Source: Phyto melanocephala
Taxonomy: Eukaryota; Arthropoda; Insecta; Diptera; Rhinophoridae
DNA length: 64,000 nucleotides
Reading direction: 5' to 3'
Assembly: GCA_941918925.1 (NCBI GenBank)
Contig: OW799234.1
Span: 67,389,043 to 67,453,042, forward strand
The notes under the pieces are model-generated. The model searched no databases. It saw nothing but the letters and a program-made list of their open reading frames with translations, and had not been told where the DNA came from. Within the stretch, counting starts at the first letter, position 1, and every line of letters begins with the position of its first letter. This document shows, in pieces, positions 1 to 64,000 of this stretch. The position numbers were made by a program, and so were the translations under genes.

Positions 1-352
1 CTCTACCTCCCATATAACGCTTTATCTTAATATTAAATAATTTCTCTATGAATAAAGATTTTTGAAAAATAAAGGATTTTATTGAAATATCTTAGTTGTA
101 TTTATTAGCAGAAACTTTATTGACACGCCTACTTTAACGTTCACTTTCATTGAAAGAGTAAATTTACGAAAATATTTTAATAGCGTATCGAACTGACACA
201 AAAAAAGTGATACATGTTTTATTATAAAGAGATTATGCCATAGCGATTACTGTTAATAAACAAAATCATACATTCTGAGCCATAAAAGTACATCGAATTG
301 GTGGTGGGTGTTAAAAATTCGGCACAGCCGAATATAGTGCTCTTACTTGTTT
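1..352 (+). repeat. Helentron-like repeat family A, 3' part (cut by window edge)
   Basis: This is the right half of a non-autonomous repeat also present at 38219-39873, 43624-44697 and 58440-62903. It holds the family A body (direct copies of the 'gacacgcctactttaacg' block near 120), then the 3' subterminal GGTGGTGGGT, a 7-bp hairpin ATTCGGC/GCCGAAT with loop ACA, and the terminal string ending CTCTTACTTG. Complete copies have (GTCY)n tracts, matching inverted subterminal repeats and insertion in T-rich sites, the architecture described for Helentron-associated (DINE-1/mini-me-like) elements. The superfamily assignment is inference; the shared 3' terminus is seen directly. Confidence 0.75.
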
Positions 353-1996
353 CTCTTATATTTTTTACTTAAGTCCACTTTAATTTTTTATAAACAAAAA
401 GTCAAAGTACAAAAACCAAAAAAAGAAAAATAAGAAATAAGGAAATTGTACCAAAAATATATTGAGTGTATTTTTGTACTACTAGACTTGTGTTTGTACG
501 AACTTTGGTACAATTGTACCACAAATCCTAAGTATGAAACGCATAAGAAAGCACAACAAAGCATGTCTTTCGCACTGCTTACTATTTCAGCAGTTCAAAA
601 AAGAAGAATAATTTTTGGCAATAGTATTTTTTCATATTTTTCCTTAACTTGCTGCTACCTTTTTCAGCAGTGCGTAAGGGAAAGGCATGATTAAGTGTTT
701 AGTAACTGAAAAAAAAAGACCTACGAAGTGGGACATCGCATATAGAAATCATGCCTTCCCGAAGCACTCTAAAAAGCAGGTAAACACTTAGTAATCAATT
801 TGAGAAGCGCTTCTTGGTAATGAATTTATATGATAGAAAATATCTGTTTTAAGTTTCGACTAGACGTGTGTTTTGTTAAATATTTACGAAATGTGAACGG
901 AGCTATATCAATGTCTGCAATACTTAACGCACTTTCCAGATTTAATTTGCTGTGGCAAAAAACATGCAGCCTTTGCATCTGTCTCCAGTTTTAATTTATA
1001 TTGCTGTCTTTCATTTTGCAATAATAAGCCAATAAAAAATTCATATTATTTTCTGTTGTTATTATGGTTTTTTATATTTGTAATTTCTTTTTTTTTTTTT
1101 AAGTGAATATATCTTCTGTTTTATTTATATATTTTTTTTTTTTGCTGAAAACATATTGCCCTTGGTAGCTGGCTGTTGTTATTGATATTCTTCACTTAGC
1201 ACCTATTTCTTTTCTTGGTTTTTCCTTTCTTTTTCGTATTTGTTAATATTTTTGATTTTTCTAACAGCTTTTTTTTTGTTGTGTGTGGAAATGGGGAAAA
1301 AATAATAATAGAAATCACTGTAAAAGAAATATGATACCATCAGGTTTTATAAAAAGTTTCCTTAGTTTTTTCCATCTATTTATTTCATATTTAAAATGTA
1401 TAAACAGAACAAGTACTATCTGACAGTTGTTCCGTTTAGTCTGTTGGTTTCTTATGAATTTGCCGTTTTCGGTAAAGTGTTGTTGTTTGCTATTAAGGGG
1501 TGTGGTAGTGGTGGAGTTGGTTTAATAATTCTGCACAATTTTTTTCTGGTGTTTGTTTCATAAAAACATAAATCATTTTTATTTGCAAAACATTGGTGTG
1601 TTATTTTCTTTTTCTTTTGCATTTTCTTTCAGTGTTTGTGTTTGTGTTTGTGTGTGTGTGTTGTAGATGTAGCTCTTGCTGTTTCGGTGGGGAAGGTTAG
1701 CCCATTAAAAAGTGACTGATATATAATAAATGTTTATTTGCTTTGATTGCAACAATATCTTGTGATCTTAATATGAAAAAACAGCATAGAAAAGCAGCTA
1801 AAACTAGGCTAGAGAATTTAGTACAATACTAGCATACCGGCAAAAATTCTCGCTAAAAAATAATGAGATGAATGTACTAAAAAACAATTCTTCAGGACTT
1901 ACAATTTGATTTCTAAACCCATTATTTTAACACGGGAATGTCACTGGCGGCAAGTACTTACCACGCTTGCTTACAAATAGTAATAGTTATTAGGAT
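353..1996. other. AT-rich non-coding stretch
   Basis: No supported gene. It holds poly-T runs near 1089 and 1131, a TG-rich simple tract around 1633-1660 and one dispersed repeat (538-690, listed separately). The short open frames here are low complexity and resemble no protein family. Confidence 0.6.
538..690 (+). repeat. Dispersed repeat, second copy at 55932-56080
   Basis: The block from 'aaagcacaacaaag' through 'ttgctgctacctttttcagc' recurs at 55932-56080 with scattered changes and an internal size difference. No terminal repeats or coding capacity were recognised, so the class is unknown. Confidence 0.5.
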
Positions 1997-3795
1997 CGAC
2001 TTTAAATAAGGAATAAACTAAAGGCCTCATTAGTCTTTACTTTCTGTTGTCTGACCAGACCATATTTGACTTTCTTATGCAATATCTTTTTTTGTAGCAA
2101 AATTGTTAAAAAATGAAGGATATGAATTCTGCAAGTAAGTTGTTCTGAATCGAAAAAAATAAATTTAGAACCATTTCGATCACATTTGGGGCACACAAAA
2201 CCTCCCACAAGTAAAATTTCGCTAAGTGCACCTCATGGTCTGACTGGACCATAGCCTACTTTTTTGAATTATTGATTTTTAACTAACAAAGTTTACTTTA
2301 ATAATTTCTTAAAGGTGTGTTTGGCTCAATAGAAGTGTTTTTGGTGTTGCATTGTTTTTTGGTTTTAAACATTTAAATAAAATCTTTGCGAGTATTGCAC
2401 TAGCGATGAGAATGTAGACCTGCATGCTTCAAGAGAAGAGGAGGATGATTATGTGCCTGGAAATGGTGCCTTAGATCATGCGTCTGACGAGTAAGTTGAT
2501 GAATTCAACGTAGAACACGCCGATGAGTTTGATGACGAGGAAAGTGATAATGACGAGGATGATGTAATAGAAAATTTTGCTGACAGCGTTGACAAGTTTT
2601 TCAGCAAAGAAGGCATATTGTGAAAAGTAAGGCTACCAACAGCTAGTAGGCGACTAGCACACAACCTACATGATGCTATGAAACCTGGACAATCACGAAA
2701 GTTTCTGCCAAACCCGCTACAAGGAAATTTTCACACCAGACATTATTAATATAATTGTGCGTAAAACAAATCGCAAAGCATTGAAAGTGTATCTGGACCT
2801 ATCAAGTTAATCTAAAAAAACAAAATGTGCCTGTAAAGGAACTATGGGCGCCTTATTATCATGACATATACAGGGCCACAATGTCAAGCAAACGTTTCAA
2901 ACTTGTGCTACGATTCATTCGTTTCGATAACGCAAACACCCACAAAGTTCGACTTGGCTAATGTTGGTAAGTAATTTGGAATCATCATATACGCCGGCTG
3001 CAAACCTCACCGTAGATGAGCAGCTCTTTCCATATCGTGGGCGCACACGGTTTACGCAGTTCATTCCATCAAAGCCAGCTAAATATGGCATACAAGTTTG
3101 GTGGATATGTGATGCCAGATCAAATTTCCCTTATGAGATCAAACTTGTGCAGGGAAAAGTTCTATTGCGTTCGCGAATTTAACTAGGGTGAAAGAGTTGT
3201 GTAGAATTTGTCAAAAAAAAACTTTCATACAGGCTGTACTATATATTGTGATAATTGTTTTACCACGTTGTCCCTTGCAAAAAATTTATTGGAAGCACTC
3301 CTCGTTTGGTCAAGCAAGCCTTTTGTGCCATCATCCTTCAAAAATCTAAAAAACGTCAACTGCACGAAACACTATTTGGATATTATAAAGAAAACTATGC
3401 TATTAGCTCGTACGTTAAAAAAAAAAAAAAAAAAACAAAAAAGAAGACTGTAATATTGCTATCAACAGTATTGTACAAATCATAACGGCAGAAGAACCAG
3501 ATAGACCAGAAAGACTCAACATAATAGAAAAACCAAATCAAATCATTGACTACAATCATAACAAGGCGGGAATAGACAAAATGTACTAGATGGTGTATAC
3601 TTGCGATGATTGTTTTAACGATTAATTTCAATTTTTTTCAATTATAATTACATTTTAAGACTAATTTATTTTAAATAAAAACAAAATAAGTACGAAATTT
3701 CGTTTAGTTTATTTATTTGGGTGGATTTTACAATTGTGGTCTGGCCAGACCATGTGGTGCATTTAGTGGCAGTTAGGTTATAAAACATAGAAGGG
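1997..3795 (+). mobile_element. piggyBac-like DNA transposon, decayed
   Basis: The right end is clear: ...CATAGAAGGG followed by TTAA at 3796-3799, the standard piggyBac target. Near-palindromic motifs of the type TGGTCTGGCCAGACCA lie near both ends (about 2050, 2236 and 3740). The left end is uncertain; a diverged end may begin at a TTAA just before 2005. The element encloses a transposase pseudogene. Confidence 0.7.
2406..3480 (+). pseudogene. piggyBac transposase pseudogene
   Basis: Translated pieces match the DDE_Tnp_1_7 (piggyBac) family in order: an acidic N-terminal segment (2406-2580), a piece reading LWAPYYHDIYRATMSSKRF (frame shifts near 2850), then the catalytic region with NLTVDEQLFPYRGR and KPAKYGIQVWW (2961-3182), then YCDNCFTTLSLAKNLLE (about 3245-3300). 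The aspartates of TVDEQ and YCDN are visible. At least four stops or frameshifts separate the pieces and an A-run at 3418-3435 disrupts the C-terminal part. It cannot encode an active transposase. Confidence 0.85.
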
Positions 3796-3799
3796 TTAA

Positions 3800-4337
3800 A
3801 ATAAAAGGCACGTTAATAACAGCTGTTACTCTTTCAATGGCCGTCCCTTAACGTTGAGTTCTATTTTCTACAAATTTCTCCGCAACAGAACATAACGAAA
3901 AAGTAACAACAAACCACTAATTCTGCCTTAAGTGCTTACATTTAGAGCACTAAATAAGTACTTAATTTTAATAACATAAAATCCCTTTAATATTTTGGGC
4001 TTACAGAAGTTGTTGGGCTCTTTTAAGGAGGAAAGTTCGGTGTGATTATTCAGTGAAATGTTAGTTTGAAATTAAGAATTCAGTGAAATTCCATTAGTCA
4101 TCAGTATGCTAATGAGCTGTTTTGCCGCTAATGTCAAAAATGTTTTTGCTTATACTCTAAGTGTGTTAAACTAAATGAGAATTATAAAAAGTTATGCATG
4201 TGTGTGTATATAAGCAAGTGTCTGAAAAATAAGTACTTAAATATCACTAATAAGTCAAGTCAAGACTAAAACACTTCTTAATAAGACAGAAAATATGTAA
4301 TAGTCGTCGAAAAGTATTTTGTTTAATAAGTTCAAGA
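3800..4337. other. AT-rich non-coding stretch
   Basis: Nothing coding is visible. Several AAGTACTTA-type words recur (3950-4240) and also occur near 54300, which may mark an old unrecognised repeat. Confidence 0.4.
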
Positions 4338-4612
4338 CATTATTTAGTTTTTGCTGGGATGTACTGCGGAAGACCCATTTAACCGTAATCTAGTTGTAAT
4401 GTTTGTTTTGCTGTTTTTTTACCATACCTTATACCGTTTTGCTAGATCAACTAGATGCAAAAAAATTATAATGCCAAAATTTCATACTCTCGTTTCTGAG
4501 TGGCAGTTTTTCATAAATGCTATTCGTCTTTGGAGTGCTCTTCCTCGCAATCAACAAACAAATAGCAAAGCAATTAATTTAAAAAAAAATTCTATTTAAT
4601 TATTTTTCTTAA
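4338..4612 (+). pseudogene. LINE ORF2 C-terminal fragment
   Basis: The frame from 4351 carries the signature found after the reverse transcriptase domain of jockey/CR1/I-type LINEs: a basic RFARSTRCKKIIMPKF segment, then FFINAIRLWSALP. This matches the end of the LINE at 23594-27005 (LFYKGLQLYNSLP) and a similar fragment at 49670. Only the 3' end survives, consistent with a 5'-truncated insertion. No clear target duplication was found. Confidence 0.6.
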
Positions 4613-4679
4613 GCGTTTTAAATTTTATTTTTTTGTTGAAGGGCCATTATTACAACTTACTTACTTAATGTTAATAAAA

Positions 4680-5224
4680 CAGGGTTGCAAAATGAGAACA
4701 TCAAAATTGTACCAAGAAGCTCATAAAATTGTACCTTTTTGACCCCAATTGTACAAAAAAATTTTATTTTAAATTTTTTTTTTAATTTAAATAAAAGCCA
4801 GAAAAAAACACAAACATAGCATAAAATTGTACATAAAAATTCATTTTTGTAATATTAAAATTAACATTTGTACTTAAAAATTCATTTATACTTTAAAAGT
4901 ATATCTTTAAAAAAAAGAAACTGCACTAAGATATATGTATACATATATATGTACATATTTAAACATAAAATAAATTGCATAAAAAGTCTAAAAGTTGTTT
5001 GAAAATAAACAGGTGAATGCAAACAATAAATCACAAAGAAATGATAGCAAAAATGAGTTGCCATCGTAAATCAATCAAGACGATAAACTAGGGAAATTCT
5101 ATAAAAAAAACATAAACTGAGAAAGTTAGTAAATTGTACTAAATGGGTAATTGGTGTACCATTGTACTTTTGAGGTTTAAATTGTACCACAAATAGTACA
5201 ATTGTACCAACTTTTGCAACCCTG
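4680..5224. mobile_element. hAT-type MITE with 8-bp target duplication
   Basis: The 545-bp element begins CAGGGTTGCAAAA and ends with its exact reverse complement. It is flanked by a perfect 8-bp duplication TAATAAAA (4672-4679 and 5225-5232). CAG-type ends with 8-bp duplications are diagnostic of hAT transposons. The interior is AT-rich, has repeated 'attgtacc' words near both ends and no transposase, so it is non-autonomous. Confidence 0.9.
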
Positions 5225-5556
5225 TAATAAAAAATAACGTTTGTTAACGTGAGCAATAAACTGACCATTATGATCTGAATATTTTGGAGGACAAAAACTT
5301 TATTTTAATTTAATAAAAAATTCTCAATTAATTCAATTATTGCAAAATAATAATTTAAAAATTTATCATTAATTATTTTTCGTTATTACAACCTCCCTAT
5401 AAAATAAATTTTTTGTTGTTTTAAATATGGCAGCACCAAAGCAAATGCTGAACAAATTAATTAGTTTTTTAAAAAACAAAGTGGCAACGACAAGCAAATA
5501 GTAAACAATTATACGGTAGAAAATATGGTAACTTTTAATTTATAAACCTCACGTTA

Positions 5557-6089
5557 TAGCATGTTCACACGGACAGCAAATATCGAGGTTCGCTCTCTCG
5601 TTCAAGGTTCGCGACCGAATCTTGATTAAATCTACAAGATTCGCCATACAAAATTTTGAGAGCGAATCTACCTGGTTCATTTTGAATCTTGATGCGAATC
5701 TCGAAAAATTTGCTATCATCTCTAATTTTGATAACAAAAAATCTCTAATTTATCTGTACTGGCTATCAAAAACAAAAATAAACAAAGGAAAACAGAAAAA
5801 ATATTGTGTGCAAAAAATTATTGTGGAAATAAAAAATATATGTTTAAACATACATACATATATGTATATTTAAATTAAAATGGAAAAAAGAGAAATAGTG
5901 AAACGTATCTTAAAGTGTAGAAGAATGATTTCAATAAACCCCAGAAAAAACAAAAAGCCGCGTTAAATAATTAAAAAATAAAAAATAAAAATGTCAAAGT
6001 GAAACAAGAACTATCGTCTGAACGGCAGGGTTCGCATTCGAGATTCAGAGAGCGAACCACGAGATTCATATTGCCGTGTGAGCATAGCA
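5557..6089. mobile_element. MITE with TTA target duplication (PIF/Harbinger-type)
   Basis: Imperfect terminal inverted repeats of about 43 bp run inward from TAGCATGTTCACACGG on the left and, reverse-complemented, TGCTATGCTCACACGG on the right. Both include GGTTCGCTCTC. TTA occurs immediately outside both ends (5554-5556 and 6090-6092). A TWA target duplication is typical of PIF/Harbinger; no transposase is present. Confidence 0.75.
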
Positions 6090-6352
6090 TTAAAAGTTAG
6101 AGGTAGAGTGATCTTCCCTTTAACATATCAGACACTTTTAGGTTAAAGTGTAGTTGTAATAACGAAAAACTAGTTATCTGTCCGATAACATCCTAACTTT
6201 AGTTATCGGTAAGTTATAATAATGGCCCTAAATGTTTTATTATTTTGATTAAATATCTTATTATTATTTTATTGATTTATTAAAAATTTCTGGTTATTAG
6301 AGTTTAGTTTATTGTTTGTTTTTTTTTATGTTTAAAAATCGAATTTAATTTT

Positions 6353-6977
6353 TTTATACCCTTTACCTGTGGTGCACAAGGGTAATTTCCGTTTGTAATT
6401 TCTACAATTTTCATTTCCAACCCCATAAAGTATATATTTTCTGAAAGCTTATGTCCATCTGCCCGTCTGTCCATGTGTTGGTTGAAATCAACTTTTAGAA
6501 GCAACTATATGTTCCTCAGATCTGTATATGATATCAATCTCTTGGAAATATCCAGGAATGAATCGCTATTGAAATTCAGCTCAATCGCCCTATAACTTTC
6601 TGCGATATGAGCAAAAAACCACGACCACCTCGTTTTTTTACACAATTACAACAACAACCTTCATACATATATATATGTAAAAATCATAAAAAAAAAAAAA
6701 TTACAAAAAAAATATATTAAAAATAAAAAAAAAATAATAAAAAAAAATACAAAAAAAAATAAAAAAAAATAATAAAATATAAATAAAATATTAAATAAAA
6801 TAAAATTTTTTTGGCTCAGCTGGGATTCGATGCCACATTTATTTTAACCAGTATATGTATACATATGTACGTATTTTATATGAGATGAATAGTGATACAA
6901 ACAATTGTTATTGCATGACTACACGTTGTGAAGGGTATATAAGATTCGGCACGGCCGAATATATCACTGTTACTTGT
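6353..6977 (+). repeat. Helentron-like repeat family B (mini-me/DINE-1-like)
   Basis: A full-length but diverged copy. It has the 5' TATACCC start, the conserved 'cataaagtatatattttctgaaagctt' block, a (GTCY)-like tract near 6450, a long A/T tract (6680-6800), 'ggctcagctgggattcgatgcca', then the 3' subterminal GTGAAGGGTATATAAGATT, hairpin ATTCGGC/GCCGAAT and terminal TTACTTG. The tiny open frames within are not genes. Confidence 0.8.
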
Positions 6978-7078
6978 TTATCTTGTATTTAATTTTTATT
7001 TGTTATGGCAAAATAATTTGTACAAATTTAAATTCCTGCACTATAATAAAAAATATTGCCTTGTTGTGAAAGAAAACT

Positions 7079-7105
7079 ATAAATAAATAAATAAATAAAT
7101 AAATA
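7079..7105. repeat. (AAAT)n microsatellite
   Basis: About six AAAT units in a row. Such tracts form the 3' tails of the LINEs at 49670 and 60094, so this may mark an old insertion, but no coding remnant adjoins it. Confidence 0.7.
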
Positions 7106-7304
7106 TACAAAAAACACTTTTTTGCAAAAGCAATTTTGATCTATTTATCATTGTTGACTCAATATGAAAAGTTGTTAGCAGCAAATTAAAACGCTTTATA
7201 CGAAACTGTAAAAAGTACTTTCTACAATATTTATTTGCAACTTTTAAATATGTATGTATATATATAGATGTGTATATATTCTTATAGATAAGGAAGTCGA
7301 TTTA

Positions 7305-7728
7305 GCTACGTCTCTTTGACAGACGTTCGTGTGAGTGTGGAAATCAAATTTTTGAAGCCACCGCATGTCAAGGGGACTCATATATTATATGGATTTATCA
7401 CAAATGCTTTCGAGAATTTTGCTTTTTAAAATTAGCAACTTCGATCGACTTGCATCTTTTAATATATTTATTATAAGATTATGTTTAATTAACAAAGTTT
7501 TTTTCACTTATTTACTGTACGTCGCACGAATAAGATCACACACAATAAATATGTATGGACATGCTGACATGCCACTAATCAATAACATCAAGGATTGAGC
7601 AAATGTAAATAGGAGAAAGATTAAGGAAAATCTGTCTCACAAAAAACTTATATATGCATAAAGTTACACATTGACACTTCTGTGAAGGGTATTTAAAATT
7701 TCGACTATTGCGGTATTGCTTGTTTCTT
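7305..7728 (+). repeat. Degenerate family B repeat
   Basis: The left part resembles the family B segment 'gtatgttgaaatcaactttttgaagcc', and the right part is a decayed 3' end reading GTGAAGGGTATTTAAAATT followed by a broken hairpin and GCTTGTTTC. The middle (7365-7598) is open in one frame but matches no protein. Confidence 0.5.
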
Positions 7729-7923
7729 TTAAAGCTGTTTAAAAATTCACTACTCCGCTCACAAATGTACTTTAAAAAAAATAGCTATTTACCAACCAGC
7801 AGCCGAAAAGTTGAATTATAACTGGTTACTTTTAGAATTCTGTGATACAAAAAACACATTAGTGGAAATCACCCTACGTTGCAAACAGATTATGCAAATG
7901 TTTCAGATCTTGCAAGTCTAGTA

Positions 7924-8826
7924 CAGTGAACTCGCAGAAACGTAAAGATCCAGTAGCATGAACTACCCAAGAACATGAACATATTTTTTATTACATCGAC
8001 TACTCTAAAACGTGAACTTTTTATCGAACGTTAAAATTCAATTTTGTAACTCATTTAACATTTTTGGGATTCCCCACAGAAGAATTTCGTAGTTTGTTTG
8101 TTGTAAACAACTTTTGTTGCATGATAATTAGCTTTAGTATTAATGCGGCAGATCTACTGGAAGCATCTCTCTATGCTGACTATACATATAGGTATATAAA
8201 TAATTTAAACAAGTGATCTCTAAAAATATTTTTATTGAAAATATGTGTTAGAAAAAACCAAAAGTGTTAAATCTTCAAGAAAAGTCAGATATTTTTAAGC
8301 CTTTACGCAAAGGTTCATCTGTAACTGGTTTGTCGAAAAAGTATAATGTCGCCAAATCGACGATTTGTTCAATATGAAACAATAAAGATACAATTTCGAA
8401 ATGCGTTCGTTTCGGAGATTCCAAAAATGGAAAAATCTCTGTACAAATGGTTTACTCAACTTCGAAATAAAAACCTACCGGTTAGCGGCATTATGATTAA
8501 AAGAAAGCTACTGAATTGCACAATCAAATATATGAAAATAACCATGCTAAACCTCTATTTCGGATGAATTCAATAAATAATTTAGAAATAAGTATCTTAA
8601 AAACCCTTTTGCAAACCATAGTAACTATATAGTACATTAAAATATGGCAGAAACTTACAAAAAGTTGAATCAGAGGTGAAAATAACGTACATACTTTATT
8701 TTAATTAAAATAAAAGTTAAAAGAGACTAAGATAAGTTATAGAAAAAATGCAATCTAAAACGTGAACGAAATTGAAAACGTGAACACCCTTGGTAAAAAT
8801 TAGTACACGTTTCTGCGAGTTTACTG
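7924..8826 (+). mobile_element. pogo-type DNA transposon, internally deleted
   Basis: The 903-bp element starts CAGTGAACTCGCAGAAACGT and ends with the inverse of CAGTAAACTCGCAGAAACGT. TA occurs on each side (7922-7923, 8827-8828). CAGT ends with TA targets and an encoded CENP-B-type DNA-binding region identify the pogo/Tigger group. 'cgtgaac' words are repeated next to both ends. The catalytic DDE domain is missing. Confidence 0.85.
8252..8570 (+). pseudogene. pogo transposase N-terminal DNA-binding remnant
   Basis: The first frame reads a Psq/CENP-B-N type helix-turn-helix: VLNLQEKSDIF, then LRKGSSVTGLSKKYNVAKST and a stop. A shifted frame from about 8430 gives the start of the second CENP-B-type helix-turn-helix (EKSLYKWFTQLRNKNLPVSG). 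Both normally bind the transposon ends. Frameshifts and absence of the DDE domain make it a pseudogene. Confidence 0.75.
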
Positions 8827-9194
8827 TACATATTCTATTGCAAACGTTGCTTTTGAAAATTTCCAACTGTTTTTGGTACAAAAAAAAAAATAAGTGCTAG
8901 TGTGGGAAATGTAATTTTAGTGTATATTGTTTGTGTGGTGTTGCAAACTTTAGAACATATACTATACTTGCAAGATCAGCAACACTTGCATGATCTGTTT
9001 GCAGCGAAGGGTGATTTCCGCTATTATAATAAATTATAATTGGAGTATTCGCAATAAGTCCTAAAATTGTAGAATTTTGTAATATTTGAAATTTAATTTT
9101 TTAATTTCAATAATGACTTAATGACAGTACGACACTTAGGATACCTTGTGAACTTACCAAATATATTAAAATAAAGATCAGTGCAAATACGTTA

Positions 9195-9593
9195 GGCCCC
9201 TTTCGCATTAGGCAACTATAATTGCGCAAGTATAATTTTAATTTTTATTTATTTTCTTTTGAACTTGTTGTTATGTTCACATTGAGCAACTTGGTTGCTC
9301 AATTTCTTCCAGTTTCTTCCAATTTCTCATCATTTTTAAATATTTGATTCACTCATAAACAAATAAAATTTTCACACACACAAAATTACACAACACACCG
9401 AAGAAGAAATAAAAGACAATGTCAAAAACAAATAAGTATTCCAAGAAAAGAATGACGGCAGAAGCAGAATTTCCAAGTACAAGCAAGTCTGTACTCAAAT
9501 CTCGGTAATTCATTCCCCTTCACACCGACCTTTCCTCTCACACCAACAAACACAAGAATTGCGCAATTATAGTTGCCTAATGCGAAAGGGGCC
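9195..9593. mobile_element. MITE with perfect 35-bp TIRs and TTA duplication
   Basis: The 399-bp element has 35-bp terminal inverted repeats with no mismatch, starting GGCCCCTTTCGCATTAGG and ending in ATAATTGCGCAA. It is flanked by TTA at 9192-9194 and 9594-9596. The GG start and TWA target fit PIF/Harbinger. Perfect repeats suggest recent insertion or recent amplification. No open frame. Confidence 0.9.
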
Positions 9594-9596
9594 TTA

Positions 9597-11141
9597 TTAT
9601 TCTTTTGTTTAAATTAACATTATGGATAAAATTTTATTAATGTCTTACAGGCAGGACACTATTTTGTGCTTTAAAGCAATAATGTTTGCAACGATCCCTG
9701 ATTACTTTATAAGGTATGAAATAATGACAACTAGTTTCACAAATTTTAGACGATTTTAGGTAATAATGGTTTAGACAAATTGGTGAGGTTCGTTATTTTA
9801 TAACCGCATTCATTCAAAAAGGGAAATATTATTATTTATTCAACAAAGTTTTTTGTTTAACAAATATCGAAAAACTTCTTTTGACTTAATTTATGCATAA
9901 TTATTTCGAACTTGTCTTCTTAAACTTAAAGGCATACCATCCCGTCAAAATAAGCAGCCTTTATTATGGCTTTATTCGTGTTTAACCTTTAGACAAAAAA
10001 TACAGTAAAAACCATTAAATGTACTACGTAGTACCAGCAATGGTAGTAGTCATAGTGGTAGTCTCTGGACTATTACTAAATAGCAGCACAAGTACAAGTA
10101 ATTTTATACCTTAAGGGAGTTAGAGAGATCGAGAATGAAATGTGTTTGTTTGGTTAGAGTACTGTAACAGTTAAGTGTCATATTTCATGCAATATATTAG
10201 AAATATTTAACAAATTTCCACACACAAACACACACACATACACACACACATGCACAAAACCATTTAGTTACACTCATTTGTATAAAGAAAAACTAAAAGA
10301 AAAAATTGTTTTTAGCATAAAGCAAAGGGAAAGAAGAATATGTGTAGACTGTTTGTTATTTGTGTTTTTATGTAAATGTTAGATCGTAGTAGGAATACAA
10401 TACATGCACAATACGTGTAAATGCTCTACCAAAGAAAGCTTATCTTTTCGACATGGTTTTTTGACTCAAAAGTAATTGCAAGAATTATGTTGTTACGAAC
10501 TGTGTTAATGTGTTTGTGTGTGTCTGTTCATTTCTTCAACAATAATAATATTGTTTTGAATGTTGATGTTGTTGTAGTAATGTGTGTATCTGTAAGGTTT
10601 CTTATTTGTTGAAATTTTCTATTTTCTATGGTAATCGTCTGGTTTAAGTGTTTTAATGATTTATTTAAACATTGCAAATTACTTACATACTACACACTAT
10701 ACTTGTATTAGTTCTTAATAAATTTCAATTAATTTCTAGAAATTTATTATAAAAATTTTAAATAGTAAAGTAAAGGATTTCTAATAATGGGGCGCTGAAA
10801 TAAACCACGACACAATTGAAATTGTCAACACGATTTTAGTAAATATTATTAGAGCAAGTGAATGATTGTTCACTTCAGTAGTGAATAATTGTATTTAGAA
10901 GTGATTGTGTGATCAGATAGGTTGGGAAATAACAGAAAATGGGGTCTGTATCAAAAAGATTTTTGGACATACTGCGGCCATGGTTGGGAATGGGCGATTG
11001 GAGTAATACCCCCTTGCTCCCTATAAAAAGGTGTTTCAATCTTGTTTGTTTGTTTTTGTGTCCAGTGTTTTTTTATATTGTGACGTCTGCACAAGGGTTA
11101 AGAACCCCCCTTATGGAATAAACCGAATGAGCTAGAAGATG
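9597..11141. other. Non-coding stretch with CA/TG tracts and a promoter-like patch
   Basis: CA-rich (10200-10255) and TG-rich (10500-10600) tracts occur. Sequence from about 10920 to 11140 is distinctly richer in G and C, has a TATA-like CTATAAAAAGG at about 11020 and AATAAA at 11117, and continues past the Transib-like insertion to about 13990. It could be a solo LTR or other promoter-bearing repeat, but LTR ends and a target duplication could not be defined. Confidence 0.35.
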
Positions 11142-11900
11142 CGGCGCACAGTGAGCTATTTGCAGGGTCTAGCCGGTAAAAAATCAAACTCAATTTTTTG
11201 TGTTTTAATGATTCAGACATAATAAGAATTGGCCAATTAGATAAAAAAAGTAGCCATGGGTGTTTTGAACCGTCTAATAGCCATAATTTTGTAGGTCAAA
11301 GATAAAGTTTCAAAAACTATGTTTTTCAATTCCATTCGCATTAAAGACATCTTAATAAAATTTTTATCATTTTTAGTACAAACGCTGCTCTAGAATTTTG
11401 GGTGGAACATATTTTGCTTAGAAAGATATGCTCGTTTTAATAAAAGTAAGAACAATTATCATATGTTTAGAGAAGTGCCTATAAAGTTGTCTCAAATTAG
11501 GGGTTTTGTCGATGAAAATTAGCATAATATTTGATATAAGTTGGACCATCTCATTGGTGACATGAAAAGACATAAACTTAAAACTTCGCTCAAACACTCT
11601 CTACATTATATTCTCTTAGATCTTGAATGATTTTTACTTCGCACGACTGCGCATCAATGTAATATTTCAAGTCAAAGTCAAGTGTAAGACAAAGCAAATT
11701 ACTTTCTCCTCTCTTTTACTCCCCAGAATCTCATTAAATATCGATAGAGAAAACTCAACTTAGGTTCCTTTTTTACAATTATTTTTGTATTTACGGTTTC
11801 ATTTTCTTGCTTATATTTGTTTTTATTGCTCCATGTTCTTATATAAAGGGTGTTTTTTTAAGCCCGATAGAACTTGAAATTGTAAAAAATAACACAAAAA

Positions 11901-11933
11901 TTATATATGATTTTTCCAAGCTTGAGATCAACT

Positions 11934-11964
<31 letters not shown>

Positions 11965-12223
11965 ATAAAAAATTATTTATTTTAACCAATATTTCGCTAC
12001 CAAACAATGGGTAGCTTCTTCATAATATGTAATATGTATACAAATTTTATACAAATTTGTATACATATTACCCTGAAGAAGCTACCCATTGTTTGGTAGC
12101 GAAATATTGGTTAAAATAAATAATTTTTTATAAAAAAAAAAAAAAAAAAACTAAAAAAGTTGATCTCAAGCTTGGAAAAATCATATATAATCAATAAAAA
12201 AGATCAAGAAATTTAGACGATAT
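11901..12223. mobile_element. Palindromic insertion with 13-bp target duplication
   Basis: The 323-bp insert is mostly a hairpin: arms of about 130 bp (11901-12034 and 12061-12190) around a short spacer. It is bounded by direct repeats AATAACACAAAAA (11888-11900 and 12224-12236). The uninterrupted sequence is present once in the other arm of the host mariner, which defines the insertion exactly. A hammerhead-like motif lies in the right arm. Long variable target duplications and inverted pseudo-LTR arrangements are known from Penelope-like elements; assignment to that group is a guess. Confidence 0.6.
12070..12111 (+). ncRNA. Hammerhead-ribozyme-like motif in the palindrome
   Basis: In order: ACC (weak stem I), CTGAAGA (fits core CUGANGA), one extra A, stem II GCTACC with 8-nt loop and GGTAGC, then GAAA, a tiny palindromic ATAT stem III, a U-U cleavage site at 12107-12108, and GGT closing stem I. 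Stem I is only 3 bp before a bulge, so activity is doubtful. The opposite arm has the core's first C changed to A. Confidence 0.3.
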
Positions 12224-12287
12224 AATAACACAAAAAATTAAATTGTAATCAAAAATTTTTTTTTATTCGAAAGATCAATACGTGACA

Positions 12288-12935
12288 TTAACATTTGAAA
12301 ATGATTTCGGGCATATGGGCACCGCGGCTGTTCTTGACGAAGCGCATTCTGGACGTCCAATTTTGGGCCACTTTTTCGAGCACTGCTGGCCGTATGTCAC
12401 GAATAACACGAACAATGCTGGCCTCCAAGGCGTCAATTGTTGCTGGTTTATCAGCATAAACCAGTGACTTCACGTAGCCCCACAGGAAATAATCGAGAGG
12501 TGTCAAATCGCACGACCTTGGAGGCCAATTGACAGGTCTATTTCTCGAAATCAACTTATCGCCAAATTTTGATTTCAATAAGTCGATGGTTGCGTTCGCC
12601 GTATGGCACGTAGCGCCATCCTGTTGAAACCACATCTCCTCCGGATCAATGTCATCCTTATTTTCAAACAAAAAATCATTGATCATGGTGCGGTAACGAT
12701 CTCCATTGACCGTAACGCGAGCTCCGGCCTCATTTTTGAAGAAATAAGGTCCGATGATGCCACCAGCGTGAAAACCGCACCAAACGGTGCATTTTTCTGG
12801 ATGTAATGGAGTCTGTAGGGTCTCTTGTGGATTGGTCTCGCTCCATATGCGGCAATTTTGCTTATTAACAAACCCGTTAAGCCAAAAATGCTCCTCATCG
12901 CTGAACACAATTTTGCGATAAAATTGGACGTCCAG
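12288..12935 (-). pseudogene. mariner-family transposase, catalytic part only
   Basis: The frame encodes most of a mariner-like DDE/D catalytic domain: IVFSDEEHFWLNGFVNKQNC (first Asp), MWFQQDGATCHTA (second Asp), SCDLTPLDYFLWGYVKS (third Asp), then the family C-terminus NWTSRMRFVKNSRGAHMPEI. By my count 36 residues separate the second and third aspartates. The open frame extends upstream to 12989, but those codons are antisense of the duplicated C-terminus and are an artefact. The N-terminal helix-turn-helix half is missing, so no active enzyme is expected although the frame is unbroken. Confidence 0.85.
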
Positions 12936-14019
12936 AATGCGCTTCGTCAAGAACAGCCGCGGTGCCCATATGCCCGAAATCATTTTCAAATGTTAATGTC
13001 ACGTATTGATCTTTCGAATAAAAAAAAATTTTGATTACAATTTAATTTTTTGTGTTATTTTTTACAATTTCAAGTTCTATCGGGCTTAAAAAAACACCCT
13101 TTATATGTATGTAATTGCATTGCGTTTTGCATTGGAAACCAGCAACAAAAATACTTTTATTTCTGAATATGAGTAAATGTAAAAAGTAACGCAGAAAAAC
13201 AATTGTTAAGCCCTTTGTTTATTACTTTTGTTTTAATTTTTTTATAAAACCTGCACTTCGCAAAGCAATAATAATATTTAATAATTAGAAAATGGATCAA
13301 AGAAAAATAACATTTTCGAACTCTAAGGTGTTTGAAATGTGGATAGCCGCTTCTAAAAATGAACGTTTTCATAAATTATGTTCGACAATATTTGATCAAA
13401 TAAATATTTCTGACGTTGAATCTGATTCTGATGAATAGTAGAGTAGAAGTTTGGTTTAACTCATAAATGTGCGACTTATTTATTATGAAATTGAATGAGC
13501 AGTCCTATTTTTACTTTAATTCCTTATTTTTTGTTGAAATTGAGTAATAAGAATTTAAACAAGTTTTTTCAATTCTGTTTTTTCTATTGTGTTACAAAAG
13601 TTAATAAAATTTTCAATTGTTGATAATTTATTTTGTTGCTTTTTTTTGGCTTTCTTGATCTCCCTCCTCTCAGTATTTTGTGTTCTAGCCCTGTACTATC
13701 ACCTTCATTCGGCGAATCATCTATAACATCACAATTCATTGGAAAAATATCGAAAATAAAGTAAAGAAGTAATTCTTACCTCATTGGCCCCTTAAAATAG
13801 GCCCTAAGGCTCTCAAGGACCCCTTGGGAGGTCTTAGCGGTCCTTGATCCTGTCAAAATTTTTCATGGACCCATTTTACACCAAATCCATCTATTTTAAA
13901 TTTAAAAATAATTTTTCCCGGCTAACTTGTATGGGGTAGCTCACTGTGCGGCGTGCAGTGAGGCCTACCACAGGGAACGTAACAGTTAATTAATTTTTGT
14001 TATTCTTCAGAACCATTGC

Positions 14020-14655
14020 AAGGTAGAAACACGTTTTGTCACATAGTGGCGACATATATGTTAAGATGATTTAGAAGTAGTTTCGCCATGAGCTATAAAC
14101 CTATAAATGAAATCTGGTCATAGAGGAAAATAAGAAGCTAAAAATTATGACTTTTTTTATGGGCGTGCACTGCACACTTTTCTAATCACGAAACTGTATT
14201 GTCATGACATCGCAATATATGTGCAAGGTTTCAGAAAAATCGGTGAAGTTCAAGTAACTGAAAGTTATAACTTATTTATTATGGGCGTGGCACTGCCCAC
14301 TTTTCTAATCACGAAATTGTATAATCATAAGAGTTCAATATGCGTGTGCCATAGTTCAAGAAGTTAAAAATTATAACTTTTTGTTATGGGCGTGGCACAC
14401 TTTTCTAGTCATGAAACTTTATAGTCGTAACAGCTCAATATGTGAGCAAAGTTTCAGAAAAATCGGTGAAGTTTAAATAGCTGAAAATGATAACTAATTC
14501 TTTATGGGCGTGGCCCCACTCACTTTTTGCCACCCATAAACACTCAAAGGAATGTGTACAACAACTTGCAACGTTTGAGTCTGATCGGTTTTACAGTTTC
14601 GGAGTCTATAGCTAACACACACACACACACAGAGTTTCACTTTTAAATATATAGA
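14020..14655 (+). repeat. Repeat with about 3.5 tandem units of 107-120 bp
   Basis: Units starting 'atgggcgtggcac' begin near 14159, 14280, 14387 and 14504. Each contains 'cacttttctaatcacgaaac' and most contain 'gtttcagaaaaatcggtgaag'. The block ends in a short CA tract and 'cacttttaaatatatagatt', a 3'-end-like terminus. It shares the GGGCGTG words of family A but is a distinct repeat. Class unknown. Confidence 0.6.
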
Positions 14656-14689
14656 TTAGAAATGAAATAAATCAGAGATTGATTTTTTA

Positions 14690-14905
14690 GTCTATTCGAA
14701 AGATAATCTTCCGGCATTATATTTAAATATGACTTCTGGCATATGACCGCCACTGCTGGCTCGGATGTAATCTACTCTAGAGATCCAATCTTTGTTTACT
14801 TTTCCAATATTTGTAGCCTTCTATCAGCAATAACGCATAGAATGTTGTCATCTAAGTGGTCTGTCGCCTTGGGCTAATAGTCAAGCGGCGTTAGCGGCCA
14901 AGTCA
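14690..14905 (-). pseudogene. mariner transposase C-terminal fragment
   Basis: The sequence from 'attcgaaagataatc' resembles the element at 47339-48150 over the transposase C-terminal coding region and adjoining 3' end, with many changes. It is a short relic without identifiable ends. Confidence 0.55.
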
Positions 14906-15609
14906 CGGGTACGAAACGTGAAACTATGCGGATACCAAACGTTTGTAAACTAAATTACCAAAAAATGTTAGCAGTAAGCAAGATTGGTATCAGTGTACCT
15001 GTATTCTTTTAGAAAAAAAATTATTTAAAAATTGTAAAAATTCATCAAAAAATCACCATTCAAAGAAAAAAATTATTTTCTATCCAAAATAAGAAGGGTT
15101 GATCCCTTTACGCCAAAGTTACAACAAACAATTTAAAACGCCGAAAAATCGAATACTATCCAAAAGAAAGTAACCCATCAACTCATATTTTGGAAAAAAA
15201 AGAGAAAAGAACATATAAACGGACACCGTGCAAAAACTCTAGATTGCCTTCGGAGGTTATTGGCTGAATTATCGAAAAAAAAAAATTGGAATGCAAATCA
15301 CTGTGTGTATATTTTCTCATCCTGTATTTAATAAATAATAGTAGAAGCAAATTCAAACCAAAACGAATTTGGAATTTTAAATATTTGTTTCCTTGTTAGT
15401 TAAAAGGCACCACCATTCGGCTTAATTTATTTATGAATTTATTTAATACATTTTTCATTTGCATACATATTTGTTCAGATTATATAAATAACTCGTGGAA
15501 AATAAATAATAGAGAGATGTACAATTCAAAAAATAACAAGAAAAATAGAATATTATTATTTAAATCAGCGATCAATTATTTTAACGCAAATACCATATCA
15601 GCGACAGTA
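14906..15609. other. AT-rich non-coding stretch
   Basis: No repeats with definable ends and no coding signature were seen. Confidence 0.4.
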
Positions 15610-15934
15610 TGACATCAGAATTTTACTCTATAAAGGAATGATTCGTTGCTCAGTCCATTGTCACAATATGACATTTGCCTCAAACTGGTAGAACACGTTT
15701 AATTCGCAATGCGAAAAATATTGAATGAATAAAGGAAAGCAATACTGAAACATCAGAAACAACTATCAGAAGTTGTTCTACTCAGCTAGTAATGGCTCGT
15801 ACGTTACCACAGTTCATTGAAAAAAAATATTTATTGTTATTCCCATAAAAGTTGCAATTGGTGCATAAACTCAAAAACCCTGCAGATCGTGCCCAATGTC
15901 TAAATTTTATATATAAATTTAATAAACTTTATTG

Positions 15935-16412
15935 CAGTGAAGATACTCGGTTTTAATTGGAGTACGATGAGCTGGATCACTGCGTTGATTACAGGACATG
16001 GGAACTTCTAATATCATCTGAAGAGGGTGCAGATCGTGGACGATGATATTTGTAGAATATGCCTGCAGGATGCCGACATGGCAGCGCATGTAGTATGCGA
16101 GTGTCCGGCGAAGACGAGCGGAAGATTAAGGATCACAGGCAAGCACACATTAATTGTAAGTGCGATGGGGGACCTTAGTCTGAGGGAGATGCTGGCGATT
16201 ACAAAGGACTGTGCGATGAGGATTTTCGACAATCACCAGTCGGCAATGTGAAATCGTTTTTCTAGTCCAGAGCAAATGCCGGTTGTGGCGCAGGACTCAG
16301 TGATTGAAGGTATACTGATCGGTGGACTCGAAATAACTGAGCAGCGAAGGGGGTCGAAAAGGGACCCGTGATAGTAGTGGTCTGCTTCGATATTCCCCCT
16401 ACATGTGTATAT
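15935..16412 (+). mobile_element. 5'-truncated LINE insertion (C-terminal zinc-finger end)
   Basis: The 478-bp insert is flanked by a perfect 12-bp duplication TAAACTTTATTG (15923-15934 and 16413-16424), and removing it restores the mariner frame across the junction. Its frame at 16027-16251 reads ICRICLQDADMAAHVVCECP, the Cys-Cys-His-Cys pattern that closes the ORF2 protein of RNase H-bearing LINEs (I/LOA/R1 groups). No catalytic domain is present. Confidence 0.85.
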
Positions 16413-17010
16413 TAAACTTTATTGAAAATCCGATAATTAGTGATGAAGCTCATTTTCATTTAAATGGCTTTTCTTTTAAACAGAACTTAAGACTGTGATG
16501 TTCTAAAAATCAAGTAAACATTCATTGATGCCAATTGTACTGCATTAGTTGCACAGTATGGTTTTACATTACGACTGAAAATATCATTTGTCCCTGCTTC
16601 TTCGAAAATGACAATGACAGTACTATAATCGTAAACGGTGAGCAGTATTGGTTCATGGTAAAACATTTTTACGTCCTGCTCTTGAAAACCGACCTAAGAT
16701 GTGATTGCAGCAGAATGCAGCAACTGCATAATCTGCTTGGGACACAATAGCACTTTTAAGTCAATAGTATCCAGAAGTTCGGAAATTAATTAACCACCCG
16801 ACTGTTTTTTTGTGTGGTTATTTGAATGAGCGAAGAAATGTGCATAATCTAGAGAAAATCCTTGTAGTCAAGGCAACGATTGCAGTTGAAATTCAAGCGC
16901 TACAGCCCCAATTATTGAAAGATGTTATGTAAGATGCTCTAAAAAATGACTCTCAATGTAAAATTAAAAATGGGGATCATTTAAATGACACTAATTTTCA
17001 TACTTAGTGT

Positions 17011-17884
17011 TCCGTCCAGGAGGGATTGGAATGGGGGTTACCTTTTGGAGAGCTTTGACACTTGGATCTATACTGACGGTTCTAGGATAGAATATGGTGT
17101 TGGATCCGGTGTCTTCTCTGATGGACCGGAGATTGAGCTCTCTTTCCGCCTTCCGGATGACTGCAGCGTATTTCAGGCGGAAATACTTGCTATCAGGGAG
17201 GCATATTAGATACTGAATGACAGGAATATCCACGGGAGTATTGGTATTTTTGTCGACAGTCAGGCGGCACTCTTGTCACTCAGGTCATACATTACTACGT
17301 CTAATCTAGTTGGTCAATGTAGAAGGGAACTGTCAAGGCTTGGTCAACGGGCTGACGTTACTCTAGTTTGTTTTCCCGCGCATAAGGGCCACTATGGTAA
17401 CGAGCGGGCTGATGGATAGCCAAGAGATGATCTGCTTCGGATATCTCTATTACAAGTGCAGCTGCAATCCCGTTAGAGACTATTAAAAGCAGAATCTCCA
17501 GACACTTCCTCCGGAAGGCCGATGACAGGTGGCGTGGGCAGAGTACGTGTAAGGTGGCACGGCTTACGTGGCTCTCTTTTGATGCAAGGCGTACATTGCA
17601 ACTTACTTGTCGAAGTCGGAGGGACATATCGAGATTGCTGGCGGTATTGACGGGTCACTGGATGTTAGGTACAGGATAGCCTCTCTGCGATATCTGAAGT
17701 TAGACTGAACTATCTACTGAGATACCTCACGGCCACGGGGTGGATCTAGTATCTTAAGTACTCTTGGATTTATTCTGAGATACATTGGAGCTGACGAGTG
17801 ATGTGGTCCTGTCAAAACGGAGTCATACAGACTCTACTTGACTGTTTGCGTGCAGCGAACTACCACGGTAACCAACCAACCAAC
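17011..17884 (+). mobile_element. 5'-truncated LINE insertion with RNase H domain
   Basis: The 874-bp insert lies between perfect 12-bp duplications CATACTTAGTGT (16999-17010 and 17885-17896) and ends in an (AACC)n tail. It starts inside ORF2: a LINE-type RNase H with WIYTDGSRIEYGVGSGVF, FQAEILAIREAY, FVDSQAALLSLRS and a decayed PAHKGHYGNERADG, then LLAVLTGHWMLGTG. Stops interrupt it and the final zinc finger appears deleted. It differs in sequence and tail from the neighbouring insertion, so it is probably a second family or subfamily. Confidence 0.85.
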
Positions 17885-18005
17885 CATACTTAGTGTAAGA
17901 AATTGTAAATCTTATAATCTGAAAAGAAAATAATAATTAAAAAATATATAAACGAAACAACTTTTATATTTTTTTAAGCTCAATGATAGCTTTTAGCTCA
18001 CCCTA

Positions 18006-18869
18006 TATATAAATAGTTTCTTTAATTTTCTGCACATATTTATAGAACTTATGGCATGATAGAGGAAATTAAAAAAAATACCTGCAACTAAGTAAGACAT
18101 TATACTTTAATAATTCTTAAATATTTTCGTCCTTAATTACATCAGTATTATTATCCTTACATTTTAGACAACATTAAATTATCATAATCTCGTTCTCCAA
18201 GGGGTGATTAATATTTTCTTAATGCCTTTCAACTAATGGCCATTCTATGGAAGTCATAATCATAAAAATATTTAGCAACAGCAACAAAAGCGGTAAGACC
18301 AACAACAAACAAACAAAAAAATTAAACAGATAAAAACATATAACAACTAAAAGTTAATGATTTTGTTATTTTAAGTATTTCATATATTTCTGTTGCTTTC
18401 GGCAATAACTCAAAACAGAAAAAAATGATGATTTTTTAATAGACCACCAACACGTTCTGTGATTATTTAACTTTTGAAATAAAACAAAATCAGCAGGATG
18501 AGATTTATTGAGTTTAAAAAAAGGCAACTTTAATATAAATTCATACTTTGGACTTTATTTGTTGCTCTGGTTACCTTTTATTATTAAAAACTTTGTGATT
18601 ATCTTAGAACCACAAGTTGTTAATTGTGTTATTTGTGTGCTGTTAAAAGTTTTGTTAATTTAAAAAGTTAATTACTTTTTATTCAAGGTTTAATTGTTAA
18701 TTTCTATTTTAAGTTTATGTTGCATTTCTAATATATTTTTAATATTTTTTTGTAAGTGTTTTTTACATCTACATGTATCTAATAAGTGTCCTCTTCAAAG
18801 TATGGATGTTTTGTTAAATAATTTTACCGAAAAAAATAAATTTTTAAGTATTGTTTGTTAAATAAAATA
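18006..18869. other. AT-rich non-coding stretch
   Basis: No gene, terminal repeats or tandem structure recognised. Confidence 0.4.
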
Positions 18870-18990
18870 CTTAAGAGCGCTATATTCGCTATATATATTG
18901 TGCCGAGTTTTTGATACCCACCACCAAAAAATCATTTATTTTGTTAATTGTAATTCTTATGAATACCATATAAAAACATTTTGTATGTGA
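18870..18990 (-). repeat. Family A 3' end fragment, decayed
   Basis: Read on the minus strand it has GGTGGTGGGTATC, a broken hairpin and the terminal GCGCTCTTAAG. It abuts the piggyBac-like element to the right. Confidence 0.6.
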
Positions 18991-19009
18991 ATGAACATTA
19001 CATTTTATA

Positions 19010-20362
19010 CAAGTAAAAATAGTGTGTTTTTTGCATAATTTGCAGCGGCGATATTTGTTTTCACCAATTTTAGTTTGGGAGGCTATCTAGATCCTTATTT
19101 AAATCGTCATCCTCCTCATTATCGTATCTAAATAACTTTATTGTGACGGAAATCAATTTGTGACAAAGGATTTGTCTTTTAGATTTTTTCAACAAACAGT
19201 ACATTTTTCACGCATTGACCATTGCGTTACCAAGAGCATTAGTCCATTTTGGCCACCATCATTTCTTTCCTTTAATACATATGCGATAATTGGCCACGGC
19301 ATTATCATGAAGGTCATGAAGGTTGCGAAATAGTAATAATTTTCTTTTGCTTTCGACAACATCTTTTAATATTGATCATTGGTTCAACTGTGGAGTTATT
19401 AGTAATAACATTGACAACTAAATTGTCATTCCAGCGCACTAACAACATTTCCTGTTAACTATCGAACTATAGAACCTTCAACGAGATGCTTGCTGTTATA
19501 TTTTCTCGCATAGTACCAGTTGCATAAAATTTGCGCTCATTTAACAGACACATAAAATGATAAGAGAGAAAAAAGTTATCAAAAAAACGATATGGAAATC
19601 GGGATCAGAAACGTTAGCTAGCAAATCTAAAACAGTAAAATAAGTACTCACTTTTCGAACACAAGCACCATGACTTAAATCCAAAACGGATTGGTTCTCC
19701 CTTTATAAACATTTTACAGGAGTGTCGCCCAAAGTATGGAATCATCTGTTCATCAATTGAAATGGTGTGGCTGAAAACTCCAAGCTGCATATACTTTTTA
19801 TTTAGAGCATCAACAAGTGGACGAACGATCTGATGTATCTAAGCTATTATCATCTGCCAGATGCAAATACCTTTTAATTGTTCTAAAGCGTTTGTGGCTC
19901 GTCGCCTGTTTGACCATTAAAACCCTCTTGTCGGGATGAGTAGCAGATTTAAAGTTTAAAAACAAAAATGTTCTTACATGAAAAAATAACAAAATGAAAG
20001 AAAATATTACTTAAAAATAACCAAAGCATACGGTAAGGCTTCTGGCCAGTGGTTGATTTTTCTACCAACAAAAAGTATAGGCATTTATAGGCAAGAAAAC
20101 TTTTAATTTTTAAATTGATTTCCTTCGATTAATTTAATTATTTCTTTTGTGTTTTCCAAGACAAAAATAACAAATTTACTTTTTATTTTATTTTGCCTTT
20201 TTGTATAATTTTAAAATAGTACTAAAAAATTACTTTCTTTAATTCCCTTTTTAATATATATTTTCAAGTATTTGGAATTAGATTAAAAAAATTAAAATAA
20301 ACTCTGGAGATGTGCGCTTATAAATTTACTGGTCGAAAAATCGACCGGTGGCATATAATGGG
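19010..20362 (-). mobile_element. Second piggyBac-like transposon, decayed
   Basis: On the minus strand the left end begins CCCATTATATGCCACCGG directly after TTAA (20363-20366), followed by the palindromic CGGTCGATTTTTCGACC. The body encodes a broken piggyBac transposase. The other end, near 19010, could not be fixed. It is a different family from the copy at 1997-3795. Confidence 0.75.
19160..19995 (-). pseudogene. piggyBac transposase pseudogene
   Basis: The minus-strand translation gives RTIKRYLHLADDNSLDTSD, then after a frameshift LNKKYMQLGVFSHTISIDEQ and MIPYFGRHSCKMFIKG, FGFKSW, then decayed pieces of the second half including LDLLANVSDPDFHIVF and a NYRICIKGKK remnant. The ISIDEQ aspartate of the catalytic triad is visible. 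Multiple stops and shifts. Confidence 0.8.
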
Positions 20363-20366
20363 TTAA

Positions 20367-20730
20367 AAAATGTTTTGCAAAAAGATCCGGTGAACTGTGT
20401 ATTACCAATTCAAAACAATATTTTTATCTACATTAAATGCAACATAGCTATACGGTGCGCAAATGGTTTTCGGGCTCGCAAACAAGTGACATATCTGTGG
20501 CAAAACGGAAAAAATGCTTAATTCGACATAAGCTAAAATTGAGATATTCACATTATTGCTTTTTTTTTAAATTTAAAACTATATCCTGGCAAACCTCCAA
20601 CTAAGTATTTTGGACAACTTAGCAGGATGTTGTAGCTTAAAAACCTTATTACGTATATCTTTTCAAAGAACAATATCATTAGGATTAATTATTTATTTTA
20701 ACTTATAATTCAGCTTTATATACGAAAATA
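20367..20730. other. AT-rich non-coding stretch
   Basis: Nothing recognised apart from a T-run at about 20560. Confidence 0.4.
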
Positions 20731-20733
20731 AAT

Positions 20734-20980
20734 CTGTGGCTTGCAGCTAAAAGGGCCAGTGTCATTTTTTTGCTCTTTTAAGTCAATCATTGCATTAGAT
20801 TTGTTTTCTTGCTCTATTTCATTATGGTGAAACAGCTAAAGTCATACTCAACCCAGAACAGCTTTATAAATAAAATGCTGGCCAATGTCACTATGAAAGC
20901 ATCTATAAAAGTTAAAGTTTAATTCTAATTTTCTCAAAAGTAAATATTTTGACATTGGCCCTTTTAGCTCCAAGCCACAG
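20734..20980. mobile_element. Short MITE-like inverted-repeat element
   Basis: Terminal inverted repeats of about 30 bp start CTGTGGCTTG, then CAGC or GAGC, TAAAAGGGCCA, with 2 mismatches. Length 247 bp. No convincing target duplication, so the superfamily is undetermined. Confidence 0.6.
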
Positions 20981-21349
20981 AAATATGCTCTTTAATTTGT
21001 ATAGTTCAGAATTCATATAATGGTCTTTATTTTAAAGGAAATAAGTGCTCTCCTATTAAAAAATCCTTATTGCCACATACATAATTACCCATGCGCGAAA
21101 CTGGGAAATAGGGAAATTAATACCGCAAACGTTCATCGAATTATCTTGCGATTTAACTATGGTCATTGCAAACGCCAGTCGAGTTGAATTAATGTTAAGC
21201 AGCAGAATAACAACTAATCCTTCATTTAAATGTAAACTGTGAGATGGAAGTCCAGACAAAACCAGGGGATTTTAAAACTTTATGTGATAGTTGGCTATGC
21301 CATTCTGTTTTGTAATTGTATCAACTCTTCTTGAATAGTCGCATTGAGA

Positions 21350-21895
21350 TCATCAAGATTTTTTCCAAAATGAGGCTGGTAAGGCAGTTACTGTGTATGG
21401 TGTTCGCTATCCTGAGATGATACCGAACTTTTTATGGCTCAAATTGGAAGATATGGATGTGGATGCTATGTGGTAGCAACAGGATGGTGTCACTTTCCAC
21501 ACAGCTAACGAAACAATCGCTCTTTTGCGCGCCAAATTCAATGTCCGTGTTATCTCACGTGGTGGCGATGTCAATTGGTCGCTAAGACCATGTGATTTGA
21601 CACCGTTGGACTTCTTTCTTTGGGATGTATAGAAGAGGGTGTACATCGATAAGCCAGCAACAATTCAAGAGCTAACGGATTAGATAATTCAACAGATTAA
21701 CGGCATAGAACCTCAATTGCGCCTTAGCGTCATTGAAAATTTGGGCTATCGGATGGAGAAGTGCCGATACTTTATTCCATACATAATTGAACCATAACCA
21801 TACAATCATAATAAATAAAAAGAAATGACAATAATTTCTTAAACAATTTGTGTTTTATTCAAAATCAACATCGGCCCTTTAATTTTAACCACCCT
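21350..21895 (+). mobile_element. mariner relic, catalytic and 3' half
   Basis: Coding remnants read NEAGKAVTVYG, QQDGVTFHTANETIALLRAK, GDVNWSLRPCDLTPLDFFLW and a C-terminus ending YFIPYIIEP, with several stops (one replaces the residue before QQD). The 3' terminal repeat AAGGGTGGTTAAAATT (inverted) meets TA at 21896-21897. It is the parent family of the deletion derivatives at 38354 and 44797, which share this end. Confidence 0.8.
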
Positions 21896-21897
21896 TT

Positions 21898-22706
21898 AAA
21901 TAATATAATTTTTTATAAAAATACAAAAGATCGATCTGTAGTTCAAGATTATAATCGTTATAATACACGATGTTGAAAAGTCAGAAAATTTTCCTCGTTT
22001 TGTACACTTTGACATTTATGCAAACCTAAAAGCGCAACCGAAAAGCGTATTGAAAACTTACGGTTTTTTTTTTAATTCGGATGACATAGTTAAAGATCAG
22101 ATTAAAGCCAAGTAATAAACTCGCTCAAAAATAACCTGATCATGATCATGATCATGATCTTAGGATGTTTAATGCTTGCATTTGCGAGATTAATTTCAAA
22201 AGATGAAATTACTTAAATTTTTAATTAAAGGACATATATTTTCAAATCTTTTTGTAAGTACAAAAATATATGTGCATATATTTCTGTAGTTCCAGTGTGG
22301 TATAGAGGGCCGTATTTACGTTTTCAACATCACTTCCTACCAGATCACTTCCAATGGGCCAGTTTCTTTGTTTTGCAGGTCTACTACTTCTGCTACCTTA
22401 GAAATTTTACGATATTGCATTATTCGCCACGTTGGGTCTCAAAAGAATAAAGCTGATCGACTTCCACTTCCATTTCCTTTCCATTATTTTGACACGAATT
22501 AAATTCTCGTCTGCTCTTGCTCATAATTCCGTGTTTGAGATCATCTTTGGCCATAAATCATTATTATCTTCGGAAGGGACTGGCTTATAAATACCTAAAT
22601 GGCTTGTAGATCGTTTGCTGAATATTCCATGAGTGAGAACTGTAGAAAAGTACGGATTGTGCTTTAAGGGAAAAAAGAAGGTGAAGTTTGGTTTTAAACT
22701 CCGCAT
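21898..22706. other. Non-coding stretch; one unidentified frame
   Basis: The minus-strand frame at 22521-22745 is somewhat richer in polar residues than neighbouring frames and extends leftwards as EFNSCQNNGKEMEVEVDQL. This could be a worn retroelement piece, but I cannot name a domain. A short GATCAT tract lies at 22137-22158. Confidence 0.35.
22137..22158. repeat. Short (GATCAT)n tract
   Basis: About three and a half units of palindromic TGATCA-containing repeat. Confidence 0.8.
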
Positions 22707-23103
22707 CCTTATTGATGCGGTTTTAAATATTTTCATGTGAGCCACTAGTACACAGAATATAAAGCTGCCTTGGTGTCACTTATTTCAAACTCCGAGGTGT
22801 TGGTGCTGTTTAGACGTAGAAACTTGGTTTCCCGGTGCTGTATATATCCGGAGCAAAGTTACTAGTCTTAATTTAATTTTAATGCCATATCCGAGAAATT
22901 ATGTACCTTATTGATGCGGTTTTAAATATTTTCATGTGAGCCACTAGTACACAGAATATAAAGCTGCCTTGGTGTCACTTATTTCAAACTCCGAGGTGTT
23001 GGTGCTGTTTAGACGTAGAAACTTGGTTTCCCGGTGCTGTATATATCCGGAGCAAAGTTAAAAGTCTTAATTTAATTTTAATGCCATATCCGAGAAATTA
23101 TGA
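22707..23103. repeat. 199-bp tandem duplication
   Basis: Two consecutive copies of a 199-bp unit (22707-22905 and 22906-23103/4) starting CCTTATTGATGCGG. I see only a CT versus AA difference (near 22862 and 23060), so the duplication is recent. The unit has no open frame of note. Confidence 0.9.
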
Positions 23104-23689
23104 GCGAGCAGACATATGTGATCAGTCGAGTTCTTTGAGTTGCCTATGCCTGCCATATTTTATAGAGACTGAAAGCTGTCTTCGATCTTGCAGTGTTATT
23201 AGATCATAAACCTAATTTTATTCAATATATTTCTGTTACTTTTAACAAATCAAATGCAGTTCCTAGATTTATAAGATGCTGGGCAAAGGGGCCTTATCTA
23301 TAGTACGGTTCAATAATATTGTATTCTACGTACAATATTTACAACAATAGCATTTAATATGTACAAAAATAATTCCTGTTATTTTGTCTTCGTGGCCTAC
23401 AGTGGAATCCGTTAAACACTAGCACACTTGCTCTCATAATGCTACCAATACCAAAAAATCAAATGTTACATTTGATTTCAATAAAAAGTATCTATGCTCT
23501 GATTTCTAGATTGACAACATCTCTTTTAATTTATCATCTAGTTCTAAACGTTATTTTTATTCCATTTCTATTAAGGTTTTTAGAACAAGTTATTATTATT
23601 ATTATTATTATTATTAGTATTATTTATTAGTATTATTATACTTTAAATTACACTTTGGTTACTTAAGTTTACATTTTTCTATTTCTGCT

Positions 23690-26480
23690 CTAAGATTCTA
23701 AGTTATTTACATTGTTTCTTACAAAATTTACACAATCTCTTTTAAAAATGAATTCATTTGTTTCATCTTTGGTATTATTTGGTAACGAGTTATATAATTG
23801 TAGTCCTTTATAGAAAAGTGAACGCTGCATCGCTGTCGTGTTTACTCGTTGCAGTCTAAAGTCTCTCGCATTTCTTAGCCCATATGGTTGCATATCTCTC
23901 ACATAATTAATTTGCTCACATAGATATTCTGGCGCCTATCCCATTTTCATCTTTTGTATAAAAAGTAAGGTATTTAATTCCAATCGTTGATTTATTTTTA
24001 ACCACATAAGGATATTTAACATTATCTCAATTGGAGTATAAATGTTACATTTCAAAATTGTTCTCATTGCTTTATTTTGTAATTTTTGTAGTCTTTCAAT
24101 TTGCGTTTTCGTACAACATGTATAAATTATTGTTGAACCAAATTCAAAATGTGGTTTAATAATCGTATTATATATATTAATTGCTGTTATTGTTGAAACA
24201 TTATTTCTAATTCTTTTAAAAAACCCAATTTTTTACCAATTTTTCGACAAATATAGTCCATGTGTTCTTTAAATTTAAGTTCTTTATCAATTATAAAACC
24301 AAGATATTTTATTTGTTCGACTTTTTCAATTACTTCGTTATTAATTATAAAGTCACTATTACTAGTCATGTTTATTTCTATTATTTTCGTTTTTGCTTCA
24401 TTTAATTTTAATTTGTTCATATTTAACCAAATAATTATATTGTTTATGTCCTGCATCATATTATTGTGACACTGTTCTTCATTAACTCCTTCTGTAAATA
24501 TTAAAGTATCATCCGCGTATAAAATTACTTCACTTTTTGTCAAAATGTTCGGCATATCATTTATGTAAATACTAAACAATAGTGCACCTAAGATTGATCC
24601 TTGCGGAACACCAAATTCATTTTCAATGGAATCAGATTGTACACCATTAACAGTTGTTTTTTGTTTTCTATTTGCTAAGTAGGATTTAAACCATTTAAGT
24701 TCTATATTCTGTATTCCGTACATATGAAGTTTTTTAAACATAATTTTTCTATCAATTGTCTCAAACGCTCTTTTAAAGTCCAAAAAAATTGCCATAATTT
24801 TTCTATTTTTTTCTATTTTTTTCCATCGATTTATGACATAATTTACTGCAGTTTCACATGAAAAATTTTTCATGTAACCAGACTGGTATTTTGATAACAA
24901 AGAATTTCTTTCTATATAGCTTTCCAATTGATCTTTCACAACCTTTTCCAGTATTTTTTCACAAGTTTTTAAAGTATTTATAGGACGGAATTCTTCACAC
25001 TTTTTTGTATTTGTCACTTTTTCAATAGGTATTATTATTGTTTCTTTCCAGTTTTCTGGGAATTCTCCATTTTTTAGCGATTTATTAATTATATTTAATA
25101 AAATATTTCCCGTTATGTTCCAATTGTCAATAATAATTTTATTTGATATTTTTGTATAATCTGGCTTATTGTTAAGTTGCTTTATTGTGTTTTTAAGTTC
25201 TAAGATTGTTATTGCACGAAATTTGAAATTATGACTAGTATTATTAATATTGTTTACGTATTGCACTTCTTCGATCGAGTCTCTTATTGCTGTTATACTA
25301 CTTACAAAATAATTATTAAATTGACTAGCTATTTGATTGTTTTCTTTATATTCTATTTGGTTAAATATCACAGTTTTTATCACAGATTGTTCTTTTTTAT
25401 CACTAAAGCTTTTATTTCCTTCCACATTTGTTTTTGATCTTTGGCATTGTTTATTTTATTGTTTATATAGTTATGTTTCGCATTTTCAATTTTTACTTTA
25501 TAAAGGTTTCTAACCGATCTATAGTTTGCCCATGCTTCAGTTGTGTTTTCAATCCTTGCTATTTGTTGTTTTAAAATTTTATCTTTTTTTAATAAGCGAA
25601 GTTCATTATTAAACCATTGATTCACATTATTTGTATTAGTAATTGTTCTTTTTATTGTAAATTTGTTTATTACCGCTTCGAGACAGTTATCTAACATATA
25701 TGCGTTTTCATTGACATCACCGTTTTCTTTATAATCTATTATTGCACTCAGATTTCTATTAAAGTTATTTTTATTATATTTGAATATTTTATGGGTTTCT
25801 ATTGTTGTATCTTTCTGAAAATTCATTTCACATTCAATATTTATATATAGAGACTCGTGATCAGCTATGTTATTGTTATTAATTTCTACGGTTACTTTAT
25901 GGCTATTTGTTAACACATAATCAATTAAAGTATTAGTATCATTTGTTATTCGCGTAAAACTATTAACGATTTGTTTTAAACCATGATCATTTAAATTGTT
26001 TTCTATTCTGTTTTTATAGCAAATATTTTCAATCCAATCTATGTTAAAGTCTCCACAAATTATAATATCACAGTAGCTTTCACAAATTATTTCTAACATT
26101 TTTTCAAATATATCACAAAATTCTGATTTCTTGCAACTCGGTGATCTGTATACTGCTACAATTATCATACGAATACTATCATATTCAGCAGTGCAAACCA
26201 AAATCCAGTATTTATAATCTTCAAATTTTTCCAATATTTTATTCACCTTCCATGTTTTTTTGTAATAAATTATAACGCCTCCTGTTTTTGTAGAATTAGA
26301 TAAACATACTATGTGCCCATAATCTTGTAGCATAATTTCACTTTCATTTACTTTATTTGTTAAATGTGTTTCTGACAATATAATAAACTCTAGATTTTCT
26401 GATGCCGCAATTACTTCTATTTGACTGAAGTTATTAGTTAATCCTTGTACATTTGTATAAAGTGCGCGTAAATTCTGTGA
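23690..26480 (-). pseudogene. LINE ORF2: endonuclease and reverse transcriptase
   Basis: The endonuclease starts LRALYTNVQGLTN and continues with ILSETHLTN (catalytic Glu), GGVIIYYKK, VYRSPSC, CGDFNIDWIE (catalytic Asp/Asn), TLIDYVLTN and IADHESLY (catalytic Asp-His). A frame change at about 25400 leads into the reverse transcriptase: ENWKETIIIPI, EEFRPINTLKTCEKILEKVV, QSGYMKNFSCETAV, MAIFLDFKRAFETIDR, FGVPQGSILGALLFSIYIND and VILYADDTLIF (the YADD catalytic box). After 24187 a second frame change leads to YNTIIKPHFEFGSTI and a C-terminus with LFYKGLQLYNSLPN. At least two shifts and one stop; otherwise well preserved. Plus-strand frames here are shadows. Confidence 0.9.
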
Positions 26481-26504
26481 TTGTGTACCTAAATTCTGTG
26501 ATTG

Positions 26505-26997
26505 TTACATTGCAAACCCCATTCTTTTCATTTTCATATTTAATTTATTTTGATACACTTGGCATTCTCTATCATTAGTATAGTGATTTTCATCTAATCC
26601 CATATTTAGATAGTTATTTGCTTTTATACAATTAATACACTTATTGATTTGATCCTTGTTGCATTCCTTCGATTTATGTTCGCCGTGACATTTTAAGCAC
26701 ACTTCTTTGTTTTTGCATTCTTTTGCTAAGTGATTGATTGTATCCTTTACATTTTAAACACTGTATAACATCGGTACCATCAAAAACTCTACATCTCTCC
26801 CATCCTAGATTAACTCTTTGCTCTGTAATCACTTTGGTATATGTTTCTTCATCCACTATTAATTTGACAGTATATATTGTTTTATTGTTTCTTTTATATT
26901 CGTATTTTTGTATTATTTTAAATTCACCATTACTAATCATTGAATTTTGTTTTCGCAATTTTTCAATTATTTCAACTTCCGTATAGTTAAAAGTCAT
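26505..26997 (-). pseudogene. LINE ORF1 with CCHC zinc knuckles
   Basis: Two overlapping frames form one broken ORF1. The first (26997-26674) has a segment reading VNLGWERCRVFDGTD followed by the first knuckle CLKCKGYNQSLSK. After a frameshift the second (26702-26505) carries CLKCHGEHKSKEC and a Cys-rich CINC segment. Such knuckles bind LINE RNA. The N-terminal part of a usual ORF1 is absent, so the insertion is probably 5' truncated near 27005. Confidence 0.75.
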
Positions 26998-27287
26998 GCC
27001 AACTCTGATCCGTTTTTAAGAATATAATAAAATTTATCAATGTACTGATTTTTATTTCAATGTCAATACTGCGAAATCTAAAATAATGTTATATGTGATA
27101 AACTAAAATTCTGTACCAGATATGTACTGTCGAAATTCGAAAAGCATCTTGAATTCATAGACTTAAATATATAAATAAATCGATGTCCTGTTTGATGCTG
27201 CCTATCACGTTTGTTGCCTCTAACATTATCACGTGGAGTACCATGTTGAATAGAAGCGGGCGCAGAACACAAAGGCATAACATAATA

Positions 27288-28154
27288 ATGGGTGATTGAA
27301 GTAGAGATACTGTTTTTTAATAGCTTTTTTTTTGACAGATCACGTGTGAATCGTGTCATGCTGTCATGTTATTTCTGTTTAGTATTGTTTGGTATTTCAT
27401 AATGGAAAGACTTACGTCTGAACAACGTTTACAAATCGTTCAATTTTATTACGAAAATTCTCGTTCTGTGAGGAATGTGTTTCGTGCACTTCGCTCAATT
27501 TATCAGGCAAATTTTGTTCAGCGATGAGGCCCATTTCTGCTGCATTTGGGACAAAGAGCAACCTGAAGAGATTCAATAACTGCCACTTCATCCAGAAAAA
27601 ACAAAGGTTTGATGAAGTTTGGGAGCCGGTATGCTGGTGCGAACGTAACCGTCAATGGCGATCGTTATCGTGCCATGATAACCGACTATTTGATGCCTGA
27701 AATTGATGCTCGTGATCTCGGTGACATTTGGTTTTAGCAAGACAGTGCCACTTCCCACACATCGCATCAATCAATGGATTTATTGAGAGAACACTTCGGT
27801 GTACGCAGTGATATCACACTAAGATCGTGTGATATCACACCATTAGACCTTTATCCTGTGGGGATATGTAAAGTTTATGCAGACAAACCCGCTTCGATTC
27901 AGTCCTTAGAGAAAAACATCACGCGTGTCATTCGCCAGTTACCAGTCGAAATGCTCGAACGAGTCAACGAAAATTGGACTCTTCGAATGGACCATCTGCG
28001 ACGTAGCAACGGCCAACATTTGATAGACATAATCTTTAAAAAAGAAATGCCAAAGAATGTTCTTTCAATTGATAATAAACATTCCCCATTAAATTTGAAT
28101 TTTCTGTGCTTTTTTTCTTTAAAAAAGGAGGGAACCTTAAAATGGATCACGCCG
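27288..28154 (+). mobile_element. mariner relic
   Basis: Starts ATGGGTGATTG after TA (27286-27287) and ends near a matching inverted GGCGTGATCC before TA at 28155. The transposase begins at 27402 (MERLTSEQRLQIVQFYYENS, the usual mariner N-terminus). An internal deletion near 27505 fuses it to the catalytic part, which reads VNGDRYRAMITDYL, QDSATSHTSHQSMDLL and RSCDITPLDLYPVGI, ending at about 28054. Stops include one in place of the Gln before QDSA. Confidence 0.85.
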
Positions 28155-28156
28155 TA

Positions 28157-28579
28157 TTTATGATGAATGCCCAGCAAAGAAAGACATGTAAAAAAAAAAG
28201 TGAATGCATAAGTTCAACCCATGGCGAAGTAATTCAATTTAATTATAATTTATATTAATAAAATTCACTTCATTCCAACAAGTGCATAGAACGCATTTGT
28301 AGTTGATGGAAAGAAACCCATGTTTGTTTGTTTACATGAATTGTATGCATGTGCATGTATTTTAAAGCACATCATAAATGGCTAACAATTATGGATTTGG
28401 AGAAGGCATTCTTTATGCCTCCTCTGGCACTTATCAGTTAGAAGTCAAGAAAAATGTTATTAGCATTGAAAAAATAAAATACTAAAAAAGTATCTACATA
28501 CTAACAAAATGTATACTAATGACATGTCAAATCAAATGTACACAAATATGAAATATGTATGCACTTAAACTAAAAAAAC
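28157..28579. other. AT-rich non-coding stretch
   Basis: No feature recognised between the mariner and the family B palindrome. Confidence 0.4.
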
Positions 28580-30212
28580 CAGTAAGAGTGCTATATTCGG
28601 CCGTGCCGAATCTTATATACCCTTCACAACGTGTAGTCATGCAATAACAGTAGTTTGTGTCACCATTCATCCCATATGAAATACGTACATACATATATAA
28701 AAACATCCCATTGTAAAATTAAAAATTCACGTATGTATGTTAAAAAAACAAAAAAAAAAAAAAAAAAAAAAATTTAAAAAAAAATTAAAAAAAAAAATTT
28801 AAAAAAAAAATTATTATATATATAATATATATAAAACAAAAAAAAAATTTAAAAAAAAATAATAAAAATATAAATAATATATTAAATAAAAAATAAAAAA
28901 AAAAATTAAAAAAAAAATTAAAAAAAAATTGAAAAAAAATTTTTTTTGGCTCAGCTGGGATTCGGTGCCACGTTTTCTCTAACCAGTATACATGTTTGTA
29001 TTTATGTATGTTGTTGTTGTAATGTTGTTTTTGTGAAAAAAAAAATCGAGGTGGTCGTGGGTTTTTGCTCATATCTCAGTTGTTTATGTACCGATGTTTC
29101 TGATTTTCAATACCTATCTACTCCCGAATATTTCTAATATTTTAATACCTTACCCGGGTCCAACCTATGTCGGGGGGCTTCAAAAAGTTGATTTCAACAT
29201 ACACACGGACAGACGGACAGACTGACAGAGCTTAATCGACTCCCCTATTCATAAGCTTTCAGAAAATATATACTTTATGGGGTCGGAAATGAAAATTGTA
29301 GAAATTTCACACGGAATGACAAACCTATATATACCCTTTTTATACCCTTCACACAGTGAAAAAGGGTATATATAGGTTTGTCATTCCGTGTGAAATTTCT
29401 ACAATTTTCATTTCCGACCCCATAAAGTATGTATTTTCTGAAAGCTTATGAATAGAGGAGTCGATTAAGCCCTGACCGTCTGTCCGTCTGACCGTCTGTC
29501 CGTGTGTATGTTGAAATCAACTTTTTGAAGCCCCCCGACATAGGTTGGACCCGGGTAAGGTATTAAAATATCAGAAATATTCGGGAGTAGATCGGTATTG
29601 AAAATCAGAAACATCGGTATATAAACAACTGAGATATGAGCAAAAACCCACGACCACCTCGATTTTTTTTTCACAAAAGCAACATTACAACAACAACATA
29701 CATACATACAAACGTGTATACTGGTTAGAGAAAACGTGGCATCGAATCCCAGCTGAGCCCAAAAATTTTTTTTTTAATTTTTTTTTTAAATTTTTTTTTT
29801 ATTTTTTTTTATTTTTTATTTAATATATTATTTATATTTTTATTATTTTTTTTTTTAATTTTTTTTTTTTAATATTTTTTTTATTTTTTTTTGTTTTGTA
29901 TATATTATATACATAATAATTTTTAAAAAAATTTTTTTTTTTTAATTTTTTTTTTTTAATTTTTTTTTTAAATTTTTTTTTAAAATTTTTTTTTTTTTTT
30001 TTTGTTTTTTTTAACATTCATACGTGAATTTATAATTTTACAATGGGACGTTTTTATATATGTATGTTTTTATATGTATGTACGTATTTCATATGGGATG
30101 AATGGTGACACAAACCACTGTTATTGCATGAATTCACGTTGTGAAGGGTATATAAGATTCGGCACGGCCGAATATAGCGCTCTTACTTGTTCACTGTGTG
30201 AAGGGTATAAAA
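28580..30212 (-). repeat. Family B element split by a second family B element
   Basis: The outer copy runs on the minus strand: its 3' end (inverse of CTCTTACT with hairpin ATTCGGC/GCCGAAT) is at 28580, and its body extends to 29340. Its last 22 bp, TTTTATACCCTTCACACAGTGA read on the minus side, resume at 30191-30212. The inner copy 29341-30190 sits in the T-run of the 5' hairpin. Open frames over the A/T tract (28785-29072) are low-complexity noise. Confidence 0.85.
29341..30190 (+). repeat. Family B element, full length, inserted in the preceding copy
   Basis: Begins TATACCCTTCACACAGTG, forms a 5' hairpin with AAAAAGGGTATA, has (GTCY)n at about 29470-29510, an 'ggctcagctgggattcgatgcc' block in inverted order relative to its neighbour, a long poly-T/poly-A tract, then GTTGTGAAGGGTATATAAG, the GC-rich hairpin and terminal CTCTTACTTGT. 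Comparison with the split host copy shows insertion between T residues without a longer duplication, the pattern reported for Helentrons. Confidence 0.85.
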
Positions 30213-30767
30213 ACACACATTCTCATACAAAAACAAATCACATTAATATGTATAGATACAGAAATATGAATTAAAGTAAACAAAAACAACGACATGTAGG
30301 TAAAAAGAATAACTTGTGATACATAAAATCATAAGGATTATTAGGTTAAATAAATTACAACAAAAAAAAAAGTAAAAACCAAACTCATTATAGATACAAA
30401 CCTGCCGTAGGCTAAACGTTGTCATTTAAAGATATAAACGAGGATATACTACCCACATTACAGGATGTTTTATCCTGTAAGAGAAGGAAGACATAAATAT
30501 AAAACATGAAGAAAAAATTAATATTTCGAACAAATGTGTATCATCATTTCATCAATGTCTGTCTCCTCGTTAAACCAAATCTTACTAAACAGTTTATTAT
30601 TGTTTTATTTAATATGTAAGTATGTAACATAATATTAAGAGCTTAAAAATTTAAATATGCATACATTTAAGATTATAATAAATGCTTTAACTTTTTATCT
30701 CACATTGTTGTTGTTGTTGTTGATGTTTTCAACCTGATGAAATATCCATTAATCTCTAGTGTCTTTG
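30213..30767. other. AT-rich non-coding stretch
   Basis: Nothing recognised except a (GTT)n tract at about 30706-30722. Confidence 0.4.
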
Positions 30768-31285
30768 TACCCTTCACACGACGACAGTGAAAAAGGGTAT
30801 AAATATATAGGTTTGTCATTTGGTGTGAAATTTCTACAATTTTCATTCCCCACTTCATCAAGTATATGGGAGTCGATTAAGCACTATCCGCCTGTTCTTT
30901 TGTCCGTGTGTATGTTGAAATCAACTTATTGACGCCCCCCGAAATCGCCTAAGCCCGCGTGAGGTATTAAATAATCAGAAATATTTGAGAGCAGAGCGGT
31001 ATTAAAAATCAGAAAAATCGGTACATAAACAACTGAGATATGAGGAAAAAACCTCGACCACCTCGGTTTTTTTTAACACAATAACAACATACATACAAAC
31101 GTTATATACTGGTTACAGTAAACGTGGCATCGAAGCCCAGCTGAGCCAAAACAAAAATTTTCTTTTTTTAGTTTTTTATTTTATTTGAAACATACATACG
31201 TAAACTCAATTTATGATTTTACAATGGGACGTTTTTTTCTATGTATGTTTTTATATATTTGTACGTATTTCATATCACTGAGATG
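30768..31285 (+). repeat. Family B element, diverged, truncated at the Gypsy insertion
   Basis: Starts TACCCTTCACACGACG and carries the conserved 'tttctacaattttcatt', 'gtccgtgtgtatgttgaaatc' and 'gtggcatcgaagcccagctgag' blocks. It stops near 'cgtatttcatat' before its expected 3' hairpin, which is not found beyond the Gypsy element either. Confidence 0.75.
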
Positions 31286-31290
31286 ATATG

Positions 31291-31496
31291 TGTTATGTTT
31301 CTTTATACTCACGTTGTGATATAACTATAGAAACAATCTTAATATTTGAATAGTCTTGTAATTCAATCTTTATTGACTCTCTAGTGCAAATATCAAACTT
31401 AGAATGAATAAATAAAGATAAATGCAATTATACCGTTACACAGACTACCAAGTCACCACAGGGTAATACCGACTTCATTCTTTGGCATTGCCAACA
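31291..31496 (-). repeat. Gypsy 3' LTR
   Basis: On the minus strand it starts TGTTGGCAATGCC and ends ATAACA. It differs from the other LTR at one base by eye (plus-strand 'gtgatataac' versus 'gtgatttaac'), implying recent insertion. The pol reading frame stops inside it at 31475. Confidence 0.95.
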
Positions 31497-32332
31497 TCTC
31501 CCTTTGTTTTAGATATGTAATACGGGGCCCAAAATGGAGGCTTCCGATTTCTGCTGGATCTTCTTAATATTAAACTGGGGTTTGCAGAAACGTTGGACTC
31601 ATGAGCAACAGTAGAACTCAGTTTTGGTGGATTCATTTGAGGTAGTTGGTTTGAAGTATACGGCTGTTGTTCACTAAATTGAGGTTGTGCTGAAGGTTTA
31701 ACTGGAATGCATGACGGTGATTCAATAGGTTGGTGGTTTTCTGAAATGTTATTGAAATTATTTTGTAGTTCTAAATCCTGTTGGGAAGTTTCCATTACTT
31801 CGGGTACATTTATGTCCTCTATAGAATTATAAGATGTTGGCTGTAACTGAAAACAATCCAAAAAATCAGATAATTGTGACGTTTTTGATTCAGAATATTT
31901 AGATTCAGAAAAATCTGGTCTTAGTTGGTTAGCATGACATTTAATAAGACGAAAATTTATATTATTATTAATTTTAACCTCGTACATGACTTTGCCAATT
32001 TTCTTCACGATTATGCCATGCGACCAATTCATTTGATTCCTCTTATACACTTTGGCTAAAACTTTTTGCCCAACATCATAAGTTCTTTCTTTAGCTCCAT
32101 ATTGATTATTGAATTGGGATTCCATTTTTCGGTCACGAATGGGTATGTCCTTTTTTGGTTTTCTTAGTAGGTCAAGATTTATTCTTAGTTTTCTCCCTAC
32201 GAACAATTCAGCTGGAGTTTTTCCCGTTGTTTTATTTGGTGAGGATCGATAACACATAAGGAACGTATTTAGATTTTCTTTTGCTGTTGCTGAACCTTCC
32301 AGTTTTTTCAATGCTCGTTTAAGTGTATCCAC
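31475..32332 (-). pseudogene. Gypsy pol: integrase C-terminal part (after the frameshift)
   Basis: This frame continues the integrase: upstream of its first Met the translation has APYHPQSNGQAERFV with the catalytic Glu, then DTLKRALKKLEG, the SPNKTTGKTPAELFVGR segment typical of Gypsy integrases, and a C-terminal segment with WSHGIIVKKIGKVMYEV that may be the chromatin-targeting or GPY/F-like module. A Ser/Pro/Gln-rich tail follows and the stop lies within the 3' LTR. It is separated from the main frame by a one-base shift at about 32405. Confidence 0.9.
31497..31510 (-). other. Polypurine tract
   Basis: On the minus strand AAAACAAAGGGAGA lies directly before the 3' LTR, the expected plus-strand priming site for reverse transcription. 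Confidence 0.8.
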
Positions 32333-32400
32333 AAACCTTTCAGCTTGCCCATTCGATTGTGGGTGGTATGGCGCTGTAAATATGTGTTGAATCCCGTTTT

Positions 32401-35400
32401 CTAAACAAAAGTGGTAAACATATGGCTTGAAAATTGTGTGCCATTATCACTCACAATCAATTCTGGATTTCCAAACGTAGTTGTAAAATCCTTAAGGCAC
32501 TCAATGATAATAGATGATGAAATTGACTTAATCTGATATATTTGAGGCCATTTGGAATATGCATCTACCATAATAAAGTAGTAAAAATTATCCACTGGTC
32601 CAGCTATATCTATATGTATCCGTTGCATTGGTCGATTTGCCATTGGCCAAGAGTGCAATGTAGTTTTTTGTAAACTTTTTGCTACTGATGAACATTTTGA
32701 ACAGTTCTGAACATATTTTTTTATGTCGTCATCTATGAATGGCCAGTACACGTAACTTCTTGCTAACATTTTTGTTCGCTCAATGCCATCGTGACTTTTG
32801 TGTAATTCTTTCAGAGTTTTGTTTCTGAAACATTTAGGTATAACGATTCTATCACCATACATCAAACAATTACTAACAACGGTCAAATTATCTTTTCGAG
32901 AAAAATAACATTTTAAATATGGATCATTTGTTTTAGGCCACTTACCAACTTTTAAATATTTTATAATGTTTTGAAGCTCACCATCTTCTTCTGTAGCGGC
33001 TTGAATCATATTAAAAGTTATGGGTAAAGCTTTCATATTGTCTTCAATCACCAACTTTATATCTTTCTCTAATTGGACACAGGATACTACCATATCTTCC
33101 TTAGATATTTGAATGTTGTTAATCAATCGTGATAAAATATCAGCAGCACCAAAATTATTCGTTGACACATATTGTAAGTCAAAATCATATGACATTAATG
33201 TCAATGCCCAACGTTGTAGACGATTTGCAGAGTGTGCCGAAATTCCTTGTTTACTTGAAAAAATAGCCAATAATGGCTTGTGATCAGTCTGAAGGATAAA
33301 TCTTCTTCCATACAAAAATTTATGGAATTTCACAACAGCAAAAACTAAAGCGAGCGCCTCCTTTTCGATTTGAGAATAATTTTTTTCTGCTGGTGTAAGA
33401 GCTCTCGAGCAGTGATATATAGCTTTTTCAGTGCCATCAGGGAAAATATGACAAATATATGCCCCTAGACCGACATTTGAAGCATCTGCAGCCACTTTGA
33501 TTTGAAGTCGCGGGTCATAATGCGTTAGCAGCAAATCCGAACATAAGAGTTGTTTAAAACGTTGAAAACTTTTTTGACATTGATGCGACCAATTCCACTT
33601 CACATTTTTCTTTAAGAGTTTGTCTAAAGGGTCTCTTAATTTTCGCATATCTGGCAGAAATTTCCCATAATAATTAACTGCTCCTAAATACGACCGTAAT
33701 TGACTAATATTTGTGGGTGGCGGCAAATCGTGAATTTGCTTAATTTTGTTTTTATCTGGAGATATGCCATTACTATCGATGTGATACCCAAGATAAGTAC
33801 ACGACGTTTTAAAAAACTGACATTTTTCAAAATTTACTGTCATATTATACATTTTCAATCTTCCTAAAACTAGACTTACAATTTTTTCGTTTTGCTCACG
33901 GTTTTGTGTTGCAATGACTACATCATCCAAGTAAGGGTAAGCACATTCAATTCCAGAAAGTATGGTTTGAATGGCCTGCTGGAATGCACCAGGTGCAGAT
34001 TTCACTCCCTGAGCTAAACGATTAAATGTATAAAGTCCACGGTGAGTATTAATGACCAATAACTTTTTAGTTTCGTCGTCAACTTCCAATTGCATATAGG
34101 CATTGTTTAAATCTATAATTGAAAATGATGAACAGTTGTTGAAATTTACAAATATATCATCTGGTAGTGGTAACGGAAAATTGTGTGGCTCAAGTTGAGC
34201 GTTGAGTCCTGTTGAATAGTCACCACAGATTCTAAGTTTACCAGATGATTTTTTTACCACAACAATAGGGGCTGCCCAATCTGAGTAATTTGTTTGCGTG
34301 ATAATGCCTTCCCGTTCTAGTGTATCGAGGGTTTCGTCCAGCGATTGTTTTACAGCGTAGGCCACTGGCCGCTTAGGACGGAATATTGGAACAGCATTTT
34401 GCTTTAATGGAAGATGTATTTTAAAATTTTTGACGTGTCCAATTTCTTCCCTGAAAACGGCTGGGAATTGTTTACGTAAGTCCATTGGTGTTAGTGAACC
34501 TTTGATATTTATTTTGTTGCACGATGTATATGAATCGACCGATTTATTCCATAAATTAAATTTGTCGATAAGATCAGATCCAAAAAGATTTAAATATGGA
34601 ATAGATGAAACTAAAATGTCACAAATAATATCGGTGTTTTTGATAGAAACCATTGCTTCAAATTCTCCCAATATATGTATGCTGTTTGTTGAAGCATCAC
34701 GAGGTTTAACCTTTGTTGTGTGTAATGAAGGCTTACCGATTTTTATCCATGTTTGCTGTGAAATAATTGTAACATCCGATCCAGTGTCATGTTGTAATTT
34801 AACATTGATGCTGTTAATGCGTATGGTTACATATCTTCTATTCTTGGTTAAAATTTTACTTGAATGCACGCTTTTAATATACCTATTTTTGTTAAATTTA
34901 AATTGTGGTTTAATTTTATTTCTTTCAGGAAAACACGAGCAAAACCCTTCTTTATGGCCTATTCTATTACACTGACTACATTTATGATTTGTATATTCGC
35001 AGTCTCGTACAAAGTGCATTTGACCACATTGCCAGCATGGACGTTTTGGCATTTGAATTGATGTGTTTTCTGTAAATTTTCCAGATTTAATTGCGTTAAT
35101 ATTTGTAGGATTAATTTCCTGAACCATGACGTCACGCTTTAAACTTTCAACACGCTCAACTTCTGCTACCAGTTTGTCTATTGTGATTGGTGAAGTATCA
35201 GTTTCACCTTCAAGCAAGGTTAAAAGCCGCGCTTTTATTTCTCTATCCTTTTCATTCTTTAAACCGTTAACAAAAATTAAGCATTTGAAGGTATTTGCAG
35301 TGCATTTGTTTAACAAAAAATTTTCGCAATGGCGATTAACAATGGCGGCATAACTTACAATGTCATCCATCTCGCCTCTTATATTTTGCATACATTTTAC

Positions 35401-35865
35401 TCGTAAACTAAATAAACTTTCTTTTCTGTCAAACAGTTTTTTTAAAATTTCCACAGTTTCAACAAAAGTAACGTCACGAGGTTTTCTGGGAAGTATGTAA
35501 TCCTTGTATTTATTAAACACCGCCGTACTTACTTTTCGCAACAATAACCTAACCTTTGATTGATCATCCAGGTCTTGCGCTTCGGTTTCAAAATTATCCT
35601 CATATCTGTCATACCACGTTGAAAATATTTGACCATCTTCTGGTTCATATGAGAACTCACGAATATTTTTGGATATTATATCCATTAAGGCCTCTGGTGC
35701 TGTGGATGAACTAGATGCTGGTACAGACGAATTAGATGCAGGTGTGGAGGTACTGTTTTGTGAGATGTTTATAAGCATTTCCATCAACCTTTGTTGCTTG
35801 TCCATAGACTCTTGCTGGCGTACTAAAATTTCACCCACGACATTTTCTAAGGACCTCGTTGCCAT
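32401..35865 (-). pseudogene. Gypsy gag-pol polyprotein, broken at the integrase
   Basis: I start it at the ATG at 35865 (MATRSLENVV); an upstream extension to 35871 would use GTG and is unlikely. Domains in order: gag (1 to about 270), two zinc knuckles CWQCGQMHFVRDC and CSQCNRIGHKEGFC (about 277-310), aspartic protease with HDTGSDVTI (about 360), reverse transcriptase with LRICGDYSTGLNAQ and the YLDDVV catalytic box (about 645), RNase H from AADASNVGLGAY to TDHKPLLAIF (about 795-875), integrase His/Cys zinc domain ending NCSKC (about 1020-1060), then catalytic Asp in HIDIAG and in VSDNGTQF. The frame ends seven codons later because a T run is one base short. Everything else is intact. Plus-strand frames such as 34430-34975 are shadows. 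Confidence 0.95.
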
Positions 35866-35881
35866 TTTCACCTCGTCGCCA
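35866..35881 (-). other. tRNA primer-binding site
   Basis: Two bases after the 5' LTR the minus strand reads TGGCGACGAGGTGAAA. A TGG start is expected for pairing with a tRNA CCA end. I could not assign the tRNA. Confidence 0.6.
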
Positions 35882-35883
35882 AA

Positions 35884-36089
35884 TGTTATGTTTCTTTATA
35901 CTCACGTTGTGATTTAACTATAGAAACAATCTTAATATTTGAATAGTCTTGTAATTCAATCTTTATTGACTCTCTAGTGCAAATATCAAACTTAGAATGA
36001 ATAAATAAAGATAAATGCAATTATACCGTTACACAGACTACCAAGTCACCACAGGGTAATACCGACTTCATTCTTTGGCATTGCCAACA
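35884..36089 (-). repeat. Gypsy 5' LTR
   Basis: 206 bp, one mismatch to the LTR at 31291-31496. On the minus strand it would hold the promoter and contains AATAAAG (polyadenylation-like). Confidence 0.95.
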
Positions 36090-36373
36090 ATATGATTGTG
36101 TGGTAGTGCATTTATAATTTGCTCAGTAGGTGCAGCTTTCCAAATGTCTATGTAATGCTGATCACTTTTGGGTGGATTTGTCTGAAATACGGTTAAGTCT
36201 CTTTTCAACAAATTTTAATACCGCGATAAAAATTTTTTTCTCTGCCCTTAAGATATTCATAAAGTTACTATAAAAGGCTTATATTTACGTGTTAATTTCT
36301 AAGTGAAATTAAAGCGTGTGATGCTGGTGGCATTTGGTTCTATTATTACAAGTTGGCGTTAACTTAAACAAAT

Positions 36374-36425
36374 AAGAGTAATATATTCCGCCATGCCGAA
36401 TCTGTTAAAATCCTTCACCATCATG
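36374..36425 (-). repeat. Helentron-like 3' end fragment
   Basis: A minus-strand remnant with a mutated hairpin (ATTCGGC versus GCGGAAT) followed by TACTCTTATTTG. The rest of the element is not recognisable. Confidence 0.5.
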
Positions 36426-36496
36426 TACATAAGTTTAATTACTACATCCAGGATTTCAGATTTAATGTTATACTCAATTTTTCTTTATTATTTTCG

Positions 36497-36910
36497 ATGC
36501 CATCTTTGATTTTGAATCTTAACATTGTTGGCTGTATTCTACTTATCAGGCCCTTTCGTTTGATGCCCTTATTGATAGCGTTTAGAAAACAATTTTCCGC
36601 CATTTTATTTAGGGCGCCATCTTATATTTCAACTTATTCATAGTTCACCTTTCGTTTGTTATCAAAATTGTGGGTTTTAAATAGGAAAAGCCGTTATTAC
36701 TGTAATTAGATTCATATATCTGTCATTTTATTTCGGACGCCATTTTGGATTTTAACTATTTCATGGTTTACTTTATTCTACTGGGGCTCTGTTCTCGTTC
36801 TGTGAAATTAAATATTTTTGTACGTCATATTGTATCGTGCAACCAAAAACTTTCACAGAACGAAAATTAAGCTCCTGGTCTGGCACTTTCGTTTGATACT
36901 AATATTAAGG
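36497..36910 (+). repeat. Degenerate tandem repeat (GCCAT-type units)
   Basis: Units near 36497, 36611 and 36737 each contain a 'gccatctt' or 'gccatttt' word, then 'gattttaa', and 'tttcgtttgatac' follows at about 36562, 36652 and 36890. The period is roughly 113-126 bp. A hairpin pairing GTTCTCGTTCTGTGAA with TTCACAGAACGAAAAT (36790-36868) sits inside, possibly a tiny MITE. The reverse of the 'gtttgatac' word recurs near 57130. Confidence 0.5.
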
Positions 36911-37007
36911 GGGTTGTTGTGAATACAGCTTTTTAGAGTGTATTACATTTTGCTGGTGAAATTTTTTCCTTCCACCATGATTTCTAGAAGTTAAAAAAAA
37001 AATTAAT

Positions 37008-37097
37008 TTTCGTTTGTGATACAAACAATTGTTATTGCATGACGTTTTGAAGGGTATATATGATTTGGCACGGCCGAATATAGCACTATTACTTGTT
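37008..37097 (+). repeat. Family B 3' end fragment
   Basis: Reads GATACAAACAATTGTTATTG, then TTTGAAGGGTATATATGATT, the hairpin and CACTATTACTTG. The 5' part is absent. Confidence 0.7.
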
Positions 37098-37099
37098 TT

Positions 37100-37435
37100 T
37101 TTGCTTTTCTTTTGCCATATATTTACATGAAAAAACAACAACAACTTAATTTAGATTTTATACAAAAACTCATCAATATTATTTTTTTCTCAAACTTTTA
37201 AACCAAAGAAAATGTTTATGGAAAATTAAATGTCTATGTACTTGAGATAAAAAGAATTCATGATTTTATAACGATGCATCATGGTAAAATAAACAAAAAA
37301 CAAAATTTTATTATCATAAAACCAATAGAGAGAATTCGAATATTCAGCTAAAAAGATATCACTTCATTTACTACAATGCCTGACATTAATGATGATGGAA
37401 GATTTTTTTCCTTAAACATTTTTAAGTTACGTTAC
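37100..37435. other. AT-rich non-coding stretch
   Basis: No feature recognised. Confidence 0.4.
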
Positions 37436-37438
37436 TTA

Positions 37439-38012
37439 TACCATTGACAGACGACAGCGTTAATTTGCATTAAAACTCTTAATTCAAATTAACTTATGAT
37501 TTATCCCCACTCCAATGTGTATTAGATTTCACGTAAATGCACTAAATCATATTGAATTTATAGTGAATTTAGCAATTTCAATATGGCAACACGGTCGACA
37601 ATCAATCAAAAAATCAAAAATGTAAAATTAAAATAGATTCGATATGTTGAACGTTTTTACATATTTTTTGGAAAGCCTTTCTGTTTTGGTGAAAGTTTTC
37701 CTTAATACTGGTATCGTCCATCGTAAGCACGTCACTCTCCCAAAAAGTGCTGTTACGGTCCTTTAACAAAATACCATACATATATAACCTCCATGAAAAG
37801 ATACCATTAAACCTACGAATTTCCACAATTTCCTTTCTCTTATTTCAAAGTGTCCTTCTGCCATCCCAACTTGTAGCAACATGTTCAGATTTGTGATTGC
37901 TAGTGCGTTTACAATTTTTACTAAATGCAAAAACTGTCGTCTGTCACAGCAAAATTTTAATTTGCATTAGTAATATTCTAATGCAAATTAACGTTGCCGT
38001 CTGTCTATGGTA
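37439..38012. mobile_element. MITE with TTA target duplication (PIF/Harbinger-type)
   Basis: Terminal inverted repeats of 34 bp begin TACCATTGACAGACG on the left and TACCATAGACAGACG on the right, and end GTTAATTTGCATTA, with four mismatches by eye. TTA flanks both sides (37436-37438, 38013-38015). Length 574 bp; no coding sequence. Confidence 0.85.
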
Positions 38013-38218
38013 TTAGATAAAAACAAAAATTTTACTAAAATTTAAAAAGAGTGGCGTAAAAGTCTATTTTTAAATGAGAACTTTGAAGTTACGTATGTAC
38101 AACTTGTGGGCTGCACATTACGATAAGAGAAAATAGATTCAATTTTTTAATTAAAAAAAATATATTTTTTGAAATACAAATATAGTATAAATCAGCTCCA
38201 CAAATAATTTTTAAATTT

Positions 38219-39873
38219 AACAAGTAAGAGCACTGTGCCGAATCTTTTATACCCACCACCAATTTTGTGTACATTTAAAGCACAATATTTATTATTTTGT
38301 TAATCGCTATAGAATAATCTCTTTATAATAAAATATGTATCACTTTCTTTGTAGAGGGTGGTTAAATTTTAAGGGCCCATGTTGAAGGTGAACCACACCT
38401 AACGTCAAATTTGTTTTCTGCATTTCGTTTGACATTTCTCACTCTCAGACTAACTCAATTTGAACAGTGCAAATGAGCAACGCGTTAAAGTTATTTAAGT
38501 TTAAATTGGCGTTCAAATCAAAATGCATTTTGTGCACTATGAGGTTGTTTTGGTCATCATAATCGTTCAAATTCGTCCACAATCGGGAGAATTTTAAAAA
38601 ATATTTAAATTTCTGAAAACAGGTCTGTATAAAATGTTACAACATCTGTGAATGCCTTCTTAGTTCGTTGAATGGGAACCATTGCAGTTTTTTGCAATAG
38701 TCTGGCAAAAGGGCAGTCAACCTCGACTCATCATCATGCCCAACAATTGAGCATCAACATTGTCATTGAAAATTTGGACCATCAGATAGAGGAGTGGTGC
38801 CAAGGATGGGGGGGGGGGGGCATTTGGCCGATATTTTGTTAAATACATAATTGAACCATACAAATATTATCATTATAAAAAGAAATTATAATAATTTCCT
38901 AAATAATTTGTGTTTTATTTAAAATCAACATCGGCCCTTAAAGTTTAACCACCCTTTATAACTTCGATATGCTACTAAAATGCTTTCGTAAATTTAGTCT
39001 TTCAATAAAAGTGGGCGTTAAAGTAGGCGTGTCAATAAAGTTTCTGCTAATAAATACAACTTAGATATTTCAATATAGTCCTTTATTTTCCCAACAACTT
39101 TGTCAATAGAGAAATTACATGAATTTAAGATAAGCCGTTATATGGGAGGTAGGCGTCAAAATGGGCGTGTCACCTAAATTTTCTGGCATAGATGTTTCAA
39201 TATAGTTCTTTGTTATTCCAAAATCTCTATTCATAGAGATATTATAAGAATTTGAGAGAAAAAGTTATACGGGAGGTGGGCGTTAAAGTGGGCATGTCAC
39301 ATTTATTTTCCGTTAGTGCAAAGCCCCTGACCAAAAAGCAATTTATTAGGTTTTAAATTTTGAATATACTGAAAAATACACTGCGCGGTATAAATTTTCT
39401 TACATTTTGATTTATAACTCCCTTCCTAGTGCATACATTTAAGCAATTTTTAGGAAGAAACATTGTTTTTGCTCATGAAGTGTATATTTGGAGTTTCATG
39501 ACTCTACGTTGATGGATGGTGGACACAACTCCATTTTATTCGATGTTCGAAAGACACGGTTTTTTCGACATACTCTTGCATTACGTGCTTTAACTCTCTT
39601 CCTAATATTCCGACTTAGCCCATTTACAATTCCGAAGAAACCTTGTGCATAAGACATATTCTGGCAAAATTTGAGCCCTCTAGCTTTTTCGGTGCGACCT
39701 CTATCGTACTTTCAACAGACGGACAGACGGACGGACATACCTGGATCGTCATAAAATGAAACCCCGATTCAGAGGATATATACTTTATTGGGTCTAAAAT
39801 GGATATTTCGATGTGTTACAAATGGAATGACAATATGGATATACCCCCACCAGTTTTTTGGTGGCGGGTATAA
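38219..39873 (-). repeat. Helentron-like family A element, full length, interrupted
   Basis: On the minus strand it begins TATACCCGCCACCAAAAAAC, contains a (GTCY)n tract (39710-39740), the long body with repeated GGGCGT words, and ends with GGTGGTGGGTATAAAAGATT, a truncated hairpin and CTCTTACTTG. The mariner derivative at 38354-38956 is inserted near its 3' end; outside it the element is about 1.05 kb, as in the copy at 43624. Confidence 0.85.
38354..38956 (+). mobile_element. mariner deletion derivative (non-autonomous), copy 1
   Basis: Starts GAGGGTGGTTAAATTTTAAG after TA and ends with the inverse of AAGGGTGGTTAAACTTTAAG before TA (38957-38958). It keeps the N-terminal transposase region in decayed form and the very C-terminus, joined by a deletion of the whole catalytic domain; a run of 12 G's lies at about 38809-38820. 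The same deletion occurs at 44797-45420, so this shortened form was itself mobile. The parent family is at 21350. Confidence 0.85.
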
Positions 39874-40164
39874 AAAAAAACAAATTGGAGTTAGTAATAA
39901 ACACTAAGCTAATGATGTCCTAAATTCAGTAATTTTTCTTAAAAACTTTGTCTACCTACTTAACTGGTGGCTAGAGCAGGACAAAAATAGTGATAAAATG
40001 AAAGATAATAACAAACAAAAGAAAAAGGGTTGCTGTTGGGTAAACTTAAATCTAACTCATTGTGGTAAAAATATATAAAAAAGGGAAAACTCAAGTAGTT
40101 ACCGAATTCAATTAACTTAAATCCCAGGATTTAAATAGATGATATTTACAACCAACATGTAACC

Positions 40165-40235
40165 ACCGATCAAAGAGTGCTGATGATGAAATCGTAGCTG
40201 GTTTCGAAAATGCATTCCACTCGGCTAGTTTTGGT
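40165..40235 (+). ncRNA. Type I hammerhead ribozyme motif, copy 1
   Basis: In order: ACCGA (outer stem I), GAGTG (inner stem I, 40175-40179), core CTGATGA (40180-40186), one extra T, stem II GAAATC with loop GTAGCT and GGTTTC, core GAAA, a palindromic stem III covering AATGCATT (40209-40216), predicted cleavage after C40217, CACTC closing inner stem I, a 3' internal-loop strand, and TTGGT closing outer stem I. All invariant core bases are present. The palindromic short stem III would favour dimers, as in ribozymes of Penelope-like elements and retrozymes. The extra T before stem II departs from the textbook core. Sequence outside the ribozyme is not shared with the other copies. Confidence 0.7.
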
Positions 40236-40650
40236 AAAAAATATAATTTTTCAGATTATTCTTTCATTTATCACAATTAATAAAAAAAATTCTTTGTAAC
40301 AATAAGAATGTTAAGAATGTTGTTACAATTAAAAATGTCTGTAAAAACGCAATCGACTAATAATAAAAAAAAATTATTTTCTTTTATGCCTACAACATAT
40401 TTGATATTTTCTTCTTCTTTATTTTCATTGGGGCCCCAATTTGGGGATATACCACAGAAATATTCTTGACATAAATAAAAACGATTACCTGGCTTAATTA
40501 AAATTGCCATCATATTGCTCATATTCCAAATGAAAGTGTCTCTGATATTATAATTTCTAATATATGGAATGAAAATATTGAATACGACAGCACAGGAATA
40601 AACAAGTTTAAATCAGAAGGTAAAAAAGATGCATGATAAGGTAAAAAAAT
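40236..40650. other. AT-rich non-coding stretch
   Basis: No feature recognised; the frame at 40277-40522 has no family resemblance. Confidence 0.4.
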
Positions 40651-40653
40651 ATA

Positions 40654-40976
40654 CAGTCGTGTCTGGATATAGTGAACTAACTTTTGCAAGGCTTATTCAT
40701 AGTATCCAGGTTGTTCTCTATATCAAGGTTGAAATTTTTGTTCAAAAACTCGTTTTATTTACTAAAAATACATGTAAATGCAATAGCTGATTAGAAACAA
40801 TTTGAGCACATAAAGGAAATATATCTACTTATGTATTTAAGTTTAATAAAAGAATTGTTGTTGAAGTTGTTTTCAAAATTTTGTTCACTAATAGAGTTTT
40901 TCACTATTTAGAGTACTCCATGCAAAAATTTTGGTGTTCTCTATATGGAGGTGTTCACTATATCTAGACACGACTG
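40654..40976. mobile_element. pogo-type MITE
   Basis: 24-bp terminal inverted repeats starting CAGTCGTGTCTGGATATAG with one mismatch (CAGTCGTGTCTAGATATAG on the other end). TA on both sides (40652-40653, 40977-40978). Length 323 bp, no coding sequence. Subterminal 'gttctctatat' words repeat. Confidence 0.85.
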
Positions 40977-40978
40977 TA

Positions 40979-42639
40979 TATTGAATCTTTTATTATCTTT
41001 TTTTTATCTAAACCAATAAGACTCAACGTTTTTCCGAAAGCATGGTAAGGTTTCAAAGTCTTCAACGGGCTATTCTTTAATATTATTTCCACACACATAT
41101 TTAAAAAGAAATTAAATTAAATTATCGTTTAAAAAAAGTTTCGTATTTTTAACAAATTTAAATTTTTTAATTAAATTACAAAGACCTACATACATCTGTG
41201 TAATGTAATTATGTTGTTAAGATTTTATTGCAAATAAAATTTTAATTTAATCAACACCACTTCACATACTCGCACTTAAGGTTTTCTGCATCTTCACAAA
41301 CATGCTTAGATAGTCCTGATAAATAGATTTAACAATATAAAAGTTCAAATTTAATTGTTATTACAACTTGATGCTATTTATGGTGTGTAAGTTTATGTGC
41401 AATAATGTGTATGTATGTGTGTGCACATGTGGTTTTTGAGGTTGTTTTTTTGCAAAAAAAAAACTTTTTTAATCGTTATTGAGGTCAAAACTCAACCATA
41501 AAATGTGGTAAAAGTGGTTAAAAAGTTTTCAAGTTACAGAATTGAATAGAATAAAATTAAAGGAAACAATAAAAGTGAAAAGTGCATTTACAAATTCTTA
41601 TATTTTAGAAATTTAAAGTTTAAAATTATATTTATTTCAAAAGATAAAACAAATAGAGAAGAGATTTTGCAAAACTATGGCTATTATTAACATAACCACA
41701 TGCCTAGAATTTAGAAATTAATGAGCCTTGAACACCTTTTCATTTCTTTTCTTTTTTTGTTCATGCCAAACTACAGACATATTTAATAAACCTTAATACA
41801 CAACCACTTGGTGGCTGCAAACATTATTGATGAATCAACAAAAAGAATAAGATACACACAGCAACACACACATACATCCATATATAATGACAAGCAGACA
41901 TTGCAAGGATATCAAACATACTACGTTTAGCCCCACATAGATTAGATTGGCCTTCATTTGCATGGAAAAGAAAACGTCATCAGTGATCAATGATTCCTAT
42001 TATTTTATTATCGATTTTTTTCTTATAACATCTCTAACTTATACAAAACTTGTTTTCAAGTTCTTAGCCTTATTTATTTTTTTAAGAGATCAACACTGGT
42101 TGCACCCTAATGTATATTGAAACCAATGAGAAAAATTGACTTGATAATCCATTTTATGAAAACATGAGAAATGTTAAAGTGGTTGTGCGGTTAAAACCTT
42201 AAGGGCAATAAGTTAAATATTCCTAAGGTCATGTTTGTGATAATAATGATGAGGACGATGTTGCTGATGGACATGGATGTAAATGATTGAATGAAACGAG
42301 TAACAAAGAGGCCGACTGTATAAATGATGGTAAGAAATCACTTACGCTTTATAATTCTGCTGTAACTTAAATATTTTGTAGTAACAAACGTAAAGTTATT
42401 TTAGTGATTTTTGTTATTTTCGCTTACTTAAAATAATAAACAAAATAAAAAGTTTTTTTTTCCGATTTTGTTACCTGTTTGAACCACCAATCCATTATAC
42501 ATTAAAACAATTTTTCAACATTTTAAACTGTTCTCAATTTCATGTCTTCTGATTGACAGTTCAACAAAGAATTTCAAAATAATTTCAAAAATATCTTAAA
42601 TAATATTATTGGGGAGGGTAGAAATTTTCAATTTCATAA
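40979..42639. other. AT-rich non-coding stretch
   Basis: Contains TG/TA-rich simple sequence (41390-41440) and no recognisable repeats or genes. Confidence 0.45.
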
Positions 42640-42955
42640 ATCTTTACCTCGACATCGCCTGGACCCGCGTGAGGTATTAAAATATCAGAAATATTCGGGA
42701 GAAGATCATGCAACACATACTTACATACATACAAACATACATACATCGAATCCCAGCTGAGCCAAAAATAGTTTTTCTCTTATTTTTTATTTTAAATATT
42801 ATTTATATATTTTAATTGATTTTTTTTTATTTTTTTCTTTAATTTTTTTTGTTAACTCAATTTATAATTTTACAATGGGATGTTGTCTTTGCATGATTAC
42901 ACTTTGTGAAGGGTATATAAGATTTGGCACGGCCGACTATATATCACTCACTTGT
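42640..42955 (+). repeat. Family B element, 3' half
   Basis: Begins within the conserved 'cgacatcgcctggacccg' block, includes 'gaatcccagctgagcca', the A/T tract, GTGAAGGGTATATAAGATT, a slightly mutated hairpin (CGGC/GCCGA) and TCACTTG. Confidence 0.75.
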
Positions 42956-43618
42956 TTTTGTTTAGTATCCTTTAGCCAGTCATCATGGAAAGACTCACAC
43001 CACAACAGTGTCGCACAGCGTTCTGTGAGAAATATTTTTCGTGAGATTTAAGGAACTTGCGGTGTTTATAATCGATCAATTGAAAGCATTTTTGCCAAAA
43101 CCCATGGATTCATTAATAAACAATCAGAATAAATAAAATTTAAAATAACGGTATGCCAATGGTAACCATTATCGCAGCCAAAATTCAAGCGCATAGTCTC
43201 GATGAATTCTGGTTTTAACAAGACGGTGCGACGAGCCATGCAGCGCAATTTCTTAGCAATGGACTTATTAAGACATTATTTCGGTCATTGAGAATGTGCG
43301 ACATCACACGTTAGGACTATTCCCTCAGGGAATTTGTAAAATCTAAGGTCCTCAGGAATAAGTAAGCTGCGATTACCGCCTTGAAAGCCATCCTTACTAG
43401 TGTTATTTTCGAAATACCAGTCGCTATACTCAACCAAGTCGTCCAAAATTGTACCTTCCGGTGGCCCACCTTATTCGTGGATTTGGCTAACATTTTATAA
43501 TTTTTAAATAGCAAATGTCATAAATTGTTCTTTTAATCGATAAAAATATATTAAGTTTAATTATAAATTTGTGTATTTTCTTTCACATTAAAATCAAACT
43601 TTAATATGAATCACCCGA
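42956..43618 (+). mobile_element. mariner relic
   Basis: Carries MERLTPQQC at 42985, a broken helix-turn-helix, LDEFWF then QDGATSHAAQFL and a CDIT piece, all with stops and shifts. The 3' end inverse of CGGGTGATTCATATT meets TA at 43619-43620. Same family as 27288-28154 by its end and sequence. The 5' end is lost at the junction with the family B repeat. Confidence 0.75.
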
Positions 43619-43623
43619 TACAT

Positions 43624-44697
43624 ATTTTTTATACCCGCCACCAAAAAAAAGGTGGGGGTATATTGATTTTGTCATTCCGTTTGTAACACATCGAAATATC
43701 CATTTTAGACCCCATAAAGTATATATATTCTGAATCAGGGTTTGATTTGATGAAGATCTAGCTATGTCCGTCCGTCTGTCCGTCTGTTGAAAGCACGATA
43801 AAGGTCGGACCGTGTCCTTCGAACATCGAATAAAATGTAATTGTGTCCAAACTCATTAACGTACAGTCATGAAACTTCGAATACATATTGCCCGAGTAAA
43901 AACAATATTTTTTTTTTAGAAAATTGCTTAAATCCTTGCATTACAAAAGGAGGTATAAATCAAAATGTGCGAAAATTTATACCGCACAGAATATATTTTA
44001 AATTTAAAACGTAATAAAACTGACAAAATTAGATACACGATTCTGAAATTTTGCAAACATTGCTTTTTGGACAAAGGCCTTGTTCTAACGGAAAATAAAT
44101 GTGACACGCCCACTTTTACGCCCATCTAATAATTCTTCTATGAATAAAGATTTTGGAACAATAATGGACAATATTGAAATACCTAAGTTGTATTTATTAG
44201 CAGAAACAGCTTCGACACGCCTACTATAACGCCCACTTTTCACGCTATCAACTGTTAATGAAATTATAAAGCTCATTAAATCGACAAAATTAGAGGTATG
44301 ATGGCGAAATTTGCTACAGATATCCTTCTAGTCAATGTGATTGTTATGCCGGAAAATATAGGTGACAAGCCTAATTTTCCGCACACCTCCCATATAACGG
44401 TTTATCTTAAATTTATAAAATTTCTCTGTGGACAGAGTGTTAGGAAGAATAAAGGACTATATTGAAATATCTGTTTTATTTATAATCAGAAACTATATTG
44501 ACATGCCTACTTTAATGCCCGCTTTCATTGAAAGACTAAATTTACGAAAACATTTTACATATTTAAGTATAAAGAGATTATTCCATAATGATTACTGTTA
44601 ATATTAAAATAATATATTCTGTGCTAAAAAAAAAAGGACATCAAATTGGTGGTGGGTATAAAAGATTCGGCACAGCCGAATATAGTGCCCTTACTAG
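43624..44697 (+). repeat. Helentron-like family A element, full length
   Basis: Starts TATACCCGCCACC with a 5' hairpin to GGTGGGGGTATA, then 'ccataaagtatatat', (GTCY)n at 43768-43790, repeated GACACGCCCAC blocks, and the 3' end GGTGGTGGGTATAAAAGATT, hairpin ATTCGGC/GCCGAAT with loop ACA, and CCCTTACTAG. This is the reference copy for the family in this window. Confidence 0.85.
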
Positions 44698-44796
44698 CTT
44701 TTGTTGGCGTTATCATTTTTATGATTTGTCAACACTGCAATAGCTTTATTAATGTCAGGACAGTGTTGTATTGATTTTCTTTTTGTGCCTTAAATA

Positions 44797-45420
44797 AAGG
44801 GTGGTTAAATGTTAAAAGCCGATGTTGAATGTGAACCACACCTAAACGTCAAGTTTTATTTTTTTGCATTTCATTTGACATTTCTCAATCGCAGACTAAC
44901 TTAATTTGAACGATGGAAAGATATACAATCGAGCAACGCGTTAAAGTTATTCAACTTATTATGAAAATGGGCGTTCCATTCCAAATGCAGGTCGTGCAAT
45001 TCGTGATTCTGTTGGTCAACAAAAACGTTCAAACTCGTCCACAATCGGGAGAATTGTAAAAAATATTTAAATTTCAGCAAAACAGTTCTGTATAAAATGT
45101 AAAAACATCTGTGAATGCCTTCTTAGTTCGTTGAATTGGAACCACTGCTGGTTTTTGCGATAGTGTGGCAAAAGAGCAGTCAACCTTGACTCATCATCGT
45201 GCCCAACAATTGAACTTTAACATTGTCATAGAAAATTTGGACCATCGGATGGAGGAGTGGGCCAAGGATGGGGGGGGGGGGTTATTTGGCCGATATTTTG
45301 TTAAGTACATAATTGAGCAATTCAAATATTATCATTATAAAAACAAATGACAATAATTTCCTAAATAATTTATGTTTTATTCAAAATCAACATTGGCCCT
45401 AAAAATTTAACTACTATTTA
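44797..45420 (+). mobile_element. mariner deletion derivative (non-autonomous), copy 2
   Basis: Begins AAGGGTGGTTAAATG after TA. The transposase start MERYTIEQRVKVIQL is visible at 44914, with helix-turn-helix remnants to about 45180, then the same catalytic-domain deletion as 38354-38956, LDHRMEEW and a run of 10 G's (45270-45279). The 3' end is mutated but meets TA near 45421. Confidence 0.85.
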
Positions 45421-47095
45421 TATTACAAGCTATTGGGCTTCCAATTCTGGATTGGTTTGATCAATAGAACTCATTGCGACACTCAGTTCTATATGTGGTG
45501 AAATCCTTTATCTTTAAGTATATGTTTCTACGGTCCCATTAAGAAATATTTTAGTTTAATGGGCAAAAAAATAAAACCGCAAACACGCCCTTATTAAAAC
45601 CCCTTTAATGAAAATTTGATTTTTTTATTTAAAACATATTTGACAATTTTTAATAAAATTTTTTTATTTGCTTATGTATTTTATTCACATATTAAAAAAA
45701 ATGTGTGACTAATACAATGTTTTACCTCACCAACAATTTAAATTGTTCATGGCATTCGACCAACACTGTGTATTGTTTTTGTTTAATATTTTTTTGTTGT
45801 TTTGCTAACCATCATGAATTTATTTAAAAATAGTTTTGTAAAATGTATTCTTGTTTTAAGTTTAAATATTTCACATGAACATGTTTTAATCGACATCCAG
45901 TGAAAATAATACACTCTTTTCATGTTATTTTTTAATGTAAAAACTTTACACAAACAATTGTTTTGTTATTTGTACAATGTTGTGATATGATACGTGTAAA
46001 TTTAAAAATTTTTTGAAAGGTGTTGTTGATTACAAATTTTTTTTTCCTTTTTTTGTAAAGAAATATTATTTTAAAATTCAAATAATGTTTTTAAATTAAT
46101 TCCAAAATTTAAAAACAATTTTTGTTGTAATAAAAATTTTAAATTTTTAAATTACTTTTAAAGAAAGCCTTTAAATGTCACTGCTTTTGACATCTCTTGC
46201 CTAACACTGCACCATTTTTTTGGCCAAAAGTAAAAATTTGAATTTTTGCAAAGTTTAATTGTTTTGCTTTAATATAATAAAAATTATAACAATGTAAACA
46301 TAGCTTCTTAAATTTTTCAAACAAATTTTATTTCTATTACTTTAACAGTTGATTACGATTTCTAAAGCAAAGAGCCGTTATATACGACCATTTCTTGTCA
46401 TACATTTCTGAGAGTGATTGTACTGAGATCAAAGGAACAAAATTTTGTAGAAAACTCTCAAACAGACGAAAAAAATTCCGAAAGCGACGATGAATAAATT
46501 GAGAGTGGTGGTATTTTAAACCCATGTAAGTTACATTTAGTTGATGGTTTGGAATTCGAAAATCAAAATGTTCAATAAAATCCTTCTTAAACATGACTTC
46601 GTTTGTTACTTCATTAAATTGTTAAAATTAATTTCTACTGGTATATTCGAAAGGTAAGTGTACACTCGAAAAAATTAAAAAAAAGAAACAGTTTAGAAAA
46701 CCAGATTATTTATCAAAGATCTGAAGAAAACTTCAATGCGGGAACCTATAACTTGTAACCCCTTCTTAGAAGTAATTATTTGTTAATTTTTTAATTAAAT
46801 TTACATATGTTTATTCTTTCGGCCACTCCCTCTCTCTTAAGTGTTCACCGAAAGTCAAATGCAAAAAATCGTTCAAATCGGCCCACCCGTTTGGCTGTTT
46901 TTAATTTTGCCAAAAAAAGGTGTAAAATTTCCTATAGTGCACTGACTGGATGTATTTCAATTTTGTGTTTTTCCTTTGTTTAGTGTACGTTTTCGCAAAT
47001 CACTCTATTCTGGCTTAAGTTAAGTTTATTTTTAATAAACTTTCTAAAGCACTTTTAAATAAAACTAAATCGTAATCATTTAAAAATATTTAAAA
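45421..47095. other. AT-rich non-coding stretch
   Basis: No gene recognised. The minus-strand frame at 46337-46594 has no family signature. Both strands are dominated by A/T runs. Confidence 0.45.
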
Positions 47096-47099
47096 AATT

Positions 47100-47160
47100 T
47101 GACGAGTGGAATGCATTTACAAAACCAACTACAATTTTATAATCAGCAGTCTTTGTAGGC
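47100..47160 (-). ncRNA. Decayed hammerhead ribozyme motif, copy 4
   Basis: On the minus strand the order matches the intact copies, but GAGTG is GACTG, the core is CTGATTA instead of CTGATGA, and GAAA is GTAA. AATGCATT, the cleavage triplet context and CACTC remain. Core changes should abolish cleavage. Confidence 0.6.
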
Positions 47161-47338
47161 ATACTCATAAGCAATATGAAAGTATTCTTTATGTTACAAC
47201 TTAGTGAAATAAGAAAATGTGAAGCATAGCATGTATTTCTTCATGTTCATATTCTTTTATATTCGTAATACATTTTTGTTATGCTTTCTATATCCATCAT
47301 TAGGCTGGCAGTTGTACTTTGTGTTTTATTTATAAGTA

Positions 47339-48150
47339 AAGGGTGTTTTTTACAGAGCTATGCAAATTTGAAATGGAATAAAATAAATACGATTTTTTTT
47401 TAAATTGACATGAAATTTTATTTATTCGAAAGATAATCGTCTGGGAATTATTATTTAAATATGACTTTTGGCCTTTGCACACCGCAGCTGGCGCAGACGT
47501 AGTCTTGTCTAGAGGTCTAATATTCGATGACTTTTTACAAATATTGTGATAATAACGCGACGAATGTTGTTTTCGAAGTGGTCAATCGTTTCGGGCTTAG
47601 CGGAATAGACTAGCGAATTCATATATCCTCACAGAAAATAGTCTGACGTCGTTAAAGCGAAAGATATTTCAGGCCAATTTAAGGATCCGGAACGTAAATC
47701 TTTGCGGTTACTTAAAGTTTTCATCAATAAATCAATTGTGGCACAAGCTGTGTGACATGTTGCGCCGTCTTGTTAAAACCACAGCTCCTGCACAAAATTG
47801 CTGTTTAATTGATGAACGAGAAAGTCAATTTGCTCTATAGCGGTTACCATTGACTGTAACGTTCTGATCAGAATCGTTTTAAAAGAAGCATAAATCAATC
47901 ACTCAGTATTTCTGTATTAACATACGCTTTATCACTACTCCAAATGGAATGGACGTAATGCCCGATATGTGTGTATTTCGAACAGAACCAAGATTTTCAA
48001 AATAAACTTGCACAACTTAGAAGCATTTTTTAGGCGCTGTTGAAATGACAAACCAAACTAAATGTAAATCGCTTGATCTCTAAAAAATAACCGACAGATA
48101 AAAAAGTGTTGCCAACTTAAAATGTTTTACCTCTATAAAAAAACACCCAT
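47339..48150 (-). mobile_element. mariner relic
   Basis: Outer ends AAGGGTGTTTTTTACAGAG and, inverted, ATGGGTGTTTTTTTATAGAG, with TA on each side. The minus strand encodes a decayed transposase (FxQDGATCHTA-type and C-terminal pieces, with a stop before QDGA) from about 47900 to 47455. Related to the fragment at 14690-14905. Confidence 0.75.
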
Positions 48151-48237
48151 TACTATCAACCACTATATCACTTACATATATTTTGATGCAATATCAATGA
48201 GGCGACCATGCTAGCTAAACTTTTTGTTTCTTGTTAT

Positions 48238-48914
48238 TTTTATACCCTTCACACAGTGAAAAAGGGTATATATAGGTTTGTCATTCCGTGTGAAATTTCT
48301 ACAATTTTCATTTCCGACCCCATAAAGTATATATTTTCTGAAAGCTTATGAATAGAGGAGTCGAGCCCTGTCAGTCTGTCCGTCTGTCCGTGTGTATGTT
48401 GAAATCAACTTTTTGAAGCCCCCCGACATAGGTTGGACCCCGGTAAGGTATTAAAATATCAGAAATATAGTGGAGTAGATCGGTATTGAAAATCAGAAAC
48501 ATCGGTACATAAACAACTGAGATATGAGCAAAAACCCACGACCACCTCGATTTTTTTTTCACAAAAACAACATTACAACAACAACATACATACAAACGTG
48601 TATACTGGTTAGAGAAAACGTGGCATCGAATCCCAACTGAGGCAAAAAAATTTTTTTAATTTTTTTAAAAATTTTTTTTAATTTTTTTTTAATTTTTTTT
48701 TGTTTTATATATGTATATTATATATATAATAATTTTTTTTTTAATTTTTTTTTTAATTTTTTTTTTTAAATTTTTTTTTTTTCGTTTTTTTAACAAACAT
48801 ACGTGTACGTATTTCATATGGGATGAATGGTGATACAAGCAACTGTTATTGCATAACTACACGTTGTGAAGGGTATATAAGATTCGGCATGGCCGAATAT
48901 AGCACTCTTACTTG
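48238..48914 (+). repeat. Family B element, full length
   Basis: Starts TATACCCTTCACACAGTG and ends in the hairpin and CACTCTTACTTG. Very close in sequence to the 29341-30190 copy, with a shorter A/T tract and a shortened 3' part. Confidence 0.85.
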
Positions 48915-49665
48915 TATAATATAAAAAAATAAAAATAATGCCAGACACATCTAAACAATTTTGAAAATATATTTTAAATCCTGTTTTGAAAATTAAGGAA
49001 AATTATATAAAATAATTTTTCTAATTGCGATAACGTCAGTATTCGGAAACTTGAAGTTTTATACAATAACATAACAAGATTTGTATATAATAATTAAGTT
49101 TCACACTTTTGTGTTTATAAAAAAAAGGAAAAATAAAGACTTTTTATTTTTAGTTTTTTAATAAAGTAATGCTACGTCTCTATTAATCTAGATGAGTTTT
49201 ATAACTGACTTAAAATTATTACAATTTTTGTTGGCTTATAAAATATTGCTTATTAATGATTTTTCTATTTCTTTATTGTTTTAATTATTGTAAGTTTGTT
49301 GACTTATTAAATAATGCTTATTAAAGGTTTTCTGTTTCTTTGCAGCTTTATTGTTGTTAATTCGCGGAATTATTTGTCAACAACAGAAATGTGTTGACCC
49401 AAATTATATTTATCGATAATTTTGTCTGCAAAATTAGAATAAGAATAATAAAGTTCCGAAAACAGGAAACACGTGTATGCAGTGTATGCAATAATTATTG
49501 TCAAGGAAGGCAACCATTTATTAAATTATCACACGATGGGGTGATATCGTAACTTATAATCTTAGAAGAAGGGATCATGTCTCAAGAACATTATATGGTG
49601 TATCATTTAGGAATTAATTAAATATTAGAGCGTTAATGTTTCTTCCTAAAATTATATATACTGGG
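48915..49665. other. AT-rich non-coding stretch
   Basis: No feature recognised. Confidence 0.4.
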
Positions 49666-49669
49666 AAAA

Positions 49670-49835
49670 AGGCAATATTTGTTTCAGGGAGATCGCTATT
49701 ATAATTCCTAGATATCAATGCCTTGTTTCTAATTGGCAGTTCTTTCTACACTGTGTCCAACAACTAAACAGCAACGCAATAAATTTTATAAGATTTCTTT
49801 TTGATTTTCAAATAAATAAATAAATAAATAAAAAT
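49670..49835 (+). mobile_element. LINE 3' end fragment with (AAAT)n tail
   Basis: Translation gives IPRYQCLVSNWQFFLHCVQQLNS-like residues, parallel to the fragment at 4338-4612 (MPKFHTLVSEWQFFINAIRL). A (AAAT)n tail follows at about 49809-49831. Only the last codons and tail of a LINE remain. Confidence 0.6.
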
Positions 49836-50785
49836 ATCGAAGAGTAGGAAAGAAACAAACAAAAAATATAGATTTCAGGCTGTCGTATACCACACACTAT
49901 ACCTCTTGGCTTACTTGCCAACAAATTTCGTTTGTTTGTTTTGAAAAAATAAAAAATTTACAAGAAAAAAAGGGTAAGACATATGAGGAAAGTAAGATAT
50001 TAATCGCTAAAATTTAAAATTTTAAAAAAAACTACCTTTTCTCTAGTGAGGCAACATTTTGTTGTTGTTTGTCACTAATTTAAATGTTTTTTCTTTTTCA
50101 ATTTTAATTTGTTATATTTAAGAAGAAACGGCCTTCAGCTTTTTTTGATTTAGTGTTCATGACTTAAAGTCTTTAATACAATGCAAAAATGACTAAATTC
50201 TCCAGTATCAGTCTCTATTCATATTGAAACACCAATTTCATTAAATATAGCTTTCGGGCATTTTTCTTTATTATAAATACACAACAACATTGAAATGTAT
50301 ACATAAGAGTGCTTTTCATTGTATGTGTGAGCAATTGTGTTTTTATTCTATTTGTTTGCATTTGCAATAAAGTAATAATTTAGCAACAAATAAACGGATA
50401 TTGATATATTAATGCTCGTAACAGAATATCTAAGTGTTTCAGTGTTCATATGTAGATGAAATAATTATTATATCTATGCATGTGTGCATAGATTTTTTAT
50501 GTTTAAGCATGCTGTATGTATGTATACATAAATGAAACGGTGTAACATAAATTATTTTTTTTTAAGATTAAGTGTTGTAAATATATGTAGTCAGTTTTAA
50601 ATATTTTGATCTATAAAATGGACAAATAATAAAAAGTGCCCACATATGTATGTGTTTTAAATTAATGGATACATCACGTTTTCTATGTCTTGAAAAAAAA
50701 AAACATTTTTGTTACTCAGTGTAATCATTATTACATACATACCCTTATAGGTTTAGTTGGAAACATACATACATTTATTAATAGT
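49836..50785. other. AT-rich non-coding stretch
   Basis: No feature recognised; several ATGTATGTATA-type words. Confidence 0.4.
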
Positions 50786-50789
50786 TTTA

Positions 50790-51539
50790 GTTTTATACCC
50801 TTCACACAGTGAAAAAGGGTAAATATAGGTTTGTCATTCCGTTTGTAATTTCTACAATTTTCATTTCCGACCCACCCAATATATTAAATTTTTTCTAGAA
50901 GCTTATGAATAGGGGAGTAAATTAAGCTCTGTCCGTCTGTCCGTCTGTCCGTGTGTATGTTGAAATTAACTTTTTGAAGCCCACCGACATCGCCTGGACC
51001 CGGGTGAGGTATTAAAATATCAGAAATATTTGGGAGTAGATCGGTATTGAAAATCAGAAACATCGGTACACTTCGTTTTTTTTTAAACAAAAACAACATA
51101 CAACAACAGCACTCATACAAACAAACGTGGTACACTAATAAGAGAAAATGTGGGATCGAGTCCCAGCTGAGCCAAAAAAAAAAAGTTTTTTACATTTTTT
51201 TTTATTTTATATATTATTTATATTTTTATTTTTTTTTTATAATTTTATTTTAATATATTTTTTTTAATTTTTATTTTATATTTATTATTTATATATAAAA
51301 ATTTTTTTTTTAATTTTTTTTTATCGTTTTTTTACTTTTAATTTTTTATTTTATTTTAACATACAAACGTAAATTTATAATTTTACAATGGGATGTTTTT
51401 ATATACATATGTATGTTTTTTATATGTATGTAAGTATTTCATATGAGATGAATGGTGATACAAACTATTGTTATTGCATGACTGCACGTTGTGAAGGGTA
51501 TATAAGATTCGGCACGGCCGAATATAGCACTCTTACTTG
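50790..51539 (+). repeat. Family B element, full length
   Basis: Starts TATACCCTTCACACAGTG, has (GTCY)n at 50928-50955 (gtccgtctgtccgtctgtcc), the pre-tract block 'gggatcgagtcccagctgag', a long A/T tract, and the standard 3' end with intact hairpin ATTCGGC/GCCGAAT and CACTCTTACTTG. Confidence 0.85.
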
Positions 51540-53118
51540 TTTTTTCTTTCTTATGTGTAAGTCTTAATAACTGGGAGTGTGTTGTAAATATTATGACATT
51601 TTCATGACACCATTATTGTCTTTAGTATTATTTACAAGTCAATATAGAATAATGTTAAACTGACGTACATATATATAAGTAAAGGTTGTAAAAATTTAAG
51701 GTATGATATAGATATTAAAAATGGCTTTATTTTAGTTTATTACAAACAGGATGAAAAGTTTTTCGTTAATCATGTAGTATAAAGCACAGACCAGATTGAA
51801 ACCATTCGCGTTTGCTGCCTATTCACAAATTTATTGCTTTTGTATTGCATTTGTTTGATAATAAAAAAATGTGTATGTATTGCTTGCACTTTCAACAATC
51901 TCTTTTTGTGATGATGCCATACAAAAGAACTGAAAACATTCGCACAATTCGTTCAGTATTCGTTGACATTTGTGTGTTAAGCTTGTAATCAACCAGTTTA
52001 GCTTATGTAAGAAGATAAAGGATTTGGTACTTTCAAAAATTTTTTCTTTAACACCCGAAATAAATTAGGTTCAATTGTTGTATGATGCTACAAGTAACAT
52101 TTACAAAAATTGTTTCAATGAGCATTAAAACCATTTATACCATTCGCTCAGTATTCGTTGCTTTTGCGACTGTTAGTTTACTTATTTAAATGACAAGCAA
52201 TGCATGATTTGTTACTCGGTACACTTCCTTACTGTGAATCATGTCTTGCATTGCTTTACTATATTAATGTACATTGTCAACAAAAGGTTCTCTCTTTGAG
52301 ATTATATTCAGTGACATAAAATAGACTAATCAAACTACTCTCTACTACTCCCTACTGCCCGGCAAGCTCAAAATTCTCAATCATGTTTTTCAATACTCAA
52401 GTGCTCGAAAATTGGGTTCATCAAATTCGTTCCTGCAGAAGAAGTCGTGGAGGCAATTTGAGTGACGTTTTTTTTTAGAACATAATTGTATCGATTGTAC
52501 TTAATATTAAGTAAAAAATTTTAAATTTCCTTAACAAGAGGTGTGTATTTTTTTAAAGAAATCATATCACTCTTATTGGAAAACCTTTTACATCCAAGAA
52601 ACTGAGATTCAATTGTATTGCCAATCGAATGATTCAGTTCTAGCAATTTAACTTTTCTTGTATGACTGTTATAAGTGAATAGCTAAAACAATAATTTCTT
52701 TGTGCTGACTACATACTTATATTCCGAAACAAAATTCTGTAGGTACAAACATAAAATTTTACTGTCACAACTAGACTATGCGATTGGCAACATCAATTGC
52801 AATTAGCATGGAATGCTGCTCAATTAATAGAATAACAAGCATGGCATATTTAAACAGTTAGTATTTTCCAGACAGCTGATGGGAACCATAATGTCAAAAT
52901 TTCCTTTGATTTTGGTATTAAACAATTAACTTAAATGTTTTGTTTTTTTTTTTTATATAAGAAATGTGCTGAATATATTTTTATTTTTTGTTACACCCAA
53001 GTTTTTTTTAATAAAAAATCTGGAAAGAAGTTAAGAAAAGAATTATAAAAAACAAATTAAAAAAACCATAATTTCTGTAGTAGTAGTTGAGACATTAGTT
53101 TTAGTTTCTGGTTCCTTT
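51540..53118. other. AT-rich non-coding stretch
   Basis: A 'cattcg...tcagtattcgtt' block occurs at about 51940 and again near 52140, suggesting an old 200-bp duplication. Nothing coding. Confidence 0.4.
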
Positions 53119-53707
53119 CCCTACAGATAATATTGGACTACGTGGTCCATTTTAGCTAAATGGACTACTTACAACATGGTCCTATGTTAAGCAGTCATGG
53201 ACCATATCATTTTTAACTAAGAGATTGTAGTTAAACAATAGTTATGATATTTACACACAACAACTGTAGTTCTGATCAAAAAGAGTGCTGATGATGAAAC
53301 CGTAGCTGGTTTCGAAAATGCATTCCACTCAGCTAGTATCGGATGATTAATTTTTCCTTTATATTCTGTCGTTATCGCTTTGAACTTATAGCCTAAAATT
53401 TAAATATAATACAAATAGAAAAGTTCAAAAAATGTAATATTAAAAGAAGTACGACAAGTGTTCGTGTTCTAACGATTACATACATTGTTGTCAAAACGTG
53501 TATAATGGTCGTGTAGGTGCTTCGTCGAGTAGTGGCAAAGAGTAGTTTTGAGACTACTCCGATGGGTTATAAGGTCCAGCCCTGGGACATCGTAATGTTA
53601 AATCGACCATGTTTTCTCCATACATTTTGGTGATCTTTGGATTAGTCCTAGTCCATTGCAGAGTACACTTTACATGCTTGTATGGACTAGTCGCGTTATC
53701 TGCAGGG
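53119..53707. mobile_element. MITE (CCCTGCAGATAA ends), enlarged by a ribozyme-bearing insert
   Basis: Ends are CCCTACAGATAATATTGG and, inverted, CCCTGCAGATAACGCGAC. The same element occurs as a 280-bp copy at 57859-58138. Comparison shows about 250 extra bp here, from roughly 53232 to 53488, which include the hammerhead motif at 53272-53342. The exact junctions and any target duplication of the insert are unclear. Confidence 0.6.
53272..53342 (+). ncRNA. Type I hammerhead ribozyme motif, copy 2
   Basis: Outer stem I CTGAT with ATCGG, inner stem I GAGTG (53283-53287) with CACTC (53326-53330), core CTGATGA (53288-53294), one extra T, stem II GAAACC/GGTTTC with loop GTAGCT, core GAAA, palindromic AATGCATT, predicted cleavage after C53325. 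Compared with copy 1 the stem II pair U-G has become C-G. Confidence 0.72.
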
Positions 53708-53709
53708 TT

Positions 53710-55598
53710 TATCTGAGCAAAATAAATTGCGCGAATATTTTGTTTTCAACAAGTAATATGGCTACATCAAAATAAGATCCAAAGGTGTCATTGAGTTGGT
53801 TTAGCATAAAGATGCTTTTTTTCAAAATTTTAAAACAAAGGATTCCCAGCAAAAACTAGGTAATGAATTGCTCTTACTAAGCAACATACTTTTCAATGAC
53901 TATTACATATCGTCTGTCTTACTAAGAAGTATTTTAGTAATGACTTGATTTAAAATGTGATACGTGAGTACTTATTTGCAGACATTTGTTTAGATACACT
54001 CACAGTACAATTTCTTATTGCGAAATTTGCTAGAAGCGATTCAAATACACAACTTTTTATAATTTTCATTTAGTTTAACACGATTAGGATATAAGTAATA
54101 ATGATTCGGACAAAAGCTGTAAAGCATTTCATTAACAAAGTGATGACTTATAGATTTTCACTGATTTTTACATTCGAAATTAACATGTCGCAAAATAATC
54201 TAACCGAATTTTCGTCGTTAGAAGAACAGAACGACTTCTGTAAGTCCATAATAGTAATGGGCTAGTTAGGTTATTCAAATCAAGTACTTATTTATTGCCA
54301 TAAAAGTAAGTACTTATTGAAGTATCTATTTATAAACGACCGTAATAAGTACTTATACGAGTCCCTACTTGTAAACGAGCATGGTAAGTACTTGCCTTCG
54401 ATAACATCGTCGTGTTAAAATAATGGGTTAAGATGCCAAATTGTAAGAATTGAAGAACTGTTTTTTAGTACATTCAACTCATTATTTTGAAATATGTTAA
54501 ATTGCTGTGTTGTCCTTTCTGATCTAGCGATTTGAAGGAAAAACATAAGTTTTTGTGGATACCAGCAAAGTTATCCTCATTCAGCTAATACCAAGAATAT
54601 TTAAAAATTTACAATATAACAAAAACAAATATGTGAAATCTTTATTTTAATATGTTTTATTAAGACTTTAAATATTTTATCATGACTTTAATTAATTTCA
54701 CTTTAATCATAAATAAAATAAATTAAAAAATTGTTTCTTAAAATCATACTTTGCATTGAATTTTCAATACAAATTTTATAATAATTATACACAAGTATTT
54801 GCATAATGAATTTTGATGTTTTTCCCATTAAGTCACACTAACATTTGCTCTAATTAAATTTTGTTATCTTAATTCAAGAAAATGTTATCTAAAAGAACTT
54901 AAGATCCATTGATTATAGCTAATGACATTAAGTCAAAAATAGACAAAAAATTTAAGACATAAAAAATGTTTATTCAGCTCATGCAGCAATTTTTAATCTA
55001 TTTAAACTATTGCTCTTTTCAAATGGTCAAGAAAAAAAAAAACAAATATGAAATATACTTGCAATGTGCTTAAAACAAGAGAAAAACTTAAGTAACTACA
55101 TGTTCATTCAATGTAATGCCTTGTACGTATGATTGTATGTGTATATACAAATGTTATTACAAATACTAATGTATTGCATGTGCAGGAATACATGGCCAAC
55201 ATGTAAATGTGATAAATGTTTAAGGCATTTAGACAACTTGCTTAACACGTTGCACTTTTAAATTGATTTAATGTTATTGTATGTGTACAAGATAGTAGAC
55301 CAATACATTCACATGCACAATTAGATATCAGCACTCACAAGTTTAGCTATATATGTATTAACATACAGTTAAGGACTTTAAGTTTTGTATAGAGAAAAAA
55401 AAACCAAAAATGGAAGTGCGTATGACACTACAAGTCTGTAATGTGTTTAAAGTACCAAACACGTACCAAATGCAAATCATTTGTTCACACACGCACACAT
55501 GCACCTAAATTTATATCTTAGTATATGTTTTTGTATTTTAAAGCTTATTTAACATACAAATATTAGGATATACTAACAAGTAAATAATCAAATGATTT
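53710..55598. other. AT-rich non-coding stretch
   Basis: AAGTACTTA-type words recur at 53990-54390, as near 3950-4240. No gene or defined element. Confidence 0.4.
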
Positions 55599-55609
55599 TA
55601 TTTAGAAGG

Positions 55610-55802
55610 TAGGTTAGGTTAGGTAGAACAGGCAGCTGTTGTGCAGCTCACTTGGGTCCATTATATTGATCCCTTTGTGATACCTGAATAGAAAGGTAAG
55701 AATAGAAAGGAAGCAGACAAGTCCAGAGTCTCCAGCGGGAATCGAACCCGCAACCCCCAAACTAGCAAACAGCACACTGCTGACTACTCCATCGGGGCAC
55801 CC
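55610..55802 (-). mobile_element. tRNA-derived SINE
   Basis: On the minus strand the 193-bp element begins GGGTGCCCCGATGGAGTAGT (tRNA-like head with an A-box-like segment) and has a perfect B box GGTTCGATTCC about 50 bp in. A tRNA-unrelated body and a (CTAAC)n-type tail CCTAACCTAACCTA follow. A perfect 11-bp target duplication TATTTAGAAGG flanks it (55599-55609, 55803-55813). The tail suggests mobilisation by an R1/LOA-type LINE (inference). Confidence 0.9.
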
Positions 55803-55931
55803 TATTTAGAAGGCAAGAGAGTAGTAAATTTTTTTAATAATGATTATGAAGAAAAAAATCTTCGAATTTTGTAAGCAGTACAGATCTAATTCTCTTACCG
55901 TATTGCATCCATCGAAATGCTAGATAAGATC

Positions 55932-56080
55932 GCATACGAAAGCACAACAAAGTATGTATGTCTTCTGTGCTACTCAATACTTGAGCAATTGAAAACAAGA
56001 GACTTATTTATTTCGTTAGTATTTTTTGTATATCTTTCTTCACTTGCTGCTACCTTTTTCAGCAATTAATTAAACGTTTA
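55932..56080 (+). repeat. Dispersed repeat, partner of 538-690
   Basis: Shares 'aaagcacaacaaag' and 'cttgctgctacctttttcagca' and the sequence between with scattered differences. Class unknown. Confidence 0.5.
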
Positions 56081-56228
56081 GACGTAGAACTGAAACACAT
56101 TTACTTCTTAAATTTTAATGGGAATCATTTTTATTTTGGCTTAAGTTCATTTATTCTTTTATTTAATTTTATAATTCAAATTAAATTAATTGCAACCATT
56201 TTTAGGAATATTCTTTCTAAAATTATTT

Positions 56229-56296
56229 CCGATATTAGCCGAGTGGAATGCATTTTCGAAATCAGCTACGATTTCATCATCAGCACTCTTTATCGG
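56229..56296 (-). ncRNA. Type I hammerhead ribozyme motif, copy 3
   Basis: On the minus strand: CCGATA and TATCGG form a perfect 6-bp outer stem I; GAGTG (56288-56284) pairs with CACTC (56245-56241); core CTGATGA (56283-56277); one extra T; stem II GAAATC/GATTTC fully Watson-Crick; GAAA; AATGCATT; cleavage predicted between 56246 and 56245. This is the best-paired of the copies. Confidence 0.75.
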
Positions 56297-56299
56297 TAT

Positions 56300-56898
56300 A
56301 CTACTATGTAATTTAAAATTCCTATTTCAAGAATTTATTATTCAGTGTCCAGCACATAGGTGGACTTATATAAATGAAAATGTAAATACAACCTTGCTTT
56401 CAATAATTCCAGCCAAAGGATGTATATTGAAGGCGTAACGAAAATGTATTACGAATATAAAAGAATATGAACATGTTGAATAAAGAATTGTCATTTGAAA
56501 GGTGAAGTAAAAATTCAACAAATTTGAAATTTAAAACTGAGATTCACTAATTCAAATTTCATTCAATTGTAACATAAATAAAGAAGAAAAAAAAGAACTG
56601 TGCAAAAATCAAAATGATTCCCATTATGTATGGTCTGCCAAAACTTTGTTTAAAAACTTCTAAAATTTTATTTTTCTCAACATAGAGTGTATTTTGAAAA
56701 TGTCGATCTCTAAAAAAATCGCTTTATTTATATTTTTAATTATATTTAGTTTTTGCATTAAAATATAAAATAAAATAAACAAAAAACAAATTAATAAAAT
56801 CAAAATAATTTTTAATATTGTTATTTTTTCCCCGATTTGGTTACATTTTTAAGAACATTTGGTTGTAGATTTTTTTTGGTTGTGGCAACGCTGCCTTT
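56300..56898. other. AT-rich non-coding stretch
   Basis: A block at 56441-56480 (reverse complement of 'catgttcatattcttttat' and onward) also occurs at 47245-47280 beside the decayed ribozyme copy, so the two loci share a second short repeat. Confidence 0.4.
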
Positions 56899-56901
56899 AA
56901 T

Positions 56902-57077
56902 ACTAAACCTCGCCTTCTCTCAGGCAACAAGAGAGTGTATATCTGCGTTTAACGTTCGCTCACAAGCTCACACTGCTGTCTACTTAGGTGGCGCAAAAGC
57001 TCGTGCTAGTATGTGTAACGAATTAGTATTTATTACATAAAAAAGTGTTTCATTGTGGTTCACAGGCGAGGCTTAGT
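56902..57077. mobile_element. Small MITE-like element
   Basis: Inverted ends ACTAAACCTCGCC and ACTAAGCCTCGCC about 176 bp apart. The region is locally richer in GC. No clear target duplication. Confidence 0.45.
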
Positions 57078-57084
57078 GTTCTAG

Positions 57085-57855
57085 GTTTAAATATATTAAT
57101 TATGGGGCTGTCGCCTTTAACCCCAACAATACTAGTATCAAATGAACGGGCTTGATCAGTGAATACAGTTAGCAATCTATAACTTTAGAATTGCATATGT
57201 CGTCGAATATAAAAATGCAAAATATTGTATAATTTTAAATCTTAAATCTTGGCTAAGCAAAGATGTCTACGCTACATGGGTATGCTTATGCACATAATGG
57301 TAAAGGAAATTATCAAATTTGAAACATAAAAACTTTTTCGCAAACTTCACATCTTTACATCTCGTAATTTTTGCAACACTACAGTAATTTACGAATTTCA
57401 ACAGTTTAAATTATTTTTTACTACCTTCTCTGATCCAATAATATTCTTGTACTTCTGTCTTATTGAACTCGTTTGTATGTATTGATTCTAAGTTCTCAGA
57501 TGAACACTTTTTAATGTAAATGTATGAGTAGATTTGTACGAACATGTCTAAAATTTTCAACTAATACTTTGTTCTCTTAGTATTTGTGTGATTGCACTTA
57601 TCACTTAAGTATATCTGGTGATTGAGTGTGTGAGTAAGTGAATGCATACGTGCGTGTGCGTGTGCGTGATTATACTTACTATGAGGTTATATGTGTGTGT
57701 AAAAAGTACACACTTAATATTGTTCAATATGACCGCATAAATCAAGTACTTAGTCAATACAAAAATGTTTGTATGTGTTATGTTTCTCTGGTCCATGTAT
57801 ATACGACTTTGGTGTATTTAGTAAAAACATATTTATACGAGTATAGAATTTTATA
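57085..57855. other. AT-rich non-coding stretch with a (TGTGCG)n-like tract
   Basis: Simple sequence 'gtgcgtgtgcgtgtgcgtg' at about 57651-57669. No gene recognised; frames over this tract are noise. Confidence 0.45.
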
Positions 57856-57858
57856 TTT

Positions 57859-58138
57859 CCCTGCAGATAATATTGGACTAAGTGGTTCATTGTAGAGCAA
57901 ATGGACTAGTTGCAACATGGTGCTATTTAATAAAGTAATGGAATATAAGATTTTAAACCAGTGCTTGTAGAATTTGTGTTTGCTGTCAAGAACTATGTAT
58001 TAGTCGTTTGGTCACACCATCGAGTTGTGATAGAGAGTAACTCTTCTCTATACATTAACGTGATCTTTGAACTAGTCCTAGACTATTATGGCCATTATAC
58101 TTTAGATTAGTGTATGGATTAGTTGTGTTACCTGCAGG
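57859..58138. mobile_element. MITE (CCCTGCAGATAA ends), short copy
   Basis: Ends CCCTGCAGATAATATTGG and, inverted, CCTGCAGGTAACACAACTAA. It aligns to both sides of the element at 53119-53707 and represents the form without the ribozyme-bearing insert. Confidence 0.6.
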
Positions 58139-59698
58139 TTCTACATACGCATTATAATTGTATGTTTGTATGTATGTTTTCATTTATGTTTGTGACTATA
58201 GAACATACCCTATAAGCAATGAATTAGACGACTACGAAACTAATGCACTTTAAGTTGACTTTTATCAACTAACTATAAGCTAACTACCAAGTAATGCAGA
58301 AGTTCAACAATTTTTAAAGCATATATAAGAATTTTTTTATATTTCTCTGAGAAAAAGAGACTTTAACCGATATTTTTGCTTGTTTGTTTAATTTTCGTTC
58401 TAAAAGTGTTAAAAAAGCTACTCTTACTAATACAAAAATAAAATAATGGTAGGGGTATTGACATATCCATTTTGGACACCAAAAAGGATATATTTTCTGA
58501 GTCTTGGTTTCATTTAATGACGATCTTGCTATGTCCTTCCGTCTGTACGTCGGGGGCTCAAATTTTGCCAGAATATTTCTTATACACACGGCTTGTATGG
58601 TATTGAAAATGGGCTAAATCGGAATATAAGGAAGAGAGTTATAGCTCGTAATGCAAGAGTGGTCAAAAAAGCTGTGTCCTTCCAACATCGTATAAAATGC
58701 AATTGTGCCCAAACGCATTAAAGTAGAGCCATGATATTTCGAATATATATTTCCAGGGTAAAAGAAATATTTTTTTCCGAAATTGTTTAAATCTATAAGT
58801 TAAAAAAGCATTTATAGATCAAAATGTACAAAAATTTATATATAACGCTGTATCTCAAGTTCATATAATTTCTTGATGAATAAAGATTTTGGAATAATAA
58901 AGAACTCTATATTGAAAGATCTGAGTGGAGTGTATTGGCAGAAGCTATTTCGATACGCCTACTATAACGCCCACTTTTCACAATCTACTGTAAATGAAAT
59001 TTAAAAGCTCATAAAACCGACAGAATTAGAGGTATGATGATGAAATTCGCTACAGATGTCCTTCTAGGCAATGTCATTATTATGAAAGAAAATTTAGGTG
59101 ACACGCCCACTTTAACGTCTACCTCTCTTAAATACATATGGGCTAATCCAAAAATTTTTAAACCAAAGGCAGAAATTCAAAGTTGGCCAAAATCCAAATG
59201 TTTGTTAATGGAATAATAGGATACATATTCAAGCTTTGAAATATATAAGCAATACGGTTTTGCAGTGGTTGGTTTGGCCTTGGCAGAGGCTTACCTAAAC
59301 GTACCTCTTGCTTTCATTTATTTTTGTAAAAAAAGGGTATTTTTCATGTTCAAAAAAGTAGGCAAAACAGTCGTTTCAGTATTTATCGTTTAGTAAAACT
59401 TTAATTTAAAAATCATATTTGTAAGTTATGTAATATATATTAACAATCGGAACTAAAAATGGGTACATGGTGACGTCCGTAACGGAAAATAGCGTTTTTT
59501 AAGTTTAACAGAATGAATTTTAATAATTTTGTTTTCCAAACTAGCTTTATAGACAGAGTTTTTTATTCACTTTAATCTGATGGAAAAAAAGAAATACCTT
59601 TATTACACCTTTTTAAATATAAATGACAAAGTGTGTAACGTACGTAACGGCATGAAAATACCCAAAAATTTTATTTTAATATTATGAGGTGGAAGTAA

Positions 59699-59994
59699 AG
59701 GAGCTAATACACGGCACGTTTTTTACGTCTGACTTGTCAAATTCTCCACTGCTAATACAAACATGTCGTGTGTTACTTTTAAAACATTACTTCTGTAAAA
59801 AAACATCTGACAAAATTTTAATTAGAGTGCGCTCTATTTTCTTCTGTAAAAACATGTGACATCAGTCGTTGGCAGAAATCTCTGCTGCTGCAAAGCAGTC
59901 AGCGTAAAGGTAAAATTTTGACAGACATGTAGATTTACCTATGTCTCACAAATTTTAAATTCAGATGTAAAAAACATGCCGTGTATTATAGCCT
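59699..59994. mobile_element. MITE with TAA target duplication
   Basis: 296 bp, flanked by TAA (59696-59698, 59995-59997). Inverted ends start AGG, then TAATACACGGCA and GTTTTTTAC, over about 35 bp with five or six mismatches. PIF/Harbinger-type by target size. No coding sequence. Confidence 0.8.
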
Positions 59995-60093
59995 TAAGTG
60001 ATTATAATGGATTTTCATCAGCTGAATCTGAATCTGGGCTTAAAATTGCTCTAGGTTGCCGAAAAACTTCACCAAAAAGTAACAAAAAGTGTA

Positions 60094-62299
60094 TTTTATT
60101 TATTTATTTATTTATTTATTTGATTAAGTCTATGGACATGTATCCTTACAGACTATTATATAAAATTTAATTTAAACATATACATACAAAACATTTAATT
60201 ATTCAAAAACAATATTATATTACGTTTAATAACATTAACATTTACAGAAAAATCGATTAAATGATACATTTCATTAAAATTTTCACATAATTTCCTAAAT
60301 GGATCAGCACAAGCATAATTTGTGTGGGAAAATGGAAGATACAAAGGTATAAAGTTACGGGTTGTACGACGTGGAATATTAAAATTAATGTTACTCAAAA
60401 GAAAATCAGAAAGAATATCACCATTTATTAAATTTATCAAAAAAGACACACTAAGCATAGATCTACGGCTTTTCAAAGTAGGCAATTTGATTAAAGCTAG
60501 CCTGGTTTCGTATGGCGGTAGGTTCATAAGATAGCCTCCAAAAGATCTTCTTAGACAAAACAGAAGAAATTGTTTCTGCACAGATTCGATACGATCAACA
60601 TGGACATTACATTTGGGGTCCCAAACAACCGATCCATACTCCAATATTGGCCTTACTAAAGATATATATAACTGTTTAGTAATATCTGGATCGGAAAATT
60701 CTTTTGACCATCGTTTTATATACGAAAGCACTCCACGCGCTTTGTTAACTATCATGGTTATATGTTTGCGGAAATCTAATTTATGATCAAGTAAAATTCC
60801 AAGATCCATAAATTCATCAACCGATTCAAGGTAAATTCCGTTTAACGTATAATTAACTGGAGAATAGCAATTTCGGTAGAAGCACATATATTTGCATTTT
60901 TTTATATTTAACTCCATCAGGTTAATTTTGCACCACTTATTGAATCGATCCAAATCTTGTTGTAGGTAAACTTGATCATCAGGTACCTTATAGCTTAGAA
61001 AAATTTTTACATCGTCAGCATACAAAAGGATATTACAGAGTCTTATTACAGCTGGTAGATCATTAATAAACATGGTAAAGAAGAGTGGACCTAGGTGACT
61101 CCCTTGAGGAACTCCAGAATTAACTTTAATTTTCTTGGACATAGTGTTCTTAAAACATACGTTTTGTGTTCTACCAGAGAGATACGTTTTTATCCAATTG
61201 CAAGTACGTTCAGTAAAACCCATTGATTTTAGCTTAAAAAGAAGGAGGTCATGGTTGACCTTGTCGAATGCTTTGCTGAAGTCTGTATATATAACATCAG
61301 TGCGTTGAGTACTAGTAAATCCTTTACCTATCAATGTAGTTAATTGCAAAATATTTGTCATTGTTGAGCAACCTTTCCTGAAACCATGCTGAGTCGGAGA
61401 CAACAATGATGACACCTCATAAGAAAGGAAATTAGATAAGCATTTTTCAAACAGTTTAGGTATGGCACTTAATTTTGCAATACCTCTGTAGTTTATAATA
61501 TTTGATTTATTCCCTGATTTAAATAAGGGAATAATATACGATTCCTTCCAAAATTGGGGAAAGTACCCATATTTTATTGACGCATTAAAGATAATTGATA
61601 AAGGAGCAGCTAAGGAATGTGCACAGTTTGTTAAAATACAAGATGGAACTCCATCGGGTCCACTGTAAACAGATGATTTTATACCTTTTATGGAGGTAAC
61701 AATGTCGGAAGTATTTATAAGGGAAAATGAAATTGACTGATGTTCAGCAATAGGATACGGATAAGTAATTGTAGAATCGTAAAGTTGATCAGAATATGTG
61801 GTTGCAAAAAAATCAGCAAACATATTACTAATAGTTGCATCATCAGTAGATTCTTCATTCAAGTATTTCATCACATTTGGGTAGCCAGAAGAATTTCTTT
61901 TAGAGTTTACGAACTTATAGAATGATTTTGGATCACGTCTAAAATTTAACTTCATTTTAGTAAGGTAATTAGAATATAATTTTGAGTTAAGTAGATTATA
62001 TTCAGCACGGGCAACACAGTATTTACCATAATCGAGCGTAGTACCAGATGTTTTATATTTTTTATATTTTTTGCTACTTCCAATGACAATACTATAAAAG
62101 TATCTCGAACAGCTGGGTTTATTAAGCATAAGATGCAATGTTAAACAGTTCAATAAACAATTAAATAAATGAGTATAAGCTTATATAAGAGTAATGAAAT
62201 ATTCTATAATTTTTTTGTAACTAATAAATTAATAATTAAAAGGTTAAAAAGATTTTTAAATACATGAATGTTTTTTATATACACAATTTGGTTTAATGT
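60094..62299 (-). mobile_element. 5'-truncated LINE with long reverse transcriptase frame
   Basis: 2206 bp on the minus strand, flanked by a perfect 10-bp duplication AAAAAGTGTA (60084-60093, 62300-62309), with an (AAAT)n tail adjoining the left flank (to about 60120). The insertion interrupts a GTAACGTCCGTAACG site flank of the host transposon. The 5' part with ORF1 and the endonuclease is missing; the remaining ORF2 frame is unbroken. Confidence 0.9.
60195..62153 (-). pseudogene. LINE ORF2 remainder: reverse transcriptase (open, N-terminally truncated)
   Basis: A 652-codon frame lacking the endonuclease. From the N-terminus: a linker with DPKSFYKFVNSKR and FADFFATTYSDQL, then RT boxes SGPDGVPSCILTNC, FPQFWKESYIIPLFKSG, NYRGIAKLSAIPKLFEKCL, QHGFRKGCSTMTNIL, DVIYTDFSKAFDKVNHDLL, SGVPQGSHLGPLFFTMFIND and ILLYADDVKIF (YADD catalytic pair), followed by the thumb region (WCKINLMELNIKKC, LGILLDHKLDFRKH) and a C-terminal region with YISLVRPILEYGSVVWDPKC. 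This order is typical of jockey/CR1-type LINEs. The frame has no internal stop, so the insertion is young. The Met at 62153 is simply the first one available, not a real start. Confidence 0.9.
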
Positions 62300-62903
62300 A
62301 AAAAGTGTAACGTCCGTAACGTAACGTCCGTAACAGACAAAAATTAAGATTTTTAATTAACGGGACTACTTAGACTTCTTTTCTAAGCAGGATTGATATC
62401 GTCATATATTCCAACTAATTTTTTGTGCATGGTATTTTTTGTTTATTATGCCTTAAAATCGACTTCCATTTTTTGTAACGTCCGTAACGAAACTTTAAGC
62501 TAGCATAACTTTTTTTCAAAAACAGTTAACCTTTAAGTTTTAACGTACTCCCAAAGGACTGCATTTTGCAAAAAATTTCATGAAATTATTTCAATGTGAA
62601 CGCCAGCTGTGTCAATCTTAACAAGCAAATTTGCGTGCGAATGTAACGTCCGTAACGCAGGATTAGCCCATATAAGTTCTCTATGGACAAAGTTTTGGAA
62701 GGAATATATTAAACTATCTAAGTTTTATTTACTAGCAGGAACTATATTGACACGCCTACTATAACGCCCATTTTCGAGATTATTCCATAGCGATTACTAT
62801 TAATAACAAGAAATTAAATTTTGTCTTATAAAAGTACATAATATTCGTGTAGGGTATAAAATAGTCGACACAGTCGAGTATAGTGCTCTTACTTGTTATT
62901 ATT

Positions 62904-64000
62904 TTGCTTTTTGCAGCTTTTCGTAACATGTTTAACATTTGCGCTGGAAGTCAGTAAAGTTAAACAAGTGAAGTCCGTAAAGAATAAGTAATTGAAGATT
63001 CATACATGAATAATTGTAAAAAGTCATTTATTGTTTATTTTATATTAATTTCCTACATATCACTTAAATAAAATTTAGAAAATAAAAATATTTTAGTAAA
63101 ATTTTAACAATTATTTAAACAAAATCAGTTTTTAATTTACTTCAATACAACTAACTTTTAGACAGACAAGTGGCGCAAAAGTTAACTTAAAATAAGATTA
63201 ATTGCTTATAGGGATATGAACATATTTATGAGTGTTGTTCTGCTGAACATTGTCACACGTACATACGTTTGTACGTTTACGCATTTTTTTTTTATTTATA
63301 AATCTCAATAACTCTCATTTTAACACGTTGCTTTTTGTTGAGGTTTTTAATTTGACATTGTGTGCATATGTACAGTGGTGCAAAAAGCATAAAACAAGAA
63401 AATTTTAAAAAATTGTGTGGAACAAATATAGCAGTGATTGTTGATGATGTTGAAAGTGCAAAAGACTTTTACAAGTTAATGTGTTTTAAATAATTTTACA
63501 AATGATTTCAAATAGTGTGTAATGATGTTCCGTTAATTTTTTTAAGGATTAAATTAATGTGATAAAGTTTTTTTTCTTTCTTTTTTTATTATTTTTTCTT
63601 AATTAATGCTTTAATAAAATAATTGCAAATTGTTTCCTGCCAAATCCCTGTTCACTGCAATGACTTTTCAAAAGTGTTTTCGTAAAGTATTCAAGTGCAT
63701 GAATTTTATGCTGAGCATCCTTATAAATTCTAGTTGATTTTTGACTTGTATAAAAGTAGTTTTTTGCATGCAAAAATAATAGTAAAATGCTGGAAAATTC
63801 AATTAAAATTTCAATGCATAAAAGTTGAGTTTAAAAAAGAAAATAATTATTCAATAGACACAACGAAATATAATGAAAATTTCCATAAACAAAAAAGTTT
63901 TTATTTTTACTATCTTATTGTTGTTTTTGGGAAAATAGAAAAAGTTTAAACTGTGTTTGTATTTATATAAATAACATTTATTGCGCTTTTGGTTTTATTC
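62904..64000. other. AT-rich non-coding stretch to window end
   Basis: No gene, terminal repeats or tandem structure recognised. Confidence 0.4.

Follow-up and report, generated by a model that had tools for sequence, protein, structure and literature searches.

Hammerhead-like motifs of Phyto melanocephala lie in a non-coding retrozyme probably mobilised by Penelope-like elements of the same genome

A 64,000-nucleotide stretch of the Phyto melanocephala genome (C2:67389043-67453042, hereafter the window) contains motifs that resemble type I hammerhead ribozymes, which raises the question of what kind of element carries them and what copies that element. In this study, we show that the window motif is a sample of a far larger family than first described. 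The copies are very probably a non-autonomous hammerhead retrozyme that is mobilised by the autonomous Penelope-like elements (PLEs) of the same genome.

Three intact copies lie in the window where, and on the strands on which, the original prediction had placed them (Table 1), and all three contain the core CTGATGA, a stem II, GAAA, the palindrome AATGCATT and a CACTC that pairs with GAGTG; a fourth, decayed copy had been overlooked. Stem I is formed by GAGTG/CACTC and a longer outer part and is followed by the core, one extra T, stem II (GAAAYC/GRTTTC with the loop GTAGCT) and then GAAA. Stem III has two pairs only, closing TGCA inside the palindrome, and the residue at the predicted cleavage site is a C directly before CACTC. 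The type I hammerhead core CUGANGA ... GAAA ... NUH is therefore present together with its cleavage site, but the core is not joined directly to stem II, there being an extra U in all three copies, as had been noted as a caution. A viroid hammerhead, which de la Pena and Flores are said to have found in 2001 to tolerate an extra nucleotide adjoining the core, is alike in having one such nucleotide between core and stem II. The varying pair of stem II is U-G, C-G and U-A in copies 1, 2 and 3, and the outer part of stem I pairs in each of them, with G-U wobbles in two, much as described at the outset. Within the window alone, a loose core pattern was found three times and 8 of 100 shuffles reached as many, which is not significant, and the Rfam scans that had been proposed as a check gave no hammerhead match for the window motifs.

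Table 1. Hammerhead-like motifs and their elements in the window (bit scores refer to covariance model R1, itself derived from the copies listed)
Feature	Position	Strand	Remarks
Subfamily C element, single arm	39956..40314	+	unit positions 309 to 96 of the 574-nt unit
Hammerhead-like ribozyme, subfamily C	40165..40235	+	101.1 bits
Predicted cleavage, subfamily C ribozyme	between 40217 and 40218	+	
Fourth ribozyme copy, decayed	47088..47163	-	69.5 bits; within A-like element 47006-47308
Subfamily B element, extent common to second B copy (L035)	53237..53440	+	
Hammerhead-like ribozyme, subfamily B	53272..53342	+	97.9 bits
Predicted cleavage, subfamily B ribozyme	between 53325 and 53326	+	before CACTC
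Tail stem 5' strand GAACTT, subfamily B copy	53382..53387	+	
Tail stem 3' strand AAGTTC, subfamily B copy	53421..53426	+	within tail
Minus arm, head-to-head subfamily A insertion	56108..56327	-	unit 463 to 140; end in short-tail zone
Hammerhead-like ribozyme, subfamily A	56229..56296	-	101.6 bits
Predicted cleavage, subfamily A ribozyme	between 56246 and 56245	-	
Plus arm, same subfamily A insertion	56326..56580	+	unit 210 to 467; without ribozyme

Across 22 distinct sequences, 93.9% of 396 hammerhead cells were paired, compared with 20-52% in slid-partner controls; the alignment (A1) omits the 5'-truncated copies L034:5012-5087 and L040:4941-5016 as well as identical or near-identical copies. 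The varying pair of stem II (U-G in nine rows, C-G in seven, U-A in six) was broken in none of the 22, and the outer pair at columns 5-79 was A-U in six, U-A in six, C-G in two and unpaired in eight. The covariation claimed for the stems is thus real but modest, in that pairs changed on both sides showed no excess over shuffles (277 of 500 reached the observed count). Folding of single sequences had a weak advantage over shuffles (z -1.08, -0.62 and -2.24). RNAalifold chose a competing fold, GAGUGC/GCAUUC with CYGA/UCRG, in which 97.1% of cells are paired and columns 7-66 are C-G in 16 rows, U-A in five, U-G in one and broken in none of the 22, and its energy is below that of the hammerhead-stem fold in all three window copies. 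These figures would suit a conserved hairpin without catalytic function in place of a working hammerhead, a reading that we consider quite unlikely, as the core residues are conserved as in hammerheads, the exchange at columns 7-66 may be a single event, and four PLE stretches described below have hammerhead cores with different stem sequences. Moreover, the ensemble probability of hammerhead stem I is at least 0.46 in 13 of 23 rows, but 0.33 in one and at most 0.07 in nine, the window C copy (0.02) among them. We read the motif as a hammerhead in competition with a hairpin, its cleavage being inferred; both folds may be used. As for the original assignment to type I hammerheads, sequence and pairing fit it and the PLE stretches carry kindred motifs, whereas Rfam gives no match and RNAalifold prefers the rival hairpin.

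In the genome (739,753,867 bases in nine contigs), 9,684 places (4,872 + 4,812) lie within two mismatches of the core 21-mer TTTCGAAAATGCATTCCACTC, and the reversed control of this 21-mer was found at none. Exact stem II variants number 1,984 for U-A, 1,596 for U-G and 18 for the mispaired C-A; related copies are not independent events, so that these counts describe families and not changes. Twenty regions of 10 kb were read around copies, all in the first 4.7 Mb of contig C1, and they cover 39 of 100 listed places (of the 9,684), which skews the sampling towards exact matches of the 21-mer. In viral contigs, a 17-mer had a single match (L052), in which no hammerhead core was seen by eye.

The repeat period in the 20 regions is mostly 544-563 nt (subfamily A) or, at one locus, 574 nt (subfamily C). 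The A unit (544 nt, 24.4% GC) and the C unit (574 nt, 28.4% GC) have longest stop-free frames of 56 and 101 aa and are non-coding, lacking the open frame for reverse transcriptase and GIY-YIG endonuclease of an autonomous PLE. The ribozyme is common to subfamilies A-E. Subfamilies A and C are about 71% alike over an alignment that starts at stem I and runs on for 191-200 nt after the cleavage site, and the similarity of B and C extends upstream too, so that similarity goes beyond the ribozyme edges at which it had been thought to stop. Nor do we find a family defined only by its ribozyme, which sits in PLE-like units of 544-574 nt with tails, target-site duplications and downstream motifs. The DNA upstream of the window B element is unlike that of other B copies, and this copy is long-ended because the 3' strand of the tail stem discussed below lies inside its tail. 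No PLE protein was found in the 264 kb first read around ribozyme-element copies. L036, suspected to be an autonomous element because two copies lie 3.9 kb apart, showed no PLE frame; at L036:4690-5098 a subfamily B copy lies between two frames resembling parts of one LINE reverse transcriptase.

The units occur singly, in tandem and as head-to-head arrays. For each of the U-A and U-G patterns, the 100 places at the head of the listing were examined for neighbours within 1.5 kb; among these places, 34 of 51 and 72 of 84 clusters, respectively, were single copies, and opposite-strand neighbours were head-to-head without exception (14/14 + 8/8 = 22/22). Ten head-to-head inserts were measured (L032, L034, L040, L041, L043, L044, L045, L049, L050 and the window copy at 56.1-56.6 kb, whose ribozyme had been predicted correctly without its being recognised as one arm of a double). 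Eight of the ten have one short-ended and one long-ended arm, and in L032 and the window copy a short end is combined with an arm that lacks a tail. The 3' end zones, counted from the cleavage site, lie at 138-146 and 182-188 nt in A and at 116-137 and 169-172 nt in C, the short end being at 137-146 nt in six of the eight inserts and the long ends at 169-188 nt; for the short ends of L045 and L041 strict alignment stops at 116 and 125 and BLAST at 137 and 129 (numbering shifted by one). Common flanks of 13, 14, 16, 16, 16, 12 and 9 nt, which represent target-site duplications, were found in seven of the ten inserts and were reached by at most 6 of 500 random pairs, the L045 flank being A-rich; retrozyme duplications, when present, are expected to exceed 4 bp. 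Such flanks are absent at L050, L032 and the window head-to-head copy, as well as in all three single-arm copies tested, and no clear duplication was found at the window C element. The 5' ends of the arms meet with overlaps of 2-5 nt or gaps of 1-41 nt (a 5'-to-5' junction with a 2-nt overlap in the window A insertion). The ribozyme elements therefore display the signature of PLE mobilisation, namely head-to-head arrays, a one-arm tail and a short duplication.

A ribozyme-bearing satellite DNA that spreads through unequal crossing-over and not by reverse transcription would also consist of tandem units that are almost identical inside one array, as they are here, and hammerhead satellites reportedly exist in cave crickets. 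Newts have them as well (PMC6155905). However, with clusters that are mostly single copies, target-site duplications, a fixed head-to-head polarity and tail ends common to the inserts, we regard a satellite origin as very improbable.

The same genome contains candidates for the mobilising enzyme that we favour. A PLE query was checked against proteins (2,497 matches; nearly all of the 120 listed with PF26215, and many of these also with a reverse transcriptase domain). In the genome, 121 of 1,463 candidates were scored (E 1e-38 to 1e-31); frames of at least 820 aa were present in 25 of the 121, one with an internal stop, and opposite-strand neighbours within 10 kb were head-to-head in 16 of 16 cases. 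The GIY-YIG Pfam model matches a few PLE proteins, and it often misses PLE-type endonucleases, since the PLE query itself fails it; its single match at L051 was set aside as an SLX1-like frame beside a MED31-like frame (names read from the letters). In all four stretches read before the PLE frame, parsing by eye revealed a minimal hammerhead with one extra core nucleotide, composed of CTGAAGA or CTGATGA, the extra nucleotide, stem II and GAAATAT(T/C), with stem III absent. The extra nucleotide is A in three stretches and U in one, and U in the window copies; these hammerheads received no score from the covariance model built from the ribozyme copies or from Rfam. In one PLE array, on C6, the ends were read: one is about 76 nt and the other about 112 nt beyond the predicted hammerhead cut, the two sides share a flank of 14 nt, and the short/long asymmetry is like that of the ribozyme elements. 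This array comprises three minus and three plus PLE matches with a period of about 2,850 bp (C6:9104106-9121928); another head-to-head PLE array, at C5:51663048-51683997, comprises two minus and four plus matches with a period of about 3,050 bp.

At the nucleotide level, units A and C resemble the PLE region weakly overall (matched by 2 of 300 shuffles at best and 289 of 300 at worst), so that the kinship between element and PLE rests on layout, motif order and a stem in the tail. This tail stem, downstream of the hammerhead in 9 of 12 sequences, reads GATCT(T)/AAGATC in two PLEs, GACCTT/AAGGTC in two further PLEs and GAACT(T)/AAGTTC in A, B, C and D; the one position that varies is taken by three Watson-Crick pairs, U-A and C-G among the PLEs and A-U among the ribozyme elements. 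The 3' strand is absent in B_L048 and D_L039, and both strands are absent in the window C copy. A full 6-of-6 complement was present in 6 of 11 sequences, compared with a mean of 0.33 and a maximum of 3 in 500 shuffles; in L053, C and D_L037 it is 5 of 6, a value that, taken singly, does not exceed shuffles. The stem appeared in the single-sequence minimum fold of five of the nine sequences that have it.

It seems that mobilisation would proceed as follows. The PLE reverse transcriptase/endonuclease would bind the element RNA through the ribozyme-to-tail segment and cut AT-rich DNA, and each of the two target strands would then prime reverse transcription at either of two internal start sites. 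Both cDNAs would extend towards the 5' end of the RNA and be joined 5'-to-5', often at microhomology. The role of the ribozyme would be to release single units from multimeric transcripts, and it might do so better when dimerised through the palindrome AATGCATT; dimer energy was better than twice the monomer minimum in one of three copies only. PLE-associated minimal hammerheads with a short or missing stem III, of the kind treated by Lunse et al. in 2017, reportedly cleave as dimers; in like manner, AATGCATT could form an 8-bp shared stem III. Poseidon, a PLE of Anolis, cuts and extends both strands with a preference for AT-rich DNA and starts internally at two sites, which define a tail of 30-40 bp; the RNA that it uses is mostly unprocessed, and its hammerhead required protein (PMC11167929). 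Tail, AT-rich target and a hammerhead upstream of the start site are alike in our elements. Rotifer Penelope elements have head-to-head pLTRs, an optional 31-bp tail on one of them and duplications of 8-10 bp (PMC3846280), which resembles the layout, one-arm tail and short duplications found here. Unlike both of these PLEs, the present elements have no open reading frame, only the ribozyme and downstream motifs.

What serves as template bears on the origin of the arrays. L043 has seven minus and five plus ribozymes with near-identical units, the third unit from the centre carrying five additional A in both arms with few further differences, and in both arms of L044 the longest unit is the first one (557 and 563), followed by a second of 549 and 550. 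These mirrored lengths tentatively suggest that the template was a linear multimer and not a monomeric circle; as two arrays with mostly homopolymer changes, they are weakly consistent with a single linear multimer read twice or with arm-to-arm gene conversion. Mirrored lengths would also be expected if the head-to-head arms arose by self-priming (snap-back) of one cDNA, as proposed for rotifer Penelope (PMC3846280), and not by priming off both target strands; we find this unlikely, in that eight of ten inserts have their outer ends in two zones, one short and one long, at which a copied arm need not end. Rolling-circle reverse transcription of a monomeric circular RNA, the model set out for retrozymes in the literature (PMC7229834), would account for the near-identical units of L043. 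It is difficult to reconcile with length changes mirrored about the centre, but these come from two arrays only, are mostly homopolymers and could be mimicked by arm-to-arm gene conversion; we therefore leave this model appreciable weight while thinking it rather unlikely. On the mirrored unit lengths we tentatively favour a linear multimer as template. A bolder proposal, which we think doubtful as a whole, is that such animal retrozymes are PLE parasites copied from linear, uncleaved ribozyme multimers with both target strands priming. The conserved rival hairpin would then keep the ribozyme off until PLE protein or dimerisation switches it on, and both the ribozyme and circular RNA would consequently lie off the transposition path.

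The retrozyme kind is already known; the novelty lies in the arrays, in the additional nucleotide of the core and in the link to PLEs of the same genome. Cervera and de la Pena (2020, PMC7229834) describe animal retrozymes, name PLEs as a strong candidate for moving them and list insects among the hosts without detail. Like our elements, the metazoan non-LTR retrozymes of that paper form several subfamilies, number thousands of copies and consist of tandem units that are non-coding, low in GC and equipped with one type I hammerhead. The present units differ in length (544-574 nt compared with 150-450 bp), in the extra core nucleotide, in a very short stem III, and in their head-to-head arrays with PLE tails, the word 'inverted' being absent from that text. 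Among the published titles searched, with partial coverage, none reported a hammerhead element in Diptera or a retrozyme in insects like the present one. Here a hammerhead-only element and the PLEs of one genome agree in their layout and in having a tail, a duplication, the unusual core and a covarying stem, and the retrozyme-PLE link is thereby directly testable, which helps to answer who copies ribozyme elements in animals. Moreover, the arrays record the mode of PLE insertion, including the two primed strands, the two start sites and the length of the template.

The window contains other repeats. On the minus strand there are a LINE-type element with endonuclease/phosphatase and reverse transcriptase frames (24190-26504), LTR-retrotransposon-like frames with reverse transcriptase, RNase H and integrase domains (31478-35895), and a 661-aa reverse transcriptase frame that is LINE-like by eye (60198-62180). 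Frames that look by eye like mariner transposases lie at 12291-12992 (minus, without a Pfam match) and 27738-28163 (plus), and a 199-bp tandem repeat is present at 22707-23102 in two copies that are 98% alike.
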